Shown piece by piece: positions 1 through 64,000 of a DNA stretch of 64,000 bases. Made by a program: the position numbers and the translations under genes. Every line of letters starts with the position of its first letter. The first letter of the stretch is position 1. The notes under the pieces are model-generated. The model searched no databases. It saw only the letters and a list, made by a program, of their open reading frames with translations, and was not told the origin of the DNA. This DNA is from Candidatus Tanganyikabacteria bacterium (GTDB lineage: Bacteria > Cyanobacteriota > Sericytochromatia > S15B-MN24 > VGJW01): contig VGJW01000001.1 in the NCBI GenBank assembly GCA_016867265.1, positions 1 to 64,000 on the forward strand, given 5' to 3'.

Positions 1-183
1 CCGTCTTCGTCATCGAAGGCGCTCGCCGAGGCAGCAGGGGGGGATGGAACCAATATTCGCCGAACGCCCCTCCTTTGTCGTTAAGGCGGCGTTATCTGAC
101 CGGAAAGAAATGTTGAAGCCGAGGCCTGGCGAGTTCAGGCGCATACCCGGCCGTCACCTTCGGCGCCAGACAACGCAAACCGA

Positions 184-216
184 CCCCCCTTTCTGCCCGA
201 AGGCAGGCAGGGGGGG
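184..216 (-). terminator. Putative terminator hairpin after the amidoligase operon
   Basis: A CTGCC/GGCAG stem closed by a CGAA loop (193-206) sits inside an outer C6/G6 pairing (184-189 with 211-216). It lies just beyond the stop of the leftward gene ending at 233. The tract after it in the leftward transcript is only moderately U-rich, so intrinsic termination is plausible but not certain. The remaining bases 1-183 hold no gene I can support on either strand. They contain two A/T-richer patches (about 50-60 and 80-115) that could be upstream sequence of a gene left of the window. Confidence 0.45.
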
Positions 217-232
217 CGGCTGGCCGATGGGG

Positions 233-1279
233 CTACTTGGTCGCGGCGGGCTCGGCCTTGGCCTTGGGGGCCGCAGCCTTGCGGGGCTTGGCCTTGACGG
301 CCGCCTTGACTGCCGGCAGCTTGCCGCCGGTCTTCAGCATGTCGCGCCAGGGATAGTGCCGCGTGTTGGTATCCGCCTCGGACTTCGCCAACTCGATGAC
401 GTAGTCGCTGAAGGCGTCGACGACCTTCTTGAAGTACGGCTCCGTCAGCGAGTAGAAGTCCATGTCGGGTGCCGGGTTCATGAAGTCGATGGCATAAGGG
501 ATGCCGTCGCGAACCGCGAACTCGACCGAGTTCATGTCGTAGCCCAGCGCGTGGTTGATGACGCGGGCATCGCGCAGGATGCGCTCCGCGAGCGGACCCT
601 TCTCGAACTCGTCCGACTGGACGTAGGCGCCGAAGCCCGTGCGCTCCTTGGCGCCAGGATCATACTTGATGGGGATGACCGTGTCCTTGCCGATGCACAG
701 GCAGCGGCAATAGCTCTCGAACTCGATGCCTTCCTGCAGCACCATGACCAGTTGGCCGCTCTTGGCGTAGTTCTCGAAGACTTCCTGCGGCGTGCGGCAC
801 TTGTAGACGTGCTTCCAGCCACCGCCGTCATAGGGCTTCAGGAAGCAGGGGAAGCCCACGTAGTTGAAGATGTCCTCCCAGTCCATCAGCATCATGTTGC
901 GATGGCTCTTGTCCGAGGTGTTGGGATTCGGCGTGAAGGACGGCAGCACCACCGTTTTGGGCACGGCCACGCCCAGCTGCTCGACAAGCGCGTTGTCGAA
1001 GAACTTGTCATCCGCTAGCCACCAGAAGGGGTCATTGATGACGTAGGCACCCTTGAGCGCCTGGTTCTTGAGCCACGGCTTGTACATGTGGATCTCGTGC
1101 GAGATGCGGTCCACGATGACATCGTAGGCCTTGCCGTCGTTCATCTTGGTGACGCCCACCTTGGCGAACACCGCTTCGACTTCGCCGTTGCCCTTGGTAT
1201 TGACAGCCTCGATGAAGGCCTTCGGGAAGGTCTCTTCCCAGCCCACCAGAAGCGCAACCGTCTTCTTCTGCTTCGCCAT
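233..1279 (-). CDS. ATP-grasp ligase (RimK/D-Ala-D-Ala ligase-like) with Lys/Ala/Pro-rich C-terminal tail
   Basis: This 348-residue protein is a probable ATP-grasp carboxylate-amine ligase, which would activate a carboxylate as acyl phosphate and join it to an amine. A glycine-rich ATP-grasp segment (KPYDGGGW, about residues 147-154) and a metal/ATP-binding region (EFAVRDGIPYAIDFMNPAPD, about 255-275) support the fold. The last ~30 residues are low-complexity Lys/Ala/Pro (AAPKAKAEPAATK at the end), like histone-H1-type tails. The ATG at 1279 is preceded by GGAGGA at good spacing. It is the last gene of a four-gene leftward operon, 26 bases after an M29-like peptidase. The substrate is unknown; the operon partners suggest a small peptide or modified amino acid. 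Confidence 0.8.
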   Translation of the reverse strand: MAKQKKTVALLVGWEETFPKAFIEAVNTKGNGEVEAVFAKVGVTKMNDGKAYDVIVDRISHEIHMYKPWLKNQALKGAYVINDPFWWLADDKFFDNALVEQLGVAVPKTVVLPSFTPNPNTSDKSHRNMMLMDWEDIFNYVGFPCFLKPYDGGGWKHVYKCRTPQEVFENYAKSGQLVMVLQEGIEFESYCRCLCIGKDTVIPIKYDPGAKERTGFGAYVQSDEFEKGPLAERILRDARVINHALGYDMNSVEFAVRDGIPYAIDFMNPAPDMDFYSLTEPYFKKVVDAFSDYVIELAKSEADTNTRHYPWRDMLKTGGKLPAVKAAVKAKPRKAAAPKAKAEPAATK

Positions 1280-1305
1280 GCTTCCTCCGTGCCCGTCGGG
1301 GCCAC

Positions 1306-2334
1306 TCAACTGTCGATCAGGAACACCCCATCGGCCATGATGCACTGGCCGTCGAGCCAGATGTTGCAACCACGGGCCAGGAGATCGATATGGGCGGGGC
1401 TGGACCAGTCGGCACCGGTCAGCACCCCGCAGGGTTCGCCAAAGGCGATGTGGAAACCGGGGATCTTCTCGTCCTGGAGGAGGTTCCCGGTGAATTCGGT
1501 AACGCCGATGTTCGTGCCCACCGCAACCTCGCCGATGCGGTTGGCGTTGGGCGCGTCGTTGACGTAGTCCCAGAACTCCTGCGCGAGGCCGTCGAGGTCC
1601 GACGTGACCGTGCGGATGCGGGAGTTGGTGATCTCGACCGTCAGGGGCGTGGCGACGAGATCGCCGTACTTGGCACTGAAGTAGTCCCCGGCCGGTCCGT
1701 CGCACACCCATACGCCGCGTACCAGCGAAGGGTGGGTGAAAATCTCGCCGCCGGGCAGGTTGCCCCAAGCGTCGCGTGAGATGAGTCCCGAGGTCTTGAT
1801 CCAGCGGTACTTGAGGGGGTCGTGCTCGACTTCGAGGTCGGTACCGGCAGGCGAGGTCACGCGAATGACCCGTGTCTCGGACAGCATGCGGCGCAGACCG
1901 AGCGACATACGGTTGATGCGGTCGAAGTCGGCCCGCATGCCCATGCGCATGATCTGCTCGGTAATGCCGACCATGTGGCCGTAGCGGACCTTCTTGCGCG
2001 TCGCGAGGTTGATGACCTCGGCGCGGCTGGGCACCTCGCCCGGTTGGGGCTTGACGGCATAGAGGGTTGCGCCGCTGCGTGCCACGCTCTCGAGGATCTC
2101 CCGCGGCGTATGCGCCATAGGCCGGAGTGCATAGTCCTCGACGACATAGTCCTGGACCTCGGCGCCCACGGCCTTGAGCTCGTCGTAGAGGCAGGCCGCC
2201 ACCGTCAGCGTATCGCGGTCGGTAATCAGCGTGACCTTCTCGCCCTCGCGCACCTTCAAGCAGGTCTGCACCGCGTTCGCAGCACCGGGCCTGAGCTCCT
2301 CGTCGAAGGCCACGAGGTCGAGACGGGTCTTCAA
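1306..2334 (-). CDS. M29-family aminopeptidase-like metalloprotein
   Basis: This 342-residue protein resembles the M29 thermophilic aminopeptidases (AmpT/AmpS type), which remove N-terminal residues using a two-metal centre. Candidate metal ligands lie in the C-terminal third in the order expected for the family: Glu in RIGEVAVG, Glu in LLQDEK, His in FHIAFGE and His in AHIDLLA. The start is a TTG whose last two bases overlap the TGA of the upstream gene (TTGA at 2331-2334), which implies translational coupling. A peptidase among three ligases suggests either trimming of a ligated product or that the fold is used on a peptide-like metabolite. The family call is fairly secure; the substrate cannot be told. 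Confidence 0.78.
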   Translation of the reverse strand: MKTRLDLVAFDEELRPGAANAVQTCLKVREGEKVTLITDRDTLTVAACLYDELKAVGAEVQDYVVEDYALRPMAHTPREILESVARSGATLYAVKPQPGEVPSRAEVINLATRKKVRYGHMVGITEQIMRMGMRADFDRINRMSLGLRRMLSETRVIRVTSPAGTDLEVEHDPLKYRWIKTSGLISRDAWGNLPGGEIFTHPSLVRGVWVCDGPAGDYFSAKYGDLVATPLTVEITNSRIRTVTSDLDGLAQEFWDYVNDAPNANRIGEVAVGTNIGVTEFTGNLLQDEKIPGFHIAFGEPCGVLTGADWSSPAHIDLLARGCNIWLDGQCIMADGVFLIDS

Positions 2335-3461
2335 TGCAGCGGCATCTCCACCCGCTCGGGCACCCCGACCATGGTCTGGGCGAGGATGTGGTCGACGACG
2401 GCCTTGACGTCGCCGCCCGATTCCTTGAAGACCTCGAGCTGCCGGTCAGCGTCCGTGCCCTGATCCAGGATGCGGTAGATGTGCTCGACCTCGGCACGCG
2501 AGCCGAGGGGGTCGAGCACGTCGTCGACGAACTGCACGAGCTCGTGAATCAGGTCCTTGGTATGGACTTCCTTGTTCTTGCCGAAGTCGATCATCTTGCC
2601 GTCGAGGCCATAGCGGCTTGCCCGCCACTTATTCTCCTCGATGAGGGCCCGGGGGTATTCCCGGAACTGCATGTTCTGCGTACGCAGCGTGTAGAGCTTG
2701 GCCACGAGCGCTTGGATCAGCGCCGTGATGGCGATGGTCGTGTCGACGCTGGTGGGGATGTCGCAGACGCGGAACTCGATGGTGCTGAAGAAGGGGTGCG
2801 GCCGCAGGTCCCACCAGATCTTCTTGCCGTTGTCGATGCACTCGGTCTCGATCAGCGTCTTCACGTAGCGGTCGAACAAGCTGTACGACTCGAAGGCATC
2901 CGGGATGCCGGTGCGCGGGAACCGCTTGAAGACCGAGCAACGGTAGCTCTTGAGGCCGGTGTTGCGGCCGACCCAGAAGGGCGAGCTGCAGGACAATGCG
3001 AGGATGTGGGGCAGGAAGTACCGCGCCTGGTTGAACAACTCGATGGCCTGATCGTTGTTCTCGATACCGACGTGTACGTGCAGGCCGAAGATCAGGTTGC
3101 CGCGGGCGATGTCCTGCAGGTCCTCGACCAGCGCGTGGTAGCGCGGTGCCTCGGTGATGTCCTGCTGGGCCCAGTCGCTGAGCGGATGCGTTGCCGCCGC
3201 TGCGATGCCCAGGCCGTTCTTGCGCGCCAGATCCGAGACGATGCGGCGCAGCTTGACGACATCGGCACGGGCCTCGGCCACGTTCTTGCAGATGCCGGTG
3301 CCGACCTCGACCACCGACTGGTGCATCTCCTGCTTGACGTGTTCGCCAAGCAGGACGCTGCCCTCGTCCATCATCACGGAGATGTGGCTGCGCAGCTCCC
3401 GGGTTGCGGGATCGACGATCTGGTATTCCTCTTCGACGCCCAGCGTGAACTGCTCGAACAT
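2331..3461 (-). CDS. YbdK-type carboxylate-amine ligase (glutamate-cysteine ligase GCS2 family)
   Basis: This 376-residue protein belongs to the GCS2 family (E. coli YbdK type), whose members form gamma-glutamyl or related amide bonds from a carboxylate, an amine and ATP. Family motifs are in order: TLGVEEEYQIVD near the N-terminus, the GLHVHVG metal/ATP motif, SSPFWVGRNTGLKSYR, and WWDLRPHPFFSTIEFRVCD. The ATG at 3461 has GGAG upstream. A longer reading frame exists upstream, but its extra residues look like noise and it would overlap the previous gene. The previous gene ends 4 bases upstream and the next starts inside its stop codon. Whether it makes gamma-glutamylcysteine or another amide is not shown by sequence. 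Confidence 0.88.
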   Translation of the reverse strand: MFEQFTLGVEEEYQIVDPATRELRSHISVMMDEGSVLLGEHVKQEMHQSVVEVGTGICKNVAEARADVVKLRRIVSDLARKNGLGIAAAATHPLSDWAQQDITEAPRYHALVEDLQDIARGNLIFGLHVHVGIENNDQAIELFNQARYFLPHILALSCSSPFWVGRNTGLKSYRCSVFKRFPRTGIPDAFESYSLFDRYVKTLIETECIDNGKKIWWDLRPHPFFSTIEFRVCDIPTSVDTTIAITALIQALVAKLYTLRTQNMQFREYPRALIEENKWRASRYGLDGKMIDFGKNKEVHTKDLIHELVQFVDDVLDPLGSRAEVEHIYRILDQGTDADRQLEVFKESGGDVKAVVDHILAQTMVGVPERVEMPLH

Positions 3462-3465
3462 GGGT

Positions 3466-4809
3466 CTAGCTCCGTGGTGAGACGACGAACGTGGGGACGA
3501 TGCCGGCACCAGCCGTGACATTGGCCAGCGCCGAGGCGGACAGGCGAGTCAGGATACCCTCGACCTCGCCCTCGAAGACATAGGGATCCAGATCGACCAA
3601 CTGCCGCTGGAAGGTCAGGCCCTCGCCGGTCCATGTCGGGAAGTCCATGTAGGCGACCTCGACGGCCTGCTGCACGAGGTAGTCCTGATCGACGGCCTCA
3701 TCGACCGCCAGATCCCACGCGGCCTGGTCCATGGTCCAGCCGATGTGGATGCCCTTGCCGCCGTACTCGTCATTCGGCTTGAGGACGAGGCGCTCGCGGT
3801 TGGCCTTGCTCCAGGGCACCAAATCGATGGTCGTGCCGTCGTGCTCGGTCCGGTCATCCGTCAGGATGCGCGACCAGGGGATGTGTGCCCGGATGGCCTC
3901 CTGCTCCCCGGAGGTGAAGAGGTGTTGAAGGTCCTCGGCCGTCAGCAGGGCGAAGATGGCCTTCTTGTGGAGGTACTTGCTGCGGAAGGGGTTGATGACG
4001 CAGACCTTGCGTTCGCGGTAAGCCTCGAGCATGGGCTGGACTTCGTCGAACTTCTCGAGGAACTCGTTGGTCAGGACCCTGCGGTAGACAAGATCGATGG
4101 CCACGCCGTCCTTCGTCCGCAGGCGCTCCCCGTCGTACGTCAGGTCGCGCGGGTCGGCAATGTGCGTCTCAAGACCCTCGGACGTGAAATATTCCTTGCA
4201 GAGCTCGAACTCGGAATAGGTCGGGACATCGCTCCAGTCCACGATGGCGATGACGGGCTTGCCCTTGCCGCCCCACTCGGCCCACGTCGCCAGCAGCGTC
4301 TCGCGCAGGCGGCGCCGCGTCTCGAAGGGCCGGACCTCGAAGTCCTGCTGGAAGCTGCGCATAACGGGCCAATCGAGGAACACGCCGGCCAGGACCTCGG
4401 TGTAGGCGGGGCCTGCGGGGCACTCGGCGTTGAGCTCGACGAAGCTCAGGCGGTCATCGACGAGGAAACTGTCGAAGCGCGCCATCGGGCTTACCCGACG
4501 GTAGCCCGGGTCGATGGCGGCAAGCTCGCGCTCGCGCGGCGTCAGGCCGAGGCGGTCTTGCAGGTCGTCGCGGCCGGCGATGACCGGCGCCAGCTTCTCG
4601 AGGGCCGACCAGATGTGCCGGACGACCCGACGAATCTGCTCGTACTGCGCCGGCGTCAGCATCTGAGGCCGGAAGTAGTGGCAGCTGACCCGCTCCCCGA
4701 AGGTCACCCGCGCATCGCGGATGCGGTCCAGGAAGGCGGACAGCTCGGAGGCGGGCAGGGCTGCCTCGTCGATGAGGGTGTGGTAACGCTGGACTTCCGG
4801 GACGGACAA
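3466..4809 (-). CDS. Circularly permuted ATP-grasp protein (glutathionylspermidine-synthase-like)
   Basis: This 447-residue protein resembles the circularly permuted ATP-grasp group related to the synthetase domain of glutathionylspermidine synthase. The nucleotide-binding segment is near the C-terminus (KPNDEYGGKGIHIG, about residues 343-356), with ELNAECPAGPAY in the N-terminal half. I chose the TTG at 4809 because AGGAG lies 8 bases upstream. A GTG at 4854 would add an Arg/Pro-rich stretch of 15 residues and has a poorly spaced ribosome site. It is the first gene of the operon, followed after 4 bases by the GCS2-like ligase. Such proteins often sit in uncharacterised amide-ligase neighbourhoods; the substrate is unknown. 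Confidence 0.8.
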   Translation of the reverse strand: MSVPEVQRYHTLIDEAALPASELSAFLDRIRDARVTFGERVSCHYFRPQMLTPAQYEQIRRVVRHIWSALEKLAPVIAGRDDLQDRLGLTPRERELAAIDPGYRRVSPMARFDSFLVDDRLSFVELNAECPAGPAYTEVLAGVFLDWPVMRSFQQDFEVRPFETRRRLRETLLATWAEWGGKGKPVIAIVDWSDVPTYSEFELCKEYFTSEGLETHIADPRDLTYDGERLRTKDGVAIDLVYRRVLTNEFLEKFDEVQPMLEAYRERKVCVINPFRSKYLHKKAIFALLTAEDLQHLFTSGEQEAIRAHIPWSRILTDDRTEHDGTTIDLVPWSKANRERLVLKPNDEYGGKGIHIGWTMDQAAWDLAVDEAVDQDYLVQQAVEVAYMDFPTWTGEGLTFQRQLVDLDPYVFEGEVEGILTRLSASALANVTAGAGIVPTFVVSPRS

Positions 4810-4993
4810 GGGGGCGCTCCTGGGACGGGACCTGCGGGGGCGACGCGGGCGCACGCACGGTTGCGACGCCCTCCAAGGCCGATGCTAACACGGTTTTGCC
4901 GGGGTCGGCAAACCGGTTGCAGGGCAGCCTTAATGCAGGTTTGAGGCCTCGTTAACCGAGCTTTCCGGGGATTCCGGGGATAGAACTGATGGT

Positions 4994-6211
4994 ATGGATA
5001 GCCAAGGCCTGTCGAACTTCGCCCAGGGTGCGTGGGCGAAGATCAAGGACGTGGCCGGAGCGGCAGGTCGCCGCGCCGGTGAGTTCGCCCGCGGGCCGGG
5101 TGGCGGAAAGCTGGTGCAGCACGCCCGGGACGTCTTCACGCCCAGCGAGGTCATCGAGGGCTGGCAGACGGTGGGCCGGGGCGTAGGCTCCGTGGGTGGC
5201 GCGGCCCAGCCCATCCGCAACGTGGCCGAGCGTGCCGTCGAGGCTGCGCGGCAAGCGGGTTCGGGCGGTGCGGCCTCGGTGGTGCGCGAGGCCGCCGGCA
5301 GCGCCGGTCGTGCGGCCCGGTCCGTGGCCGATACCGTCGCGCGGGGTGGTGCTGCGGGTGGCGTGCCGTTACGGGGCGCCCTCGAAGGGATGCAGGGCTT
5401 GCCGCGTGACCTCGCCAAGCAGGTCGTCACCAACAGCAGGGTTCTGCGCACGCCCGGTGGCTTGCAGCGCGTTCAGGATGTCGAGGTGTTGCGGGCGCGG
5501 TGGATCAAGCCCCCGCAAGGCATACCCGGTGCGGGCAGTGCCGGTGGTGGCGCCGCGGGTGGAGCGGTTGGTCCTGTGGTCGGTGCAGGTTCAGGCGCAG
5601 GCGGCGCCGGTGCCTCGGGCGCCGGCCAGGGAGTCGCGCGTGCCGCGCGTGGCGCCCGAGGGGCAGCCTCGGGCGGGGCAGGCGGTGCCGGTGGCGCGGG
5701 TCAGGCCGCAAGGGCTGCCGAGGGTGCCGGTCGCGCGGCGGGGAGTGCCGGTCGCTCGGCCAAGGCCGCCAAGGCTGCCGGTGATGCCGCCAAGGCCGCC
5801 GGGGAGGCTGCCAAGGCTGCCAAGCCGTGGAATTGGAATCTCATCAAGGCCGGCTTCAAGCAGATCGCTCAGGGGGCCTTCAAGGCCGCCAAGGTGTCCA
5901 GCGTGTTTGCCGGCGTGCTCTCGCTGGTGCAGAACGGCTACATGATGCTGACGGGCCGTCAGGGCCTGCCCGAGACCATCGGGGCCGTGGTCGCCGATAC
6001 GGCGGGCGGCTTTGTCGGCGGTGGCCTGGGTGCCGTCCTGTCAGGCGGGGCGCTGGCCGTTGCGGCCAGCTTCGGCATCACGGCGGGCCTGCCTTTCATC
6101 GCGATCGGCTTCGCGGCCACGACCCTCGGCTACATGCTGGGCAACAGCATGTTCCAGGGCCTCTTCGGCGACGGCCTTCGCGGCGTCGTCACCAAGTTGC
6201 TTGGCGGCTGA
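4994..6211 (+). CDS. Gly/Ala-rich low-complexity protein with C-terminal glycine-zipper membrane region
   Basis: I do not recognise this 405-residue protein. The middle (about residues 85-275) is dominated by Ala, Gly, Arg and Ser. It includes glycine-rich runs and a Lys/Ala repeat (AKAAGDAAKAAGEAAKAAK, about 255-275) that could form an amphipathic helix. The last ~95 residues are hydrophobic and small-residue rich, with GGFVGGGLGAVLSGGALAVA and GLPFIAIGFAATTLGYMLG. This is the pattern of glycine-zipper helices that insert in or pack on membranes. There is no signal peptide. The ribosome site is weak. The next gene starts inside its 3' end. It could be a membrane-bound structural protein or a pore-like protein; no function is proposed. 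Confidence 0.6.
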   Translation: MDSQGLSNFAQGAWAKIKDVAGAAGRRAGEFARGPGGGKLVQHARDVFTPSEVIEGWQTVGRGVGSVGGAAQPIRNVAERAVEAARQAGSGGAASVVREAAGSAGRAARSVADTVARGGAAGGVPLRGALEGMQGLPRDLAKQVVTNSRVLRTPGGLQRVQDVEVLRARWIKPPQGIPGAGSAGGGAAGGAVGPVVGAGSGAGGAGASGAGQGVARAARGARGAASGGAGGAGGAGQAARAAEGAGRAAGSAGRSAKAAKAAGDAAKAAGEAAKAAKPWNWNLIKAGFKQIAQGAFKAAKVSSVFAGVLSLVQNGYMMLTGRQGLPETIGAVVADTAGGFVGGGLGAVLSGGALAVAASFGITAGLPFIAIGFAATTLGYMLGNSMFQGLFGDGLRGVVTKLLGG

Positions 6212-7034
6212 CGCCCCGCGTCGCCTCCTGCCGGCCAAGGTCACGGCCCCCGGAGGGCGTCGTCTCGGCATCTGGCGAGCGGGCCCCGACAACGGGCCGA
6301 TGGTGGTTCTCCTGCCCGGCTTCAGTTGGCCGGGGGGGATGTGGGAGTCCGTGGTCTCGAGGCTGCCGGCGCACTGGTGCGTGGTCGCCCCGGATCTGCC
6401 GGGTGCGGGGGCAAGCGCGTGGCTGCCTGCGGATGAGCTTGGCGTGGGTGCCTACCTGTCCGACCTGATGGCCACGTATGACCTCCCGGGGCGCGCGCCG
6501 CTCGTCGGGGGCTACTCGATGGGGGGGAGGGCCGCCTGGCATCTGGCCCTCAAGCTGGGCGGCAGCTGCCGTGGCCTGCTTGGCGTCTCTTGTGCCCCGG
6601 GGCGCTCGGCGACAGGGGAACAGCCGGATCGGGAAGCCTGGCTCGACGGGTGGGCGAGACGGTTTGGCTCGGAAGACTCCGAGGCCGTCCTCGCGGAATG
6701 GGATGCCCAGCCGCTGCTTGGCGGCCGAGAATTGGCTCCGCCTGACGTCGCGAGGTGGCGGCTTCGGGGCGAGGCGCTCGATCGCCTGCTCGTCGCGTGG
6801 GCTGATCATCGCGGGACAAGGGTGCCGCCCGAGCTGGCCTCTCCCGAGTTACCCTCGCCCGCTGCCCTGCTCGTGGGGGCCGGCGATACGACGTACGTAG
6901 CCCGGACCGAGGGCTTGGCCGGCCGGCGGATGGTGCCGGATGCCTCCCACGCCTTGCCCTGGCAGGCACCGGAGGTCGTGGCAGCGGTGCTGGCGGAGCT
7001 CATGAAAGGGCCGGACCCGAGGCCCTCTTCCTGA
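6201..7034 (+). CDS. Alpha/beta hydrolase (MenH/BioH-like)
   Basis: This 277-residue protein is a single-domain alpha/beta hydrolase. It has an oxyanion-hole segment LLPGFSWPGGMW (about residues 34-45), DLPGAGAS in the usual position, the nucleophile elbow GYSMGG and a C-terminal DASHALPW with the catalytic His. The elbow and DLPGAG pattern resemble MenH and BioH, but no other menaquinone or biotin gene is next to it, so I give no symbol. The start is uncertain. A TTG at 6201, overlapping the previous gene by 11 bases, gives a sensible N-terminus; the upstream frame is Arg/Ser-rich noise from the preceding gene. Confidence 0.75.
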   Translation: MAADAPRRLLPAKVTAPGGRRLGIWRAGPDNGPMVVLLPGFSWPGGMWESVVSRLPAHWCVVAPDLPGAGASAWLPADELGVGAYLSDLMATYDLPGRAPLVGGYSMGGRAAWHLALKLGGSCRGLLGVSCAPGRSATGEQPDREAWLDGWARRFGSEDSEAVLAEWDAQPLLGGRELAPPDVARWRLRGEALDRLLVAWADHRGTRVPPELASPELPSPAALLVGAGDTTYVARTEGLAGRRMVPDASHALPWQAPEVVAAVLAELMKGPDPRPSS

Positions 7035-7080
7035 AGGGGTACGATGGGTCTGTGCGTGACCGTGCTGGGGCAGGACTTTC

Positions 7081-8196
7081 ATGGAACAACCCGATGTAAC
7101 ACCCAAGCCAAGCGCCCCGACTGTCGGCCTGAAGCCATTCGGCGACGGCCTCCTGCCGCCGACGCTGGCATGGCCGGTGGCCACTGGTGCCTTGATTCTC
7201 CTGACGGCCATCATCCTGCGGCCACTTTGGGAGGCCATCACGTGGGCCTTCGTCCTCGCCGCCATCAGCTGGCCCTTGTATAGCCGCATCCGGACCCTGC
7301 TGGGCGGCCGGGTCAACTTCGCGGCAGCGCTGACGGTGCTCATCGTGGCCATGGTCCTGCTTTTGCCGGCGGGCGTCATCGTGTCGTCGCTGGCCCGCGA
7401 GGTCGGACCGACCTATGACGCCTTCATGAGGCACTGGCAGTCTCCGCCCCCTCTGCCCGCCATGCTCGAGCAACTGCCCGGGGCATCGGCGGTTTACCAG
7501 GACCTGCAGGTCGCCATCCGGCGGGGCGGTTTCATGGGGCGCGAGGTGCTGCTGCCGCTGCTGCGTCCCGGTGGCCTTATCCTGGCGGGCTTCCTGAAGG
7601 GCTTCCTGCAAGGTGGGCTGGCGCTGTTCACCTTGTTCTTCATCTTCCGGAACGGCGAGCGCTACGCCCAGGAAGCCCGCGCCGTGGCCACCCACCTGCT
7701 GGGCGAGCGGTCCGTCCGCCTGGCCCAGCCGACTCGCGACGCCCTGCGGGCAGTGTTTGCCGGCGTCATCGGTGCGGCCTTGTCCCAAGGCTTCGTTGCG
7801 GCCATCGGCTACAGCCTGGTCGGCATCAAGGCCCCGGCCTTGCTGGGGGTCGCGACGGCCGTCATGGCCATGCTGCCCTTCGGGGCCACCCTCGTCTGGA
7901 TTCCGACCTCGGTCGCGCTTCTGGTGACGGGCAACCTGATCCCGGGCGTGGCGCTTCTGGCTTGGGGCTTCCTGCTGGTCAGCACGGTCGACAACTTCGT
8001 CAGGCCGTTGGTCATCGCCAACGCGACCCGCCTGCCCTACTTGCAGACCTTCTTCGCCATCCTGGGGGGGCTTGCGATCTTCGGCTTGCTGGGTCTGTTC
8101 CTCGGGCCCGCGATTCTCGCTGTCTGGCTGGGGCTCTGGGATGACTGGGCCGAGGCAGGTCGCCATCGCCTTGGTTCATCCTTGGCTGCGAGTTAA
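7081..8196 (+). CDS. AI-2E-family (UPF0118) membrane permease
   Basis: This 371-residue integral membrane protein matches the AI-2E transporter family (YdiK/PerM/TqsA type). There are hydrophobic helices near the N-terminus, a soluble middle segment (about residues 115-150) and a cluster of C-terminal helices. The C-terminal half contains family-typical segments such as GVIGAALSQGFVAAIGYSLVG, MAMLPFGATLVWIP and VDNFVRPLVI. Members export small molecules or exchange ions; substrates vary widely and autoinducer transport should not be assumed. The ATG start follows a short intergenic stretch containing AGGGGTACGAT (7035-7045), which could supply a -10 element. Confidence 0.88.
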   Translation: MEQPDVTPKPSAPTVGLKPFGDGLLPPTLAWPVATGALILLTAIILRPLWEAITWAFVLAAISWPLYSRIRTLLGGRVNFAAALTVLIVAMVLLLPAGVIVSSLAREVGPTYDAFMRHWQSPPPLPAMLEQLPGASAVYQDLQVAIRRGGFMGREVLLPLLRPGGLILAGFLKGFLQGGLALFTLFFIFRNGERYAQEARAVATHLLGERSVRLAQPTRDALRAVFAGVIGAALSQGFVAAIGYSLVGIKAPALLGVATAVMAMLPFGATLVWIPTSVALLVTGNLIPGVALLAWGFLLVSTVDNFVRPLVIANATRLPYLQTFFAILGGLAIFGLLGLFLGPAILAVWLGLWDDWAEAGRHRLGSSLAAS

Positions 8197-8241
8197 CCTC
8201 GCGACAAGAATCCGCGGTGCCACCCGGCACGATGACCGGGT

Positions 8242-9207
8242 ATGAAGACCCGAGCCCGATTCATGCTTCCCGGCCTGCTGGGCCTGTCGGCGCTCGCCGG
8301 CTGTGGCGCCCCGGCGATGACGGTCGCACCCTCGCTGGGGGAGCCGGCTACCGCCGCCATGCTGGCGCGTGCCGCCGAGACGGATGAGTCGCAGTTGCTG
8401 GATGCCCGGCGTCGCTCCGGGTTCAAGTTCGGCCTCGGGGCCGACCTGAAGGGTGCCAAGGGCGTCACCGTGGATGGCGAAGACGGCGGGTCCCTGATCG
8501 GCTTCGAGACCATGGCCAGTCGGCCCGTCAGCGTCGATCTGCGGCGCATGTGCAGCCCCGTGTCCAACCAGGGCCAGTTCGGCAGTTGCACGTCCTTTGC
8601 CACGGTCAAGGGCCTGCAGGAGTTCCTGCTGCGCAAGCGGGGCAACGACGAGCCCCAGTCGCCTGCCTACACCTGGTATCAGACGCGGGCCGCCATGGGC
8701 GTGCGCAACGAGGACTCCGGTGCCTCGATGGAGCTGGCCACCAAGATGCTGGACAACCTGGGCACGGTTGACGAGGCTGCCTTCCCGTACCTGGATGCCA
8801 AGGGCCAAGAAGATGCCAAGTTGCGTCAGGATTTCCTGTCGCGCAAGCCGGGCTCGGACCTGGTCGCGGCGGCCAAGAAGAAGCGCATCGTCAGCGGGTT
8901 CAGCGTCGCGACCAAGCTGTCGGCCGTGCGGACCAGCCTCGAGAAGGGCATGCCCGTCCTGCTGGGGATGATGGTGTTCCAGAGCATCGGCAAGACCGGC
9001 AAGGACGGCTTGATGCCGATCCCCACCAACAACGACAAATTCATGGGCGGACATGCCGTCCTGGCCGTGGGCTACGACGACAAGAAGCAGGTGCTGGTCA
9101 TCCGCAACTCGTGGGGTAGCGACTGGGCGGCTGGTGGCTACTTCCTGATGCCTTACAGCTACGTCAAGATGGGTGGTCTGCGGGTCGCCGTCGTGCCCAA
9201 GACCTGA
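8242..9207 (+). CDS. Papain-like (C1 family) cysteine protease, lipoprotein
   Basis: This 321-residue protein has a lipoprotein signal peptide (basic start, hydrophobic core, lipobox LSALAGC near residue 20), so it is probably anchored in the envelope. The rest is a C1-type papain-fold peptidase. The catalytic Cys is in SNQGQFGSCTSFA (about 110-122), the catalytic His in MGGHAVLAVGYD (about 268-279) and the Asn in IRNSWGSDWAAGGYF (about 290). About 90 residues between signal and catalytic domain may form a propeptide-like region. The Gln of the oxyanion hole (QGQFGSC) is retained, so it should be active. It ends just before a strong terminator hairpin. Confidence 0.88.
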   Translation: MKTRARFMLPGLLGLSALAGCGAPAMTVAPSLGEPATAAMLARAAETDESQLLDARRRSGFKFGLGADLKGAKGVTVDGEDGGSLIGFETMASRPVSVDLRRMCSPVSNQGQFGSCTSFATVKGLQEFLLRKRGNDEPQSPAYTWYQTRAAMGVRNEDSGASMELATKMLDNLGTVDEAAFPYLDAKGQEDAKLRQDFLSRKPGSDLVAAAKKKRIVSGFSVATKLSAVRTSLEKGMPVLLGMMVFQSIGKTGKDGLMPIPTNNDKFMGGHAVLAVGYDDKKQVLVIRNSWGSDWAAGGYFLMPYSYVKMGGLRVAVVPKT

Positions 9208-9217
9208 TGCATTGTGA

Positions 9218-9255
9218 GACGCTCCTGCGGCCATCAAGGTCGCAGGGGCGTCTTT
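9218..9255 (+). terminator. Intrinsic terminator after the cysteine protease
   Basis: A 12-base stem (GACGCTCCTGCG with CGCAGGGGCGTC, one G-U type mismatch) closes an 11-base loop and is followed by TTT. It begins 10 bases after the protease stop codon. Confidence 0.8.
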
Positions 9256-9265
9256 CTGCGGGGCT

Positions 9266-10717
9266 TCAGGACGGAGACCGGTTCGAGGCTGCCGACCCCG
9301 GTGTTGCCGCGGGTTGGGGTTCGGGTGCGTAGGAGGGGGGGGAACCGAAGGCGAGGGGCTTGCCGCGTAGGGACCAAGACCAATGAGGTTCTCGCCGTCC
9401 AGAACGAGCGGGCTGGCATCCGGGAACAGGATCTTGGGGGAAAGCGCGCCGCCAGAGGCACCCTTCTCGGTCGGGGCGAAACGGGCCTTGCCCAGATCGG
9501 ACCCGTCGATCCTCGACACGAAGCGGCCATCGACCGTGACGTTTACGTTGGCATCGGTCACCCCCCGTGCCGATGAAACGGATGGCCTTCGCGGGCAGGG
9601 TCCAAGTGGCTTCCAGGCGGTTGTTCGCCGGCACCTTGGGGTCGACGTGAACCTTGTTGGCGATGACCCAACCCACGGGACTTGCCCGTGGTCAGGCACG
9701 GCGTGATGGTCCCGATCATCGCGAGGTCGACGGAATCGGTCGTGGGCACCATCGTCCTGTCCATGTCCGTGGCATCGTCCGACGTCGTGAACTGGATGGC
9801 GAGTCAATGGGGCAGATGAAGCGGAGCAGGCGGGGTCGTCGCCGCGGGAGTGGGCGAAGACGCCGCTGTTGGCGCGTCACCCGGGGTAGGAGGTTCCTCG
9901 ACCCGGACGATGGACGGGGCCCCGGGGCTGGTGCCGGCGAGGATGCCCTCGGCGACCTTGTAGTCGTCCGCGAGTATCTTCAGGCTCGCGCTCTTCGCGC
10001 CGTCCCCCCGAAGGCAACCTCCGTGTCGAAAGCAACACGTTCGAGCGAGGTGAGATCCGGAAACTGGTTGTAGGCCACCTCGAAGGGAATGGCGGATGAG
10101 GTGCTGCCGTCCGTGGCCTGGTCGACCCCGATGGGGAAGTAGCTCCACGATGCAGCCCGCACCGCAAGACCGACCTCGAGGCGGGAACGGTCGGGCATGT
10201 CCAGCAGCCTGGCGCGGACACTGCGCTCCGGGGTTCCGCCACCCGCGACGGCGATGCCGATTTGTCAATCCGTACCTTTGAGGCCGGAAATCTGTTTGGT
10301 TTGCGTATCGTGCAGCAGTTCCACCGAGTCCGAGGCGCTGGCCTTCCACGACGCGATAGCCTGGACGAGGCGGTCGGCTACCCGGGCCGCCTGGACCCTG
10401 CGGGCGGCCGTGTTGTTGAGGGCCGCGGTGTTGTTGAGCGTCGCCGTGTCATTCAAGGCCGAGCCACCCGTGTCCTTGAGTCCCGAGGGGGCGCTGTTCA
10501 AGGCTGCGGCACCGCCCCCGGACAGCTTGCGGGTCGAACCCTGCACGGCCGAGATCGTGTCCCTGATGGCCAGGATCTGCTCGTCCCGGGTCATGACGAG
10601 CGGAGTCGAGCCTTCGGTTTGCGCGGCGGGCTTGAGGGCGGCTGTCGTGGCGGTACAGGCAGCGAGCGCAACGGACGCGGCGAACCACGCGGGCGAAAGT
10701 CGGAAGTGGGTCGGCAT
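9266..10717 (-). pseudogene. Frameshifted lipoprotein gene (Ala/Thr/Pro-rich secreted protein)
   Basis: A leftward lipoprotein gene starts at ATG 10717 with GGAGGAAAT upstream and a lipobox VALAAC. The first segment runs intact to a stop at 10265 (150 residues). Plausible coding then continues in other frames: the segment with WSYFPIGVDQATDG (about 10240-10005), then KSASLKILADDYKVAEG (about 10005-9806), an in-frame TGA at 9804-9806, then TTDSVDLAMIGTITP, then VIANKVHVDPKVPANNRLEA (to about 9570), and then NVNVTVDGRFVSRIDGSDLG. Four of the breaks fall near short homopolymers: G6 at about 10005 and 9565, a doubled base near 9680, and a G8 run near 9335. Either the gene is decaying or the assembly has local homopolymer errors. 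No family is recognised. Confidence 0.72.
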
Positions 10718-10909
10718 CGGATTTCCTCCGGGGAGCAGACTGCCATGTTCGTACGTTCGTCCCCTGAGCATCAAGGAGAAACATGGTGTTGCCGGTCATC
10801 GCTGCGATTGCCGAAAATTACTGAATATCCGTGTTTTTCCGGATGAAAGACAAGCGATGATGAGCCTTGTAGGCCATTCGTTCCTGATCATCTGCCAGAG
10901 GAAACCCCC

Positions 10910-11437
10910 ATGCAGGACCTGCTCCCCACGTCACCGGCACCGATTGCCATCAAGGCGCCCGCTCCGCCGATTCCCCTGGGTAGCCTTGCCCGGCTGGTCC
11001 GCGACGGGGTGGCCCCTTCGACGCTGGTGGGTTACTGCGTCAGCTTGCCTGAACTGCCGGACGTCGGCCCCGTCCTCTTCTGGTTTCGCAACCTGGACGA
11101 TCTGGCCGAGGCCTGCCGGACGACCGTTTCGTTCATGGACCCGACCGAACAGCCCGCTCGCCTCGCTCTGTTGGAGCGACTGCTGCGTGACGTCCGGCTG
11201 GACACCCTGGGCGAGCCCGGAGTGCTGCGGACACTGCGTTGCGTGACGGGTTGGGAAGAGGTTCCCGAGTGGGTCGGCACGCTCGATGATCTGATGATCG
11301 GCGGCACCCCGCTTGCCTTGCGGATGCGCCGTGAGTTCCTTCAGGCATGGGAAGTGGTTGAGGGGTGTGACCCCGGCATCATCCCGTTCCGTCAGTGGCA
11401 GGCCTTTGCGGCCTATGCGGGGGAGTGGGGGTTCTGA
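10910..11437 (+). CDS. Hypothetical protein, intact gene inside a damaged zone
   Basis: I do not recognise this 175-residue protein. It starts at an ATG with GAGGAAA 6 bases upstream and has no signal peptide, membrane helix or Cys motif. It is acidic, Leu/Pro-rich and predicted soluble, with a Trp-rich C-terminal part (ITGWEEVPEWVG-like segment and AYAGEWGF at the end). It lies between two broken genes and reads without interruption, which shows the damage around it is not uniform. The 190 bases upstream (10718-10909) hold no other gene; they are A/T-richer than average and probably carry divergent promoters. Confidence 0.65.
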   Translation: MQDLLPTSPAPIAIKAPAPPIPLGSLARLVRDGVAPSTLVGYCVSLPELPDVGPVLFWFRNLDDLAEACRTTVSFMDPTEQPARLALLERLLRDVRLDTLGEPGVLRTLRCVTGWEEVPEWVGTLDDLMIGGTPLALRMRREFLQAWEVVEGCDPGIIPFRQWQAFAAYAGEWGF

Positions 11438-11438
11438 G

Positions 11439-11454
11439 GCAGGCCTAAGCCTGC
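11439..11454 (+). terminator. Short hairpin after the hypothetical gene
   Basis: GCAGGC-CTAA-GCCTGC forms a 6-base stem directly after the stop codon at 11437. There is no U tract, so it may be a weak terminator or an mRNA 3'-end structure. Confidence 0.35.
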
Positions 11455-11525
11455 TGCATGGGGCCTACCTGTTATGCTTCGGGTGTTCGCCCGTTTATCG
11501 GCAGGTAGAGTCATCCCCCCCAAAT

Positions 11526-12290
11526 ATGGACATCACCATCGTCATCCCCAACCTGAACGGTGCCTCGGTCCTTCCGGCTACCTTGGCCGCCGTGGCTGCC
11601 GGTTCCGGTTTGCTGACGCAAGAAGTGGTCCGGGTGGATAACGCTTCCACGGATGAGAGTGTCGCCTGAGTGCGTCGGAGCCACCCCGAGGTCATCGTCC
11701 TCGAAAGCGCGGAGAACCTGGGCTTTGCCGCCGCCTGCAATCGAGGTGGCTGGTACGGGATGGGGCGCTACGTACTCCTGCTCAACTCGAACCTGAGGCT
11801 GCTGCCGGGGGCGCTCGAGCAGCTGGTCCTGTGCATGGATCGCAGCCACGCCTGTGGGCGCTTTCACCCTTGATGCACTGGCCAGATGGTCGTGTGCAGG
11901 GGCCGTCGATGCCGCCACCGCCGGATTTCACCCGTGCCCATGGGCTGGTGGCCTGTAACGTGCTTGCTGTTGTGTCGAGACGCCCTCGAACGGGTTGACT
12001 GGTCCGACGAAGCCTTCTTCTTCTACAACGAGGACATCGACCTTTCGTGGCGCCTGCAGAAGGCCGGCTGCAAGCTCGCCTGTGCGACCCGGATCCACGT
12101 TCGTCACCACGAGGGGAGTGTCCTGCTGGCGCGCAAGCACCATCCCCGGGCTGTCGGCATGGTGCGTCTGGGTGTGCGCATCGAGGTGGCGTGGCGGTCC
12201 GCGCAGGTGCGCCGGCGCTTGACCTCCGGCCGGCAGCCCAGCCCGCGTGAGCAGGCCTTGCTGTCGGTTGCGGCGGATGTCATGAGCTGA
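11526..12290 (+). pseudogene. Broken family-2 glycosyltransferase (rhamnosyltransferase-like)
   Basis: The reading frame starts with MDITIVIPNLNG and VRVDNASTDESVA, the nucleotide-sugar binding start of a GT-A family-2 glycosyltransferase. An in-frame TGA at 11667-11669 falls exactly where family members usually have Trp. The frame then resumes with RSHPEVIVLESAENLGFAAA and YVLLLNSN. Near 11860 the sense shifts to another frame (LMHWPDGRVQGPSMPPPD) and shifts back near 11945 to DEAFFFYNEDIDLSWRLQKA, the acceptor-side motif. So one nonsense mutation and two compensating indels separate all expected motifs. Such enzymes build cell-surface polysaccharide; this copy is unlikely to be functional unless the reading is an assembly error. 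Confidence 0.85.
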
Positions 12291-12328
12291 TGCGCTTCTG
12301 AGTTCCGGGACATCGCCCCAAGAGCGCG

Positions 12329-12362
12329 GCCCCTGCGTTCCGGTCACGGAGCGCAGGGGCCT
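12329..12362. terminator. Terminator hairpin between convergent genes
   Basis: GCCCCTGCG..TCCG pairs with CGGA..GCGCAGGGGC around a small loop. The structure lies between the rightward glycosyltransferase remnant and the leftward fadE and could serve both strands. Flanking T tracts are poor. Confidence 0.5.
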
Positions 12363-12376
12363 ATTGCCTTGCGTGA

Positions 12377-14845
12377 TCAGCGCCTGCCGGACACCGCCTC
12401 GCGGACCGGACTGGCGTGGATCTCCCGGGGACGCCGGGGGAAGCTGTCCTTGGGGAAGCTGTCCACCTGAATGGCGTCATCGCGGAAGGCGTCGGCACGA
12501 TCCATCGAGGCCTTGTCCTCGGCCGTGAGGACGCCTGCCTCGAGGGCGCGGGCGACTTGCGTCTCCTCGGGGAACTTGTTCAGCTTGCGGCTGCGCAGGG
12601 CTTCCTTGAGCTTCCGCACGGCGGGCTGGGCCGCCACAACGGCGTCGAGTGCTTCCTCGTACAACCCGAGGCCGGGCTCGCCCAGCTTGGGGATGTAGAT
12701 GTTGCGGGTCAGGTCCAGGCGCTCCTGACGGTCGTCGAGCAGGGCCCGAGCCACCTTGCTGCCGGTCCGATCCGTGGGCAGCTTGTAGCGACGGCCTGTC
12801 GGGAATACCGCAAGGCGCAGGGCCCACGCGGCCGGACGCAACGGCAGATTGTCGAGGAACCCGGCGAGGGCCTCTTCCACCTGATACAGCCCGTACTGGA
12901 CGCTCCAGTCCATGAAGGGTTCGTGCTCGGGCTTGCAGCCCTCGTCAACGAAGCGCTTCACGGCAGCCGAGGCCATATAGTTGTAGGCCAGAGCGTCGGC
13001 CAATCGGCCCGACAGCTTCTGGGCGCCCTTGAGCGAGCCGCCCAGCGTGCCCATCGCCGCGTCCGAGCACAGCGCGAAGGCTGCCGAGAGCCGGCTGAGC
13101 TGGCCCAGGTAGCGGGAGACCTTGGCGTGCCGGTGCGCAGGACGCGCCGGCGCACCGTCCGTCAGGCCCAGCACCAGGGACCGGATGGCGTTGCTGAAGA
13201 CGAAGTTGATGTGGCCCCAGAAGGCCCCATCGAACTTCGCGACGTTCTTCTCGGCGCACGCCCGCATCTCGGTCTGGACGAACGGATGGCAACGGATGGC
13301 CCCCTGCCCGAAGACGATGAGCGTCCGCGTCAGGATGTTGGCGCCTTCGACCGTGATGCCGATGGGGGTGCTGAGGTAGGCCCGGGCGATGACGTTGCGC
13401 TCGCCCTGGCTGATGCCCGCCCCCGCGACGATGTCCATCGCGTCGTTGACGATCTGCCGCTGGGTCTCGGTCGACCAGCGCTTGGCGATGGCCGAGATGA
13501 CGCTGGGCTTCTCGCCCGAGTCCACGGCCCCGGCCGTAAGCCGGCGCATCGAATCGATGAGGTACGTCAGGCCGCCGATGCGGGCCAGAGGTTCCTCGAT
13601 GCCCTCGAAACGGCCGATGGGCATGTCGAACTGCTCGCGGATCGTGGCGTAGGCCCCGGTGGCCCGGACGCAGCCCTGGGCCGCGGCACACGCCGACGCC
13701 GGCAGCGAGATGGAGCGGCCTGCCGCCAGGCACTCCATGAGCATCCTCCAGCCCTGTCCGGCCATCTTCTGGCCGCCGATGATGAAGTCGAGCGGCACGA
13801 AGACCTCGGTGCCGAAGGTCGGACCGTTCATGAAGCTGTTGCCGAGGGGATCGTGGCGATCCCCGATTTCGATGCCCGGCAAGTCCGCGGGCACGAGGGC
13901 ACACGTGATGCCAAGGTCATCTTTATCCCCGATCAGGTGATCCGGGTCCAGCAGCTTGAAGGCCAGCCCGAGGACCGTGGCAACGGGCGCGAGCGTGATG
14001 TAGCGCTTGCGCCAATTCAGGCGCATCCCAAGCACTTCCTTGCCTTCCCAGACGCCGCGGCAGACCACGCCCGTCGACTGCGTGCCGCCGGCATCCGATC
14101 CGGCCTCGGGACCCGTCAGGGCGAAGCAGGGCAATTCCTCGCCAATGGCGAGGCGAGGCAGATAGTAGTTCTTCTGGTCCTCGGTGCCGTAGTGCAGCAG
14201 CAACTCGGCAGGGCCGAGCGAGTTGGGCACCATCACGCTGACGGCGGCCGTACCGTTGCGGCTACCCAGCTTGACGATGACGGCCGACTGGGCGGCAGCC
14301 GAGAATTCGAGGCCGCCGTACGCCTTGGGGATGATCATCCCGAGGAACTTCTCGCGCTTGAGGATATCCCAGACTTCCTTGGGCAGGTCGCCGGCCTGCT
14401 CGGCATTGAAGTCGTGGATCATTGCGCAGACCTTCTCGACGGGCCCGTCAATGAAGGCCTGTTCTTCGGCCGACAGGGGTTGGACCCGGAAGGCAAGCAA
14501 CTTGCTCCAGTCCGGATTGCCCGAGAAGATCTGGCCGTCCCACCAGACGGTGCCAGCTTCAAGAGCGATGCGCTCCGTTTCGCCCATCCGCGGCAGGATG
14601 GTGGTCACGAACTTCATGATGCCGCCCGAGAGCAAGGCGCGACGCAAGGGGGCAACGCCGAAGAGCAAGGCCGCCGAGCCCAGCAGGCCAGCCGTCACCT
14701 GGAAGCCAGTCGAGGCTCCGCCGCCCTGCTGCCACCACCATGCGAGGCCGATGGCACCCGGCGCAGCCCACGCCCAGTAGCCCTGTCGCGCATAGAGCAG
14801 GCCGATGGCCAGCACGGCCAAGCCTTCCCAGATTGCATACTCCAT
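12377..14845 (-). CDS. fadE: Acyl-CoA dehydrogenase FadE
   Basis: This 822-residue enzyme is the large FadE-type acyl-CoA dehydrogenase (E. coli FadE is 814), which catalyses the first FAD-dependent oxidation of beta-oxidation. The N-terminus has two hydrophobic segments (about residues 8-30 and 48-70), typical of membrane association. Family segments follow: KAYGGLEFSAAAQ, CFALTGPEAGSDAGGTQS (flavin/substrate region), GRSISLPA and TVEGANILTRTLIVFGQGAI, then the long FadE-specific C-terminal domain. The ATG at 14845 is 5 bases beyond the stop of the TetR gene on the same strand, so the two are probably cotranscribed and the regulator likely controls fatty-acid degradation. An AGGAGG lies 12 bases upstream of the ATG. 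Confidence 0.93.
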   Translation of the reverse strand: MEYAIWEGLAVLAIGLLYARQGYWAWAAPGAIGLAWWWQQGGGASTGFQVTAGLLGSAALLFGVAPLRRALLSGGIMKFVTTILPRMGETERIALEAGTVWWDGQIFSGNPDWSKLLAFRVQPLSAEEQAFIDGPVEKVCAMIHDFNAEQAGDLPKEVWDILKREKFLGMIIPKAYGGLEFSAAAQSAVIVKLGSRNGTAAVSVMVPNSLGPAELLLHYGTEDQKNYYLPRLAIGEELPCFALTGPEAGSDAGGTQSTGVVCRGVWEGKEVLGMRLNWRKRYITLAPVATVLGLAFKLLDPDHLIGDKDDLGITCALVPADLPGIEIGDRHDPLGNSFMNGPTFGTEVFVPLDFIIGGQKMAGQGWRMLMECLAAGRSISLPASACAAAQGCVRATGAYATIREQFDMPIGRFEGIEEPLARIGGLTYLIDSMRRLTAGAVDSGEKPSVISAIAKRWSTETQRQIVNDAMDIVAGAGISQGERNVIARAYLSTPIGITVEGANILTRTLIVFGQGAIRCHPFVQTEMRACAEKNVAKFDGAFWGHINFVFSNAIRSLVLGLTDGAPARPAHRHAKVSRYLGQLSRLSAAFALCSDAAMGTLGGSLKGAQKLSGRLADALAYNYMASAAVKRFVDEGCKPEHEPFMDWSVQYGLYQVEEALAGFLDNLPLRPAAWALRLAVFPTGRRYKLPTDRTGSKVARALLDDRQERLDLTRNIYIPKLGEPGLGLYEEALDAVVAAQPAVRKLKEALRSRKLNKFPEETQVARALEAGVLTAEDKASMDRADAFRDDAIQVDSFPKDSFPRRPREIHASPVREAVSGRR

Positions 14846-14850
14846 CGTCG

Positions 14851-15513
14851 TCAATGGCCTCCTGAAGACATGGTGGGGGTGGAAACCTGGGTCACCGATT
14901 CGGGACGTGCGGCACCAGGGGCGAACCACTGCCGCAGCGCACTGCGGAAGAGGTCGTACTCGGAGCTGTCCTCGAGGGCCCGCGCCATGGTCAGGGCCCC
15001 CTCGTACAGCCAGAAGAACATCCGGGCCAGCGTCTCGGGCGGCAGGTCCGTACGGACCTCGCCCAGCGACTGGCCTCTTGCAAGGTGACGGGCCACGCGC
15101 TCACGCAGCACCACCAGAGGGTGACGGGCCAAGTCGGCGACGGCGCGATCGGCATGCCGCGTTTCCATTGCCACGTTGGTGAACAGGCAGCCCACGAAAA
15201 CGTCTTGCTCGTCGACGAACAGGCGGCGCAGGCGTCGGGCGAACTCCTCGAGGCCCGCCAGCGTGTCCGCGCCTTCCGCAAACGAGCGGTCCATGACCCT
15301 TTCCTCGACGTAGCGCAGGGCCTCATGCTGGACGGCGGCGAACAACTCGCGCTTGCTCGGGAAGTGATACGTCAAATTGCCCTTGGACAACCCGGCGGCT
15401 GCCGAAACCTGCTGGATCGACGTACCGGCATAACCGTGCTTACGGAACAACTCGGCTGCCGCCGCGACGATGGCAGAAGGCGTCGCGGACGGGAGTACGG
15501 ACAGGCGGGCCAT
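14851..15513 (-). CDS. TetR-family transcriptional regulator of fadE
   Basis: This 220-residue repressor has the N-terminal TetR helix-turn-helix (AAAAELFRKHGYAGTSIQQV and AAGLSKGNLTYHFPSKRELF, about residues 17-57), followed by a divergent ligand-binding domain. The C-terminal part resembles the YcdC/TetR_C group. It is the first gene of an operon with fadE, and a 29-base palindrome lies immediately upstream, so autoregulation with fatty acyl-CoA or a related effector is likely; the effector is inferred only from context. The ATG at 15513 is the only usable start before the DNA-binding domain. There is no room for a ribosome site between operator and ATG, suggesting a leaderless or very short-leader transcript. 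Confidence 0.9.
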   Translation of the reverse strand: MARLSVLPSATPSAIVAAAAELFRKHGYAGTSIQQVSAAAGLSKGNLTYHFPSKRELFAAVQHEALRYVEERVMDRSFAEGADTLAGLEEFARRLRRLFVDEQDVFVGCLFTNVAMETRHADRAVADLARHPLVVLRERVARHLARGQSLGEVRTDLPPETLARMFFWLYEGALTMARALEDSSEYDLFRSALRQWFAPGAARPESVTQVSTPTMSSGGH

Positions 15514-15515
15514 TT

Positions 15516-15544
15516 GTACGGGCGTCCTAATAGGACAACCGTAC
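15516..15544. promoter_or_regulatory. Probable TetR operator palindrome
   Basis: Two 14-base half-sites (GTACGGGCGTCCTA and TAGGACAACCGTAC) surround a central A; they pair at 12 of 14 positions. The palindrome starts 2 bases upstream of the regulator's ATG. Its position and size fit autoregulation of the tetR-fadE operon by occlusion of the promoter. Confidence 0.8.
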
Positions 15545-15566
15545 TAGGCTGTATGGCAGGTGTCAA
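15538..15566 (-). promoter_or_regulatory. Probable promoter of tetR-fadE
   Basis: On the leftward strand a consensus -35 TTGACA (15566-15561) is followed after 17 bases by TACGGT (15543-15538), a weak -10 lying inside the operator. Transcription would start within or next to the start codon. Confidence 0.5.
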
Positions 15567-15687
15567 GAAGGGTTGTGCCGCGGGGTACGGGCCAGCCTTG
15601 CTCGGGCCAGCCACGGCCGCCTCGCCCAAGAGCAAGAGGCCCGATGCACGCTGCGCAGCGGACCCCATTCTAAAACCCGAGGCCGCA

Positions 15688-16680
15688 TCAGGGCCGGGCA
15701 GGTACCCCGCCACCCTGCTGCGGGAAACTGTTGGCTGCGGGGGGCACCCCGACGGAACCAGACGCCGTCAGTGCCGCGGCCTCAATCGCCCGACGGATCA
15801 TGTCCTCCCATCCGGCAAGCACGACCCCGGCTCGAGCCGCGGTCATCGGCGAGACTATGTTGAGTTGCTGGGCGCCCCGAAGCGTCGAGGACTCGGGAAC
15901 CCAGGCCGTGTCTCTCGCCGCCAGAGTATACGTCTCGACCGTGCCATCGGGCTTCTTGCGGGTCACGCGGCCGGCCATGGCGGCCGGATCGTCCTCGAAC
16001 TCGATGAGCAACACGGCTTCGCCGGTATTGGACAGGCGCTGTCGCTGATGGACGCGCACCCGGATGTCTCGAATCGGTGTCATCTGCCAGAAGATCAGGT
16101 CCGTCTGGCCCAGCTCCTCTGCCGTGCTGGCAAGGTGGACGGCGGCGCTGGGCTGCTCGGGGATATACATGACATCCAGCCTCGGGACTTGGCTGCCAAC
16201 TGACGGGGGAGGCAGGGCTGCATTCGACACGGGCTGTCCTACCTGGCCCGAAGCACCGGCCTGGGGCAGGCTGATGGGGCGCGGCGGCGGGTAGTAGGTT
16301 GCGACCGAGGTGACGGGGTTGCTCGGGTCCATCGCGGCCGAGGCATCCATCGCGACAGGCAGCGAACCGGTGGCGCTCGTGGCCTGAACGCTGTACGTCG
16401 CCGGTGCCGGCGTCACGAGGGGCGGCGGCGTGTCCGTCGGTATGGGGGGCGGCGCAAAGAAGATGTTCTGGATGACCAGATAGACGACGAAGATCAGGCC
16501 GCCGATCGCCGCGATGGCCACCGGAATCAATGCCGGAAGGTTCTTGGGGTCCAGCGGATTCAGGTTCTGCTTGCGGCGCTTGCGCGGCCTGGCCGGCGGC
16601 AGGCCGCCTTCCTCTGCCGCAGGCTTCGCTTCCTCCTTGCCCTTGTTGGCAAGGTTCTTGAGCTGGTCAAGAAAGTTCAT
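15688..16680 (-). CDS. Single-pass membrane protein with Pro-rich linker, unknown function
   Basis: This 330-residue protein has a charged cytoplasmic N-terminus (Lys/Arg-rich, RPRKRRKQN at about 31-39), one hydrophobic helix (about residues 49-71) and a Pro/Thr/Ala-rich linker (about 75-165). A folded-looking C-terminal domain follows (about 165-310), with regular beta-like segments such as EAVLLIEFEDD and WVPESSTLRGAQQLNIVSP. The helix lacks a cleavage site, so the domain is probably anchored on the outer face of the inner membrane. I recognise no family. The ATG at 16680 has TAGATT 9 bases upstream, possibly a -10 of a short-leader transcript. The gene between fadR-like tetR and malQ shows no functional link to either. 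Confidence 0.68.
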   Translation of the reverse strand: MNFLDQLKNLANKGKEEAKPAAEEGGLPPARPRKRRKQNLNPLDPKNLPALIPVAIAAIGGLIFVVYLVIQNIFFAPPPIPTDTPPPLVTPAPATYSVQATSATGSLPVAMDASAAMDPSNPVTSVATYYPPPRPISLPQAGASGQVGQPVSNAALPPPSVGSQVPRLDVMYIPEQPSAAVHLASTAEELGQTDLIFWQMTPIRDIRVRVHQRQRLSNTGEAVLLIEFEDDPAAMAGRVTRKKPDGTVETYTLAARDTAWVPESSTLRGAQQLNIVSPMTAARAGVVLAGWEDMIRRAIEAAALTASGSVGVPPAANSFPQQGGGVPARP

Positions 16681-16717
16681 GGCTACAATCTAGCACGTTC
16701 CGGGGGTGCCGACGGCC

Positions 16718-18220
16718 CTAGGCGGGCCACCTGCCATAGGTTCTGGCGAGGTCGCCAAGGCGGACCGCAATGGCTTCGGACAGGCCGGGTTGGCCGAGAC
16801 GCCATCCCCAGTTGCCCTCGGCTGCACCCGGCAGGTTCATGCGCCCTTCATCGCCAAGGGACAGCAAGTCCTGCAGGGGGATGATGACCTGGTCTGCCGG
16901 CGACCGCATGCCCAGTTCGATCAAGGCCCACGCCGGGTCATCGACGGGCTTGCCCAGGTAGGCGACGACGCGCTTGCGCTCGTCCTGCCCGGCGCCCTGC
17001 CACCAGCCCCGGGTAGTCGCGTTGTCGTGGGTCCCGGTGTAGACCACGCTCTGAGGCGCGTGGCGGTGAGGCAGGAAGTCGTTGGTTGCCTTGCCGTCCC
17101 AGGCGAACTGCAAGATGCGCATGCCCGGCAGGTCGTTGTCATCCCGAAGCGCCGCAACCGGCGGGGTGATGACACCCAGATCCTCGGCAATGAGGGGCAG
17201 ATGGCCCAGATGCCGGCGCATCGCATCGAAGAAGGCCTGCCCGGGGCCCGGCTCCCATGCACCGCTCTCGGCGGTGGGCGCACCGGCCGGCACGGCCCAA
17301 TAGGCCTCGAAGCCCCGGAAGTGATCCAGCCGCAGGATGTCGCACAGCGACAAGGCATGCCCAAGGCGCCGAGCCCACCATTGGTAGTCATCGTCGGCCA
17401 TGGCCTGCCAATCATAGAGCGGATTGCCCCAGAGCTGGCCCGTGCGGCTGAAGTAGTCGGGCGGAACGCCTGCGACCGCCTTGGGTCGCCCTTGGTCATC
17501 CAACTGGAACATGGCCCTGTCCCGCCATACGTCCGCCGAGTCATACGCGACGAAGATCGGGATGTCGCCCACCAGACGGATGCCCTCCAGTGACGCCCGC
17601 TGGCGCAGGGCATCCCATTGATCCCGGAATAGGAACTGACAGAGGACATGAAACCCGATATCGTGGCCAAGGCGCCGGCGGGCGTCCTCGAGCGCCCCGT
17701 GGTCCCTGTCCCTGAGCGCTGCGGGCCATTGCGGCCAGGGTGCACCCTGATGCGCGGCCTTGAGCGCCATGAACAGCGCGAAGTCGTCAAGCCACCCCGC
17801 TTGGGCCCTGCCCCGCACGAAGCGGGCGAAGCGGTCCTTCATCGTCTGGCTAGCCCGGGCATCCCAATGGCGATGCACGTTCCTGAGCAGGGCCTGCTTG
17901 GCCTCGATGACGGGGCCGAAACGGATGCGTCCGTCGTCGAACCGAGGGTAGGCGGCCAGTTCGTCGGCCGTGACGAGCCCTGCCTCGGCCAGCACCTCGG
18001 GCGAGACCATGTTTGGATTGCCGGCAAACGACGACAGGCACTGGTAAGGACTGTCCCCGAAGCTGGTCGGCCCGAGGGGCAGGACCTGCCACAGCGTCTG
18101 GCCGGAGAGGGCGAGGAAGTCCGCGAAGCTATGCGCCATCGGGCCCAAGTCGCCGATGCCGAAGGGACCGGGCAAGGAGGTCGGGTGCAACAGCAGTCCG
18201 CTGGAACGAGGATGACGCAT
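16718..18220 (-). CDS. malQ: 4-alpha-glucanotransferase (amylomaltase)
   Basis: This 500-residue GH77 enzyme transfers maltodextrin segments between alpha-1,4-glucans and acts in cytosolic glycogen or maltodextrin metabolism. The length is that of compact bacterial amylomaltases. The N-terminus has the GH77 signature SSGLLLHPTSLPGPFGIGDL. The catalytic nucleophile Asp is in RLDHFRGFEAYW, the acid/base Glu in IAEDLGVITPPV and the transition-state Asp in TGTHDNATTRGWW. The ATG at 18220 has GGAGG 5 bases upstream; a longer frame upstream is the antisense-free tail of the next gene and is rejected. TACGAT at 18252-18247 could be its -10. No other glycogen gene is in the window. Confidence 0.95.
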   Translation of the reverse strand: MRHPRSSGLLLHPTSLPGPFGIGDLGPMAHSFADFLALSGQTLWQVLPLGPTSFGDSPYQCLSSFAGNPNMVSPEVLAEAGLVTADELAAYPRFDDGRIRFGPVIEAKQALLRNVHRHWDARASQTMKDRFARFVRGRAQAGWLDDFALFMALKAAHQGAPWPQWPAALRDRDHGALEDARRRLGHDIGFHVLCQFLFRDQWDALRQRASLEGIRLVGDIPIFVAYDSADVWRDRAMFQLDDQGRPKAVAGVPPDYFSRTGQLWGNPLYDWQAMADDDYQWWARRLGHALSLCDILRLDHFRGFEAYWAVPAGAPTAESGAWEPGPGQAFFDAMRRHLGHLPLIAEDLGVITPPVAALRDDNDLPGMRILQFAWDGKATNDFLPHRHAPQSVVYTGTHDNATTRGWWQGAGQDERKRVVAYLGKPVDDPAWALIELGMRSPADQVIIPLQDLLSLGDEGRMNLPGAAEGNWGWRLGQPGLSEAIAVRLGDLARTYGRWPA

Positions 18221-18239
18221 GGAGCCTCCGGGGAAACGG

Positions 18240-19580
18240 TCAGCGGATCGTAGCAGACGGCGGGGCCTTGCGGTACCCGAGCACGGAAGCTGCGGCGGCG
18301 CGCCCGGCAACGGCTCCCGTCGACCAGGCCGCCTGCAGGTTGTAGCCACCCACGTAGCCATCCACATCCAGTACCTCGCCGGCGAGGTACAGGCCTTCGA
18401 GCAGCCGCGAGGCCATCGTGCGGGGATTGACCTCGTCGACGACCACCCCGCCTGCCGTGACCTCCGCCGCCTCGAAGGAGTGCCATCCGGACGGCACGAA
18501 GGACCAGCCCTTGAGCGTTGCGACAAGCCGCAGACGCTCTGCCTTGGACAACTCGGCCAGCCGCCGCTCGGCCGGTACGTCGGCAGCGGCGAGCACCTCG
18601 GGCACGAGGGCCCGGGGCACGTGCTCGGGCACCAGGCTGCGTGCGGTCCGGCTGCCTGCGGTGGTCACCAGGTGACGAATGGCTGCGTCCAGGTCGTCGG
18701 CGGACCGCTCGGGCTCGAGATCCAGTTGCAGGCTGCCCTGCGCACCGGCAACCCAGCCCTCGGCAAGCGCCCGGCTGAGTTGCAGCACGATGGGGCCCGA
18801 CAGGCCGAAATGCGTCCAGAGCACGTCGCCGTCCCAGGGCAAGGGCTCCTTGGTACCAGGAACGCGGACGCGCCCCCGGACGCCCCGCAGGGCGACGCCC
18901 GCAAGCGGGGTCGTGCCTTCGACCCGCAACGGGACGAGCGATGGATAGGTCGGGGCGATGGTGTGGCCGAGCCGGCGAAGGACGGGATAGCCGTCGCCCG
19001 TGCTGCCCGATTTGGGGAAGGACCGTCCCCCCGTGCACCAGATGATGGCGTCGGCGGCCAGAAAACGCCCCTCGTCGAGCAGCAGGCCCTCGACTCTGCC
19101 GTCTTGCCCGGTGCGGATGTCCCGGACAGCTGCTTCCGTCCGGATGGTGACGCCGGCCCGACGCATCGCCCGGACCAGGGCCTCGATGACGTCGCCCGAC
19201 TTGCCGCTCTCTGGAAAGACCTTGCCGTAGGGGGCTTCGACCCGGGTCGGCACGCCTTCCTCCGTCAGCAAGTCCAGGAAGGCCTTTGGCGGATAGGACC
19301 TGAGCGCGTGGCGAAGGAACGGACCGTTGCCCGGAAGCATGCGCTCCCACGCCCGCAGGTCGTCCAAGGCGTTCGTGACGTTGCAGCGGCCGCCGCCCGA
19401 AATGCGCAGCTTGGTCCCGAGCCGTGCGGTCTTCTCGAGCAGGATGGTGCGCGCGCCGGCGCGCGATGCCTCGAGGGCAGCCAGCATCCCGGCGGCCCCG
19501 CCGCCCACGACGGCGACTTCCCAGCCCTGCACGTCCGCTTTGGCCCTATCCACGACCCCATGGTAGCGTGAAACGCCCAT
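18240..19580 (-). CDS. HI0933/BaiN-family FAD-dependent oxidoreductase
   Basis: This 446-residue flavoprotein has the N-terminal FAD-binding GGGAAGMLAALEASRAG (about residues 25-41), a second family motif GTKLRISGGGRCNVTNA (about 55-71) and the C-terminal GLYLAGEVLDVDGYVGGYNLQ, all typical of the HI0933 (YhiN/BaiN) family. Members are putative NAD(P)/FAD oxidoreductases of poorly known substrate. The ATG at 19580 is preceded by GAGGGGG. An internal GTG closer to the FAD motif is possible but has no ribosome site. Its start overlaps, on the opposite strand, the ATG of the neighbouring esterase: both use the same CATG (19578-19581). Confidence 0.88.
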   Translation of the reverse strand: MGVSRYHGVVDRAKADVQGWEVAVVGGGAAGMLAALEASRAGARTILLEKTARLGTKLRISGGGRCNVTNALDDLRAWERMLPGNGPFLRHALRSYPPKAFLDLLTEEGVPTRVEAPYGKVFPESGKSGDVIEALVRAMRRAGVTIRTEAAVRDIRTGQDGRVEGLLLDEGRFLAADAIIWCTGGRSFPKSGSTGDGYPVLRRLGHTIAPTYPSLVPLRVEGTTPLAGVALRGVRGRVRVPGTKEPLPWDGDVLWTHFGLSGPIVLQLSRALAEGWVAGAQGSLQLDLEPERSADDLDAAIRHLVTTAGSRTARSLVPEHVPRALVPEVLAAADVPAERRLAELSKAERLRLVATLKGWSFVPSGWHSFEAAEVTAGGVVVDEVNPRTMASRLLEGLYLAGEVLDVDGYVGGYNLQAAWSTGAVAGRAAAASVLGYRKAPPSATIR

Positions 19581-20385
19581 GACGCCCCCTCGCAAGCCGC
19601 TGCTGCCCGGCACCATCCACGATGGGCCGGTTTTTCGGATTGCCGGACTGCCCGCCGCGTTGCCGACCCGGGTCTACACGCCGCCCGGCTATGGCGATCC
19701 CCAGCGACGCTGGCCCGTTGCCTTGCTGTTCGACGGCCAGAACCTGTTCGACGACGCCGGAACCTTTGCCGGGGGGTGGCATCTCCACCGTGTCCTCGAC
19801 CGTCGGGCGCAACGCGGTCTGTCCGTGCCAGTCGTCGTGGCGATTCACCACGGTGGGGAGACCCGCGTCCAGGAATTGGCCCCGTGGCCCGTCGAGCCGG
19901 ACGCGCCGGCCTACGGCCTTGTCCTGGCGGACTGGATCGTCACGGAACTGGCCGAGTGGGTCACCCGGCACCTGCACGTCTCCGCGGCCCGGGAAGATTG
20001 GCTGATCGGCGGTTCCTCGATGGGGGGGCTTGCCGCCTTGGTGACCTTCTTTCGGCACAACGACAGGTTCGGTCGCTTGCTGTGCATGTCCCCGTCCCTC
20101 TGGGCCGCGGAAGGCGAGGCCTTTCCCTTCGTCGCCCGTTCTCCCGCCTGGGGCCAGCCGCGCATCTGGCTCGATTGTGGAGGCAGGGAAGCCGGAGGCT
20201 ATCCGATCCAGCACGCCGAATGGATGGCCCAGCTGCTGCAGCGCAAGGGCTTTGTCGCCGGCCGTGACCTGACGTGGCATCCGGTGCGTACCGGGAGGCA
20301 TGACGAGTCATCGTGGCGCCGGCGCCTGCCTGCCGCGCTGCGCTATCTGTACGGGGATCCGCCCCGCCGCAGGCGCCACGGCTGA
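19579..20385 (+). CDS. Esterase-D-type alpha/beta hydrolase
   Basis: This 268-residue protein is an esterase of the Esterase_PHB/Esterase-D type (YbbA, Fes and IroE-like fold). It has VALLFDGQNLFDD near residue 50, VAIHHGGETRVQEL, the nucleophile elbow GGSSMGGLA (about 137-145) and a C-terminal His in GRHDESSW. A LCMSPSLW segment after the elbow is typical of the group. There is no signal peptide, so it is probably cytosolic. It is divergent from the flavoprotein gene, sharing the CATG start bases. Substrates of this group include siderophore esters and acyl esters; nothing here decides. Confidence 0.78.
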   Translation: MTPPRKPLLPGTIHDGPVFRIAGLPAALPTRVYTPPGYGDPQRRWPVALLFDGQNLFDDAGTFAGGWHLHRVLDRRAQRGLSVPVVVAIHHGGETRVQELAPWPVEPDAPAYGLVLADWIVTELAEWVTRHLHVSAAREDWLIGGSSMGGLAALVTFFRHNDRFGRLLCMSPSLWAAEGEAFPFVARSPAWGQPRIWLDCGGREAGGYPIQHAEWMAQLLQRKGFVAGRDLTWHPVRTGRHDESSWRRRLPAALRYLYGDPPRRRRHG

Positions 20386-20451
20386 TTGGCCGAGGAGGTC
20401 CGTCCGGCAAGGATCAGCCGGACGCGACGGGCGTGCGGCAAGGTCGGGTGC

Positions 20452-21069
20452 ATGGCTCCTGTCGCTTTGCGGCCGCTCCCCGGATGTCTGACTGAGAGGC
20501 TCCTCGTGCACCTCGTCCTATGCGGTCTGTTGGCTGCATGCGCAACGGCGCCACCGGCTGCGGGGCCCGCGAGCGAACATGCGACCGTCTTCCGGCCGGA
20601 AACCGTGGATCAGCAAGCGTCTCCCGACCCGCCAGCCTTGCGGATCGGAGGGGCCAATCTGCTGTTCCTGGGCGAGGGGCTGGATGGCGCCTTCAACGTC
20701 GCCGCGACGGATACCGCAGGTATGCGAATCCGACGTGCCCTGGATTTCGCGGAGCCCATGGAAGAGGAGTTCCTGGCGCGCGTCGCCCGTCAATTGGGCA
20801 TGTTGCCCGCGGCCTTGCCGGCGTCCGGATGGCTGAATCTGGCACCGGCACATCGCCTGGCCGGAAGGATGTTTCTCGAGGCGGGGGCCAGGCGCTGTGC
20901 TTACCTGGCGGCGCTCTCCTCGCAGGGCGATCCTTGGCTGGGGCGCTGGCGGGACGACAGCGATCATGCGGCCGAGTGGCTTTGGTGGACCGGCACGGTC
21001 TCGGGGCTTGGCGGGCGCCTGCAGGCCGATGGTTCGGTCGCCGCAGACGCCTTGGTCGCCGGCCCCTAG
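20452..21069 (+). CDS. Lipoprotein of unknown function
   Basis: This 205-residue protein has a lipoprotein signal (hydrophobic LLVHLVLCGLLAAC, lipobox Cys near residue 30). The mature part is soluble-looking, with EEFLARVARQLGMLPAALP and a Trp-rich C-terminal segment (ADEWLWWTGTVSG-like). I recognise no family. The ATG at 20452 gives a signal with a basic n-region. A GTG at 20506 preceded by GAGAGG would give a very short signal and is an alternative. It reads toward murI, which is on the other strand and ends 4 bases inside it. Confidence 0.65.
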   Translation: MAPVALRPLPGCLTERLLVHLVLCGLLAACATAPPAAGPASEHATVFRPETVDQQASPDPPALRIGGANLLFLGEGLDGAFNVAATDTAGMRIRRALDFAEPMEEEFLARVARQLGMLPAALPASGWLNLAPAHRLAGRMFLEAGARRCAYLAALSSQGDPWLGRWRDDSDHAAEWLWWTGTVSGLGGRLQADGSVAADALVAGP

Positions 21070-21905
21070 CTGCTGCGCAGGCTGACGGACGCGTTCGCGG
21101 TCAAGCGCCACGGCAGGACCTCGTTCAGGCCCAGCTCGGGCACGAGGCGCTGCACGGTGGAGAGGAACTCGTCGGTATCCCCGCTTGACCAGACGGTCAG
21201 CAGGCCGTCCTGTCCCGCTCCCCCCGGCACGCCGGCGAGGAACTGGGCTGCCACGAGCGGCCCCGGATCGACCAGTCGCGGGTTGCCCGGCAAGGCACCC
21301 CGGATGAGGTCCTCGAGGAACGGAAAGTGGGTGCAGCCCAGGATGACGGCATCGAGCGGGGGCATGTCCTGCCAGGCCGAGAGGGCTTCTTGGACCAGAC
21401 GCCGGGCTGGCTCGCCCGCGACGGCTCCGGACTCGACCAGCGGGACCCACGCGGTGCAGGCGAGGCCCCGGACGCGGGCCGTGGGGTCCATCTGCCTGAT
21501 GGCTGCGCCGTAGGCGTCGCTCCGGATGGTACCGACGGTGGCCAGGACCCCGATGTCGCGGCCGGCCTCGAGTGCACGGCGGGATGCCGTCTCCAGCAGT
21601 CCGGTGACGGGGACCGGCAGGGTCTCGCGCAGCTCCGGCAGGGCGAGGGCGCAGGACGTGTTGCACGCCACCACCAGATGGGTCGCGCCGCGCTCAACGA
21701 GCGCCCCGGCAATCTCGCGGTTGAAGGACCGGATTTCGTCTGCGGAGCGATCACCGTAGGGGACACGGGCGGTGTCGGCCATGTACAGGACGGGCAAATC
21801 CGGCCTGAGCGCACGCAAGTGGCGCAGGACCGACAGCCCGCCTGCCCCCGAGTCGTAGACCCCCAGGACGGGCCGTGTCGCAGCTTGCAAGGCTTCCGCA
21901 GGCAT
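21066..21905 (-). CDS. murI: Glutamate racemase
   Basis: This 279-residue enzyme makes D-glutamate for peptidoglycan. Motifs are complete: GVYDSGAGGLSVL at the N-terminus, MADTARVPYGDRS, the first catalytic Cys in VVACNTSCA, and the second in ILGCTHFPFLED. The ATG at 21905 leaves a normal ~13-residue lead before the first motif; no clear ribosome site is seen. Its 3' end overlaps the opposite lipoprotein gene by 4 bases. Confidence 0.95.
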   Translation of the reverse strand: MPAEALQAATRPVLGVYDSGAGGLSVLRHLRALRPDLPVLYMADTARVPYGDRSADEIRSFNREIAGALVERGATHLVVACNTSCALALPELRETLPVPVTGLLETASRRALEAGRDIGVLATVGTIRSDAYGAAIRQMDPTARVRGLACTAWVPLVESGAVAGEPARRLVQEALSAWQDMPPLDAVILGCTHFPFLEDLIRGALPGNPRLVDPGPLVAAQFLAGVPGGAGQDGLLTVWSSGDTDEFLSTVQRLVPELGLNEVLPWRLTANASVSLRSS

Positions 21906-21966
21906 GGTGTTCAGTCTAGGCTGCCCGCCCTCCCCCGTCGATGGGGTCAAGCAGGCCCCGGATTGG

Positions 21967-21972
21967 TATGAT
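21967..21972 (+). promoter_or_regulatory. Candidate -10 box (TATGAT) for the GGDEF gene
   Basis: TATGAT lies 30 bases upstream of the ATG at 22003. A GGGTCA 17 bases further upstream matches the -35 consensus at only three positions. This assignment is tentative. Confidence 0.35.
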
Positions 21973-22002
21973 GACCATGTCGCACCCTGTTCGAGGAAAC
22001 CC

Positions 22003-22950
22003 ATGGAAGCGTCCGCCGCGCTCGCGCCCAGTCAGTACGAGGCCCTGGTCCATATCACGAAGGCCGTCCCGGCCAGCAGCAGCCTCGACTTCGTGCTCGG
22101 GCGCATTGCCGAGGCACTTTCCGAGCATCGACCCACGGCATCCGTCGCCCTGCGTCTGAATGGGCCGGACGGCTTCATGCCCTCGGGCCAGGCCGCCGAC
22201 AAGCTCTTCAAGGCCGCCGCGGAGCGGATGGCCGATCTGACGTCGGCGGATCTCGAGCCCGTGCCTCTGGGTGACGTGGCCGGGGCAGTGCGGGTACCCG
22301 TGCTGGCGAACCGCCAGATCTACGGGGCCCTGCTTGTCGCCGACGAGGACCTGGCCTTCGCCGGTGCGCTGGCTCGCCTCGTCGCGCCGACGCTGGGCCT
22401 CTCGGTTCATGCGACCCGCCTTGAGGAGGAGGTCAACAAGCGCACCAGCACCGACCGCCTGACAGGCCTCTGGAATCGCGTTTACTTCAACGAGCGCTTC
22501 CGCGAGGAGTGCGAGCGTCTGGTGCGCAGCCGCGAGACGGGCTCCGTGGCCGTGATCGGCCTGCCCGAGTTCGCGGCCGTCGCCAGGACCATGACCCCGG
22601 ACGAGGCCAATGCCCGATTCGGCGACGTCGGCCAGGTGGTGCGCCAGGTCATCCGTCAGACGGACTGGGCCGTTCGCTGGGATGGCTTCGACCTCCTGTT
22701 CTACTTCCCCTCGACCTCGGCCGAGGCTGCCGTCGAGGTCCTGAAGCGCTTCACCCGGCGCATGCTCCAGCTGGCACCCTACATGGCGCCCGCAGTCGGT
22801 GTCTCGTCGACCGTCGAGACGACCTCGCCCCGCGCCCTCGTCCAGATGGCGTCCCGGCGTTTCGACCTTGCCAAGAAGGAAGGCGGCAGCAAGGTCATCT
22901 GCTTTGCGGCGCCCGGCCAAGGCATGAACTTCCATCACGTCGAGGGCTAG
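22003..22950 (+). CDS. GAF-like plus degenerate GGDEF-domain protein
   Basis: This 315-residue protein has an N-terminal sensor-like domain (about residues 10-140, ILVADEDLAF-like GAF pattern) and a C-terminal GGDEF fold starting at TDRLTGLWNRVYFNERF (about 157-173). The catalytic GG[DE]EF loop is replaced by RWDGFDLLFYF (about 227-237), and the metal-binding Asp in the usual FxDxD position reads VIGLPEF. It therefore cannot be a standard diguanylate cyclase; such domains act as nucleotide sensors or scaffolds. The ATG at 22003 has GAGGAA 6 bases upstream. It is followed after 10 bases by holB, so it may be cotranscribed with replication and ricT genes. Confidence 0.8.
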   Translation: MEASAALAPSQYEALVHITKAVPASSSLDFVLGRIAEALSEHRPTASVALRLNGPDGFMPSGQAADKLFKAAAERMADLTSADLEPVPLGDVAGAVRVPVLANRQIYGALLVADEDLAFAGALARLVAPTLGLSVHATRLEEEVNKRTSTDRLTGLWNRVYFNERFREECERLVRSRETGSVAVIGLPEFAAVARTMTPDEANARFGDVGQVVRQVIRQTDWAVRWDGFDLLFYFPSTSAEAAVEVLKRFTRRMLQLAPYMAPAVGVSSTVETTSPRALVQMASRRFDLAKKEGGSKVICFAAPGQGMNFHHVEG

Positions 22951-22960
22951 GGCACGCCAC

Positions 22961-24073
22961 GTGCCAGTTCCCCCCTGGGCGGCGGACCTTCTGCTGGAAA
23001 CGTCGGTCCTCGAAACACTCGATCGTGCGCTGGTCGCTCCGCATCACGCCTGGCTCATCGTCGGTCCTCAAGGCTCCGGCAAGCGGACGGTCGCCCTGCG
23101 TTGGGCCCGAGCCTTGCTTTGCGAGCGGCGCGAGACACTGGAGGCCTGCGGCTTCCTTGCCCCGGACAGATGTGCCAGTTGCGTGATTGAAGACGCGAAC
23201 CATCCGGACTTGCACGTCTGGGAGCCATTGCCCGAGCGCAGGGGGGTCTCCATCGACCAGATTGTCAGCCGGTACCAGGTGGGGACAGGTGAACAGAAGA
23301 CCACCAAGGACGGTCTCATCCCCATCGCCAAGCAGGCTTCCTTCCGTGGTGGTCTCCAGGTACATGTCGTCGAGATGGACGGCATGAGCACGCCCGCGAT
23401 CAACGCGATGCTGGTGCTGCTCGAGGAGCCCCCGGGACCGTGCGTGATCATCCTGCTGGGCTCGGCGTTGTCAGATGTCCTGCCGACGGTGGTCTCCCGC
23501 TGTCGGCGCCTGACCTTCAGCCCGCTGCCCGACTTGCGCATCCGGCAATGGCTCGACGAGAAAGCCATCGGGGATCCGCATGCACGCCCTCGGGCCGTTC
23601 GCGTGGCCGCAGGCCGCGCGGGCAAGGCCCATGCCTTCCTCCAGCCTCGGCAGCGACGGGATCGCTCCGAGGCGGCCGAGCCGACGCCTGTGCCAGATGA
23701 CTGGCAGGACCTGATGCGGCCTTGGCTGACCGATAGGGATGCCGGCCGGCGCCTGGCCGTCCTGGACCGTATCCGGCGCCAGCCCGAAGTTGAAGAACGC
23801 AAGGGGACACAGGAGGTCCTCGAGCTTCATCTGCGCCTTGTCGACGAGGCCATCGATCGCGTTGCCGAGGCGTGGTGGTGGGCGCGCACGGGAGAGGTCC
23901 GCCGTTCCGAATCGGACGCGGATTGCGGCCCGGTTTTGGCGGCTTGCGGTGGCGATGACGGCGCGTGGGCGAGGCTCGCCGTCCTACTCGAGGTCCGCCA
24001 GCGCCTCGAGGCCGGGGTTCAACCCGCCAACGCCTGGATGGCGGGGGCCCACCGCCTCGCCAGGTTGGCCTGA
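22961..24073 (+). CDS. holB: DNA polymerase III delta' subunit
   Basis: This 370-residue protein is the clamp-loader delta' subunit. It has a P-loop GPQGSGKRT (about residues 28-36), a zinc-binding region with Cys pairs (ACGFLAPDRCASCVIEDANHPDL, split here as C..C-x2-C, about 62-72), and LLEEPPGPCVIILLG plus VVSRCRRLTF from the AAA+ sensor region. The C-terminal domain is less conserved. The GTG at 22961 follows the GGDEF gene closely. The following gene is ricT, as in many Firmicutes and Cyanobacteria-related genomes (holB-yaaT order), which supports both calls. Confidence 0.9.
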   Translation: MPVPPWAADLLLETSVLETLDRALVAPHHAWLIVGPQGSGKRTVALRWARALLCERRETLEACGFLAPDRCASCVIEDANHPDLHVWEPLPERRGVSIDQIVSRYQVGTGEQKTTKDGLIPIAKQASFRGGLQVHVVEMDGMSTPAINAMLVLLEEPPGPCVIILLGSALSDVLPTVVSRCRRLTFSPLPDLRIRQWLDEKAIGDPHARPRAVRVAAGRAGKAHAFLQPRQRRDRSEAAEPTPVPDDWQDLMRPWLTDRDAGRRLAVLDRIRRQPEVEERKGTQEVLELHLRLVDEAIDRVAEAWWWARTGEVRRSESDADCGPVLAACGGDDGAWARLAVLLEVRQRLEAGVQPANAWMAGAHRLARLA

Positions 24074-24086
24074 GGAGCCCGAGCTT

Positions 24087-24902
24087 ATGCCTGTTCCGGC
24101 CGTCCGTCTGCGTCCCGGTGATCTGCGGCCCCTCGACGGTGTTCAGGATGAATTGGGCGCCGGGACCTTTGTCGTCTACGAAACGGAGAGGGGCCTAGAG
24201 TGCGGGCCCGTCCTGTTGCTGCCGGATGCCGTGGCCGATGTCCGCATCGATGGCCCGGCGGTGCCGCTCCTGAGGTTGGCCACCCAGGCAGATCGGCTGC
24301 AGCTGGAGACCAAGTGGCGCGAAGAGGCCAAAGCCCTCAAGGCCTGTGCCGAGCGAGTCGCCGCGCACGGCCTGGGCATGGACCTGGTTGATGCCGTCTA
24401 TACCTTCGACTTCGTGCGCCTGACCTTTCACTACACGGCCGAAGGACGCGTGGACTTCCGCGAGTTGCTGCGGGACTTGACCGGGCTGTTCCGGCGCACC
24501 CGCATCGAGCTGCGGCAGATCGGCGTCCGAGACGAGGCGCGCCTGCTGGGGGGCGTGGGGGCGTGCGGCAAGGAGTTGTGCTGCAGCACGTTCCTGAAGA
24601 CGTTCATGCCCATCACCGTCAAGATGGCCAAGGACCAGAACCTGCCGGCCAATCCCTCCAAGAACAGCGGCATGTGCGGCCGGCTCAAGTGTTGCCTGTC
24701 CTACGAGCACCAGATGGTCCTCGAGGTCCGCCAGGAACTGCCGATGGCCGGGGCAGCGGTCGCCACGCCCCAGGGACGGGGCACGGTGCTGTCCGTCGAT
24801 GCGGCCAACATGGCCGTCCGCGTGGAGCTGGACGAGGACGGTCGCGAGCTGCGTGTGCCCGCAGACCGGATTCTTGCTGAGGAAGGACGTGGTGACACCT
24901 GA
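24087..24902 (+). CDS. ricT: PSP1-domain protein RicT (YaaT)
   Basis: This 271-residue PSP1-family protein is the RicT/YaaT type, part of the RicAFT complex that promotes RNA maturation and other processes in Bacillus. The conserved core is evident: RTRIELRQIGVRDEARLLGG, the cysteine pair in GACGKELCCSTFL (about 156-168), ITVKMAKDQNLPANPSKN, and SGMCGRLKCCLSYE (about 191-204). The four-plus cysteines bind an iron-sulfur cluster in RicT complexes. The ATG at 24087 has GGAG upstream. Its TGA overlaps the ATG of btpA (TGATG at 24900-24904). Confidence 0.93.
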   Translation: MPVPAVRLRPGDLRPLDGVQDELGAGTFVVYETERGLECGPVLLLPDAVADVRIDGPAVPLLRLATQADRLQLETKWREEAKALKACAERVAAHGLGMDLVDAVYTFDFVRLTFHYTAEGRVDFRELLRDLTGLFRRTRIELRQIGVRDEARLLGGVGACGKELCCSTFLKTFMPITVKMAKDQNLPANPSKNSGMCGRLKCCLSYEHQMVLEVRQELPMAGAAVATPQGRGTVLSVDAANMAVRVELDEDGRELRVPADRILAEEGRGDT

Positions 24903-25717
24903 TGAGACCGGATTGGTTTTCGGCGGGTTCGTGGCCCCTGATTGGCGTGGTTCACCTGCGTGCGCTTCCGGGTGCGCCTGACGCCCGCGACACGCTGGAG
25001 GCCATCGTGGCCCACGCGCGGGACGAAGTCGCGGCCTACCTCGCGGGAGGCGTGCGGTGTCTCGTCATCGAGAACTACGGTGATCGCCCCTTCGTCCGGG
25101 GCAAGGTGCCCGCGGCGACGATCGCAGGCATGGCCGTCGTGGCTGAGCGCCTGCGGCTCGCCTTTCCCGAGGCGCGTTGGGGCATCAATGTCCTGCGGAA
25201 CGATGCGGCATCGGCATTGGCCATTGCCCACGCCGTCGGGGCTGACTTCATCCGGGTCAACGTCCTGGTCGGGGCCGTGCTTGCCGATCAAGGCATCATC
25301 CAGGGTGAAGCGTGGGAGTTGGCTCAGTTGCGTCGCCAGCTGGATTCAAAGGTCGCGATTTTGGCCGACGTCGCCGTCAAGCATGCCGTGCCGCTCGCGC
25401 CCTATGCCCTCGAGGACCAGGCGCGCGATGCGGTCCTGCGCGGCGGCGCCGATGCCCTGATCCTGTCCGGGGCAGGTACGGGCCTGCCGGCCGACCCCCG
25501 GGACTTCGCCCGCGTGGCGGCGGTGTTGCCCGACGTGCCGCTGCTGGTCGGTTCCGGCCTGACGCTGGAGACCGTCGAAGCTTTCAGGGCCTGTGCCTCC
25601 GGCGCCATCGTGGCCTCTGCCCTCAAGGGCCCTGACGGCGCCACCGATTCCGAGCAGGTTCGTGCGATGGTCGCGCAAGTCACCGCAGGACGGTCGTCCT
25701 CGTCCTTGCCGGCCTAG
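24902..25717 (+). CDS. btpA: BtpA/SgcQ-family TIM-barrel protein
   Basis: This 271-residue protein belongs to the BtpA/SgcQ family. Family signatures are LIGVVHLRALPGAP near residue 14, CLVIENYGDRPF, WGINVLRNDAASALAIA, ADFIRVNVLVG, and the phosphate-binding-like ADALILSGAGTG and PLLVGSGLTLETV near the C-terminus, which fit a TIM barrel. In cyanobacteria BtpA stabilises photosystem I, but members occur in many non-photosynthetic bacteria and archaea, where the role is unknown. There is no photosynthesis gene in the window. It is translationally coupled to ricT. Confidence 0.88.
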   Translation: MRPDWFSAGSWPLIGVVHLRALPGAPDARDTLEAIVAHARDEVAAYLAGGVRCLVIENYGDRPFVRGKVPAATIAGMAVVAERLRLAFPEARWGINVLRNDAASALAIAHAVGADFIRVNVLVGAVLADQGIIQGEAWELAQLRRQLDSKVAILADVAVKHAVPLAPYALEDQARDAVLRGGADALILSGAGTGLPADPRDFARVAAVLPDVPLLVGSGLTLETVEAFRACASGAIVASALKGPDGATDSEQVRAMVAQVTAGRSSSSLPA

Positions 25718-25761
25718 GTTCTCCTGCCTGCCCGTCGCACCATCGTGACGGGGGATGCAGG

Positions 25762-28632
25762 ATGGCCAACACCTTGCCGACCGGGTCCACGGGCCGGCGG
25801 CGCTGAATGACGGTGATGTTCTCGGATCTCGTCGACTTCTCCGGCCTGGCGCGCCAACTCGATGCCGAAGCCCTGCTCGAGGTCCTTGATGACGTTCTTG
25901 GAGCGACCGTGCCGCCCATCGAGGCGGCCGGCGGCCAAGTCGACAAATTCCTGAGTGATGGCCTGCTGGCCTGCTTCGGGGATCCTGTCGGCCACGAGGA
26001 TGATGCGGCACGAGCCGTGCAGGCGGCGCTGGCGATGCAGGACGCCATGGGAGGCCTTGCCTCGCCCATGGCGACCGGTCGGCAGTTGGCCCTGCGCATC
26101 GGCCTCGCCACCGGCAACGTCGTGTCCGGTCCGATAAGGGCGGGTCGCAGCGAGACATGGACGGTCCTTGGCGCGACCGTCAACCTCGCCAAGCGACTCG
26201 AGAGCCTGGCTCCGCTCGGTGCCATCCTGACGGATGATGCGACGCGCAAGTCAGCCCGTTGCCGCCATGCCTTCCTTCCCCTCGGACCGATGAACCTGAA
26301 GGGCTTTCTCGAACCCGTCGCCTGCCATCGGGTGCTTGGCAGCAGGCCCGAGCGTGAGGGCTGGGGCCATCGCGGACCCTTCGTGGGCCGTGAGGCGCAC
26401 CTCGAGCAGTTCGGTGCCATGCTGGCGGGCCGTGTCCCGGAGCGAACATTCCTGGTCCATGGACCGGCCGGCATCGGCAAGACTGCCTTGTTGGCACGAT
26501 TTCATGCGATGGCTCGCCGCCACGGGGGGCACCGGATTGTCAGGACAGGCGTGGCCGCCCAACGCGCCGAGGAACCGGGTGCCTACCTGGCGCGCCTGTG
26601 GCCGGTGCTCGCACCGGGGCTGCCTTGCCCGGTCGCCGGTGAGGGCGACCCCCGGGGACGCCTTGTCGCCTCGGCACCCTCGGAAGGCGTGGTCTGGCTG
26701 CCGGACGATGCGCAGTGGATGGATGCATGGTCACGACGCGTCCTTGCTCCCTTCCTTGCCCAGAGGGGCAATCGGGATTTCGTCGTCCTTGCCGGGCGCG
26801 ACGTGACCGGCCTGCTGCCTTGGCGAGGCCCTGTCCGGGCCCTCGAAGGTCTCCGTGACGCCGGGGCCATGGACCTTTCGCTGGCGTGGGCCGGTGGCGA
26901 CAGTGCCCGAATCGCACCAGACGAGTCCGGTCGTTTCAGGGGCCTGTATGGCCTGCTGCAGGCAAGGCTTGACCTGCTTTCCGCAGACGAGCGGAGCGTG
27001 GTGAGGCTTGCCTCGGTGCTGGGACCGCGTTGGCCGAGGGTGCTCTGGGAGCAGTTGCTGGATGCGCGGGAAGCCACTGTCGCCGGCCAACTGCACGATC
27101 GCGGCATCCTGACCGGCCTCGGGGCCGATGAAGTCGGCTTTGCCGATGCCCTCCTGCAGGAAATGCTCTATGGCCAGATGCTCGAGCCCGAGCGCCGGGC
27201 GTGGCATACCCGGGTCGCCTTGTGTCCGGCGATGGTCCTGTTGCCCGCTGCCTGGCGCGCGCGTCAGTGGGCGGCCGCAGGAGAGGCCGACGAGGCCCGG
27301 GCGGCGTGGCGCGATGCGGCGGCCGAGGCCCTGCGTGTCGGTGGTCCGAGGGAAGCCCTTGCCCATCTCGAGCGCGCGGGGCCCCTCGGGGATGCCCGGT
27401 CGTGGGCTCTGTGGCTGCGTGCGCATTTGGCTGCGGGCGAGGCCCCGGCTGCCGCTGCGGCGCTGGCAAGCCTTGAAGCCATTCCGGACATCGGCCCGCC
27501 CGATACGGACTTGCTGCTTGCGACCCTGCGGGTGCTGGATGCCGTGGGAGCCTACGCGCGGGCCATCGCCTGGCTCGATCGGTGGCAACCTCGCTTCGCA
27601 CCCGGCGAGCAGGCGGATCGCTTCGATATCGAGCGCGCGTGGCTGGCGATGCGCCGGGGCAGTGGCGCGAGGTGCGCCATCGGACGGGCGCCGTCCTGCG
27701 CCGCGTAGCCCGCACGCCCTCCGGCGACGGCCGGGATGCCTTGCTGGCGCGGATCCGGCATGACCTCGCCGTGCATGAGCGCCTGGTCGGGCACGTGGGG
27801 ACGGCACTGCGGCATGCCATCAAGGCGCTGGCCCTGAGGCAGGGTACGGGCGATCGCCTCGGGGAGGCGGATGCCCGGCACAATCTGGGAACCATCCTGC
27901 ACGCCCGCGGGGACCTGCGTGCTGCCGGAAGGGCCCTCGCGCACTGCCGACGCCTGTATCAGGATGAGGCGGCGACCCGACGCTGGTTGGCCATGGAACG
28001 CAACATGGGCGTGGTCCGGTTGGAACTGGGCGAGTGGTCGCTCATCCGGGACCACGTGCCGGACTGGGAGCGGCGGGCGCTCGAGGCCGGGGATCCGCTG
28101 ACTGCGGCGCGTCTGGCCTTGCTGCAGGTCCAAGCGGCGCTGGCCGGCGCCACCGTCCGCGCGGCGGATGCCCCGCTCGCGCGTGCCAGGCAACTCCTCG
28201 CGATGCTTCCCGGCGGTGCGCCTTGGGGGGATCTGCATCGCTTGGGCGGCCTTGCGCGTGGTCTGGATGGCGACCTTGGGGAAGCAGGCTCGTGGCTGGA
28301 AGAGGCGCTCGAGACCGCCCTTGCCGCGGGTGACAGACGTCAGGAGGCGCTTGCCCGACGTGCACTTGCCCGGTGGGCCTGGCATCTTGGCGACGCCGGG
28401 CGAGCCACCCGTGAGGCGGCCCTGGTCGTGGCGTGGCACGGGCGCGTGGGAGCCTTCCTGAAACAGGCGCGCAGCCTTCGTCTGCTCCAGGAACTGGGGG
28501 GGAGACCGTGCGCTTGTCGGCCGGGGATGGCACCATGCACATGGCCCCCTCGGTCGACTGCGGCGCGCGGGGGCGGGCGCCGAGGCCGAACGCCTCGCGA
28601 CGCGGGAAGGAGTCCTGGCGTGGCAACCTTGA
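25762..28632 (+). pseudogene. Class III adenylate/guanylate cyclase - ATPase - helical-repeat protein, interrupted
   Basis: The intact design is a ~950-residue regulator. It has an N-terminal class III cyclase domain (TVMFSDLVDFSGLARQL; GGQVDKFLSDGLLACF; RIGLATGNVVSGPI; TVLGATVNLAKRLESL), an AAA-type ATPase (FVGREAHLEQF; Walker A HGPAGIGKTALL) and TPR-like repeats to the end. ATG 25762 opens 14 codons ending GRRR, then an in-frame TGA (25804-25806) immediately before ATG 25807, from which the cyclase domain could still start. A G4 run at 27656-27659 breaks the frame; the repeats continue one frame away until a G7 run at 28496-28502, where the original frame returns and ends at TGA 28630-28632, overlapping the next ATG. 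Catalytic Asp residues of the cyclase are present. The gene is either decaying or misassembled. Confidence 0.8.
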
Positions 28633-28793
28633 TGCGGCATTTGCCGGCAATGATCCTGATGGCGGTCCTCGTGCCGCTGGCGGGGTGCGAGTTCCCCGGC
28701 TTCGTGCTGGGGGATCCGACGCTGGCACCCTCGCCCACGCCGACGCCTGCCTCGTTGCCGGGAGCCCCAAGGCCCTTGGTGGCCGGCCGATGA
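28632..28793 (+). CDS. Tiny lipoprotein
   Basis: This 53-residue protein has a lipoprotein signal (MRHLPAMILMAVLVPLAGC, lipobox LAGC at about residues 16-19) and a ~35-residue mature part that is Pro/Thr/Ala-rich with no fold. Its ATG overlaps the stop of the cyclase-type gene (TGATG) and its TGA overlaps the tgt ATG (ATGA at 28790-28793), so it is translationally coupled on both sides. The function is unknown; it might be a short envelope anchor or simply a leader that couples tgt. Confidence 0.65.
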   Translation: MRHLPAMILMAVLVPLAGCEFPGFVLGDPTLAPSPTPTPASLPGAPRPLVAGR

Positions 28794-29881
28794 CCTCGCC
28801 GCCCGTCCGCATGACCGTGCTGGCCCGGGTCGGACAGGCACGGGCAGGCATCCTGCACACGCTCCACGGGGACATTCCGACGCCGACCTTCATGCCCGTC
28901 GGTACCCAGGCCACGGTCAAGACCCTGTTGCCGGAGCAGGTCGCGGACACCGGGGCCGGAGTCGTTCTCGCGAACGCCTTCCATTGCATGCTTCGGCCTG
29001 GTGCCGAGCGCATCGCCAAGGCCGGAGGCCTGCATGCCTTCATGCGCTGGCCCCGAGCCGTGCTGACCGATTCGGGCGGATTCCAGATATTTTCCTTGGC
29101 TGCCTTGCGATCCATCTCCGAGGAGGGAGTCCGCTTTCGCAGTCCGATTGACGGCTCCCGCTGGTTCGTGGACCCCGAGCGATCGATGCGGGTCCAGATG
29201 GATCTCGGGGCCGACATCGCGATGGCCTTCGACGAATGCATCCGGCTGCCGGCCCATCCGGCCGAAGTGCGGCGGGCCGTCGATCGGACGACACGCTGGG
29301 CCGAGCGTTGCCTCGCTGCCCACGACCGGGCGGACCAAGCCTTGTTCGGTATCGTCCAGGGCGGTATCGATCCCGAGGAGCGTCGTCGCTCCGCCGAGGC
29401 CCTGGTGCCGATGGACTTCCCGGGCTATGCCGTGGGTGGGCTTTCCGTCGGCGAGTCAAGGGCGGACATGGCCGCCACGCTGGCCGTGACGACTCCCCAC
29501 CTGCCGGTCGGCAAGCCCCGCTATCTGATGGGCGTTGGTACCCCTGAGGACTTGCACCTGGCCATCACGCACGGCATCGACATGGCCGATTGCGTGCATC
29601 CCACCCGGATGGCGCGCCACGGTACGGTCTGGTCGGGGGATGGTCGCCTTCAGATCAAGTCGGCGCGTTACGCGGATGATGCCGACCCCATCGAGCCCGA
29701 GTGCGATTGCCTGACGTGCGTGCGCTTCGACCGCCGCTACGTGCACCATTTGGTCCGGGCGGGCGAGTGGTTGGCCCATACCTTGCTGTCGATTCACAAC
29801 CTCAGGCATCTGCAGCGGCGCGTCGAACGCTGGCGGGCCAGCATTCTCGACGGCACCTTCCAGCCTGCACCTGTACCCTGA
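28790..29881 (+). CDS. tgt: Queuine tRNA-ribosyltransferase (TGT)
   Basis: This 363-residue enzyme exchanges guanine 34 of certain tRNAs for a queuine precursor. Key segments are present: VLTDSGGFQIFSL (substrate Asp), GIVQGGIDPEERRRSAEAL, YAVGGLSVGE, the nucleophile Asp in HGIDMADCVHPTRMARHG, and the C-terminal zinc site CDCLTC with a downstream His in SIHNLRHL. The PTRMARHG segment differs from the usual PTRNARNG, a moderate divergence. The ATG at 28790 overlaps the small lipoprotein. No other queuosine gene is in the window. Confidence 0.95.
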   Translation: MTSPPVRMTVLARVGQARAGILHTLHGDIPTPTFMPVGTQATVKTLLPEQVADTGAGVVLANAFHCMLRPGAERIAKAGGLHAFMRWPRAVLTDSGGFQIFSLAALRSISEEGVRFRSPIDGSRWFVDPERSMRVQMDLGADIAMAFDECIRLPAHPAEVRRAVDRTTRWAERCLAAHDRADQALFGIVQGGIDPEERRRSAEALVPMDFPGYAVGGLSVGESRADMAATLAVTTPHLPVGKPRYLMGVGTPEDLHLAITHGIDMADCVHPTRMARHGTVWSGDGRLQIKSARYADDADPIEPECDCLTCVRFDRRYVHHLVRAGEWLAHTLLSIHNLRHLQRRVERWRASILDGTFQPAPVP

Positions 29882-29923
29882 CGACGACTCCTTCGCCGGT
29901 CGGCCGTCAGCGCCGGCTATCCG

Positions 29924-30568
29924 TCAACGCCGGTTGGTCGTGGCGTCCACCAGCAGGACGACGGCACCGACGGCAAGGCCCATCGTCGCGAGCCACGCCC
30001 AGTCCCAGGCGCGATTCCACCACTGTTCGCTGCGGATGACCTGCTCGAATCGGGTGGGTTCCGCCGGTCGCGGCGGCGCGGAAAAGGCACGGAAGCCCAG
30101 TGCCGTCTCGAAGGCCTCGAGATCGTAGGCGACCTGGGCTTGCCACGCACCTGGACCGCCGGCATAGCGCACGACCCGGATGGCGCCCTCGTCGAAATGC
30201 CGACGCAGCCGAAGACGGACGTCTTCCTGTCTTCGTGTCAGTGTATCTTTATCGGCATCTTTTAGTTGCTGATATACAAACAGTTCGCCAAGTCTCAAAA
30301 TGTTGCTTTGTAGTTGAACGAGGATGTCCTTGAGGTGGATCGGGCTCGGGGCCTCGACCGGATGGGCGCTCCACAGCCAAGTGCCCTCAATCCAGACGTT
30401 ACGCTCGGACCACAGCGACCTCGCGTCCGAGCCCTTGCCCCAGATGAGGCGACCTTGGGTGTCCTCGATGCTGACGGTCTCTGCAGCCCGCGCAGGATGG
30501 GCCGTCGGCCCTGCCGGCACCACCAGGGAGAGCAGCAAGGCCACGGTCACGCGCGCGACCGCGGTCAT
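29924..30568 (-). CDS. Secreted protein with C-terminal membrane helix, unknown function
   Basis: This 214-residue protein has a signal peptide (VTVALLLSLVVPAG..ARA, about residues 6-30), a soluble region and a C-terminal hydrophobic helix (WLATMGLAVGAVVLLVDA, about 190-208) ending in a basic tail, so it should be anchored with the domain outside. The ATG overlaps the stop of the DUF445 gene by 4 bases. A stretch of about 80 bases (30236-30316) is strikingly A/T-rich compared with its surroundings and encodes LGELFVYQQLKDADKDT. No family is recognised. It is the last gene of the ctaA-led operon. Confidence 0.65.
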   Translation of the reverse strand: MTAVARVTVALLLSLVVPAGPTAHPARAAETVSIEDTQGRLIWGKGSDARSLWSERNVWIEGTWLWSAHPVEAPSPIHLKDILVQLQSNILRLGELFVYQQLKDADKDTLTRRQEDVRLRLRRHFDEGAIRVVRYAGGPGAWQAQVAYDLEAFETALGFRAFSAPPRPAEPTRFEQVIRSEQWWNRAWDWAWLATMGLAVGAVVLLVDATTNRR

Positions 30569-32487
30569 ACCCGGACAAACCTCAGCATCACCAGCACCAT
30601 GCCCACGCCGGCGACGGCAACACCTGCCGCGGCGCTCCAGCCGGCCGACGCAGACCAGATCGCGACCTGCCGGAAAAGCAAGGTGGCCCCCAGGCCGACA
30701 CCGCCCCCGAAGATCAGGCCGATGAGAAAGATCGTGTTGAACTCGCGCCGGGCCAGGCGTCGCTTCACGACATCCTCGATGGCCGCCGGTTCGGCGCGCA
30801 TGATGCCGGCACGCACCATGTCCTTGAAGTCGAGGGTTTCCGCGATCTTGTGGGCCTGGCTCCGTAGCAGGCCCCGGACCTGGGCAACCAGCAACTCCTC
30901 GAGCCGTTCTGCCCGAGGACCCTCGAGCCAGTCGGCCGGTCGACCCAGGGGCAGGCCGGCCAAGGCTTCGATGCCCCTTGCGATCCACCGCCGCAGCGTG
31001 TCCCGGGCTACCGGCTCGTCGGCCAGGGCACATGCCCGGTCGATGGCACGGCGGAGTGGGGTCGCCTGGCCCGCAAGGCTGATACCGCCGGTCTCGAGCG
31101 AGATGGCATAGGCTTCGACTTCCCGCCTGGCTGCGGGGTCTTCAGGCAGGTGATCCAGCAGCCAAGCCGAGAGCCGCGGGCCTTCCCCGTGCGCCGCGAC
31201 GGCAAGCAGGCCCTCCGGCAAACCGTCGGGTGCCTGCCCGCGTCCCAGAAGCTCTTGCAGGCGGGGCAGCAGGACCTCGGGCCAGTCCGCAACGGCCACG
31301 TCTTCCAACTCGGCCAGCCGGCGTCCGATGGGGTCGGCCTCGCGCCACGAGGAGGGCAGAAATCCTTCGATGGGGGTCGCCATCAACCTTTGGACGCCCA
31401 GACGCGCCAGTTCCGTTGCGATGGCGAGCGCGACAGGACTGCGCAGGAGGGTCGCCACGACCGTCACGCACTCTGCGCGACCACGTTGGCCCAGTCGTCC
31501 ATACCAGGCACCGACGGGCGTCACGCGCATCTCGTCGAAGGCCCGGTCGATGCGGTCCCGCACGAAGGTCAGGGTGTCGGGATCCTCGAGCGCCCGACGC
31601 AGCCTCGGCAGCGTCTCGTCGACAAACTGGTCGAGGCGCTTGGCGAAGTCCTCCGGGAAGAGTTGACGCCACGCCCCGAGCAGGCCTTCGACCGAGAACA
31701 TGTTGGGACTGCTCGCGACCAGGCGATCCACCACTTCGACCAGGTAGGTCCGGACAAACGCCTTGACACGCGGCTCCTGCAGCACGTCCTCGAGGATTCG
31801 GGCCAGGTCCGGCAATCGGTCCTTGAGACGTGTCTGCACCAGATCGAGCATTTCCTGGGGGACCAGCTCGGGAAGCGGTCCGAGCGACGCCAACCACGCG
31901 TCCAGACGTCGTGCCTCCTCGTCGGCGTGATCCGTCCACGCGAGGAAGCGTCCCGAAAGGTGATGGATGATGCGGTCCGCGAGATCGGGCGGCAAGGACT
32001 CTTCGAGGGTCTTGGGGCCCCACTGCCGGAGCAGGTCCTCGGCCAGATTGGTTAATCTCGCCCGGAAAGCGGGGCGGGCAAGCAGGCCTGCCAGCGCCTC
32101 GGCTGCCCGCTCCGAGAGCAGGGCGATTTCGGCATCGACGTCGACGGCTTCCCCCAGGTGGCGCTGCAAGAGGTCGCGGACAGAGGGATGAGCCGTCGTC
32201 AGGACCTCGTGCAACACGCCGCGGACCGAGGCCTGGACCTTGTCGGCGATGTCCCCGGATTCGAGGTAGGTCGAGATGCGCTCACGCGTAATCAGGCGCT
32301 CCTCGATGAGCAGGGCGACCTGATCGGCCAAGGCCTCCTGACGTCGCGGCAGGACACCTAACTCGCGAATCAGGGGCAGGTTGACCTTGCGGTACGGATG
32401 AAACAGGAACCAGACGGCCGAAAAGTCGACGAGGCGTCCCGCGATCGCCGAGGCAAAGACCACCACCAGGATGTCCGTCAGATCCAT
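30565..32487 (-). CDS. DUF445-family membrane protein
   Basis: This 640-residue protein resembles the DUF445 (YheB-like) family. It has an N-terminal membrane helix ending in VWFLFHPYRKVN (the family's helix-RPY-type motif, about residues 22-33), a very long helical, charged middle region with repeated amphipathic segments, and a C-terminal membrane hairpin (FNTIFLIGLIFGGGVGLGATLLF and a final helix). The family is poorly known; Bacillus members are linked to spore-surface or membrane structure. It abuts the upstream gene with no gap and overlaps the downstream one by 4 bases. It is longer than most family members. Confidence 0.75.
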   Translation of the reverse strand: MDLTDILVVVFASAIAGRLVDFSAVWFLFHPYRKVNLPLIRELGVLPRRQEALADQVALLIEERLITRERISTYLESGDIADKVQASVRGVLHEVLTTAHPSVRDLLQRHLGEAVDVDAEIALLSERAAEALAGLLARPAFRARLTNLAEDLLRQWGPKTLEESLPPDLADRIIHHLSGRFLAWTDHADEEARRLDAWLASLGPLPELVPQEMLDLVQTRLKDRLPDLARILEDVLQEPRVKAFVRTYLVEVVDRLVASSPNMFSVEGLLGAWRQLFPEDFAKRLDQFVDETLPRLRRALEDPDTLTFVRDRIDRAFDEMRVTPVGAWYGRLGQRGRAECVTVVATLLRSPVALAIATELARLGVQRLMATPIEGFLPSSWREADPIGRRLAELEDVAVADWPEVLLPRLQELLGRGQAPDGLPEGLLAVAAHGEGPRLSAWLLDHLPEDPAARREVEAYAISLETGGISLAGQATPLRRAIDRACALADEPVARDTLRRWIARGIEALAGLPLGRPADWLEGPRAERLEELLVAQVRGLLRSQAHKIAETLDFKDMVRAGIMRAEPAAIEDVVKRRLARREFNTIFLIGLIFGGGVGLGATLLFRQVAIWSASAGWSAAAGVAVAGVGMVLVMLRFVRV

Positions 32488-33072
32488 CTACGGCTCGTCC
32501 CCGGGCAGGCCGGTCGCACGGCGCCGCTCCTGGTCCTCGCGCCGGGCCGACAGCAGGGCGCCCGTCAGGTAGAGGGGCAAGCCCAGGCCGAGGCCCCAGA
32601 GCATCATGGGCTCCGCATACGGCCCGATTGGCAGGGCACCGAGGCCCGAGGCTCCGGATGCCGCGCCGCCCGTGGGGCTGGTCGTGCCGGTGCTTCCCGA
32701 GCTGCCCTGCAGTCTTGTGGCGAGGCCCAGAAGGCCAAGGACCATCCCGACCATGCCGACGGTACCCATCCAGATCACGGGCCTCTCCCAGGGCTCGTCC
32801 GTGATTCTTGGCCCCGGGCCGGAGGTTATGGATGGCGACGCCGTGACGGTGCCGTCGAGACGCAGCAGGGAGGTGTCGTCGGTCCGTGCCTGGCCGTCGG
32901 CCATTGCCGCCGCTTCCGGGGCCTCGGGGAGAGCCTCATCAGAATCGGCACCTGCCGAAGCCTGCGCGGCAGCGGGAGGTACAGGCCATGAACCGGCCAC
33001 GACAAGCCACGACAACAACAGGGGCAGCCCCCGCCACGTGGACGGGCAGCTGCCCTGATGCTGTTGCCGCAA
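32488..33072 (-). CDS. Small membrane protein in the ctaA operon
   Basis: This 194-residue protein has a hydrophobic N-terminal signal (LPLLLSWLVVAGSW, about residues 15-28), a Gly/Ser/Thr-rich low-complexity region and two further hydrophobic segments (VIWMGTVGMVGMVLGLLGLA and MMLWGLGLGLPLYLTGALL). I recognise no family. The TTG at 33072 has AAGGA 11 bases upstream, a weak ribosome site, and follows ctaA by 15 bases. The role may relate to membrane respiration only by position. Confidence 0.55.
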   Translation of the reverse strand: MRQQHQGSCPSTWRGLPLLLSWLVVAGSWPVPPAAAQASAGADSDEALPEAPEAAAMADGQARTDDTSLLRLDGTVTASPSITSGPGPRITDEPWERPVIWMGTVGMVGMVLGLLGLATRLQGSSGSTGTTSPTGGAASGASGLGALPIGPYAEPMMLWGLGLGLPLYLTGALLSARREDQERRRATGLPGDEP

Positions 33073-33087
33073 GCCGAGCTTGTTCCT

Positions 33088-34044
33088 TCAGGTTGCGAGC
33101 GCGGCCGACCGGGCCTCGGGGACCACGGCGCGCGCCGCGACGAGGCGGAAGGACAGGCCGATGAGCAGGGCGAACAGGAGGTAGGCGTTGCCATGGTGGG
33201 CTGCCGTGACGACAAGGGGCAGCTTGTAGAGGACGTTCAAGATGCCCAACGTGACCTGCAGGACAAGGACGCCGGTGGCCACCAAGGGCAAGGTCCTGAG
33301 CCAACCCTGCTCGCGGCGGGTCCGCCACGCCAGCGTCAGCACCAGTGCCGTGACCACGTACGCCCCGAAGCGGTGGATCATCTGCAGCGCCACGTTCCCC
33401 ACCATCGCCGGCCAGAAAGAACCGTAGCAGGTCGGGAAGTCGGGGCAGGCGAGGCCCGCCTCGAAGTTGGCTACCACACCTCCGGCCAGCGCCTGCAGGT
33501 AAACGGCCCCGGTTGCCGTGAGGGCCAAGTTCATGTAGGGCCGCCCGGTCTCGATGGGGTCGGGCGAACCGCTCGCGATGCGGAGCGCGCGCAGGCTGAG
33601 CGTGATCATCGTGGCAAAGAAGGCCAGGGCGGTGGCGAGGTGCGTCACGACCAGCTCAGGCGGCACCATGTGCCGGATGATGAGGGCACCCCACGTGATC
33701 TGGACGACCAGCAAGGTGCACGCCAAGGCCATGTGGCCGCCCAGCGCGGCCCTCAGGCGTGGGGTCCACGCCAGCCACGCGACGGCTGCGAGCATCCCCG
33801 CGCTCACGAGCGAGGCGATGGCGCGGTGGCTGAACTCGATGACGGCCGTGGTCTCGCCGGGGGGCAGCAGCTGGCCGTGACAAAGGGGCCAGTCATGCCA
33901 GCCCCCCGCCGTGCCACATCCCAAGCCCGAGCCCGTGGCGCGGACGATGACGCCTGCGAAGACCAGAAGAACCGTGAGGCCGACAAGGCCCATGATGAGC
34001 TGGCCGAAGCGCTTGAAGAGCAAGGTATCCGACACGGGATGCAT
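33088..34044 (-). CDS. ctaA: Heme A synthase (CtaA/COX15 family)
   Basis: This 318-residue, eight-helix membrane protein oxidises heme O to heme A. Heme-ligand histidines lie in IEFSHRAIAS (about 69-78), ELVVTHLATA, LQMIHRFGAYV and TAAHHGNAYLL. The paired cysteine loops of the family are present (GLGCGTAGGWHDWPLCHG; AGLACPDFPTCYGS). A GTG at 34035 with AAGGA 8 bases upstream has a better ribosome site than the ATG at 34044 and may be the true start, giving 315 residues. It implies a heme-A-type terminal oxidase elsewhere. The 191-base region to the next gene (34045-34236) is A/T-richer and probably holds divergent promoters. Confidence 0.93.
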   Translation of the reverse strand: MHPVSDTLLFKRFGQLIMGLVGLTVLLVFAGVIVRATGSGLGCGTAGGWHDWPLCHGQLLPPGETTAVIEFSHRAIASLVSAGMLAAVAWLAWTPRLRAALGGHMALACTLLVVQITWGALIIRHMVPPELVVTHLATALAFFATMITLSLRALRIASGSPDPIETGRPYMNLALTATGAVYLQALAGGVVANFEAGLACPDFPTCYGSFWPAMVGNVALQMIHRFGAYVVTALVLTLAWRTRREQGWLRTLPLVATGVLVLQVTLGILNVLYKLPLVVTAAHHGNAYLLFALLIGLSFRLVAARAVVPEARSAALAT

Positions 34045-34236
34045 CCTTATGGAAGATGGTGGACGGGCGGCTGGTTGTCGGGCACCGGCTGCCGGCAGGG
34101 CGGTGAGGTCATCAAGGACAGCTCACACGATGTAATCATAGCATCTGACACCGTGCTACGATCACGCTCGGGACGAGGCGCCTGCGGCAGCGTCGCGCAC
34201 GCCCCCGACCCAGTCCCGACCTGAAAGGTGGTCCCG

Positions 34237-35199
34237 ATGATACTGGTGAGACGGTATGGCTTGCTGATGGCGACTGCGGCGGTCCTGACGGCGGGTTGCA
34301 ACCTCTCGGCAGCGCAGGTCCAGCAAGCGGTACAGCAGGCCACGAAGCTGTTGCAGGATGCGGGTGTCAAGCTCGAGTTCCTGGACGAGAACGGCGTGGC
34401 CCAGACGGTCAAGGCCGAGGACGTCGAGGCGGTCATCGTCGACGGCAAGACGCTGGCCGACGACGAGTACGACATCGTCAACGGCGAAGTCCGTCTGACC
34501 AGGCTCGAGGCCGATGACAAGACACGCAAGGTCGAGATTCGCCTGAAGGACGTCGATCAGGCGATCACCACCTCGATCGTCGCCAAGGAAGGCGCACAGG
34601 CGCCCTCGGCCAACCGGGTGGCGATCGTTCGGGACAGCCTGGGTGGTGTCGTCTTCCAGCCCAATGGGGACCTCACGAAGCTGGGTGAGGAGCAGCGCAA
34701 GCGGGATATTGCCGCCCGGGTGACGTGGGACCTGCGTCCTCTGGCGCTGGCCGTGCCCCCGTTGCGTGCCGGGTTCATCACCAAGGACAATGCCGTTCAG
34801 GTCTTCCCGCAGACGGCGGCATCCTGGTCGGCCCGGGTGGTGGCCTTCGACGTGCAGGTCTTCAACCTGATTGCCGGGGTGCCCGCGACTGCCGGTGGCC
34901 CGCCCGTCGTCGACAAGTCCCGCCTGCCCGGGGCGAAGCTGTGGTTGGTGGCCCGCCAGGCGGACGGCAAGTTCGTCTTCCATGGCGTAACGTTCCTCGA
35001 GGGGGCGACGAATCTCAAGTTCCCGCCGACCGACCCCAATGCGCCCCTGCCCCTGCCTCAGCTTCTCGGACCTGCCCACCTCCGGCCCGAGGCGCCCGAG
35101 GTCTTCGCCACGCTTGACGCGTTGCTGCGCACCAAGCGGATTCCAGAGGGCGCCAACCAGCCTGCGCCATCGGGCCAGAATACCCGGCCCGCGTCCTGA
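34237..35199 (+). CDS. Lipoprotein of unknown function
   Basis: This 320-residue protein has a lipoprotein signal (LLMATAAVLTAGC, lipobox LTAGC at about residues 17-21). The mature part begins with a Gln/Val-rich amphipathic helix (AAQVQQAVQQATKLLQDAG), followed by beta-rich segments and a Pro-rich C-terminus. No family is recognised. The ATG at 34237 has AAAGGTG 6 bases upstream; the GTG at 34228 is less likely. TACGAT (34157-34162) could be its -10. The gene is divergent from ctaA and ends before a strong hairpin. Confidence 0.65.
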   Translation: MILVRRYGLLMATAAVLTAGCNLSAAQVQQAVQQATKLLQDAGVKLEFLDENGVAQTVKAEDVEAVIVDGKTLADDEYDIVNGEVRLTRLEADDKTRKVEIRLKDVDQAITTSIVAKEGAQAPSANRVAIVRDSLGGVVFQPNGDLTKLGEEQRKRDIAARVTWDLRPLALAVPPLRAGFITKDNAVQVFPQTAASWSARVVAFDVQVFNLIAGVPATAGGPPVVDKSRLPGAKLWLVARQADGKFVFHGVTFLEGATNLKFPPTDPNAPLPLPQLLGPAHLRPEAPEVFATLDALLRTKRIPEGANQPAPSGQNTRPAS

Positions 35200-35238
35200 C
35201 TGCAGCCCCCGAGCCGAGCCGGAAAGACCACTTCCTTT

Positions 35239-35266
35239 GCCTCGCTCCCCCGGAGGGGAGCGAGGC
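35239..35266 (+). terminator. Strong hairpin after the lipoprotein gene
   Basis: A perfect 12-base stem (GCCTCGCTCCCC with GGGGAGCGAGGC) closes a CGGA loop. There is no U tract on either side, so it may be a transcript-end stabiliser or a terminator of the high-GC type without a U run. Confidence 0.55.
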
Positions 35267-35331
35267 ATGAAGCCTTCGGGTATCTCGCGACCTTGCTGCG
35301 GATGGCCCAGCCGACCTTTATGATGGTGCCG

Positions 35332-36501
35332 ATGCGTTCCTTCCCTGCCCTCGCCCTGCTGGCTGCCTTCCTGTTCCTGACGATGGCGGGGTTTGCCCTG
35401 GTCATCCCGGTACTGCCCCAGCGTGTGGCCGACATGGCGCGCCCGGCGATGCTCTCGCCCGAAATGGCCATGGGCACGCTGATGGGCAGCTATGCCATCG
35501 TCCAATTCATCTTGGCCCCTTGGTGGGGCAGGCTCTCCGATCGGCGTGGCCGACGGCCCGTCATCTTGCTGGGCGGGGTGGGCTTCGCTCTGGCCCTCGG
35601 GGGCATGGCCGTGGCGGATTCCTTTCTCGAGTTGCTGGTCGCACGCCTTTCGGGTGGCTTGATGGCGGCAGCCTTGCTGCCCTCCGCCCTCGCGGCCGTC
35701 GATGATCTGTCTGCCGGTTCCAGCAGGGGGCGCGGCATGGCTATCGCGGGCGCTTCCCTCGGGCTCGGCTTCGTACTCGGTCCTGCCATCGGGGGCTGGC
35801 TGGCCTCTTCCGGCAATCTTCGGCTTCCTTTCGAGGTGGCTTCCGCGACGTGTGCCGCTGTCGTCGTGGCGGCGGCCTTCGTGCTGCCTGAAACGCTGGC
35901 GCCGGATGGCGAGCGGCCCACAAGGAGCCTGCGCGAGGCGCTGGCCCGCTCGTGGGGACGGGGCAGGCATCTGTTGCTCGCGGGCCTGCTGCAGATGCTG
36001 CTTTTCTCGGGCATGGAGGCCGTGCTTGGCATTCACCTGCTCGATCGTTTCGGCATGGGGCCTGCTGCCCTCGGCGCAACGCTCGGCGTGCTGGGCCTGG
36101 TGTCGGCGGCCGTCGCCGGTGGCGGCGCGGGCCGGATCATCGACAGGCTGGGAGAGGAGCGCGCGCTGAGCCTTGCCTTTGCGGCGTTCGCGCTTGGTTT
36201 TTTGCTTATGGCCCTGCCCCTGTCGCTGCCGGGTGTCGGGGCGGGCATCCTTCTTTTGGGGGTCGGTTCCGCGCTGATGCGACCGTCCCTTTCCGCCGGT
36301 GTCGGTCGGCGGCTGCCCGGGGACGCCGGGACGGGGCTGGGAGCCTTGCAATCGTTCGAGGCACTTGGCCGTGCCTTCGGCCCGCTGTTGGCCGGCTTTG
36401 CCCTGCACGGACTCGGTCGCTGGGCGTGGGGCTTATCGGCCCTGCTTGCGCTCGGCGGGGTCGGTCTCGGGCGCCTTGCGGCGCGCAGTGGCGAAGGCTG
36501 A
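35332..36501 (+). CDS. Major facilitator superfamily transporter
   Basis: This 389-residue, 12-helix MFS permease is of the multidrug/sugar-efflux type. The conserved loop between helices 2 and 3 reads GRLSDRRGRRPVILLGG (about residues 66-82), the helix-5 region GASLGLGFVLGPAIGGWLA is the antiporter-type motif, and the second-half loop GRIIDRLGEERAL is retained. Alternative upstream starts (35293 and others) give an implausible lead. The next gene starts 2 bases after its stop, so the pair is probably cotranscribed. The substrate is unknown. Confidence 0.88.
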   Translation: MRSFPALALLAAFLFLTMAGFALVIPVLPQRVADMARPAMLSPEMAMGTLMGSYAIVQFILAPWWGRLSDRRGRRPVILLGGVGFALALGGMAVADSFLELLVARLSGGLMAAALLPSALAAVDDLSAGSSRGRGMAIAGASLGLGFVLGPAIGGWLASSGNLRLPFEVASATCAAVVVAAAFVLPETLAPDGERPTRSLREALARSWGRGRHLLLAGLLQMLLFSGMEAVLGIHLLDRFGMGPAALGATLGVLGLVSAAVAGGGAGRIIDRLGEERALSLAFAAFALGFLLMALPLSLPGVGAGILLLGVGSALMRPSLSAGVGRRLPGDAGTGLGALQSFEALGRAFGPLLAGFALHGLGRWAWGLSALLALGGVGLGRLAARSGEG

Positions 36502-36502
36502 C

Positions 36503-37462
36503 GTGACCGTTCCCATCCGGCCCCTCGTGCTGGTCAATCCGGCTGCGCGCCGGGGGGCCCGCCGAGGCCTGCTCGAGGACTTTCTGGAAGGCCTGGCCTT
36601 GCCGGGGGCGGTCGGGGCCGTGCCTCGGAGCCGCGAGGAGTCGGATGCGCTGCTTCGTTCAGCTGCGGCACGCGGGCATGACGGCATCGTGGTCGTGTCG
36701 GGGGATGGCGGCCTCAATGCGGCCATCGGCCCCGCCTTGGAGCAGGACCTTCCCGTGGCCGTCTGTCCTGCCGGTACCGCCAACGACTGGGCCCGGCACA
36801 TCGGCATGCCCGGGCATCCCTGGAAGTCAGGCGAGGCGCTGCGCGTCGGGCGCGTGGCACAGGTCGACGTCCTGGCGGTCGAGGGGCGGCCGTTCCTGAC
36901 GGGTGGCGGCGTCGGCGCCGTGGCCGCCGTCGCCGAGTCGGTCAACAAGGCCAAGGGGCGCACGGACTGGCTCGGTACGGCCACGCGGGCCGTGGGGGCG
37001 ATGGCCTATCTGCTGCATGCCGTCGGCATCGTGGCCGGGGATCCGGACGCCTGGCAGGATTGGACGCTTGATCATGGGAACGGCAGGATCGCGCAGTTTC
37101 GCAGCTCGGCCGTCTTCATCCACAACGTGCCGACCATCGGACGCTTCGTGCGCGCAGTTCCCGAGGCCCGGCCGGATGATGGCGAGATGCGTCTGATGGC
37201 CTTGCTCAGCCGCACGCGTGCAGGCATCCTGCGGGACGTCGCCCGAATCAGCCTTCCCGTCGCGGCGCGCCCCTTTCCCGAGGCGCATCATGCATCCGGA
37301 ACGGCCTTGAGCCTTGCTGCATCGCGACCGTTCGTCTTCCACGGCGACGGCGAGGCCTTGGCGTCGGGTACCCGCATGGTTTTCGTAGTCAGGCCCCGGG
37401 CGCTCAAGGCATGGCTGCCCGGCGGTTCCGGCCTGCGCGGGGGCGCGGCTCCGCCTGGCTAG
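36503..37462 (+). CDS. Diacylglycerol-kinase-family lipid kinase (YegS/DagK type)
   Basis: This 319-residue protein has the DAG-kinase catalytic fold. VLVNPAARRG lies at the N-terminus, the nucleotide-binding VVSGDGGLNAAI (about 69-80, standard GDGTxNE changed to GDGGLNA), and PAGTANDWARHIG (about 92-104) as the second signature. It probably phosphorylates diacylglycerol or another lipid. The GTG at 36503 has AAGG 5 bases upstream; an upstream GTG at 36488 is inside the MFS gene. It converges with btaA, which also consumes diacylglycerol, with a 4-base overlap at the 3' ends. Confidence 0.85.
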   Translation: MTVPIRPLVLVNPAARRGARRGLLEDFLEGLALPGAVGAVPRSREESDALLRSAAARGHDGIVVVSGDGGLNAAIGPALEQDLPVAVCPAGTANDWARHIGMPGHPWKSGEALRVGRVAQVDVLAVEGRPFLTGGGVGAVAAVAESVNKAKGRTDWLGTATRAVGAMAYLLHAVGIVAGDPDAWQDWTLDHGNGRIAQFRSSAVFIHNVPTIGRFVRAVPEARPDDGEMRLMALLSRTRAGILRDVARISLPVAARPFPEAHHASGTALSLAASRPFVFHGDGEALASGTRMVFVVRPRALKAWLPGGSGLRGGAAPPG

Positions 37463-38583
37463 GCCTGGCGGAAGCGGCCGATCCTGAAGTTGGCGTAGAT
37501 GAATCTGTCCTTCCGGAGCAGATGCTCCGCAAGGTCATCCATGGCTTCCAGGTCGGGCAGGTCCGGCATCCTTCTGGTGAGCAGGGTATTCCACCAACAG
37601 AGTCGTGCCCCGGGCGTTGCTGCCGTCCCGAGGGTCGCGTGGACCGCGCGCACCTCGCCTTCGGGCATCCAGTCGAAGATGTTGGACAGGTTGAACCGGT
37701 CGAAGGGGCCGGCGTTCAGGGCCTCGACCAAGGTGCCGTGCCGCGGTGTGATCCGGTCGAGCCTCGAGGCCAGGATGGGCTGGGCCGCCTTGCTGAGGTA
37801 GAACGGCAGGCCGGATTCATCCTCGCCGAAGGTCCCCTCGAGGATCAGCCGCATGTAGGGGTTTTCCCGCATGGGCAGGGCCGTCAGGATATGCTCGGCA
37901 CGAGCACGCAGCCTGTCGCCCAGGGCATCCCCCGTGACCTCGCGGAAGTGGGCAGGGTCCTTGGCGCGCTCGAGGACGGTCCGGCTGAAGAACACCCGGA
38001 AGAGTGTCCGCCAGGCCAAGCCCTGCCAGTGAGCGGCAAAACGGCGCGCTTGTTCTTCGGGATGCTCGAGGCGGACGAAGTCGTGAACGAAATCCCGTCC
38101 CAGGCCCAGTCTCAGCAAGCGACCGAAGGCCAGCATGTACCGCTCGAGGTGTCCCGCCCCCAACAGGCCCGTCCGCAGGATGTCCGGATGGTCGTCGAAG
38201 AACTGCCGGGCGTCGGGCGAAAGTGCCGGGCGAACGGATCGGTACAGTTGCAGGCGACGGTGCTCGCCGCCCTCCCCGAGCAGGGCCAGCTTGTCCTCGT
38301 GGTCCAGGTGCGCGATGGCCGCCATCTTGAGTTCCAGGACCTGAAGTTGCCGCAGGTTCATGTCGACGACGACCACCTCGGCCGGGTCGCTTGCCAGCAA
38401 GGCGAGACTGTTGCAGCCCCCGGAAGCAATCGAGAGGATACGATGTCCGGGCTGTGGCTCCAGAGCTTGCTGCAGGATGCGGGCATCCTCCCAGCAGTTG
38501 GCGTAGCCGATGCCGCGGTGGAACGGTCGCGCGGCGAGGGCACGCGTCGCGCCGACGGGCATCTTGGCTGCGTTTCGGGACAT
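37459..38583 (-). CDS. btaA: SAM:diacylglycerol 3-amino-3-carboxypropyltransferase (BtaA, DUF3419)
   Basis: This 374-residue protein matches the BtaA/DUF3419 family, which transfers the aminocarboxypropyl group of SAM to diacylglycerol in betaine-lipid (DGTS) synthesis. Signatures are GIGYANCWEDARIL (about residues 25-38), the SAM-binding ILSIASGGCNSLALLAS (about 48-64), VVVVDMNLRQLQVLELK (about 70-86) and NLSNIFDWM near the C-terminus. The N-methyltransferase BtaB is not adjacent, so the product may stay as homoserine lipid or BtaB may be elsewhere. It diverges from the UbiA gene across only 50 bases, with no clear ribosome site. Confidence 0.88.
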   Translation of the reverse strand: MSRNAAKMPVGATRALAARPFHRGIGYANCWEDARILQQALEPQPGHRILSIASGGCNSLALLASDPAEVVVVDMNLRQLQVLELKMAAIAHLDHEDKLALLGEGGEHRRLQLYRSVRPALSPDARQFFDDHPDILRTGLLGAGHLERYMLAFGRLLRLGLGRDFVHDFVRLEHPEEQARRFAAHWQGLAWRTLFRVFFSRTVLERAKDPAHFREVTGDALGDRLRARAEHILTALPMRENPYMRLILEGTFGEDESGLPFYLSKAAQPILASRLDRITPRHGTLVEALNAGPFDRFNLSNIFDWMPEGEVRAVHATLGTAATPGARLCWWNTLLTRRMPDLPDLEAMDDLAEHLLRKDRFIYANFRIGRFRQA

Positions 38584-38633
38584 GGGATCGGGTCGGGGTG
38601 GACCGGCAGGCCGGGTCAGGGTATGACGAAGGG

Positions 38634-39581
38634 ATGAATGAAGGGACCGTGGCACAACATACCCGCGAACCCGCGTGGCGGCGCTGGTGGGCCTATCAGG
38701 CCGAGCGCTTCCCGCTCGCGACGCATCTGGTCGGCATCGTGCTGTTCTTCGGGTTGGCACACGGTGGAGCCGTTGCCTTGGCCGGGGATGGCCCGATTCG
38801 CCTTGATGGCCGGGCCGCTGCCGCCTTCGGCCTGACCTTCCTCGTCTTCCTGCTGCTGCGCGTGATGGACGAGTTCAAGGACTTTGCGGACGACGCGATC
38901 AACCATCCAGATCGCGTGGTGCAGCGCGGCATCATCACGCTTGCCGAACTGCGCGTGCTGGGCTGGGGCATCGCCGTCTCGATGGCCCTGCTCGCCCTGT
39001 CGCTGGGGCGATGGGGCCTCATCGGCTTCGGTGCCGTGACGCTCTTCGCGCTTCTGATGCGTGTCGAATTCTTCATCGGCGCTTGGCTGCGGCCGCGGGT
39101 GCTGACCTATGCGCTGCTGCACCAGGGCATCGTGCCTCTGCTCTGCATCGCCGTCGGTGTCCTGCCCGTCGGCCCCCGGGGGCTCGGACCCGAGTTCGGG
39201 CTGGTCGTGGGCGTGGCTGTCGGCCTCGGGCTGGTCTTCGAGCTGACCCGCAAGGCCCGTGCGCCGGAGGAGGAGATCGCCACCCTCGACACCTACACCC
39301 GGATACACGGTCCCGGTCTCACATCGCTGGCGTCTGCTGCGGCCATGGGACTCGGCGTGTGCTCCTCGGTCTGGTTGGCGCTGCGGCTCGCCCTGCCTCC
39401 CGGCAGCCCGGTCCTGATCCTGCTTTCCGGCCTGGTGGGTGTTGCCATCCTGCTGGCCTTCGCCCTGCGTCCCAGACCTTCCTCGGCCAAGGCCGTCCGG
39501 GCGATGGGGACGGCCGTCTTCGTTCTGATTCAGGCTGCGCTGGTCGTGGGCCTCGTGGCGGGTCGGGGGGTGAGCCTGTGA
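38634..39581 (+). CDS. UbiA-family prenyltransferase
   Basis: This 315-residue membrane protein has about eight hydrophobic helices and two Asp-rich motifs of the UbiA superfamily: DEFKDFADDAINHPDR in the first loop (about 74-89, like NDxxDxxxD) and ELTRKARAPEEE followed by TLDTYTR in the second (about 200-218). UbiA enzymes transfer polyprenyl groups to aromatic or other acceptors. The second motif resembles a branch of the superfamily with RKxRAPEDE, not typical MenA or UbiA. The ATG at 38634 has GAAGGG directly upstream. Its stop overlaps the next start (GTGA, 39578-39581): first gene of a five-gene coupled operon. Confidence 0.85.
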   Translation: MNEGTVAQHTREPAWRRWWAYQAERFPLATHLVGIVLFFGLAHGGAVALAGDGPIRLDGRAAAAFGLTFLVFLLLRVMDEFKDFADDAINHPDRVVQRGIITLAELRVLGWGIAVSMALLALSLGRWGLIGFGAVTLFALLMRVEFFIGAWLRPRVLTYALLHQGIVPLLCIAVGVLPVGPRGLGPEFGLVVGVAVGLGLVFELTRKARAPEEEIATLDTYTRIHGPGLTSLASAAAMGLGVCSSVWLALRLALPPGSPVLILLSGLVGVAILLAFALRPRPSSAKAVRAMGTAVFVLIQAALVVGLVAGRGVSL

Positions 39582-42241
39582 CGGCAGTCGGGCAACAGAC
39601 GGTGAGCCGGGGCTGGTTCGTGATGGCGGGTGATGCCCGAGGGGGCGACAAGGCTCTGGTCGGGGGCAAGGCGGCGCAACTCGCTTGGCTTCGTGCACGT
39701 GGGCTCGAGGTACCGCGCTGGTTGGTGCTGACGACCGAGGCCTGGCAGGCCTGGCTTGACCAAGGGGCTTCTCCCGCGGTTCCCGATGCCCTATCGCGGG
39801 AGTTGAGGGCGCGGATGCTCGAGCAGTGGGGCCCGGATGTCGGGACGATGCGATTTGCCGTCCGATCCTCTGCCAGCGGCGAGGATGGCGGGGCCAGTTC
39901 CTTCGCGGGACAGTTCCGCACGGTGCTGGGCGTCGAGGGACCCGATGGCGTCCTTTCGGCCTTGCCCGTGGTGTGGGAAGCGGCGCGGTCGGAGGGTGTC
40001 CGGGCCTACCTTCGCCAACGGGGTCTCGATGAGGATGCCGCCCGCCTCGCGGTGGTGGTTCAGGAGTTGCTGGCCCCCGAGGCCAGCGGTGTCGTCTTCA
40101 CCGTTCATCCTGTCACCGGGGATCGCGAGACGGTGGTGGGTCGGGTTGCCTGGGGGCTGGGCGAGGGTGTCGTGGCGGATCTGGTGTCGACCGACGGCTT
40201 CACCGAGCGCCTGGGGACAGTCGTCTACGAGGTGGCGGACAAGGAGTCGGCCGTCATGGCCGATGGCCGCGGCGGGACCCACGTGCTGCCGGTGGCGGAC
40301 CATCGGCGCAGCCAGCGGTGCCTGACGGACGAGCAGGTCCTGAGCCTCGCGGCGGCTGCGAGGCGGATTGCCCGGGATGCGGGACATCCTCAGGATATCG
40401 AGGTCGCCCTGGTCGACGGTCGATGGATCTTTCTTCAGACCCGGCCCATCACCACGGTGGACCCCGGCTTGCCGACCGGAAGGCCGGACGTCCACGAAGG
40501 CCTGCTCGAGCGCCTGTGGGACAACTCGAACATCGTCGAGTCCTACAACGGTGTCACCTCTCCCCTGACCTTCAGCTTCGCAAGCCAGGCCTACACCATC
40601 GTCTACCAGCAGATCGCAGCCCTGCTGGGCGTGCCCCCTGCGACGCTGCAGGCCAATGCCGCGACCTTCCGAAACATGATCGGGCTCCATGCGGGGCGCA
40701 TCTACTACAACATGCGCAACTGGTACCGCATCGTGGCGCTTTTGCCCGGCTACGAGGCCAACAAGGCGTACTTGGAACAGATGATGGGGGTCAAGGCCAC
40801 GGCGTCTGTCGGGGCGGACTCGGCCCGTGCCGGATTGATGGAGCGGTTCGGGCCCATGGTGGCCGTCGGTGGCCGCCTGCTCTGGGCATTCCTGACGATC
40901 GATCGCCGTGTCAGGGACTTCCAGGCCAACTTCCATACCGTCTACGAGACGTGGCGACATCGCGACTGGCGTGCCATGCCGCCGGACGCCATCGCCGAGG
41001 CCTACGACACGATCGAGCGTTCCCTGCTGTGGCGTTGGCAAGCTCCGATTCTCACGGATACCTTCGCCATGGTCTCCTACGGCCTTCTGCGCAAGCTGCT
41101 GGCGGCGTGGCTGCCGGATGCCGATCCCGGGCTCCAGAACGACCTGCTGTCCGGTGAAGGTGGCATCGAGTCGACGGCACCCACGCACTGGTTGTTGGCC
41201 ACGGCTGCCGGAATTGCCCGGGATCCCTCGAGGGCGGCCGCCCTGCTCGAGCGCGAGGCTGCGGTCCTGCCGGAGTGGGTCAAGGAAGGCGATCCGGTCC
41301 TCGCTGCAGGTGTCGCGGACTTCCTCGACAGGTGGGGTTTTCGCTGCATGGACGAGCTCAAGCTCGAGGAACCGACGCTCAAGGACAAGCCCGCCTTCGT
41401 CTATGCGATGCTGCAGAACTATCTGCGTTTGGCGGCGGTGGGCCGCTTGCCTTCGCCCGAGGCCGAGTCTGCGCTCCGCAAGGCTGCGGAAGCCGAGCTT
41501 GCCCGCAGGTTGGCCGGGCATCCGCTGCGTGCCGCCGTCCTGCGGGCGGTGCTGCACCAGGCACGCAAGCACGTCCGGAATCGCGAGAACCTGCGCTTTG
41601 CCAGGACCCGCATCTTCGGCGTCTGCCGGGACATGTTCCGTGCCATGGGCCATCACATGGCGGCAAGCGGCATCCTGGATCGGCCCGCGGACGTGTTTTT
41701 CCTGACCGTGCCGGAGCTGTGGGCTTGGGTCGAGGGCCGGGCCGTCACGACGGACCTCAGGTCCCTGGCATCCCTCCGGGCGCGGCAGGTGACGGCCTGG
41801 CGGTCCATGGACGTTCCCGAGCGCTTTACCACGGCGGGTGTGCCGTCCTTGGCCGCACGCGTGGCGATTCTGCCCGACCGGCCCGTCGGCCCCGACGCCG
41901 ATGGCGTCCTTCACGGTGTCAGCTGTTGTCCCGGCAAGGTGACGGCACCCATCCGGCTTGTTCTTCGTCCGGACGATGCCGAGGGGCTCGCGGGCCAGAT
42001 CCTCGTGACCTCCAGGACCGACCCGGGTTGGATTCCGCTCTACCCCGCAGCGGCCGGCCTGCTGATCGAGCGGGGCAGCATCCTGTCGCACTCGGCCATC
42101 GTGGCCCGGGAAATGGGACTGCCTGCGATCGTCGGCATCCCGGGGCTGATGCGGGCCCTCTGCGATGGGCAGGCGGTCACGATGGACGGCCGGGCAGGAA
42201 CGGTGTCTCCCCGGGACCCGGAGCGGCAGCCGGTCGCGTGA
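39578..42241 (+). CDS. PEP-synthase/rifampin-phosphotransferase-like dikinase
   Basis: This 887-residue protein has the three-part layout of rifampin phosphotransferase (Rph, ~865 residues) and PEP synthase. The N-terminal ATP-grasp-type domain (about 20-310) carries GGKAAQLAWLRARG, AVRSSASGEDGGASSFAGQF and PEASGVVFTVHPVTGDRE. A large middle domain (about 320-770) shows no motif I can name. The C-terminal swivelling His domain has ILVTSRTDPGWIPLY and RGSILSHSAIVAREMGLPA, with the phospho-carrier His at about 838. It could phosphorylate a small-molecule hydroxyl. The middle domain, which recognises the acceptor in Rph, is the likely source of specificity. The GTG start overlaps the UbiA stop; its own TGA overlaps the next GTG. 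Confidence 0.85.
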   Translation: MTAVGQQTVSRGWFVMAGDARGGDKALVGGKAAQLAWLRARGLEVPRWLVLTTEAWQAWLDQGASPAVPDALSRELRARMLEQWGPDVGTMRFAVRSSASGEDGGASSFAGQFRTVLGVEGPDGVLSALPVVWEAARSEGVRAYLRQRGLDEDAARLAVVVQELLAPEASGVVFTVHPVTGDRETVVGRVAWGLGEGVVADLVSTDGFTERLGTVVYEVADKESAVMADGRGGTHVLPVADHRRSQRCLTDEQVLSLAAAARRIARDAGHPQDIEVALVDGRWIFLQTRPITTVDPGLPTGRPDVHEGLLERLWDNSNIVESYNGVTSPLTFSFASQAYTIVYQQIAALLGVPPATLQANAATFRNMIGLHAGRIYYNMRNWYRIVALLPGYEANKAYLEQMMGVKATASVGADSARAGLMERFGPMVAVGGRLLWAFLTIDRRVRDFQANFHTVYETWRHRDWRAMPPDAIAEAYDTIERSLLWRWQAPILTDTFAMVSYGLLRKLLAAWLPDADPGLQNDLLSGEGGIESTAPTHWLLATAAGIARDPSRAAALLEREAAVLPEWVKEGDPVLAAGVADFLDRWGFRCMDELKLEEPTLKDKPAFVYAMLQNYLRLAAVGRLPSPEAESALRKAAEAELARRLAGHPLRAAVLRAVLHQARKHVRNRENLRFARTRIFGVCRDMFRAMGHHMAASGILDRPADVFFLTVPELWAWVEGRAVTTDLRSLASLRARQVTAWRSMDVPERFTTAGVPSLAARVAILPDRPVGPDADGVLHGVSCCPGKVTAPIRLVLRPDDAEGLAGQILVTSRTDPGWIPLYPAAAGLLIERGSILSHSAIVAREMGLPAIVGIPGLMRALCDGQAVTMDGRAGTVSPRDPERQPVA

Positions 42242-43296
42242 AGGTCCTCGAGGTCGGCGATCCTGTCGCCATCGCCGCGTGGCAAGCGATATCGGACCGG
42301 GTGTGGCGCCATCGCCCGGTGCTGCCCGCGGCGGATGCTTCGCGATTCGCGAGCATCTGCACGAGGCTGTCGGGGTGGGCCACGGGGCGGCACTTCGTGT
42401 CGGGAGACCACGCGACCGTGACGGCCTGGTGCTTGCCGGGCGGGGATACGGGCCACCTCGGTCTGTATGCGGCCATGCCCGAGGCGGCTGCCGTGCATGA
42501 GGTCCTGAATGCCGCCGTCTCGTGGCTGCATGGCCAGGGCGTGCACACGGTCCTCGGCCCGATTGACGGCGATGCCTGGGAACGCAGCCGATTCAGCCTC
42601 GGGCCGGACGACGCGCCACCGTTCATGCTGGAGCCCGAGAATCCTCCCGAGGATCCGAAGCTTTGGCAGGAAGCGGGCGGTATGCCGAGCCATCGCGTCC
42701 TGAGTCAGCGGCAGGATGACCCCGCGGAGGCGGCGCGGATCCTCGGGATGGCTGCCGCACCGGCAAGGGAAGCCGGATACCGGATCGTGCCGTTGACGTC
42801 CGGGAACTGGCGACGGCTGATGCTCGAGCTCCATCCGATGATCCCCGAGGTCTTCGCCGGCGGCCTCACGCTTGGTCCGCTCGGGCCGGGAGACTTCCTT
42901 GCCCGTTTCGCGCCGATGGCACCGCTTTGGCGATCGGGGTTGTCCTTCGTGGCCATGGATGCCGAGGGCTCCGTCGTCGGTTTCCTGCTGGGTGTCCCGG
43001 ACCTGCGTCCATGGCTGGGCAGGGCCGGTGGTGTCGCAGGGCGCATGACGCTGGCCTGGCGAATCCGGCATCCCCGCCGCGCCGTCCTGAAGACCTTGGG
43101 CGTCGCCCGGGCCCACCGGCGATCGGCTGTCGGCCATGCGCTCGCACACGCCTTCCACGCCCGCGCTGCCGAACTGGAGGTCCCTGAAGTCATCCACGCC
43201 CTGATGGCCGAGGACAATCCGTCGTTCCACATGTCGCGAAGCATCGGGGGGCGTCCCGTACGCGCCCATCTCCTCTACGGATGGCATCGGGCGTGA
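42238..43296 (+). CDS. GNAT-family N-acetyltransferase-like protein
   Basis: This 352-residue protein looks like a GNAT-fold protein. The C-terminal half has LSFVAMDAEGSVVGFLLG (about 232-249, beta strands 4-5), KTLGVARAHRRSAVGHALAHA (about 280-300, the acetyl-CoA loop, though RxxGxG is altered) and VIHALMAEDNPSFHMSRSIGG (about 312-332). The N-terminal half (about 1-180) is probably a second, divergent GNAT-like unit (GVHTVLGPIDGDAWERSRF). The acyl donor and acceptor are unknown. It is third in the coupled operon; start GTG 42238 (GTGA overlap), stop 43294-43296 overlapping the next GTG. Confidence 0.75.
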   Translation: MKVLEVGDPVAIAAWQAISDRVWRHRPVLPAADASRFASICTRLSGWATGRHFVSGDHATVTAWCLPGGDTGHLGLYAAMPEAAAVHEVLNAAVSWLHGQGVHTVLGPIDGDAWERSRFSLGPDDAPPFMLEPENPPEDPKLWQEAGGMPSHRVLSQRQDDPAEAARILGMAAAPAREAGYRIVPLTSGNWRRLMLELHPMIPEVFAGGLTLGPLGPGDFLARFAPMAPLWRSGLSFVAMDAEGSVVGFLLGVPDLRPWLGRAGGVAGRMTLAWRIRHPRRAVLKTLGVARAHRRSAVGHALAHAFHARAAELEVPEVIHALMAEDNPSFHMSRSIGGRPVRAHLLYGWHRA

Positions 43297-44792
43297 CCGA
43301 CGGCATCTGCGCCATCCTGCTGCAACATGCCGTCGCGCGACCGGATGCACCGGCCCTGATTGTCCCCGAAGGCTTCCGGGCACGGCGGCATCGGGTCGTC
43401 ACGTATGGCCAACTGGCCTCGAGGGTTCGTGGGCTGGCGGCCCGGCTCGAGGCCGGGGGCCTTCGTCCCGGCGATCGGGTGGTGCTGTTCATGCCGCTGT
43501 CGGAACACCTCTACATTTGGCTGCTGGCCATCTGGTGGCTGGGTGGCGTCGCCGTCTTTCTCGACCCCTGGATGGGTTTGCAGGGCCTGTCGGATGCCCT
43601 CGCGCGCACGGCACCGGCTGCTGCCGTGCTGACCCGCCCCATGCATCCGCTGCGTCACGTCTGGTCGCCCTTGGGCCGGGTACCGCGCATCCTTGGTCCT
43701 GACCTGGCCGCGGAACCTGCAGAGGCGTCTGCGGATGGCCGCGGCCCGGCCCCTGCCGCCATGGATGATCCGGCCCTCGTGACCTTCACGACGGGCAGTT
43801 CGGGGAAACCCAAGGGCGCGATTCGGACCCATGGCACCCTGCTCGCTCAGCATCGCCTGCTGGCGGCAGAGCTGGCGGACGGCCCGGGAGACGTGGCGCT
43901 CGCAACCCTGCCGGTCTTCACGCTGCATCACTTGGCCACGGGGGCAGCCGTCCTGCTGCCTGTCCGGCATCGCCTGGCCGGCAACAGGCGCGCCGCCGCG
44001 GTGGCAAGGCAGCAGATGCGCGACTGCCACGCGACCCTCGTGGTCGCCTCCCCGGCCTTGCTGGCCGACTGGGTCCGGCAAGGCGTGGCCGTACCGGGCC
44101 TGCGCGCGGTCTTCGTGGGGGGAGGTGCCGTCGATCCCGGACTGCCTGCTGCCGGCGCACGCATCTTCCCGGGGGCCAGGGTGGCCATCGGCTACGGTTC
44201 GACCGAGGCCGAGCCCATTGCGCTGAGTCGCGGAGAGCCTTCTTGGGAGGAGCTCGAAGCGCGCACCCGGGACGGAGCGGGCACCTGTGTCGGTCGGGTC
44301 GTCCCGGGCGTCGCCCTGCGCCTGTCCGATTCCGGCGAGGTCATGGTCTCGGGACCCCACGTCGTGAAGGCCTACTGGGGCGAGTCGGGCCTGGCGGCGG
44401 GCAAGTCGGTCGACGCGGCCGGGGCGGTCTGGCACGCCATGGGGGATGTAGGTCGTCTTGATGACGAGGGTCGGCTTTGGCTGTTGGGGCGGACGGGCGA
44501 CCCGGTGCTCTCGTCGGGCACCATTCGCCACGCGCTGGCGCTCGAGCAGTGGCTGAGCAGCAGGGGCCTCGCGGGTGGCGCTGCCTTGATTGAGGTCGGG
44601 CAACGGGTCGTCCTTGCGGTCGAGGGCGTGGTCGATCCGGGCCTGGGCGAGGCCCTGGCCGGTCTGGGGCTCGGCACCTTGCCGGTCGTGCGGGTGCGCC
44701 GGATTCCGCGCGATCCGCGACATCGGACCAAAGTCGATCGCGTGGCCCTGCGGCGTATCCTCGCCCGCAAGCGGTACACTGGCAATCCATGA
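43293..44792 (+). CDS. Adenylate-forming (AMP-binding) acyl/aryl-CoA ligase-like enzyme
   Basis: This 499-residue member of the ANL superfamily activates a carboxylate as acyl-AMP. The A3 motif is FTTGSSGKPKGAIRTHG (about 166-182), A5 is GYGSTEAEPIALS (about 297-309) and the A7-like region is HAMGDVGRLDDEGRLWLLGR (about 376-395). The C-terminal lid ends in RIPRDPRHRTKVDRVALRR, with the usual catalytic Lys near the end. The loop TLPVFTLHHLATGAAVLLP resembles OleC-like and related synthetases more than NRPS adenylation domains. I chose GTG 43293 because it gives the GTGA overlap used throughout the operon; ATG 43281 (4 residues longer) is an alternative. Confidence 0.85.
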   Translation: MTDGICAILLQHAVARPDAPALIVPEGFRARRHRVVTYGQLASRVRGLAARLEAGGLRPGDRVVLFMPLSEHLYIWLLAIWWLGGVAVFLDPWMGLQGLSDALARTAPAAAVLTRPMHPLRHVWSPLGRVPRILGPDLAAEPAEASADGRGPAPAAMDDPALVTFTTGSSGKPKGAIRTHGTLLAQHRLLAAELADGPGDVALATLPVFTLHHLATGAAVLLPVRHRLAGNRRAAAVARQQMRDCHATLVVASPALLADWVRQGVAVPGLRAVFVGGGAVDPGLPAAGARIFPGARVAIGYGSTEAEPIALSRGEPSWEELEARTRDGAGTCVGRVVPGVALRLSDSGEVMVSGPHVVKAYWGESGLAAGKSVDAAGAVWHAMGDVGRLDDEGRLWLLGRTGDPVLSSGTIRHALALEQWLSSRGLAGGAALIEVGQRVVLAVEGVVDPGLGEALAGLGLGTLPVVRVRRIPRDPRHRTKVDRVALRRILARKRYTGNP

Positions 44793-45361
44793 ACGCTTTT
44801 TCACGTTTCGCTATCGTGGCCGCCGGCCTCATGGTTCTTCCGGTGCTGGCGATCGCGCTTGCGGGCCTGCTCGGCCCGTCCGTCGTCACCCGGACCTCCG
44901 ATCGCGTCATCGAGGCACCGGTTGCCAAGGTCTGGCAGGGGGTCACGGGCTGGCAACTGTGGGCGGCCAAGGGTGACCCCATGATGCCGCCCGTCGGTTC
45001 GCGGTCCGTCGAGCCGGCGACGGGCAGCCCGGCCGTAATTCGTTACGCCATCGGTCAGGGGCAGACCTGGGAGCAGGAGGTCTCGGTCTGGGAGCCCGAG
45101 CACGCCTATGCCTTCCGCAATCGCCCCAAGGTGGGTGCTGCGGCTGCCCCGATGCTGATGCGCTTCGACCTCGAGCCGGCCGGTTCCGGGTCGGTCAAGG
45201 TGATCTTCTCGACGCGGCTCGAGCCGAAGACCTTCATGGACAAGGCCTTCGGCGTGGTCTTCGGCCTGGGGATAGGCACCCTCGAGGGTTACCAGCGGGC
45301 CTTGCTGGATGGCCTCGAGTCCTGGGCAGAGGGTCGCTCGGCTTCGGCCTCCGTCAACTGA
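44789..45361 (+). CDS. Membrane-anchored SRPBCC-domain protein
   Basis: This 190-residue protein has an N-terminal hydrophobic helix (about residues 6-30) and an SRPBCC/START-like lipid-binding fold (TRTSDRVIEAPVAKVWQGV, about 36-54; EVSVWEPEHAYAFRN; LMRFDLEPAGSGSVKVIFS; C-terminal helix LLDGLESWAE). Such folds bind hydrophobic small molecules and include polyketide cyclases. Its ATG overlaps the ligase stop (ATGA, 44789-44792). As the last gene of an operon with a prenyltransferase and ligase it may bind or process a hydrophobic product at the membrane. Its 3' end overlaps the convergent thioesterase by 8 bases. Confidence 0.75.
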   Translation: MNAFSRFAIVAAGLMVLPVLAIALAGLLGPSVVTRTSDRVIEAPVAKVWQGVTGWQLWAAKGDPMMPPVGSRSVEPATGSPAVIRYAIGQGQTWEQEVSVWEPEHAYAFRNRPKVGAAAAPMLMRFDLEPAGSGSVKVIFSTRLEPKTFMDKAFGVVFGLGIGTLEGYQRALLDGLESWAEGRSASASVN

Positions 45362-45764
45362 CGGGGAGCGGACTGTCCCAGGCGACAGGCTTGCCGTCCG
45401 CGCCCACCGTCACGAAGACGGCTTCTGCTGTCGTCACGAGAACGGATTCGGCACTGGGCCCGCGGCGGCGTGCCTCGACCCGGATGCCGATGGTCAGGCT
45501 GGTCTGCCCCTTGCCTTCCAGACGCGTGTAGAAACTCACGGTGTCGCCGACGTGGACGGGTTGTTCGAACTTCACTTCCCGCAGGGCCACGGTGACGAAC
45601 CGATGCTCGGTATGCCTACCGGCCTCGACAGCCGCCGCCAAGTCGAGATGGGACAGGATGACGCCGCCGAAGATGGTGCCGTGCTCGTTGGTGTCCTTGG
45701 GCAGCAGCAGCACCCGGATGGACGGTTCGACCGGCCAAGGGGGGGAGAGGGGCACGTCGGTCAT
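45354..45764 (-). CDS. Acyl-CoA thioesterase (hotdog fold, YciA-like)
   Basis: This 136-residue hotdog protein resembles YciA/acyl-CoA hydrolases. The catalytic region is NEHGTIFGGVILSHLDLAAAV (split across residues about 26-46, with Asn and Asp), followed by TVALREVKFEQPVHVGDTVSFY and the C-terminal VTTAEAVFVTVGADGKPV. It hydrolyses acyl-CoA, tying in with beta-oxidation, but it is not next to fadE. The ATG at 45764 has GGAGT 10 bases upstream. It is convergent with the five-gene operon. Confidence 0.9.
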   Translation of the reverse strand: MTDVPLSPPWPVEPSIRVLLLPKDTNEHGTIFGGVILSHLDLAAAVEAGRHTEHRFVTVALREVKFEQPVHVGDTVSFYTRLEGKGQTSLTIGIRVEARRRGPSAESVLVTTAEAVFVTVGADGKPVAWDSPLPVS

Positions 45765-45810
45765 GGCGATGGGACTCCGGAGAAGAGGCGGACGGCTAGG
45801 ATTTGTGTTA

Positions 45811-45816
45811 ATTATA
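45811..45816 (-). promoter_or_regulatory. Consensus -10 (TATAAT) for the thioesterase gene
   Basis: The leftward strand reads TATAAT inside an A/T-rich island (45795-45830) 46 bases upstream of the thioesterase ATG. No good -35 is seen. The same island serves as the divergent upstream region of the protease gene. Confidence 0.5.
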
Positions 45817-45858
45817 GGTTAGTTGAAGATTGGATCTGCAGGGAAGGACGTCCCGACG

Positions 45859-47124
45859 GTGCGGTTTCTGCTTGTGCTCGTGATGCTTGCGGGCTGCGGC
45901 CTGCAACCCGCGTTCCCGTTGGCCCCCGCTGCGTCCGCGGATCTGGCTGCCCAAGCCGTGGAAGGTGAGGTGCTCGTCCGCCTTGCTGCGGGCGCCACGC
46001 TTCCGCAGGGCTGGTCGACGCTCCGTGTCCTGTCGGGCCTCGATGCCTCGCTGGTCCGTGTTCCTCGGACCTTGACGCTCAAGCAGGCGGTGGACCGTCT
46101 GCAGCGTTTGTCGGGCGTCATCTGGGCCGAGCCCAATTGGCGGGTCGACCTGGTCGAGGATGGGGCTCCCCCCGTGATGAGCCTGCCCGCGTTCAGCGAG
46201 AACGCGACCCCTCCCGACCTGTGGCATCTGCAACGGGTACAGGCCCGTGATGCGTGGAACACGACCAAGGGCCGGGGCGTGACGGTGGCGGTGATCGATA
46301 CCGGCATCGACGCCACCCACCCTGCCTTCCTCGGTCGCGTCCTGTCCGGCTACGATGCCATCGACAGGGATTCGGACCCGCGTGATGACAACGGACATGG
46401 CACGCACGTGGCGGGTATCATCGCGGCGCAGGCGCCCGACTTGTCGCTGCTCGGGCTAGCACCCGAGTCGCGGATCATGCCTGTCCGCGTTCTGGGGGAT
46501 CGCGGAGGTTCCGCGGAATCCGTCGCGACCGGCATTCAGTGGGCCGTGGCCCGCGGTGCCCACGTCCTCAACCTGAGTCTCGGCTCCCCGATGCGCTCAC
46601 GGCTGATCGAGGATGCCGTCAAGACCGCCTTGCAGCGTGGTGTCGTCGTCGTGGCGGCCATGGGCAACGCCGGTGACCGGGGCAATCCCCGGATCTACCC
46701 GGCGAGCCTGCCGGGCGTCATCGCGGTCGGTGCGACCGATCTTGTGGACCGGCGGACGTCGTGGTCTTGTTTTGGACGCTGGCAGGCGCTTGCCGCGCCC
46801 GGCTACGGCATCTGGTCTACCTTCCCCACCTACGACTGCGCGCTGGTACGTCTGGCGCGCGAGAATCCCTCGGCATTGCCGCCCGAGAACCGGATCGACA
46901 CCTATGCTTCAGCCTTGTCCGGCACCAGCCAGGCCGCTCCGGTCGTGGCTGGCGTCGCCGCGTTAGTGCGTGCGATGGCGCCGGAGATGGCTCCTGACAA
47001 GGTGGCCAGCCTGCTGCAGGACGCTGCGAGAGATCTGGGTGCGCCCGGTTTCGACAGCTACCATGGCCATGGCATGGTCCAGGCCGCCAATGCGCTCAAG
47101 CTGGTCCGCGCGACCAAGCCCTGA
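45859..47124 (+). CDS. Subtilisin-like serine protease (S8), lipoprotein
   Basis: This 421-residue protein has a lipoprotein signal (RFLLVLVMLAGC, lipobox at about residues 9-12), an I9-type propeptide (about 30-90: VEGEVLVRLAAGATLP..IWAEPNW) and a subtilase domain. The triad is complete: Asp in VAVIDTGIDATH, His in DNGHGTHVAGIIA, Ser in SGTSQAAPVVAGVAA. The oxyanion Asn lies in AAMGNAGDRG. It should act in the envelope. The GTG at 45859 has AAGGA 10 bases upstream; a TTG at 45823 would add 12 residues before the signal. Confidence 0.92.
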   Translation: MRFLLVLVMLAGCGLQPAFPLAPAASADLAAQAVEGEVLVRLAAGATLPQGWSTLRVLSGLDASLVRVPRTLTLKQAVDRLQRLSGVIWAEPNWRVDLVEDGAPPVMSLPAFSENATPPDLWHLQRVQARDAWNTTKGRGVTVAVIDTGIDATHPAFLGRVLSGYDAIDRDSDPRDDNGHGTHVAGIIAAQAPDLSLLGLAPESRIMPVRVLGDRGGSAESVATGIQWAVARGAHVLNLSLGSPMRSRLIEDAVKTALQRGVVVVAAMGNAGDRGNPRIYPASLPGVIAVGATDLVDRRTSWSCFGRWQALAAPGYGIWSTFPTYDCALVRLARENPSALPPENRIDTYASALSGTSQAAPVVAGVAALVRAMAPEMAPDKVASLLQDAARDLGAPGFDSYHGHGMVQAANALKLVRATKP

Positions 47125-47142
47125 CGCCGGGGGGATGGCCCC

Positions 47143-48363
47143 GTGATTTTTCTTTCGCAGTATCTGAACCGGCCTGTCCGGACGGTGGATGGGCGCAAGG
47201 TCGGCACGCTGCGTGACGTCACGTTCGTCAGCGAGGGTGATTTCCCGGTGGTCGCCGGCCTAGTCTGCGCCAAGGGGCGTCAGCGACGTGTCATTCCCTG
47301 GCGTTCGGTCGATCGGGTCACGCTGGATACCTTCGTCGTCCGGGAGGAGGCCGCCTGGCCAGAATTGGGGCCGGCTGAACGGTTGCTCGCACTCGATGTC
47401 ATGGACAGCCAGGTCGTCGACATGGACGGTGCCCATGTCGTCCGTGTCAATGACCTGCAATTGGCTTGGCAAGGGCAGATCCTGCGGGTGGTCGGCGTCG
47501 ACATCGGACCCTGGGGCCTGGCCCGGAGACTCGGGCTGGCTCCCGCCTTGGCATGGCTGAGCCGCGCCTTGAGATGGCAGCCTCCCGAAGGCGTGGTGCG
47601 CTGGGACATGGTCGAGCCCGTCGAGAAGCAGACGGCGACCGTCCGGTTGCGCGTCTCGTCCGACCGGCTCGCCCGACTGCATCCCGCCGACCTCGCCGAC
47701 ATCGTCGCGGAGCTTGGGCATGAGCAACGGTCGCAAGTGCTCGAAGCACTCGACGATGCCCAGTTGGCCGGCATCATGGAAGAGGCCAGTCCCGAACTGC
47801 AAAGCGCGATTCTCGATGGTCTCGATGAAGAGCGTGCGGCCGATGTTCTCGAGGAGATGGAGCCGGACGATGCGGCGGATTTGCTCTCCGAGTTGCCCGA
47901 GGAGCGAGCCCGCGACCTGATGGAGCGGATGGACGCCGAGGATGCCAGCGAGGTCCGGGACTTGCTGGCTTACGAGGACGGCACGGTCGGCGCCTTGATG
48001 ACGACCAGCTTCTGGGAGGTGCCCGCCTCGTGGAGCGTCGGTCGTGCCTTGGACTGGGTCCGGGGCGAGGGTGCCGCGGACGAGTTGTGCAGCTACCTCT
48101 ATGCGGTGGATGCGGAGGGCCGGTTGGCCGGGGTGCTCTCCTTCCGCCATCTGGTCCGGGCTGACGTGGCGACTCCGCTCGCGGCCCTGTTTCCAGGCCA
48201 GTTGGTCACGGTGGGGGCCCGTGAGCCGGCCATGAGCGCGCTGGAGAAACTCTTCCATTACAACCTGCTTTCCTTGCCAGTCTTGCAGGAGGACGGGCGG
48301 TTGCTGGGCGTCGTGGGGGTGCTCGATGCCTTGTCCCTCGTCCACGAGCCGGAGGAGCCCTGA
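47143..48363 (+). CDS. PRC-barrel - MgtE N-domain - CBS protein, regulator of the adjacent NRAMP-type transporter
   Basis: This 406-residue soluble protein combines two PRC-barrel-like segments (about 1-70 and 80-125; LNRPVRTVDGRKVGTLRDV), the MgtE N-terminal helical domain (about 175-285: HPADLADIVAELGHEQR; ADVLEEMEPDDAADLL) and a CBS-pair region (about 290-400, LLSLPVLQEDGRLLGVVG). It lacks any membrane helices. In MgtE these domains sense Mg2+ and gate the channel. Here they are encoded separately and coupled to the next gene (TGATG), so a role as a metal-sensing regulatory partner is a strong inference. The GTG start follows the protease gene by 18 bases. Confidence 0.88.
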   Translation: MIFLSQYLNRPVRTVDGRKVGTLRDVTFVSEGDFPVVAGLVCAKGRQRRVIPWRSVDRVTLDTFVVREEAAWPELGPAERLLALDVMDSQVVDMDGAHVVRVNDLQLAWQGQILRVVGVDIGPWGLARRLGLAPALAWLSRALRWQPPEGVVRWDMVEPVEKQTATVRLRVSSDRLARLHPADLADIVAELGHEQRSQVLEALDDAQLAGIMEEASPELQSAILDGLDEERAADVLEEMEPDDAADLLSELPEERARDLMERMDAEDASEVRDLLAYEDGTVGALMTTSFWEVPASWSVGRALDWVRGEGAADELCSYLYAVDAEGRLAGVLSFRHLVRADVATPLAALFPGQLVTVGAREPAMSALEKLFHYNLLSLPVLQEDGRLLGVVGVLDALSLVHEPEEP

Positions 48364-49691
48364 TGCCGGGAACCGGCAAGCTTCATCCGTCCGATGCCGA
48401 GGCTGACGCGCTCGTCACCATTCGCTTCAACAAGCGCCGTTGGTTGATGCTGCTGGGGACGCTGGGACCGGGTATCCTCGCCGCGAGTGCAGGTAACGAC
48501 GCGGGCGGCATTGCCACCTACGCCACGGCAGGTGCCCGCTACGGCTATGCGATGCTCTGGGCCCTGCTGCTCATCACCGTGGCCTTGGCGATGATCCAGG
48601 AGATGGCGACCCGCATGGGGGCCGTGACGGGCAAGGGGCTGTCCTCGCTGATTCGTGAGCGGTTCGGCCTCAGGGCCACGGTCTTCGCGATGGGGTGCCT
48701 GCTGGTGGCCAATGTCGCCACGACGTTGGCTGACTTTGCCGGGGTGGCTGCGGCTGCGGAACTCTTCGGCGTGCCGCGCTGGCTGGCTGTCCCGGTGGCT
48801 GCCGGGGGACTCTGGTGGCTGGTGGCCAAGGGCAGCTTTGCCCGCGTGGAGCGGACGTTCATGCTGCTGGCCTTCGTGTTCCTGTCCTACGTGGCGGCGG
48901 CTTTCCTCGCCCGCCCGGATTGGTCCCGGGTCCTGCACGACGCCGTCGTGCCCAATTGGCCCTCGGTGCCCGCAGCCACGGCGATGCGGGACCATCTCCA
49001 AGGCTATCTGCTCGTGCTGATCGCCACCATCGGGACCACGATCACGCCGTGGATGCAGTTCTTCCTGCAGGCCTCGGTCGTCGACAAGGGCGTGACCATC
49101 CGTCAGTACGGGTTTGCCCGCTTCGACGCGTTCTTCGGTGCCTTGACGGCCGATCTCGTCTCCTTCTTCATCATCGTGGCGACGGCAGCCGCCTTGTTCT
49201 ATCCGGCAATGCAACCGCATGCGCTGGCCGATGCCGCCTCGGCCGCGTCGGCGCTGGTTCCGGTTGCCGGTCGCCACGCGGGCCTGCTCTTCGGTGTCGG
49301 TTTGCTGGGGGCGTCCTTGCTGGCGGCGTCCGTCGTCCCTCTGGCCACGGCCTACGCCGTATGCGAGGCCTTCGGCTTCGAGGCCGGCCTCGGCAAGGAC
49401 TTCCGGCGGGCACCGGTCTTTCTTGGCCTCTACACGCTGCTGATTGGCCTGGGTGCCCTGGTGGCGGTCATTCCTGGCCTGCCCTTGCTGCCTCTGATGC
49501 TGGTCGCACAGGACATCAACGGAATCCTTTTGCCGGTCATCCTCGTCTATATGCTGAGGCTGGTCAACGACCGGCGCCTGATGGGCGTGCATGTCAACGG
49601 TGTGGTCTACAATACAGTGGTCTGGGGGATGGTGGTCGTGGTTTCGCTGCTGACGGCGACCATGGTCGTCACCAGCCTCTGGCCGACCTGA
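48363..49691 (+). CDS. NRAMP-related divalent metal (probably Mg2+) transporter
   Basis: This 442-residue, 11-12-helix protein belongs to the NRAMP superfamily but to the branch lacking the canonical metal motif. The helix-1 DPGN is replaced by ASAGNDAGGIATYATAGARY (about residues 39-58), and the helix-6 region reads ATIGTTITPWMQFFLQAS (about 219-236) with no MPH motif. These are the features of NRAMP-related magnesium transporters (NRMT). Its ATG overlaps the stop of the MgtE-N/CBS gene, a pairing that fits Mg2+ transport with a detached sensor. Confidence 0.85.
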   Translation: MPGTGKLHPSDAEADALVTIRFNKRRWLMLLGTLGPGILAASAGNDAGGIATYATAGARYGYAMLWALLLITVALAMIQEMATRMGAVTGKGLSSLIRERFGLRATVFAMGCLLVANVATTLADFAGVAAAAELFGVPRWLAVPVAAGGLWWLVAKGSFARVERTFMLLAFVFLSYVAAAFLARPDWSRVLHDAVVPNWPSVPAATAMRDHLQGYLLVLIATIGTTITPWMQFFLQASVVDKGVTIRQYGFARFDAFFGALTADLVSFFIIVATAAALFYPAMQPHALADAASAASALVPVAGRHAGLLFGVGLLGASLLAASVVPLATAYAVCEAFGFEAGLGKDFRRAPVFLGLYTLLIGLGALVAVIPGLPLLPLMLVAQDINGILLPVILVYMLRLVNDRRLMGVHVNGVVYNTVVWGMVVVVSLLTATMVVTSLWPT

Positions 49692-49705
49692 AAGGGGGAT
49701 GGAGC

Positions 49706-50551
49706 ATGAACCGGAATCTGGTATCTGGCCTGCTCGTGGCGACGTTGCTGGCTGCGTGCGGCGGCAATCAAGGTGACAGCGCCTCGGGCGACGGGGACCG
49801 CTATGTTTCGGCCAGGGTTTCCGGCGACCGTGAGACCATCAACCTCGACGCCGTGCATGAGGCTTTCTTCAAGGCGCAGGGCCAGGACTTCGACTCCTGG
49901 ATGCAGGCCTTCGAAAAGCGTGTCAACGAGATCCACGAAGGCGACGAGGTCGTGTCCATCGATGCCCGCCGCAAGGACGGCATGGTCAAGGTCGTGGGCT
50001 ATGTGGACGAGGATGGCGAGGACGGCTTCGGCGAGGCCAAGGACCGCAAGCTGTTTGCTCTGGAGCAGACGGGTGTCGCCGAGGGGGCCAAGGGTTTTCC
50101 GTACCAGGTCAGCGGTGGGCAGGGGCAGCCGTTCTTCCAGGGCTATCCACCCCCGCAGTACCACTCCGGCAGCCTGCTCGACAATCCGTTCGTCCAATTC
50201 ATGATTCTGAATCAGGTCTTCAACGGGGGCTTCGGTTACAGCACGCCGTGGCGCAGGACGACCGTGCTTCGCAACCATCGTGATGCCTACCGGACGTCGC
50301 CCGCATGGCGTACCCAGAGCTCGGCGAACAAGGGCTTCATGTCGCGTTGGTTCGGCAACAAGGACAGGGTGACCAGCCAGCGGCGCTTCGGTTCCGGCAC
50401 GTCGAGCCAGGATTCTTCGGGCTACCGGACCCAGCGCCGGAGCTGGTTCGGCGGCTCCTCCGGATCCTCTGGTTCGTCAGGCTGGGGCGGGCGTCGGTCG
50501 GGTTCGGGCTTCGGCGGTGGGCGCCGTGCCTGGGGCGGTCGCAGGCGTTAG
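49706..50551 (+). CDS. Lipoprotein with Gly/Ser/Arg-rich C-terminal tail
   Basis: This 281-residue protein has a lipobox signal (VSGLLVATLLAACGG, Cys at about residue 18). The N-terminal half (about 30-140) is soluble with charged and acidic stretches. It is followed by a Phe/Tyr/Asn-rich segment (FVQFMILNQVFNGGFGY) and a C-terminal tail rich in Ser, Gly, Trp and Arg (FGGGRRAWGGRRR at the end), an RGG-like low-complexity pattern. The tail could bind polyanions such as cell-surface polymer or nucleic acid; this is inference. The ATG has GGGGGATGGAG upstream and follows the transporter by 14 bases. No family is recognised. Confidence 0.68.
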   Translation: MNRNLVSGLLVATLLAACGGNQGDSASGDGDRYVSARVSGDRETINLDAVHEAFFKAQGQDFDSWMQAFEKRVNEIHEGDEVVSIDARRKDGMVKVVGYVDEDGEDGFGEAKDRKLFALEQTGVAEGAKGFPYQVSGGQGQPFFQGYPPPQYHSGSLLDNPFVQFMILNQVFNGGFGYSTPWRRTTVLRNHRDAYRTSPAWRTQSSANKGFMSRWFGNKDRVTSQRRFGSGTSSQDSSGYRTQRRSWFGGSSGSSGSSGWGGRRSGSGFGGGRRAWGGRRR

Positions 50552-50552
50552 G

Positions 50553-51506
50553 ATGAGCAGGCTTCCGACACTGGAGTGGCGCGAACCCGCCGAGGGCTTG
50601 GCCTTGACCATGGTGCTCGCCCAGGGCGAGATTCGCGGGTCCGCGGCCGACCTGGTCTTCGGGGTACTGGGTGACCCTGGTGATGCTGCCCGCCGTTTCG
50701 GCCTCGACAGGGATCGGACGATGGTGCTTGAAATCCTTCATCGCCGTGTCTTCACCGGCAGCGGCGATGACCTCGAGATCAGGGATGGCGTCGAGATCTA
50801 TGCCGGGGACGACCCCCTCGATCCCGAGACGCCGGTGCGCCAGCTTTTCGAGGATGCGCAGGGACCAGTGGTCTTCACCGTACGCTCGGATGACGACGCC
50901 TCCCGGCGCGCGCGTCACATGCAGGCCTATGCCCTGATGGGCCTGGTGTGGGCGGCGCGCGGTGACGGTCTGGCGCTGCCGGCCGACAAGGTCGACCGCC
51001 TGGGGGACCTGTTGCTGCTTGCCGAACGTCGCGACTTGCTCCGGCACGAGCCCGCCCGTCATCGTTTCGTCCTGACCGAGACGGGCAGCCGCATGGCGGC
51101 AGGTCTGGTCCACGAGGCCGAGGACCTCGTCCATCGGTTCGATCTCTTTGCCGATGTGACGGGGCCTTCGGGGGGGAGCGTGCATTTCGGGGCCGGCCAC
51201 GGCGAGGACCTGCGGATCCCGATGTGGGAGCGTGTGGGCATCGAGCCCTTCCGGGCGCGGTTCGTCCTGGGCTTGCTGGATGGCGAAGTCACCGAGGAAC
51301 CGGACTTCCCGGTCAATCTGACGCAACCGGCTTGGTTCGGCAGGTTCTTTGCCCCGGTCGAGCACGCACCGCATCCGGACGACCTGCCGCCGGGCGCATT
51401 GGACCGTGTCGCGGATGCCGCGGCAGAAGAGGGTCTGGTCGAAGAGACGACCGTCACCCGGGGCGGCGGCATGTCGCCGTGGTGGTGGGCCCTGCTCCTG
51501 CTATGA
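50553..51506 (+). CDS. Hypothetical protein, coupled to the lipoprotein gene
   Basis: I do not recognise this 317-residue protein. It is acidic and soluble without signal peptide; two internal segments (about 10-110 and 180-280) have regular strand-helix patterning. The final ~8 residues are hydrophobic (WWWALLLL), which could be a minimal membrane-associating tail. The ATG at 50553 starts 1 base after the previous stop, so the two are coupled. The function is unknown. Confidence 0.62.
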   Translation: MSRLPTLEWREPAEGLALTMVLAQGEIRGSAADLVFGVLGDPGDAARRFGLDRDRTMVLEILHRRVFTGSGDDLEIRDGVEIYAGDDPLDPETPVRQLFEDAQGPVVFTVRSDDDASRRARHMQAYALMGLVWAARGDGLALPADKVDRLGDLLLLAERRDLLRHEPARHRFVLTETGSRMAAGLVHEAEDLVHRFDLFADVTGPSGGSVHFGAGHGEDLRIPMWERVGIEPFRARFVLGLLDGEVTEEPDFPVNLTQPAWFGRFFAPVEHAPHPDDLPPGALDRVADAAAEEGLVEETTVTRGGGMSPWWWALLLL

Positions 51507-51550
51507 GGCAGGCTCAAAAGGGGTACAGTCGTTCAGGAGGAGCATCGCCC

Positions 51551-52171
51551 GTGCACCCATGGTTGTCCCGGCTCACGGCCCTCGTGGTGTCCACCCTGCT
51601 GGTTCTTGGCGCCGCGCCGTCCGTGCGCGCGCAATCGGAGCAGGGGTCGGCCTTCGTGCCCTATGAGTTCGAGATTCTCGAGTCTGTCGAGGCCGATCCT
51701 TCTTCCGATGCTTCTTTCCTGCCCAGCAAGGGCACTGTGTCCTCCACGCGGGACAATACCACCAAGCACCTGATGCTGGTGACGGTGCGGATCACCAACA
51801 ACAACGATCTGGATGCTCAGGCCGAGGGCCGCAAGTTCGAAGCCACCGAGTTCACGCTTGAAGCCGTGGGTGGCGGTGTCTACCGGCCCCATCCCTACTC
51901 CCGTGCCACGACCCGCGTGCGCGCCAATCCCGGCGAGTCGGTGCAGATGACATTGGGTTTCTATATCCCTGCGGGCCGCTACGTGATGGTCTTCCGTGAC
52001 CCGGACTACGACGGCAAGATTGTGGAAGCCGAGATCGGGCCGACCATCCAGATTGACGACGACGGACCCGCCGCCATGTTCTGGGGGCTCGGGAACTTCA
52101 TTCTGGCAGGCGCGCTCATCGCGCTTCCCGTGGCTGCGTCGCTGCTGCGTACGAACAATCTGTTCAAGTAG
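51551..52171 (+). CDS. Secreted protein with C-terminal anchor, unknown function
   Basis: This 206-residue protein has a signal peptide (LTALVVSTLLVLGAAPSVRAQ, about residues 8-28) and a beta-rich domain in the middle. The domain has VTVRITNNNDLDAQ and EFTLEAVGGGVYRP, then YIPAGRYVMVFRDPDYDGK, resembling DUF4352-like immunoglobulin folds. A C-terminal membrane helix (FWGLGNFILAGALIALPVAASLL) follows. The GTG at 51551 has a strong GGAGGAG 8 bases upstream. The 62 bases before the next, convergent gene hold nothing clear. Confidence 0.7.
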   Translation: MHPWLSRLTALVVSTLLVLGAAPSVRAQSEQGSAFVPYEFEILESVEADPSSDASFLPSKGTVSSTRDNTTKHLMLVTVRITNNNDLDAQAEGRKFEATEFTLEAVGGGVYRPHPYSRATTRVRANPGESVQMTLGFYIPAGRYVMVFRDPDYDGKIVEAEIGPTIQIDDDGPAAMFWGLGNFILAGALIALPVAASLLRTNNLFK

Positions 52172-52233
52172 CGCGCAGCGACTAGCTCAAGGCCGTTCGT
52201 CAGGCTCGCGCGGCCGGGCAGGGCGCCTTGCGA

Positions 52234-52938
52234 TCAGGTTGCGGGCGGAGTCACGGGTGCCGCGGTAGGCGTCGTGACGGGTGCCTGAATGGGCAGGGGC
52301 GTCGATGGCTCCCCGGACTGCGCCTTGCCTGCGGCGTTCAACATATTCAGATACAGGCGCAGGGAACGGGCTTCGGTGACCTCGGGCACGGTGAACCACA
52401 CCACCCCGGTGATGCTGCAGCTGGCTTCGGCCGTATTCGTGCACGGCTTGAGCGCCAGCGTGACGGACCTGCTGGACAGGGCCGTGAAGATCGTTGTGGC
52501 CTCAACCTCGCCAGGCAAGGTGGTGGAAGTCTCGGCGCCCAGTTCCAGGACCGACACCGCGGGTGACTGACCCTTGTGGTCGTAGGTGGTGGCATAGCGG
52601 TAGGCATAGATGCTGCCCGGTCGATACGGGTTGACGAAGACCGATTCCGTGCCGACAGATGTCGCCGCATCCGTGATCAAGGCAGAACCGCTGGCTGTCA
52701 CCAACTGGTCCACGCGAAATGTCGGGGTTACACCCTCATCGTCCGGCTTGACATCCACCGTCGCCCCGGCGTCATTCAGGGCCACCAGCCAGTATGGGCC
52801 ACCGGCAGCTTCGGCCTTGACCACCAGCTGCTCCCAGGTGACTGGCGCGGCAGCCGTGGCGCTGGGGGAGACAAGCTTCAGGCCGTCGCTCGACGTGCAC
52901 GCTGCCAGAAGGGGAACGACCGCCCAAGCTCGACGCAT
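52234..52938 (-). CDS. Lipoprotein of unknown function
   Basis: This 234-residue protein has a short lipoprotein signal (VVPLLAACTSS, lipobox Cys at about residue 14). The mature part is Thr/Ser/Val-rich with beta-type segments (PYWLVALNDAGATVDVKP; SVFVNPYRPGSIYAYRYATTYD) and ends in a Pro/Thr/Ala-rich tail (PVTTPTAAPVTPPAT). No family is recognised. The upstream region (52939-53060) is shared with the divergent SLH porin gene and carries a perfect 10-base inverted repeat. Confidence 0.65.
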   Translation of the reverse strand: MRRAWAVVPLLAACTSSDGLKLVSPSATAAAPVTWEQLVVKAEAAGGPYWLVALNDAGATVDVKPDDEGVTPTFRVDQLVTASGSALITDAATSVGTESVFVNPYRPGSIYAYRYATTYDHKGQSPAVSVLELGAETSTTLPGEVEATTIFTALSSRSVTLALKPCTNTAEASCSITGVVWFTVPEVTEARSLRLYLNMLNAAGKAQSGEPSTPLPIQAPVTTPTAAPVTPPAT

Positions 52939-52990
52939 CCGCCTGACTCCTCACGACACTGGACCTGTCCCGGTGCGAGACCACGCCCTT

Positions 52991-53050
52991 TCGTACCCCT
53001 CGCCCGGGACGCCTAACCGCGTGTTTGCCTTGAGGTCCGGAGGGGTACGA
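52991..53050. repeat. Perfect 10-base inverted repeat between divergent genes
   Basis: TCGTACCCCT (52991-53000) and AGGGGTACGA (53041-53050) are perfect inverted copies separated by 40 bases. They sit between the lipoprotein gene (leftward) and the SLH porin gene (rightward). AGGGGTACGA also occurs at 7035-7044 upstream of the AI-2E-type permease. They could be regulator sites or promoter elements; the right copy overlaps the porin's translation start region. Confidence 0.5.
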
Positions 53051-53060
53051 GCAGCATGCC

Positions 53061-54671
53061 ATGAACCGCGCCATCCGTCGTCACCTCGTCCTCGGCGTGC
53101 TGCTGGCCGCAGGTCCTGCCGTACTTCCGGCATATCCTGCTCATGCAGCCGGTCGCGAGCGGCCTGGTTTTACCGACGTGCCTGCCGACCATTGGGCCGT
53201 CGATGCCGTGCGTGCCATCGCCATCAAGTCGCGCCTGATGCCTGTCGAGAACAATCGCTTTCGCGGGGAACTGCCGGTCAACCGCCTCGTGATGGCGCAG
53301 ACCGTCGGGGCGTTCATTCGTGAAATCGAGGCCACCTCGCGCAAGAAATTGGCGGACAACGCGCTCTCCCTTTTCAACTTCGATGACATCGAGAGTGCGG
53401 GCTTGCGTGGCCAGGTCGAGCAACTGGCAAGCCAATACAACCTCTTCGACTACTTCTCGGATGTGGGTGTCTCGCGATTCCAGCCGAACCGGCCCGTCAC
53501 GCGAACTGAGCTTGCGGCGATCTTCGCCAAGCTGGTCGAGCTCCTCGAGAAAAAGGAGCTGTTGGCGCGGTCGACCGTCCAGGACCCCGTGAATCCCTTC
53601 TCGGACGTCTCTCCGCTGGACAAGGGCTATGACGCCATCATGAAGACGGTCATCCGTTACCAGGTCCTGTCGGGCTATGGTGACGGTCTTTTCCGGGGCG
53701 ACAAGGAGGTCAACCGCTACGAGTTCGCCAGCGCTGCCGCCAAGGCCTTCGATGCGCTGCGGGAGCAGTTGTCCGGCAAGGTCCGCTCGCGGTTGCCGGA
53801 GGCCGTGGTCAAGGACGCCGGGCCGCGTTGGCGGCGCGAGACGCCTTGGGCCGTTTCGGTGGGTGCGCTTGTGCCTACCTATTTCAGGCTGGCCGGTACG
53901 GGCGTGTCGATGGGCGTCGGTGCCGTGGCGGAACCGACGACGGGTTCCCGACTCGATACGGCAGGCCTGGGTCTGCTCGTCGAGTTGGGGCGCACGGCCT
54001 ATGGCAAGGGTGCGACCTATGGCAGCCAGGCACCGGCCGTTTCGTTCACGGACTGGTTCATCAATGTGGCGCCCGTGCTTGCCGACAACGGGGCCTTCGC
54101 GCTGGCGGGCCTGCGCCTCGGGGCCACGGGACCCAACGTGGCAAGCCTCGGGCAGGTCCAGTTCTATGGCGGGCCGCTGCTGCTGGCGCGCTTCGGCTGG
54201 GGCGGCAAGCCTGTCGGGGCTGGTGCGGCTGCTGATGCCAATACCAAGACGGGTCTCGATTTCGGCGGGGGTGGCGGCCTGATGGGGGGCGTGATGGCCC
54301 ACTTCGCCTTGCTGCCTGGCTTTTCATTGCTGCTCAGGACCGAGCTTGGGCCGGCCTTGCTGGCAGGCAGCCAGAGCTTGACGGCCAACGCCGACTTCAC
54401 GCAGTCCGTCCCGACTAAGTTGTCCGGAAGCGGCAGTATCGTGCAGGCCGGGCAGCAGGCGGCCGACGGTACATTTGCCAGCCTGGACGGGGGAGGTCTG
54501 AGGACGGCCGTCGGTCTCTACGGTCGAGGCGAGATCGGCTTCAGGATGGGGCCGCTCGACTTGACGCTGTTCTCCCTCATCGCGCCTTCGGGATTCGTGG
54601 TGCCCGGACGGACCGCATCCGGTGGCCTTGCCGATGTCACGGTCGGGGGCCGTCTGGGCGCGGCGTTCTGA
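53061..54671 (+). CDS. Outer-membrane protein with SLH repeats and a beta-barrel
   Basis: This 536-residue protein has a signal peptide (HLVLGVLLAAGPAVLPAYPAHA), then three S-layer-homology-like repeats (about 33-95, 125-180 and 180-245: FTDVPADHWAVDAV; YFSDVGVSRFQPNRPVTRTEL; FSDVSPLDKGYDAIMKTV). A C-terminal region of alternating hydrophobic strands (about 265-536) ends in GRLGAAF, with terminal Phe as in many barrels. SLH repeats would bind secondary cell-wall polymer in the periplasm, tethering the barrel to peptidoglycan. SLH-porins are typical of Cyanobacteria, Deinococcus and other Terrabacteria with an outer membrane. The ATG at 53061 has GGAGGGG about 14 bases upstream. Confidence 0.85.
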   Translation: MNRAIRRHLVLGVLLAAGPAVLPAYPAHAAGRERPGFTDVPADHWAVDAVRAIAIKSRLMPVENNRFRGELPVNRLVMAQTVGAFIREIEATSRKKLADNALSLFNFDDIESAGLRGQVEQLASQYNLFDYFSDVGVSRFQPNRPVTRTELAAIFAKLVELLEKKELLARSTVQDPVNPFSDVSPLDKGYDAIMKTVIRYQVLSGYGDGLFRGDKEVNRYEFASAAAKAFDALREQLSGKVRSRLPEAVVKDAGPRWRRETPWAVSVGALVPTYFRLAGTGVSMGVGAVAEPTTGSRLDTAGLGLLVELGRTAYGKGATYGSQAPAVSFTDWFINVAPVLADNGAFALAGLRLGATGPNVASLGQVQFYGGPLLLARFGWGGKPVGAGAAADANTKTGLDFGGGGGLMGGVMAHFALLPGFSLLLRTELGPALLAGSQSLTANADFTQSVPTKLSGSGSIVQAGQQAADGTFASLDGGGLRTAVGLYGRGEIGFRMGPLDLTLFSLIAPSGFVVPGRTASGGLADVTVGGRLGAAF

Positions 54672-54673
54672 CC

Positions 54674-55333
54674 ATGGACGGCGAGGGAACGCTTCCGCTC
54701 TTTCCGCTCAATCTCGTGCTGTTCCCCGGCATGCCCCTGCCGTTGCACATCTTCGAGCCCAGGTACCGCGCCATGGTCGAGGACTGCCTTGCTGCCAAGG
54801 AGGGCTTCGTCGTCGCCTTGTCGCGGGACGAGCCGGGCCGGGAGGATGGGGCCTGCAACTGGGCTACCTTGGCGACGATCGAGCAGGTGGTCCGTCTCCC
54901 GGATGGCCGTATGAACATCATGACGCTGGGGCAAGGGCGCGTTCGGCTGCTCGATCGCATCGACGGGGCGCTATATCCGCGTGCTCGGGTGGTGGCGGCA
55001 CCCGATGTCGGCAGTCTGCCGGGGGAGAAGGCGCTTGCGTCGCTGCATCGGACCTACCGGGAGTACGCGACGCTCTTGGGGCGCCTCGCCGCGCTGCCCT
55101 TGCCCGATGAACTGCCGGATGACCCTGAGCGGGCATCGTGGGTGGCGTCGTGGGCGTTGCAGACCGATCTCTTCGCCAAGCAGCAACTGCTCGAATGCCC
55201 GGGTACGCGCGAGCGTCTCGATGCCGTTCGCGAGCGTCTCGAAGACGAACTGGGACGCTTGCGTGCCTTTGCCGATGCGCTCGAGGACAACGGATACTTC
55301 TTCGTCAGGGGCATGCGCTTCTCGCGCAACTGA
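54674..55333 (+). CDS. LON substrate-binding-domain protein
   Basis: This 219-residue protein is a stand-alone LON N-terminal (substrate-binding) domain without protease. It has LPLFPLNLVLFPGMPLPLHI at the start (about 7-26), EPRYRAMVEDCLA, then IEQVVRLPDGRMNIMTLGQGR (about 75-95) and VRLLDRIDG, followed by a helical C-terminal half. Stand-alone LON domain proteins are common and of unclear role. It starts 3 bases after the SLH porin stop, with no strong ribosome site, so it may be coupled. Confidence 0.85.
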   Translation: MDGEGTLPLFPLNLVLFPGMPLPLHIFEPRYRAMVEDCLAAKEGFVVALSRDEPGREDGACNWATLATIEQVVRLPDGRMNIMTLGQGRVRLLDRIDGALYPRARVVAAPDVGSLPGEKALASLHRTYREYATLLGRLAALPLPDELPDDPERASWVASWALQTDLFAKQQLLECPGTRERLDAVRERLEDELGRLRAFADALEDNGYFFVRGMRFSRN

Positions 55334-55411
55334 TGTCTCTTGCCGCAGCCTTGTGGCCGGGCCCGGCGGGAGCTACGATTGGCCGCGTAGCGACGTCCCG
55401 AGGAGGTGACC

Positions 55412-55750
55412 ATGTCGTCCAGAGGTGGTTCCGGTGATCTTTTGGTCGGCTTCCTGATGGGAGCTGTTGGCGGTTTCCTTGCCGCCATGGCCTTGGCACC
55501 CCAGTCCGGCGGCCGGACACGCGACCAGGTCGCCGAGCAGATGGGCGACTTGCGTTCGCGGACCCAGGAGGTCCTGGACAAGGTCCGGGGCAACACCGAG
55601 GAGGTCCTCGATCAGGTTCGCGTCTCCCTCGAGGGCAAGCTCTCCACAATCCAGGGAGCGCTCGAGGAGGCCTACGAGGCTGGTCGGAAGGCCGCGGCCT
55701 ACAAGCGCGAGGAGCTGATCGAGGCCGAACCCGGCGCACACCAGGGCTGA
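55412..55750 (+). CDS. YtxH-domain protein
   Basis: This 112-residue protein has an N-terminal hydrophobic glycine-rich helix (LLVGFLMGAVGGFLAAMALAP, about residues 9-29) followed by a long helical, charged region typical of YtxH stress-related proteins. The ATG at 55412 has a strong GAGGAGG upstream. TACGAT (55374-55379) with TTGTGG 17 bases before it could be its promoter. It ends just before a bidirectional terminator. Confidence 0.82.
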   Translation: MSSRGGSGDLLVGFLMGAVGGFLAAMALAPQSGGRTRDQVAEQMGDLRSRTQEVLDKVRGNTEEVLDQVRVSLEGKLSTIQGALEEAYEAGRKAAAYKREELIEAEPGAHQG

Positions 55751-55781
55751 AGCCTGGCGTTCTGTTCATCCTGCACGAAGC

Positions 55782-55815
55782 GAGAGGGCGTTCCCGATTT
55801 CGGGAACGCCCTCTC
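55782..55815. terminator. Bidirectional terminator hairpin
   Basis: A perfect 15-base stem (GAGAGGGCGTTCCCG with CGGGAACGCCCTCTC) closes an ATTT loop between two convergent genes. It is among the strongest hairpins in the window; T tracts are short on both sides. Confidence 0.75.
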
Positions 55816-55832
55816 CGTCTGGCGGAAGGGTG

Positions 55833-57293
55833 TCAGGCCTTCATCGGCACGTGAGCCATGAAGTCCTGGGCGAAACGAACTGCGTACTGGTTGACCAGCT
55901 CCTCGACACGCTTGGGATCGTCCGAGCGCACGATGACACCGGCGTGGTGCTTCTTCTTCTGGACCCAGACCACCTCGGGGTCGTTGTAGGGCGTCAAGTC
56001 CGGGTTCTCCTGGCGGGCCAGGCAGACGATGGCCCCGGCATAGCCGTTGCGGACCTTGGGCAAGGTGTAGTTCGTCTGGGTCTCGATCTTGGTCCACTCG
56101 AACCAGAGGCACACGTCGGTGGCATACCACGCGACGTCGGGGATCTTGGCTGCGCCGACGCGGGCCCCCGCCTCGAGGAAGTAGAACTTGCCGTCCTCGC
56201 GGCCCTTGATGTACTCGATGTGGGTCACGCCCCGCACCAAGCCCAGGCTGGCCACGACCTGCTTGTTGATCTCGATGAGTGCCTTGTAATCGGCGGACTT
56301 GCGGTCGATGGTCCGGGTGGTGAAGACACCGCCAGACTTGTTCAGGTCCAGCATGGGCGTCCCGTACTTGGAGACGGAGGCGAACTCGACCTCGCGCTCG
56401 GCAACGACCGAGTCGACGTGGTAGACGTCGCCGGGCGTGTACTTCTCGAGCAGGTAATACGACTGCTTGTCGCCAAGCTCCATGATCTTCTTCCAGACAG
56501 CCTGGTCGTCCTTCAGGACCTCGATGCCCATCGAAGCCGCCTCCTGCCTTGGCTTGATGACCCAGGGTGCAGGGACGCGCTGCATGTAGGCGTGAACTTC
56601 GTCGTGGTTCAGGACGTGGACGAAGTCAGGCACCGGGATGCCGTCTTCGCGCGTCTTCACGCGCATGGCGAGCTTGTCGCGGAAGTAGCGCATCGTCGTC
56701 TCGCCCATACCGGGGACGCGCATGTGCTCACGCAGCATGCAGGCGATCTCGACGTCGAAGTCGCCCATCGGCACGATGCGGTCGATCTTGCGGCGCTGGG
56801 AGATGTACGCGATGACATTGCGAACGACCTTCTCGTCGAAGATGTCCGGGACCGCGATGATCTCCTCGAGGATGTCGCGGGGCCACTCGTCCTTGAGACG
56901 CTTCTCGCCCGTCAGCACGATGACCTTGTGGCCGGCCTTGGTCGCTTCCTTCATGAAGGGGCGCCCGGACACGAGGCAGGCGATGCAGAGGATACGCTTG
57001 GGCCCATCCTGCTCGGCGAGCAAGGCCTTCTGGGCGGCCTTGGCCTCACCCTTGGAGGTGCTTGCCTTGCGGGTGGCGACCTTGGCCGTCGCCTGGGGCG
57101 CCTCGGCCTTGGTCACGGCAGGCTTCGCCGCCGCGGTGCGCTTGGCCACAGGCTTTGCCGCCGTGGCCCTGGGGCTGGGCGGCGTCGCGGGAGCCGATGC
57201 CTCGGCGACCGGGCTGGCCGGAACCGTTGCCGTCAACTCGGCCGCCTTGGGGGCAACCTTCTTGGTAGTCGCCGGGGTTTTTTTCTTGTCCAA
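55833..57293 (-). CDS. ATP-grasp ligase with histone-H1-like N-terminal tail
   Basis: This 486-residue protein has a ~95-residue N-terminal low-complexity tail of Lys, Ala, Pro and Thr (TTKKVAPKAAELTATVPAS and KTAAAKPA-like runs), then an ATP-grasp ligase of the PylC/carbamoyl-phosphate-synthase-like type. The core has ILCIACLVSGRPFMKEATKAG (pre-ATP-grasp domain, about 100-120), APWVIKPRQEAASMGIEVL (about 236-254) and HIEYIKGREDGKFYFLEAGARVGA (split across about 375-398). The substrate is unknown. The TTG at 57293 has GGAG 10 bases upstream; a run of seven A residues follows the second codon and is a slippage-prone site. It is downstream of an FKBP gene on the same strand. Confidence 0.82.
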   Translation of the reverse strand: MDKKKTPATTKKVAPKAAELTATVPASPVAEASAPATPPSPRATAAKPVAKRTAAAKPAVTKAEAPQATAKVATRKASTSKGEAKAAQKALLAEQDGPKRILCIACLVSGRPFMKEATKAGHKVIVLTGEKRLKDEWPRDILEEIIAVPDIFDEKVVRNVIAYISQRRKIDRIVPMGDFDVEIACMLREHMRVPGMGETTMRYFRDKLAMRVKTREDGIPVPDFVHVLNHDEVHAYMQRVPAPWVIKPRQEAASMGIEVLKDDQAVWKKIMELGDKQSYYLLEKYTPGDVYHVDSVVAEREVEFASVSKYGTPMLDLNKSGGVFTTRTIDRKSADYKALIEINKQVVASLGLVRGVTHIEYIKGREDGKFYFLEAGARVGAAKIPDVAWYATDVCLWFEWTKIETQTNYTLPKVRNGYAGAIVCLARQENPDLTPYNDPEVVWVQKKKHHAGVIVRSDDPKRVEELVNQYAVRFAQDFMAHVPMKA

Positions 57294-57324
57294 GGAATGG
57301 AATCTCCGTAAGCGGTGGGGGCAA

Positions 57325-57768
57325 TCAGGGCTGGCGAACGTCGAGCAACTCGACGTCGAAGAGCAGGGTGGCGCGCGGGGGAATCGGACCGGTGCCGTTC
57401 TCGCCGTAGGCCATCGTGTGGGGAATGGTCAGTTTGCGCTTGCCGCCGACCTTCATGCCCTTGACGCCTTCGTCCCAGCCCTTGATGACCTCACCCATGC
57501 CAAGGATGAAATCGAAGGGCTGGCGGCGGTCGAGGGACGAGTCGAACTTGGCGCCGTTGGTCAGGCGGCCGGTGTAGTGCACCGAGACCCGCATCCCGGG
57601 CCGAGCTTCCTTGCCCTTGCCGACCACGAGGTCCTCGATGACGAGGCCATCGGCCCGCTTGGCCGGGTACGCGGCCTTCTTGCCGCCGGAGGCGAGGGCG
57701 GGGGACACCTGCGTCGCGGCCAATGCCACGGCGGCGAGCAGAATTCCGGACCAGCGGAGGGTGGACAC
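57325..57768 (-). CDS. FKBP-type peptidyl-prolyl isomerase, secreted
   Basis: This 147-residue protein has a signal peptide (GILLAAVALAATQVSPALA, about residues 8-26) and one FKBP domain with VHYTGRLTNGAKFDSSLDR, FDFILGMGEVIKGWDEGVKG and the C-terminal IPPRATLLFDVELLDV. Active-site residues Tyr, Phe, Asp and Trp are present. It should fold proteins in the periplasm. The GTG at 57768 has GAGG 9 bases upstream; a GTG at 57828 would add a Pro-rich lead. It is followed after 31 bases by the ATP-grasp gene. Confidence 0.92.
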   Translation of the reverse strand: MSTLRWSGILLAAVALAATQVSPALASGGKKAAYPAKRADGLVIEDLVVGKGKEARPGMRVSVHYTGRLTNGAKFDSSLDRRQPFDFILGMGEVIKGWDEGVKGMKVGGKRKLTIPHTMAYGENGTGPIPPRATLLFDVELLDVRQP

Positions 57769-57853
57769 GACGGCGAACCTCGCATGGGGCCGTGGCCCCG
57801 GCAGTTGGGGGAACGCCCCAGTATACACCCGGTGGCAGAGCGTCCCCGTCAGT

Positions 57854-59407
57854 CTAGGCGAGGCCGAAGAACGCCCGGACCCGCACGAGGAGGTCCGGAG
57901 CAGAAATCGGCGGTTCGAGGGGACCGGTGTTGCCCCGGTTCATGCTGGGGTCGGCCACGGCGGCGCGCATACGCTCCTCCCGGCCTGTCAGGATGTCCGC
58001 CATCTGCGCGGCCATCTCGGGTCGGGCCTCCAGCAGGGGGGCCATATCCTCGCGCGCGACGGTCACCAGCTTGCATCCCTCGGTCGTGTAGGCCGTCGCG
58101 GATCGGGGTTCGCCCGTGAGCAGGGCACGCTCCCCGAAGACCTGGCCAGGCCCCAGCACGGCGAGCGGCTGGGTTCTGCCCGGCTTTCCCAGATGCATCT
58201 CCACGTTGCCCGAGGCCACCACATAGAGCCTGTCTCCTTCGTCGCCCCGCGAGAAGATGGTCTCCTGTCTGTGGCAAGGCACCAGCTGGGCATTCATGGC
58301 CAGGTCGTGGAGCTCTTCGTCCGACAGGCAAGCGAAGAGGTCGACGCCACCCAAGATGCCCGTCCGATCGGTGATGTCGGCGTGCCCCCGTGCAGACCCG
58401 TCGCGCATGTACACGTTGCGGATGGGCCACGGAATCTCGATCCCCAGTTGCTGGAATCGGTACCATATGCGGGATCTCAGTTCGGAGAGGATGGCGTTCG
58501 CCTCGCCAAATCCGGTAATCCAGACCCGTAACTCGTAGGTCATGGCGGAATCGGCGAAGTCGCGCAGGAAGACCTGCGGCCGCGGGTCCCTCGAGATGGC
58601 ACGCATTTCGGTGGCACAGGAGAGCAGCGCCTTGCCGACGTCCATCGGGGGGGCCTCGTACGCGACGCCCACGAGGACGCTGTGGGCGTGGGTCGGTGTC
58701 GGCATCAGGTAATTGATGACCTTGGCCTTTGCGACGACGTTGTTGGGCAGGATGACGAACTCGTCCCGGGTCGTCCTAAGCTTGGTCGCGCGCCAGGAAA
58801 TTTCGACGATCTCTCCCGTGTCTCCCTCGATGAGGACCCAGTCGCCGATGCGGAACGGGGGGTCCAGGTTGATGGCAAGGCCCGCGAAGAGGTTGCCCAG
58901 CGTGTCCTGCAGGGCAAGGCCCACGACGAGCGACACCACGCCCGACAGGGTCAGGAACGGCGTCAGGTTGATCTTGTGAACGGTCGCGAGGAAGAACAGT
59001 CCGACCACGAGGTAGGTCATGCCGGTGCCGAGGTCTTCGAGGATGCCGGGCACGGCGACCTTGCGGTGGTGCCTGAGCCAGCCGTCCACGATGGCCGTCC
59101 GGCCGGCTTCCACGGCCACCACGATGCCGACCGGCAGGCCCAGCGACGGCCAGAAGCCCAGCTGTGGCGGCCACCATGGCCCGGGCAGGATCGTGCGAAG
59201 GCCTTCAATCGCCATCCACGCGGCCAGCGCGGACAGCGCGATGCGCAGCCTCAGCCGGGCGCGCGCGGCCAGCGCCGCGTCCCGAGTGGCCAGTATGCGG
59301 TGGAGGGGCCCGAGCAGGGCCAGATCGACCAGCCAGGCGCCCAGAAGCGGCGCCACGGGGCGCATGCCGGAGGCGATGAGGCCAAGGGTATCGGGAGCGT
59401 CGGGCAT
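57854..59407 (-). CDS. MscS-family mechanosensitive channel with C-terminal cyclic-nucleotide-binding domain
   Basis: This 517-residue protein has four or five N-terminal membrane helices, the MscS pore and beta domain (GVVSLVVGLALQDTLGNLFAG, about 165-185; DPPFRIGDWVLIEGDTGEIVEI, split about 192-213; VILPNNVVAKAKVINY) and a C-terminal cNMP-binding domain (about 345-470: ETIFSRGDEGDRLYVVASG; GQVFGERALLTGEPRSATA). It is a ligand-gated osmotic-release channel candidate. The phosphate-binding-cassette Arg is present (GEPRSATA). The broken class III cyclase at 25.8-28.6 kb would be a possible source of ligand, though it is 29 kb away. The ATG at 59407 has AGAGG 6 bases upstream. Confidence 0.92.
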   Translation of the reverse strand: MPDAPDTLGLIASGMRPVAPLLGAWLVDLALLGPLHRILATRDAALAARARLRLRIALSALAAWMAIEGLRTILPGPWWPPQLGFWPSLGLPVGIVVAVEAGRTAIVDGWLRHHRKVAVPGILEDLGTGMTYLVVGLFFLATVHKINLTPFLTLSGVVSLVVGLALQDTLGNLFAGLAINLDPPFRIGDWVLIEGDTGEIVEISWRATKLRTTRDEFVILPNNVVAKAKVINYLMPTPTHAHSVLVGVAYEAPPMDVGKALLSCATEMRAISRDPRPQVFLRDFADSAMTYELRVWITGFGEANAILSELRSRIWYRFQQLGIEIPWPIRNVYMRDGSARGHADITDRTGILGGVDLFACLSDEELHDLAMNAQLVPCHRQETIFSRGDEGDRLYVVASGNVEMHLGKPGRTQPLAVLGPGQVFGERALLTGEPRSATAYTTEGCKLVTVAREDMAPLLEARPEMAAQMADILTGREERMRAAVADPSMNRGNTGPLEPPISAPDLLVRVRAFFGLA

Positions 59408-59517
59408 CGGGCACCTCTTGTGCCCGGTCTTGGCCGTGGCGTTGCGCTTCTGGCACCATGGCAACGGCCGCTCTTCCGGCCCCCTTCAGCGAAACCCGGC
59501 CAAGGAATCTCACGTTG

Positions 59518-60624
59518 ATGACCCATCGCGCACTCGTGCCCGAGCACATCGCCTCGCTCGTGCCCTACCAGCCCGGCCGTCCCATTGCCGAGGTCCAGCG
59601 CGAGTTCGGCCTGACGGATGTCATCAAGCTCGCCAGCAACGAGAATCCGTGGGGCCCTTCCCCGAAGGCGCTCGAGGCCGCCCGCGCGGCGCTGGCCCAG
59701 GTGCACCTCTACCCGGACGTCGCCAGCCGGGACCTGCGCGAGGCTCTGACACGCCGCTACAGGGTGGTCTTCGGGAACACCATCGTCGGAGCGGGCTCGG
59801 AAGGCATCATGGCTGGAATCGTACGGACGTTCCTCCATGGCGACGACGAAGTCCTGACCAGCGCGGGCACTTTCATCGGCATCATGGTTCTGGCCAAGGC
59901 ACAGGGCATTCGCATCCGCACGGTGCCCTTGCGGAACTGGGGCTATGACCTCGAGGCGATGGCCGAAGCCATCGGTCCCAGGACCAAGATCATCTATCTG
60001 GCCAACCCCAACAACCCCACGGGTACGCTCTTCACCCGTGCGGAGTTCGAACGGTTCTACGCACGTGTGCCGGCGCACGTCCTGATCATGCAGGACGAGG
60101 CCTACCACGAGTTCGTGCCGCCGTCCGAGACCTATCCGGACAGCCAACTCTACCGCTATGACAACGTGATCACGTTGCGCACCTTTTCCAAGGCCCACGG
60201 CCTGGCTGGCCTGCGCATCGGCTACGGTCTGGCCGCAGAGAGCCTGATCGAGCCCCTGCTCAAGGTCAAGCTGCCCTTCGAACCCGGGACGGTGGCGACG
60301 GCGGCCGCCCTTGCGGCGCTCGAGGATTCGGACCATCTGGACCTGACGGTCCGCAACAACGCAGAAGGGCTGGCAAGGCTGTTGCCCTGTCTTATGGCCC
60401 TGGGTCTCGAGCCCGTGCCCAGCCATGCCAACTTCGTGATGGTGCCCCTGGGGACTGCCGAGCGTGCACAGGGGCTGGCAGACGCCTTGTTGCGCCGCGG
60501 CATCATCATCCGGCCGCTTGGCGCCTTTGGCCTGCCTGCGTGCGTGCGCATCTCGGTCGGGACGCCGGCCGAGCTCGACCGGCTGATGTCGGCGTTGCCC
60601 GACGCGCTGGGCGAGCTGGCTTGA
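59518..60624 (+). CDS. hisC: Histidinol-phosphate aminotransferase
   Basis: This 368-residue PLP enzyme catalyses the transamination step of histidine synthesis. Motifs include KLASNENPWGPSPKAL (about 36-51), IYLANPNNPTGTL, QDEAYHEFV (Asp and Tyr for PLP) and the Schiff-base Lys in TLRTFSKAHGLAGLRIGYG (about 221-239). Paralogues act on aromatic amino acids, so a different specificity cannot be ruled out. The ATG at 59518 has AAGGA 11 bases upstream; upstream in-frame ATGs give an implausible lead. It diverges from the MscS gene across 110 bases. Confidence 0.92.
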   Translation: MTHRALVPEHIASLVPYQPGRPIAEVQREFGLTDVIKLASNENPWGPSPKALEAARAALAQVHLYPDVASRDLREALTRRYRVVFGNTIVGAGSEGIMAGIVRTFLHGDDEVLTSAGTFIGIMVLAKAQGIRIRTVPLRNWGYDLEAMAEAIGPRTKIIYLANPNNPTGTLFTRAEFERFYARVPAHVLIMQDEAYHEFVPPSETYPDSQLYRYDNVITLRTFSKAHGLAGLRIGYGLAAESLIEPLLKVKLPFEPGTVATAAALAALEDSDHLDLTVRNNAEGLARLLPCLMALGLEPVPSHANFVMVPLGTAERAQGLADALLRRGIIIRPLGAFGLPACVRISVGTPAELDRLMSALPDALGELA

Positions 60625-60683
60625 ACGGCGCGGCGGTGCGGGGTATCCTGCCTTCGGCCCGTGGTGGGCCCGGAAGGCCGGAC

Positions 60684-61202
60684 TTGTCTCTGTTTGTCCC
60701 GGATGGCTATGCACCTGCGCTCGCCGAATTGTCGCCCGCATGGCTCGATTCGCGCGGTGTGCGGGGTCTCCTGCTCGATCTCGATGACACGCTGGTGCCT
60801 GCCTACGGCGAGGGCCTCGATCCGGCTGCGGCTGCCTGGGTGCGTGCCTGCCGCGACCTGCGGGGCGTGGTGGTCGTCTCGAACAACAGGAACCGCGATC
60901 GTGTCGCGAGCGTCGCGACGGAACTCGGAGTCCCGTATGTGCACCTGGCCTTGAAACCCTTGCCAACGGGCTTGCGCGCGGGCGCCAGCCTGCTCGGGCT
61001 GCCGGCGCGTGAGGTGGCCATCGTCGGGGATCAGATATTCACGGACGTGCTCGGCGGACGTCTGCTGGGCATGCACACCGTTCTCGTCGGCGCGCTCTCC
61101 GGTGCCCCAAGGCACCCCGCCCGTCGTCTCGTCCGTGCGCTCGAGGCCAAAATACTGGCAGGCGCTAGCTTGCCCAATGTAACCGCCGGAGGAGTTTCCT
61201 GA
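60684..61202 (+). CDS. yqeG: HAD-family phosphatase, YqeG type
   Basis: This 172-residue protein is a HAD phosphatase of the YqeG (class IIIA) family, as long as B. subtilis YqeG. Motif I is GLLLDLDDTLVPAY (about 31-44), motif II VVVVSNNRNRDRV, motif III ALKPLPTGLRAG and motif IV VAIVGDQIFTDVLGGRLLGM. The TTG at 60684 has GGAAGG 6 bases upstream and is preferred; a TTG at 60621 overlapping the hisC stop would add 21 residues. The function may be phosphatidylglycerophosphate or another small phosphate substrate. Confidence 0.88.
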   Translation: MSLFVPDGYAPALAELSPAWLDSRGVRGLLLDLDDTLVPAYGEGLDPAAAAWVRACRDLRGVVVVSNNRNRDRVASVATELGVPYVHLALKPLPTGLRAGASLLGLPAREVAIVGDQIFTDVLGGRLLGMHTVLVGALSGAPRHPARRLVRALEAKILAGASLPNVTAGGVS

Positions 61203-61203
61203 G

Positions 61204-61998
61204 ATGCCGCGCACCGCGCTTCCTTCCGTCCTCGCGCCTCACGTGGAGCGCCTCGGGGGCATCGACTACGTCGTGGTACTGGGCAGTGGGCTCAAGGCCC
61301 TCGAGCAACTCGACGAGGCGGTCGATGTCCGCTACGCCGACATCGAGGGATGGTCGGGTGCCACCGTGGCCGGGCACGCGGGTGTCCTGACGCTCGGGCG
61401 CCTTGCCGGTTCTTCGTCGCGCGTGATGGTTGCGCGGGGGCGCCACCACGTCTACGAGGGCCATGGCGTCGACGAGGCGACCCGGATTGCCCGCCTTGCG
61501 GCGGACCTGGGCGTACGTGGCTTGATCCTCACGAATGCAGCCGGCGGGCTAGTGGGGTCTTGGACGCCCGGGGACCTCATGCTGCTGTCCGACCACATCA
61601 ACCTGACGGGTCTGCCTGCGTGCCAGCCCCACGAGGTGCCCTGGCACCGTCAGGTCTATGATCCGGGCTTGAGGGTTCGTTTCCTCGCCGCGGCGCTGCG
61701 TGCGGGCATTCCCCTTCACGAAGGCGTCTACGTCGGCTTGCTCGGTCCCAGTTACGAGACGGAGGCTGAAATCCGCTTCCTGCAGGCGGTGGGTGGGCAG
61801 GCGGTGGGCATGTCCACGGTCCTCGAGTCCGTGGCCGCGGCCGTTCGTGGCGTGCCCGTCGCAGGCATCTCCTGCATCACCAACATCGCCGTTCGTCCCG
61901 AAGACCTCGCGGGCACCAGCCATCAGGAGGTCGTCGATGTCGCCGGTGCCGCGTCGCGGCGCCTGGATGGTCTGCTTCACCTCGTCATGGAGGACTGA
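61204..61998 (+). CDS. Purine nucleoside phosphorylase (PNP class I, PunA/XapA type)
   Basis: This 264-residue enzyme cleaves purine nucleosides with phosphate. Signatures are VVLGSGLKALEQL (phosphate site, about 23-35), VARGRHHVYEGH (about 75-86), LILTNAAGGLVGSW (about 106-119), GLLGPSYETEAEI, GQAVGMSTVLESV (about 198-210) and SCITNIAVRP. The ATG at 61204 directly follows the yqeG stop and has GGAGGAG about 9 bases upstream. Confidence 0.93.
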   Translation: MPRTALPSVLAPHVERLGGIDYVVVLGSGLKALEQLDEAVDVRYADIEGWSGATVAGHAGVLTLGRLAGSSSRVMVARGRHHVYEGHGVDEATRIARLAADLGVRGLILTNAAGGLVGSWTPGDLMLLSDHINLTGLPACQPHEVPWHRQVYDPGLRVRFLAAALRAGIPLHEGVYVGLLGPSYETEAEIRFLQAVGGQAVGMSTVLESVAAAVRGVPVAGISCITNIAVRPEDLAGTSHQEVVDVAGAASRRLDGLLHLVMED

Positions 61999-61999
61999 C

Positions 62000-64000
62000 G
62001 TGCCGGAGGCGCGTGCTTCGGCCGGTCAGGAACCGGAGACCGGGTCCGCTCGGCGACGGACGCGTGTGCGCCGCCAACGCCGGCCCTTGCCCCGCGCCTG
62101 GAGGGTTGTCGTCTTCATGCTTGTCGTCGGCGTGAGCGGTGGAGCCGGGGCTGCAGCCGGGGTGGCCCACGCCTTCCGCAACTTGCCCCCTGTCGAGGAT
62201 CTTCAGCGCTATGTGCCTTTCGAGACCACGGTCGTCCTCGATGCATATGGTGGGGTCCTGGCCAAGGTCCACGGCGAGGAGAACAGGACGGTCGTGCCGC
62301 TGGGCGAGGTTCCCCCGCTTGTCCGGCAGGCCGTCATCGCGGCCGAAGACGTGCGCTTCTACAGGCACCCCGGCGTGGACCTTCGTGGTATCGCGCGTGC
62401 CCTCATCAAGGACCTTGCGGGCGGTCGGGCCGAGGAAGGTGCCAGTACCCTCACGCAGCAGTTGGCAAAGAACCTCTTCTTGTCCTCGTCCCGTACCATC
62501 GCGCGCAAGCTGGCCGATGCGTGGCTCGCAGTCAAGATCGAGCGGCGCTACAGCAAGGACCAGATTCTCGAGCTCTACCTGAACCAGGTCTACTGGGGTC
62601 ACAATGCCTACGGCATTGAGGCCGCCTCCCAGACCTACTTCGGGCGCAGCGTCTCGACGGTGGGCCTGGCTGAGGGAGCCTTGCTCGCCGGCCTGTTGTC
62701 GGAACCCGAGCGTGCCAGCCCCTACCGGCGTCTCAAGCGCGCCCTGCAGCACCAGCGGACCGTCCTGCGCAAGATGGTGGCCGCCGGTTTCGTCACTCAG
62801 GCGCAGGCCACGGCTGCCGCAGCGCAGGCCTTGCCGATTCCTCCCGAGCCTCCGCGAAAGCGCGAGGCACTCAAGGCGCCCTACTTCACCAGCTATCTCC
62901 TGGACGACCTCAAGGACCGCTTCGGGGCCGAGTATCTGGAGAAGGGTGGCCTTCGCGTCTCGACCACGCTGAATCCTGACTGGCAGGCCAAGGCCGAGGC
63001 GCTCGTCCGCGAGGCCCTCGAGAAGCACGGCAAGGCCAATCGCTTCAGCCAGACTGCCCTGGTGGCCATAGAGCCCCGGACCGGAGCCATCCGGGCCATG
63101 GTCGGGGGCGCGGACTGGAGTCGCTCGCAGTTCAACCGGGTCGTCCAGGCCCATCGGCAGCCAGGGAGTTCCTTCAAGCCCGTGCTCTACCTGACGGCCT
63201 TCGCGCAGGGCATGTCGCCCGGAACGATCTTCAGTGACGAACCAAGGACGTGGACCGGTGGCGACGGCAAGCCCTGGACGCCGCTCAACTACGGGGGGGA
63301 TCGCTATGGTGCCCTGCCCCTGCGGCGCGCGCTTGAGATCTCCAACAACGTGATTGCCGTCAAGCTCATCGACAGGGTCGGCGTCCGCAAGGTGGTCGAA
63401 ACGGCCCGCAGGCTCGGCTTCCGATCGGATATCCAGCCCAATATGTCCTTGGCACTCGGCACTTCCGAGGTCACGCCGCTCGAATTGGTGGCGGCCTTTG
63501 CCACCTTTGCCGCCGACGGGCAATTCGTGCCGCCGCAGTCATGGACCCGTCTGACGGATCGCGGCGGGACGGTGCTGCAGCGGCGGGTGCCGCGGACGAT
63601 CCAGGTGATGCCGCCCGCTCCTGTCCGCGTCCTCAACGATGTCCTGCAGGGGGTGATCCTGCGCGGGACGGGCTACGCCGGGCGCATTGCCCGGCCGGCC
63701 GCAGGCAAGACGGGCACGACATCCGACCATCGGGATGCCTGGTTTGTGGGCTACACCCCGGATCTGGCCACGCTTGTCTGGGTCGGCAACGACGACAATT
63801 CGACGATGTCGGGCGGCACGACCGGTGGCGAGGTTTGTGCGCCACTTTGGGCGAGGTTCATGGAGCACGCGCTTCGCTCGGCCTCTCCGTCCGCGTTCGT
63901 TCCTCCCGGGGGACCCAAGCCGGCTTCGGGATCTGCCACCGTCTCGGCCGAGGTCAGGGCGCAGCGCTTGCGCAAGGTCGTGCGCACGGAAACCGCGACG
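62000..64000 (+). CDS. Class A penicillin-binding protein (PBP1A type), truncated by window end
   Basis: The reading frame starts at GTG 62000 (GGAG 7 bases upstream, 1 base after the previous stop) and stays open to 64000 (667 codons). A basic N-terminus precedes a single membrane helix (about residues 34-56). The transglycosylase domain has AAEDVRFYRHPGVDLRGIA (catalytic Glu), EGASTLTQQLAKNLFL and RKLADAWLAVKIERRYSKDQ. The transpeptidase domain has the SxxK motif in RQPGSSFKPVLYL, SNN in LEISNNVIAVKL and KTG in AAGKTGTTSDHRDAW. It polymerises and cross-links peptidoglycan. The C-terminus beyond the window is unseen. Confidence 0.93.
   Translation, partial: MPEARASAGQEPETGSARRRTRVRRQRRPLPRAWRVVVFMLVVGVSGGAGAAAGVAHAFRNLPPVEDLQRYVPFETTVVLDAYGGVLAKVHGEENRTVVPLGEVPPLVRQAVIAAEDVRFYRHPGVDLRGIARALIKDLAGGRAEEGASTLTQQLAKNLFLSSSRTIARKLADAWLAVKIERRYSKDQILELYLNQVYWGHNAYGIEAASQTYFGRSVSTVGLAEGALLAGLLSEPERASPYRRLKRALQHQRTVLRKMVAAGFVTQAQATAAAAQALPIPPEPPRKREALKAPYFTSYLLDDLKDRFGAEYLEKGGLRVSTTLNPDWQAKAEALVREALEKHGKANRFSQTALVAIEPRTGAIRAMVGGADWSRSQFNRVVQAHRQPGSSFKPVLYLTAFAQGMSPGTIFSDEPRTWTGGDGKPWTPLNYGGDRYGALPLRRALEISNNVIAVKLIDRVGVRKVVETARRLGFRSDIQPNMSLALGTSEVTPLELVAAFATFAADGQFVPPQSWTRLTDRGGTVLQRRVPRTIQVMPPAPVRVLNDVLQGVILRGTGYAGRIARPAAGKTGTTSDHRDAWFVGYTPDLATLVWVGNDDNSTMSGGTTGGEVCAPLWARFMEHALRSASPSAFVPPGGPKPASGSATVSAEVRAQRLRKVVRTETAT

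Follow-up and report, generated by a model that had tools for sequence, protein, structure and literature searches.

Lysine/alanine/proline-rich C-terminal tails recur in a RimK/LysX-fold ATP-grasp ligase of a conserved amidoligase set

Disordered C-terminal tails rich in lysine, alanine and proline (K/A/P) came and went many times, across distant phyla, in a family of ATP-grasp ligases with a RimK/LysX-type fold. One member of this family, here called grasp2, is encoded in the window, i.e., the whole stretch of 64,000 nucleotides that was analysed, whose host appears to belong to a non-photosynthetic (Sericytochromatia-like) lineage. Together with a second ATP-grasp ligase of the window, grasp1, it belongs to one conserved amidoligase set that further comprises a circularly permuted ATP-grasp ligase (CP-ATP-grasp), a GCS2/YbdK-type carboxylate-amine ligase (GCS2), an M29-type metallopeptidase (M29) and often an esterase or a subtilase. 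We propose, with a probability of about one half, that the grasp2 tail, disordered and cationic, tethers the enzyme to a polyanion, which could be nucleic acid, the ribosome, polyphosphate, or the acidic substrate or product of the pathway. The longer tail at the N terminus of grasp1, though striking, is the uninformative one of the two.

Two tailed ligases of one gene set

A preliminary description of this DNA reported two ATP-grasp reading frames with Lys/Ala/Pro tails, and both are present, on the minus strand (Table 1). The last 31 residues of grasp2 contain 11 A, 8 K and 4 P with a net charge of +8, and residues 1–95 of grasp1 contain 29 A, 15 K, 12 T and 11 P with a net charge of +12; lysine makes up 2.4% of the predicted proteome of the window. 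In the AlphaFold2 models the cores of both enzymes are folded, and pLDDT is below 50 at residues 324–348 of grasp2 and at residues 1–6 and 8–80 of grasp1. Such ends are rare on the rest of the contig: among its 118 other predicted proteins, the K/A/P test (for C-terminal ends, a 20-residue segment inside the last 45 residues in which 4 or more residues are K and 15 or more are any of K, A, P, T, S, R and G) finds no C-terminal and one N-terminal tail, and a net-charge test finds two at either end. Both tails are disordered, K/A/P-rich and strongly positive terminal stretches, and in this respect histone H1-like in the manner of AlgP and PhaF; neither carries tandem repeats of the KPAA type, the C-terminal tail having been judged by eye only.

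Table 1 Features of the window. Gene starts come from a simple codon-usage caller and are uncertain, stops are certain; gene clusters (c3, c6, c9) were formed by single linkage of BLAST hits.
Feature	Coordinates	Strand	Basis
C-terminal K/A/P-rich disordered tail of grasp2, 31 aa + stop	233-328	-	composition; pLDDT; recurrent in family
grasp2, RimK/LysX-fold ATP-grasp ligase, 348 aa, ATG start	233-1279	-	fold match; rimK_fam below cut-off
M29-type metallopeptidase, set member	1306-2334	-	Pfam Peptidase_M29 5.4e-10; cluster c9
GCS2/YbdK-type carboxylate-amine ligase, set member	2331-3461	-	Pfam GCS2 2.6e-62; PRK13515 9.6e-165 (both on 2331-3521); start from codon-usage caller
Circularly permuted ATP-grasp ligase, set member	3466-4809	-	Pfam CP_ATPgrasp_2 1.3e-9 (on 3466-4854); cluster c3; start from codon-usage caller
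Divergent neighbour, A/G/K-rich protein, conserved C-terminal part of ~130 aa	4994-6211	+	47-53% identity over 123-135 C-terminal residues among the neighbours here and in L057 and L058; no Pfam family at 0.01
grasp1, ATP-grasp ligase of L-amino-acid-ligase (RizA/BL00235) kind, 486 aa, TTG start at 57293	55833-57293	-	Pfam, phmmer, fold
N-terminal K/A/P/T-rich disordered tail of grasp1, 95 aa	57009-57293	-	composition, codon usage, pLDDT; only in this species
FKBP-type peptidyl-prolyl isomerase, directly upstream of grasp1	57325-57768	-	Pfam FKBP_C 8.9e-36 (run on 57325-57828); start from codon-usage caller

Grasp2 contains no Pfam family at 0.001, and it matches the NCBIfam model TIGR00768 (rimK_fam) at 2.1e-7 with 30.6 bits against a cut-off of 143.4, so that the model does not place it in the RimK family; its relatives in loci L311, L304 and L109 score 46.2, 24.9 and 24.6 bits. 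The AlphaFold2 model is nearest to RimK (5zct; Z 21.6, rmsd 2.9, 260 residues aligned), with LysX/ArgX (5k2m) at Z 20.9, and RimK and LysX/ArgX chains occupy ranks 1–9 with Z from 21.6 to 20.2. Since PsnB and D-Ala-D-Ala ligases follow at Z 19.4 and lower, the margin of this fold assignment is small. For grasp1, the Pfam families ATP-grasp_4, ATP-grasp and ATP-grasp_3 are each barely over their cut-offs, the top phmmer match is the L-amino acid ligase 4wd3 (3e-20), and the AlphaFold2 model is likewise nearest to 4wd3 (RizA; Z 33.7, rmsd 3.5, 363 aligned), followed by 3vot (Z 33.2), with PurK-type chains at Z 30.0 and lower and BacD/YwfE chains at about 27. By its nearest ATP-grasp fold and by its best sequence matches, grasp1 is of the L-amino-acid-ligase kind (RizA/BL00235/BacD).

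The preliminary description spoke of two unlinked paralogous folds, which is misleading, as both ligases belong to one conserved gene set; the shared function that it had deduced from the similarity of the tails is supported by this common set, not by the tails. The set stands together in some phyla and is split in this genome, into 233–4809 and 55833–57293. The contig starts at window base 1, and the grasp2 neighbourhood is therefore seen on its upstream side only. Here the GCS2 gene scores 547.8 bits with NCBIfam PRK13515 (cut-off 371). The divergent neighbour of the set (4994–6211, plus strand), in which no Pfam family is found at 0.01, shares a C-terminal part of 123–135 residues, 47–53% identical, with the neighbours in two other loci (L057:2907-4103 and L058:5697-7148, both on the minus strand). 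By eye, the conserved C-terminal part is glycine-rich and hydrophobic, and the A/G/K-rich N-terminal part is fast-changing.

A single-protein query of genome contigs found no relatives of grasp1, and a search of the contigs with an alignment gave 80 loci from named genomes, the best 80 of at least 578 relative-encoding stretches (597 candidates). These best 80 span Acidobacteria, Chloroflexi, Deltaproteobacteria with Myxococcales, Ignavibacteria, Armatimonadetes and others, and in 8 of them grasp1 shares its locus with grasp2, CP-ATP-grasp, GCS2 or M29. The order in a Bryobacteraceae locus (L109) is esterase, grasp2, GCS2, M29, an unassigned gene and grasp1. Viewed from the side of grasp2, at least one of CP-ATP-grasp, GCS2 and M29 is found in 24 of 40 loci, which were drawn from 56 places listed, five more being already in the sample. 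The two ligases also co-occur at the level of genomes: grasp2 is detected at 1e-10 in 42 of 49 genomes with grasp1, a count built on 50 of the 80 loci and on genomes of unstated completeness. Among 301 Chloroflexota genomes grasp1 is present in 9, grasp2 in 72 and both in 8, including the sample centre G170, which was picked for having both; grasp1 is hence rarely seen without grasp2, and grasp2 often without grasp1. Among 146 genomes related to that of the window, grasp1 matches at 0.001 in 18 and strongly in nine, grasp2 strongly in eight, and both strongly in eight; G015 has a weaker grasp2 match (8e-41). As to the chemistry and purpose of the set, we infer that it probably assembles or trims some small peptide or amino-acid conjugate.

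Several further genes border these loci. A gene of the FKBP cluster lies directly upstream of grasp1 in five genomes of the window's family (the window, L062, L063, L065 and L067); G001 carries two FKBP-cluster genes in tandem, and of its grasp1 copies the FKBP-paired one (L019) is the less similar. In L069, a small gene next to grasp1 was considered as an FKBP gene and rejected, as it encodes an HNH protein. A gene of cluster c6 directly precedes grasp1 in six loci (L073, L074, L076, L105, L113 and L136); the product of the one scanned, that of L074, is an esterase that contains an AMPK1_CBM domain. Two small genes (L107:8240-9002, minus strand) in the vicinity of a Chloroflexota grasp1/grasp2 cluster both encode AGGTGF near the end, and the one scanned (8721-9002) has a Nif11 domain (PF07862, 4.9e-11); we take this domain and the AGGTGF end to resemble precursors of peptide natural products.

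Recurrence of the C-terminal tail

According to the preliminary description, the tails are absent from standard family members. This holds for the N-terminal tail of grasp1 and fails for the C-terminal tail, which recurs in relatives of grasp2. In the loci examined, 12 of 52 grasp2 C-terminal ends pass the K/A/P test against 10 of 1091 other genes of the same loci, and 12 of 52 against 28 of 1091 pass the net-charge test, by which the background rate is higher. Partner enzymes in the same loci pass neither test (CP-ATP-grasp 0/26, GCS2 0/30, M29 0/13, esterase 0/15, S8 subtilase 0/6). Both tests were designed after the tails of the window had been seen, and the rows are related, so that significance values which ignore kinship overstate the difference.

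The same pattern is found in evenly drawn samples of two phyla. Grasp2 is present at E 1e-60 in 72 of 301 Chloroflexota and 53 of 199 Acidobacteriota genomes, about a quarter of the sample, with the centres G170 and G172 counted in although they were picked for having grasp2. These genomes list 73 and 57 places, of which 6 and 9 were left out because of a contig end or because the core end was not recognised. Among the measurable places, 8 of 67 in Chloroflexota and 18 of 48 in Acidobacteriota pass the K/A/P test, and 10 of 67 and 18 of 48 pass either test. By eye, the last 40 residues of the left-out proteins are helix-hairpin-helix-like in L356, cut by the contig in L381, and without a lysine-rich tail in the others. 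In 20 loci picked for their grasp2 ends, the other genes pass the K/A/P test in 4 and the net-charge test in 11 of 206 cases, and the partner enzymes again pass neither (CP-ATP-grasp 0/9, GCS2 0/9, M29 0/5, esterase 0/7; together 0/30).

A quick tree was built from 106 grasp2 cores after removal of the tails, L223, L226 and L227 not being part of this set. On it, the tail label (31 rows) requires 14 changes, at least 10 of them forced by starred branches, which are the less sure ones; the changes count gains and losses alike, these not being separable. Shuffled labels require 26.9 changes. The tails are thus clustered in clades, yet their state changed many times. Seventy-two of the 106 proteins are without a C-terminal tail by the tests used, some of them with a short basic end or a basic N-terminal end, which argues that the tail is not essential to the chemistry. 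The sequence of the tail is not conserved, and length and sequence vary even between close relatives. The eight grasp2 proteins of the window's order, the window included, extend 11 to 58 residues past the last core tryptophan. With respect to conservation in orthologues, therefore, length and sequence of the grasp2 tail vary freely, whereas its K/A/P composition recurs in many separate lineages and was not seen in the partner enzymes. Lineages would accordingly appear to gain, lose and remodel the tail but to keep its composition.

An origin of the tails driven by G+C content was considered and rejected. Tailed loci have 40–69% G+C (mean 57%) without a link to high G+C, and untailed loci have a mean of 59%, in a table of 164 rows with mixed tail criteria in which three genes are entered twice (L161 = L107, L167 = L109, L177 = L202).

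In a few proteins (L121, L220 and, by eye, L218) a basic stretch is found at the predicted N-terminal instead of the C-terminal end. Three Acidobacteriota proteins (L199:753, L206:953 and L207:6324) have C-terminal extensions of 96–112 residues, with an alanine-rich, possibly amphipathic stretch followed by a basic end. Separately, a gene between CP-ATP-grasp and grasp2 (L192:6586-7122, minus strand) encodes a protein that is membrane-like by eye and has a long A/P/K/S-rich N-terminal tail of its own.

In one Chloroflexota clade the end of grasp2 takes another form. The Pfam family HHH_5 (PF14520) matches L311 at 4.5e-5, under the cut-off, and L312 at 6.3e-8, over the cut-off, and in both it follows a linker of proline, alanine and lysine, at the same end that carries the tails elsewhere. 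Helix-hairpin-helix-like ends are found in 3 of 67 measurable Chloroflexota grasp2 proteins and have a single origin on the 106-row tree, so that they count as one hint and not as many.

What the tails may do

Recurrence and composition suggest that grasp2 binds a polyanion, which no conserved motif or partner gene names. The likely job of the tail would be to hold this one ligase of the set on the polyanion, by charge rather than by sequence. Nucleic acid is a plausible target, given the AlgP-like composition and the helix-hairpin-helix found at the same place in one clade. A bolder version, which we regard as rather unlikely, is that a RimK-fold amidoligase of a widespread multi-ligase set would act in a form anchored to the nucleoid, to the ribosome or to polyphosphate, with the cationic tail re-invented many times and the helix-hairpin-helix once, recruiting one step while the other enzymes stay free. 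If grasp2 worked on such a scaffold, a protein or a nucleic acid there, rather than a small metabolite, might serve as its acceptor.

The tails may, alternatively, be neutral or nearly neutral low-complexity expansions at permissive ends, without function, a possibility that we consider doubtful but which several observations fit: the grasp1 tail is unique to this species among the 95 grasp1 proteins examined, the grasp2 tails were gained or lost repeatedly, and their lengths differ among near relatives within tailed clades, as those of weakly constrained disorder also would. Neutral expansion should, however, affect the ends of the partner enzymes as well, and not one of those counted above passes either test. 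Furthermore, lysine is rare in the predicted proteome and tailed loci cover a wide range of G+C, so base composition alone does not explain the tails.

Binding of the pathway's own acidic substrate or product, for instance a growing poly-glutamate or an acidic carrier, by which the tail would confer processivity, is in our view unlikely. It would agree with the presence of a GCS2-type ligase in the set and with the fold of grasp2, nearest to that of the poly-alpha-glutamate synthetase RimK and of LysX/ArgX, enzymes that act on the acidic carrier protein LysW. However, no recurrent small acidic (LysW-like) carrier gene was seen by eye beside the set among neighbours of up to 200 aa, the helix-hairpin-helix end of one clade indicates nucleic acid, and most grasp2 proteins are without a tail by the tests used.

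The N-terminal tail of grasp1 adds little to the tether proposal. In orthologues and close paralogues at 60–76% identity the N-terminal leader measures 0 to about 30 residues and cannot be aligned with this tail; some of the short leaders are lysine-rich (G006, G003) and others not. The N-terminal tail test is passed by 1 of 95 grasp1 proteins examined, the window's own, with no recurrence among the rest, and the C-terminal test by 0 of 95. The tail is hence private to this species as far as the relatives examined reach; the preliminary description had held that orthologues without the tails, or tails that vary without constraint, would speak against its idea, and this is the case for grasp1 but not for grasp2. 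Grasp1 would thus carry a leader that has expanded in this species alone and that its relatives have in a short and variable form, and if functional, the tail is probably of the same electrostatic kind as that of grasp2. A common origin of the two tails was considered and rejected: their longest shared DNA stretch is 12 bases, a length reached by 83 of 500 codon shuffles, and no tandem repeat is found at score 30 in 56900–57400, so that there is no sign of duplication. The longest internal DNA repeat of the N-terminal tail is 9 bases.

It is improbable that the grasp1 tail merely reflects a wrong start call, with the real protein beginning near the core. The start is a TTG with GGAG 10 bases upstream, a second TTG lies at about residue 91, the orthologues begin close to the core, and codon usage does not prefer the grasp1 frame in the ten-codon blocks 0–9 and 30–39. 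It does, however, prefer the tail frame over the other two in the remaining 7 of 9 blocks of the tail, and in 0 of 3 blocks just upstream of the TTG; moreover, the tail is lysine-rich while the predicted proteome is lysine-poor, and the open frame has no earlier start codon than the TTG at 57293, which lies 31 bases past the FKBP gene.

The suggestion that the tails are substrates of the ligases themselves, by self-ligation to lysine side chains or to the C terminus, would suit a lysine-rich and usually C-terminal tail, RimK extending the C terminus of a protein according to PMC12239564, but is very improbable given that the final residue is not conserved among 44 tailed rows with one gene entered twice (K 10, A 10, S 8, E 4, others), that the basic stretch is at the predicted N-terminal end in a few relatives, and that so many grasp2 proteins lack a C-terminal tail by the tests used.

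Should the tails indeed be tethers, they would single out, in a set of five or more, one uncharacterised ligase as the step anchored to nucleic acid or to some other polyanion, with a hint of where to search for the product of the pathway. The grasp2 tails would moreover offer a natural experiment on how a disordered tail evolves again and again through nothing but its composition.

Comparison with known systems

The enzyme kinds of the set are already known. Iyer et al. (2009, Mol Biosyst 5:1636) reportedly treat amidoligase systems with ATP-grasp and glutamine-synthetase-like ligases, in which several different amidoligases stand together with peptidases, a kind akin to the set considered here. 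Judging by titles and the starts of abstracts, no description of this particular set was found in the open-licence literature. A lysine-rich or H1-like tail on an ATP-grasp enzyme or RimK-fold ligase was likewise not found in the available parts of that literature, nor was RimK together with ATP-grasp and helix-hairpin-helix found in the open-licence literature.

Grasp1 shares its fold with the L-amino-acid ligases RizA, BL00235 and BacD and has its best sequence match in 4wd3 (RizA), to which it is 20% identical in the structural alignment. Unlike theirs, its gene lies beside an FKBP gene within the window's family or, in the 8 of 80 loci mentioned above, near the amidoligase set, and in the window's species only the protein has a long basic N-terminal tail. 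Grasp2 shares the ATP-grasp fold over residues 6–300 with RimK, the poly-alpha-L-glutamate and S6 glutamate ligase, and with LysX/ArgX. In contrast to these, it is often accompanied by CP-ATP-grasp, GCS2, M29 or esterase genes, and some members of its family end in a basic tail or in a helix-hairpin-helix.

The appended ends have counterparts on unrelated proteins. In L311, the linker and the helix-hairpin-helix at the C terminus match the corresponding ends of the NCBIfam models PRK12278, PRK12311 and PhasinPhaH (1.6e-8 to 3.7e-7), which represent extended ribosomal proteins L21 and S2 and the phasin PhaH; the scores are far under the cut-offs, and the appended part alone is in common. The closest parallel to the grasp2 tail is provided by the histone H1-like KPAA tails of AlgP and PhaF in Pseudomonas, which are equally disordered, K/A/P-rich and C-terminal. 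According to PMC9239181, the K/A/P tail of AlgP binds DNA and is needed for the spacing of polyphosphate granules. The AlgP and PhaF tails belong to granule-associated proteins and are longer, with a repeat region of 154 residues in AlgP, whereas the grasp2 tail is carried by a metabolic ligase, comprises about 25–100 residues in tailed rows and, in the window, is built without KPAA-type repeats.
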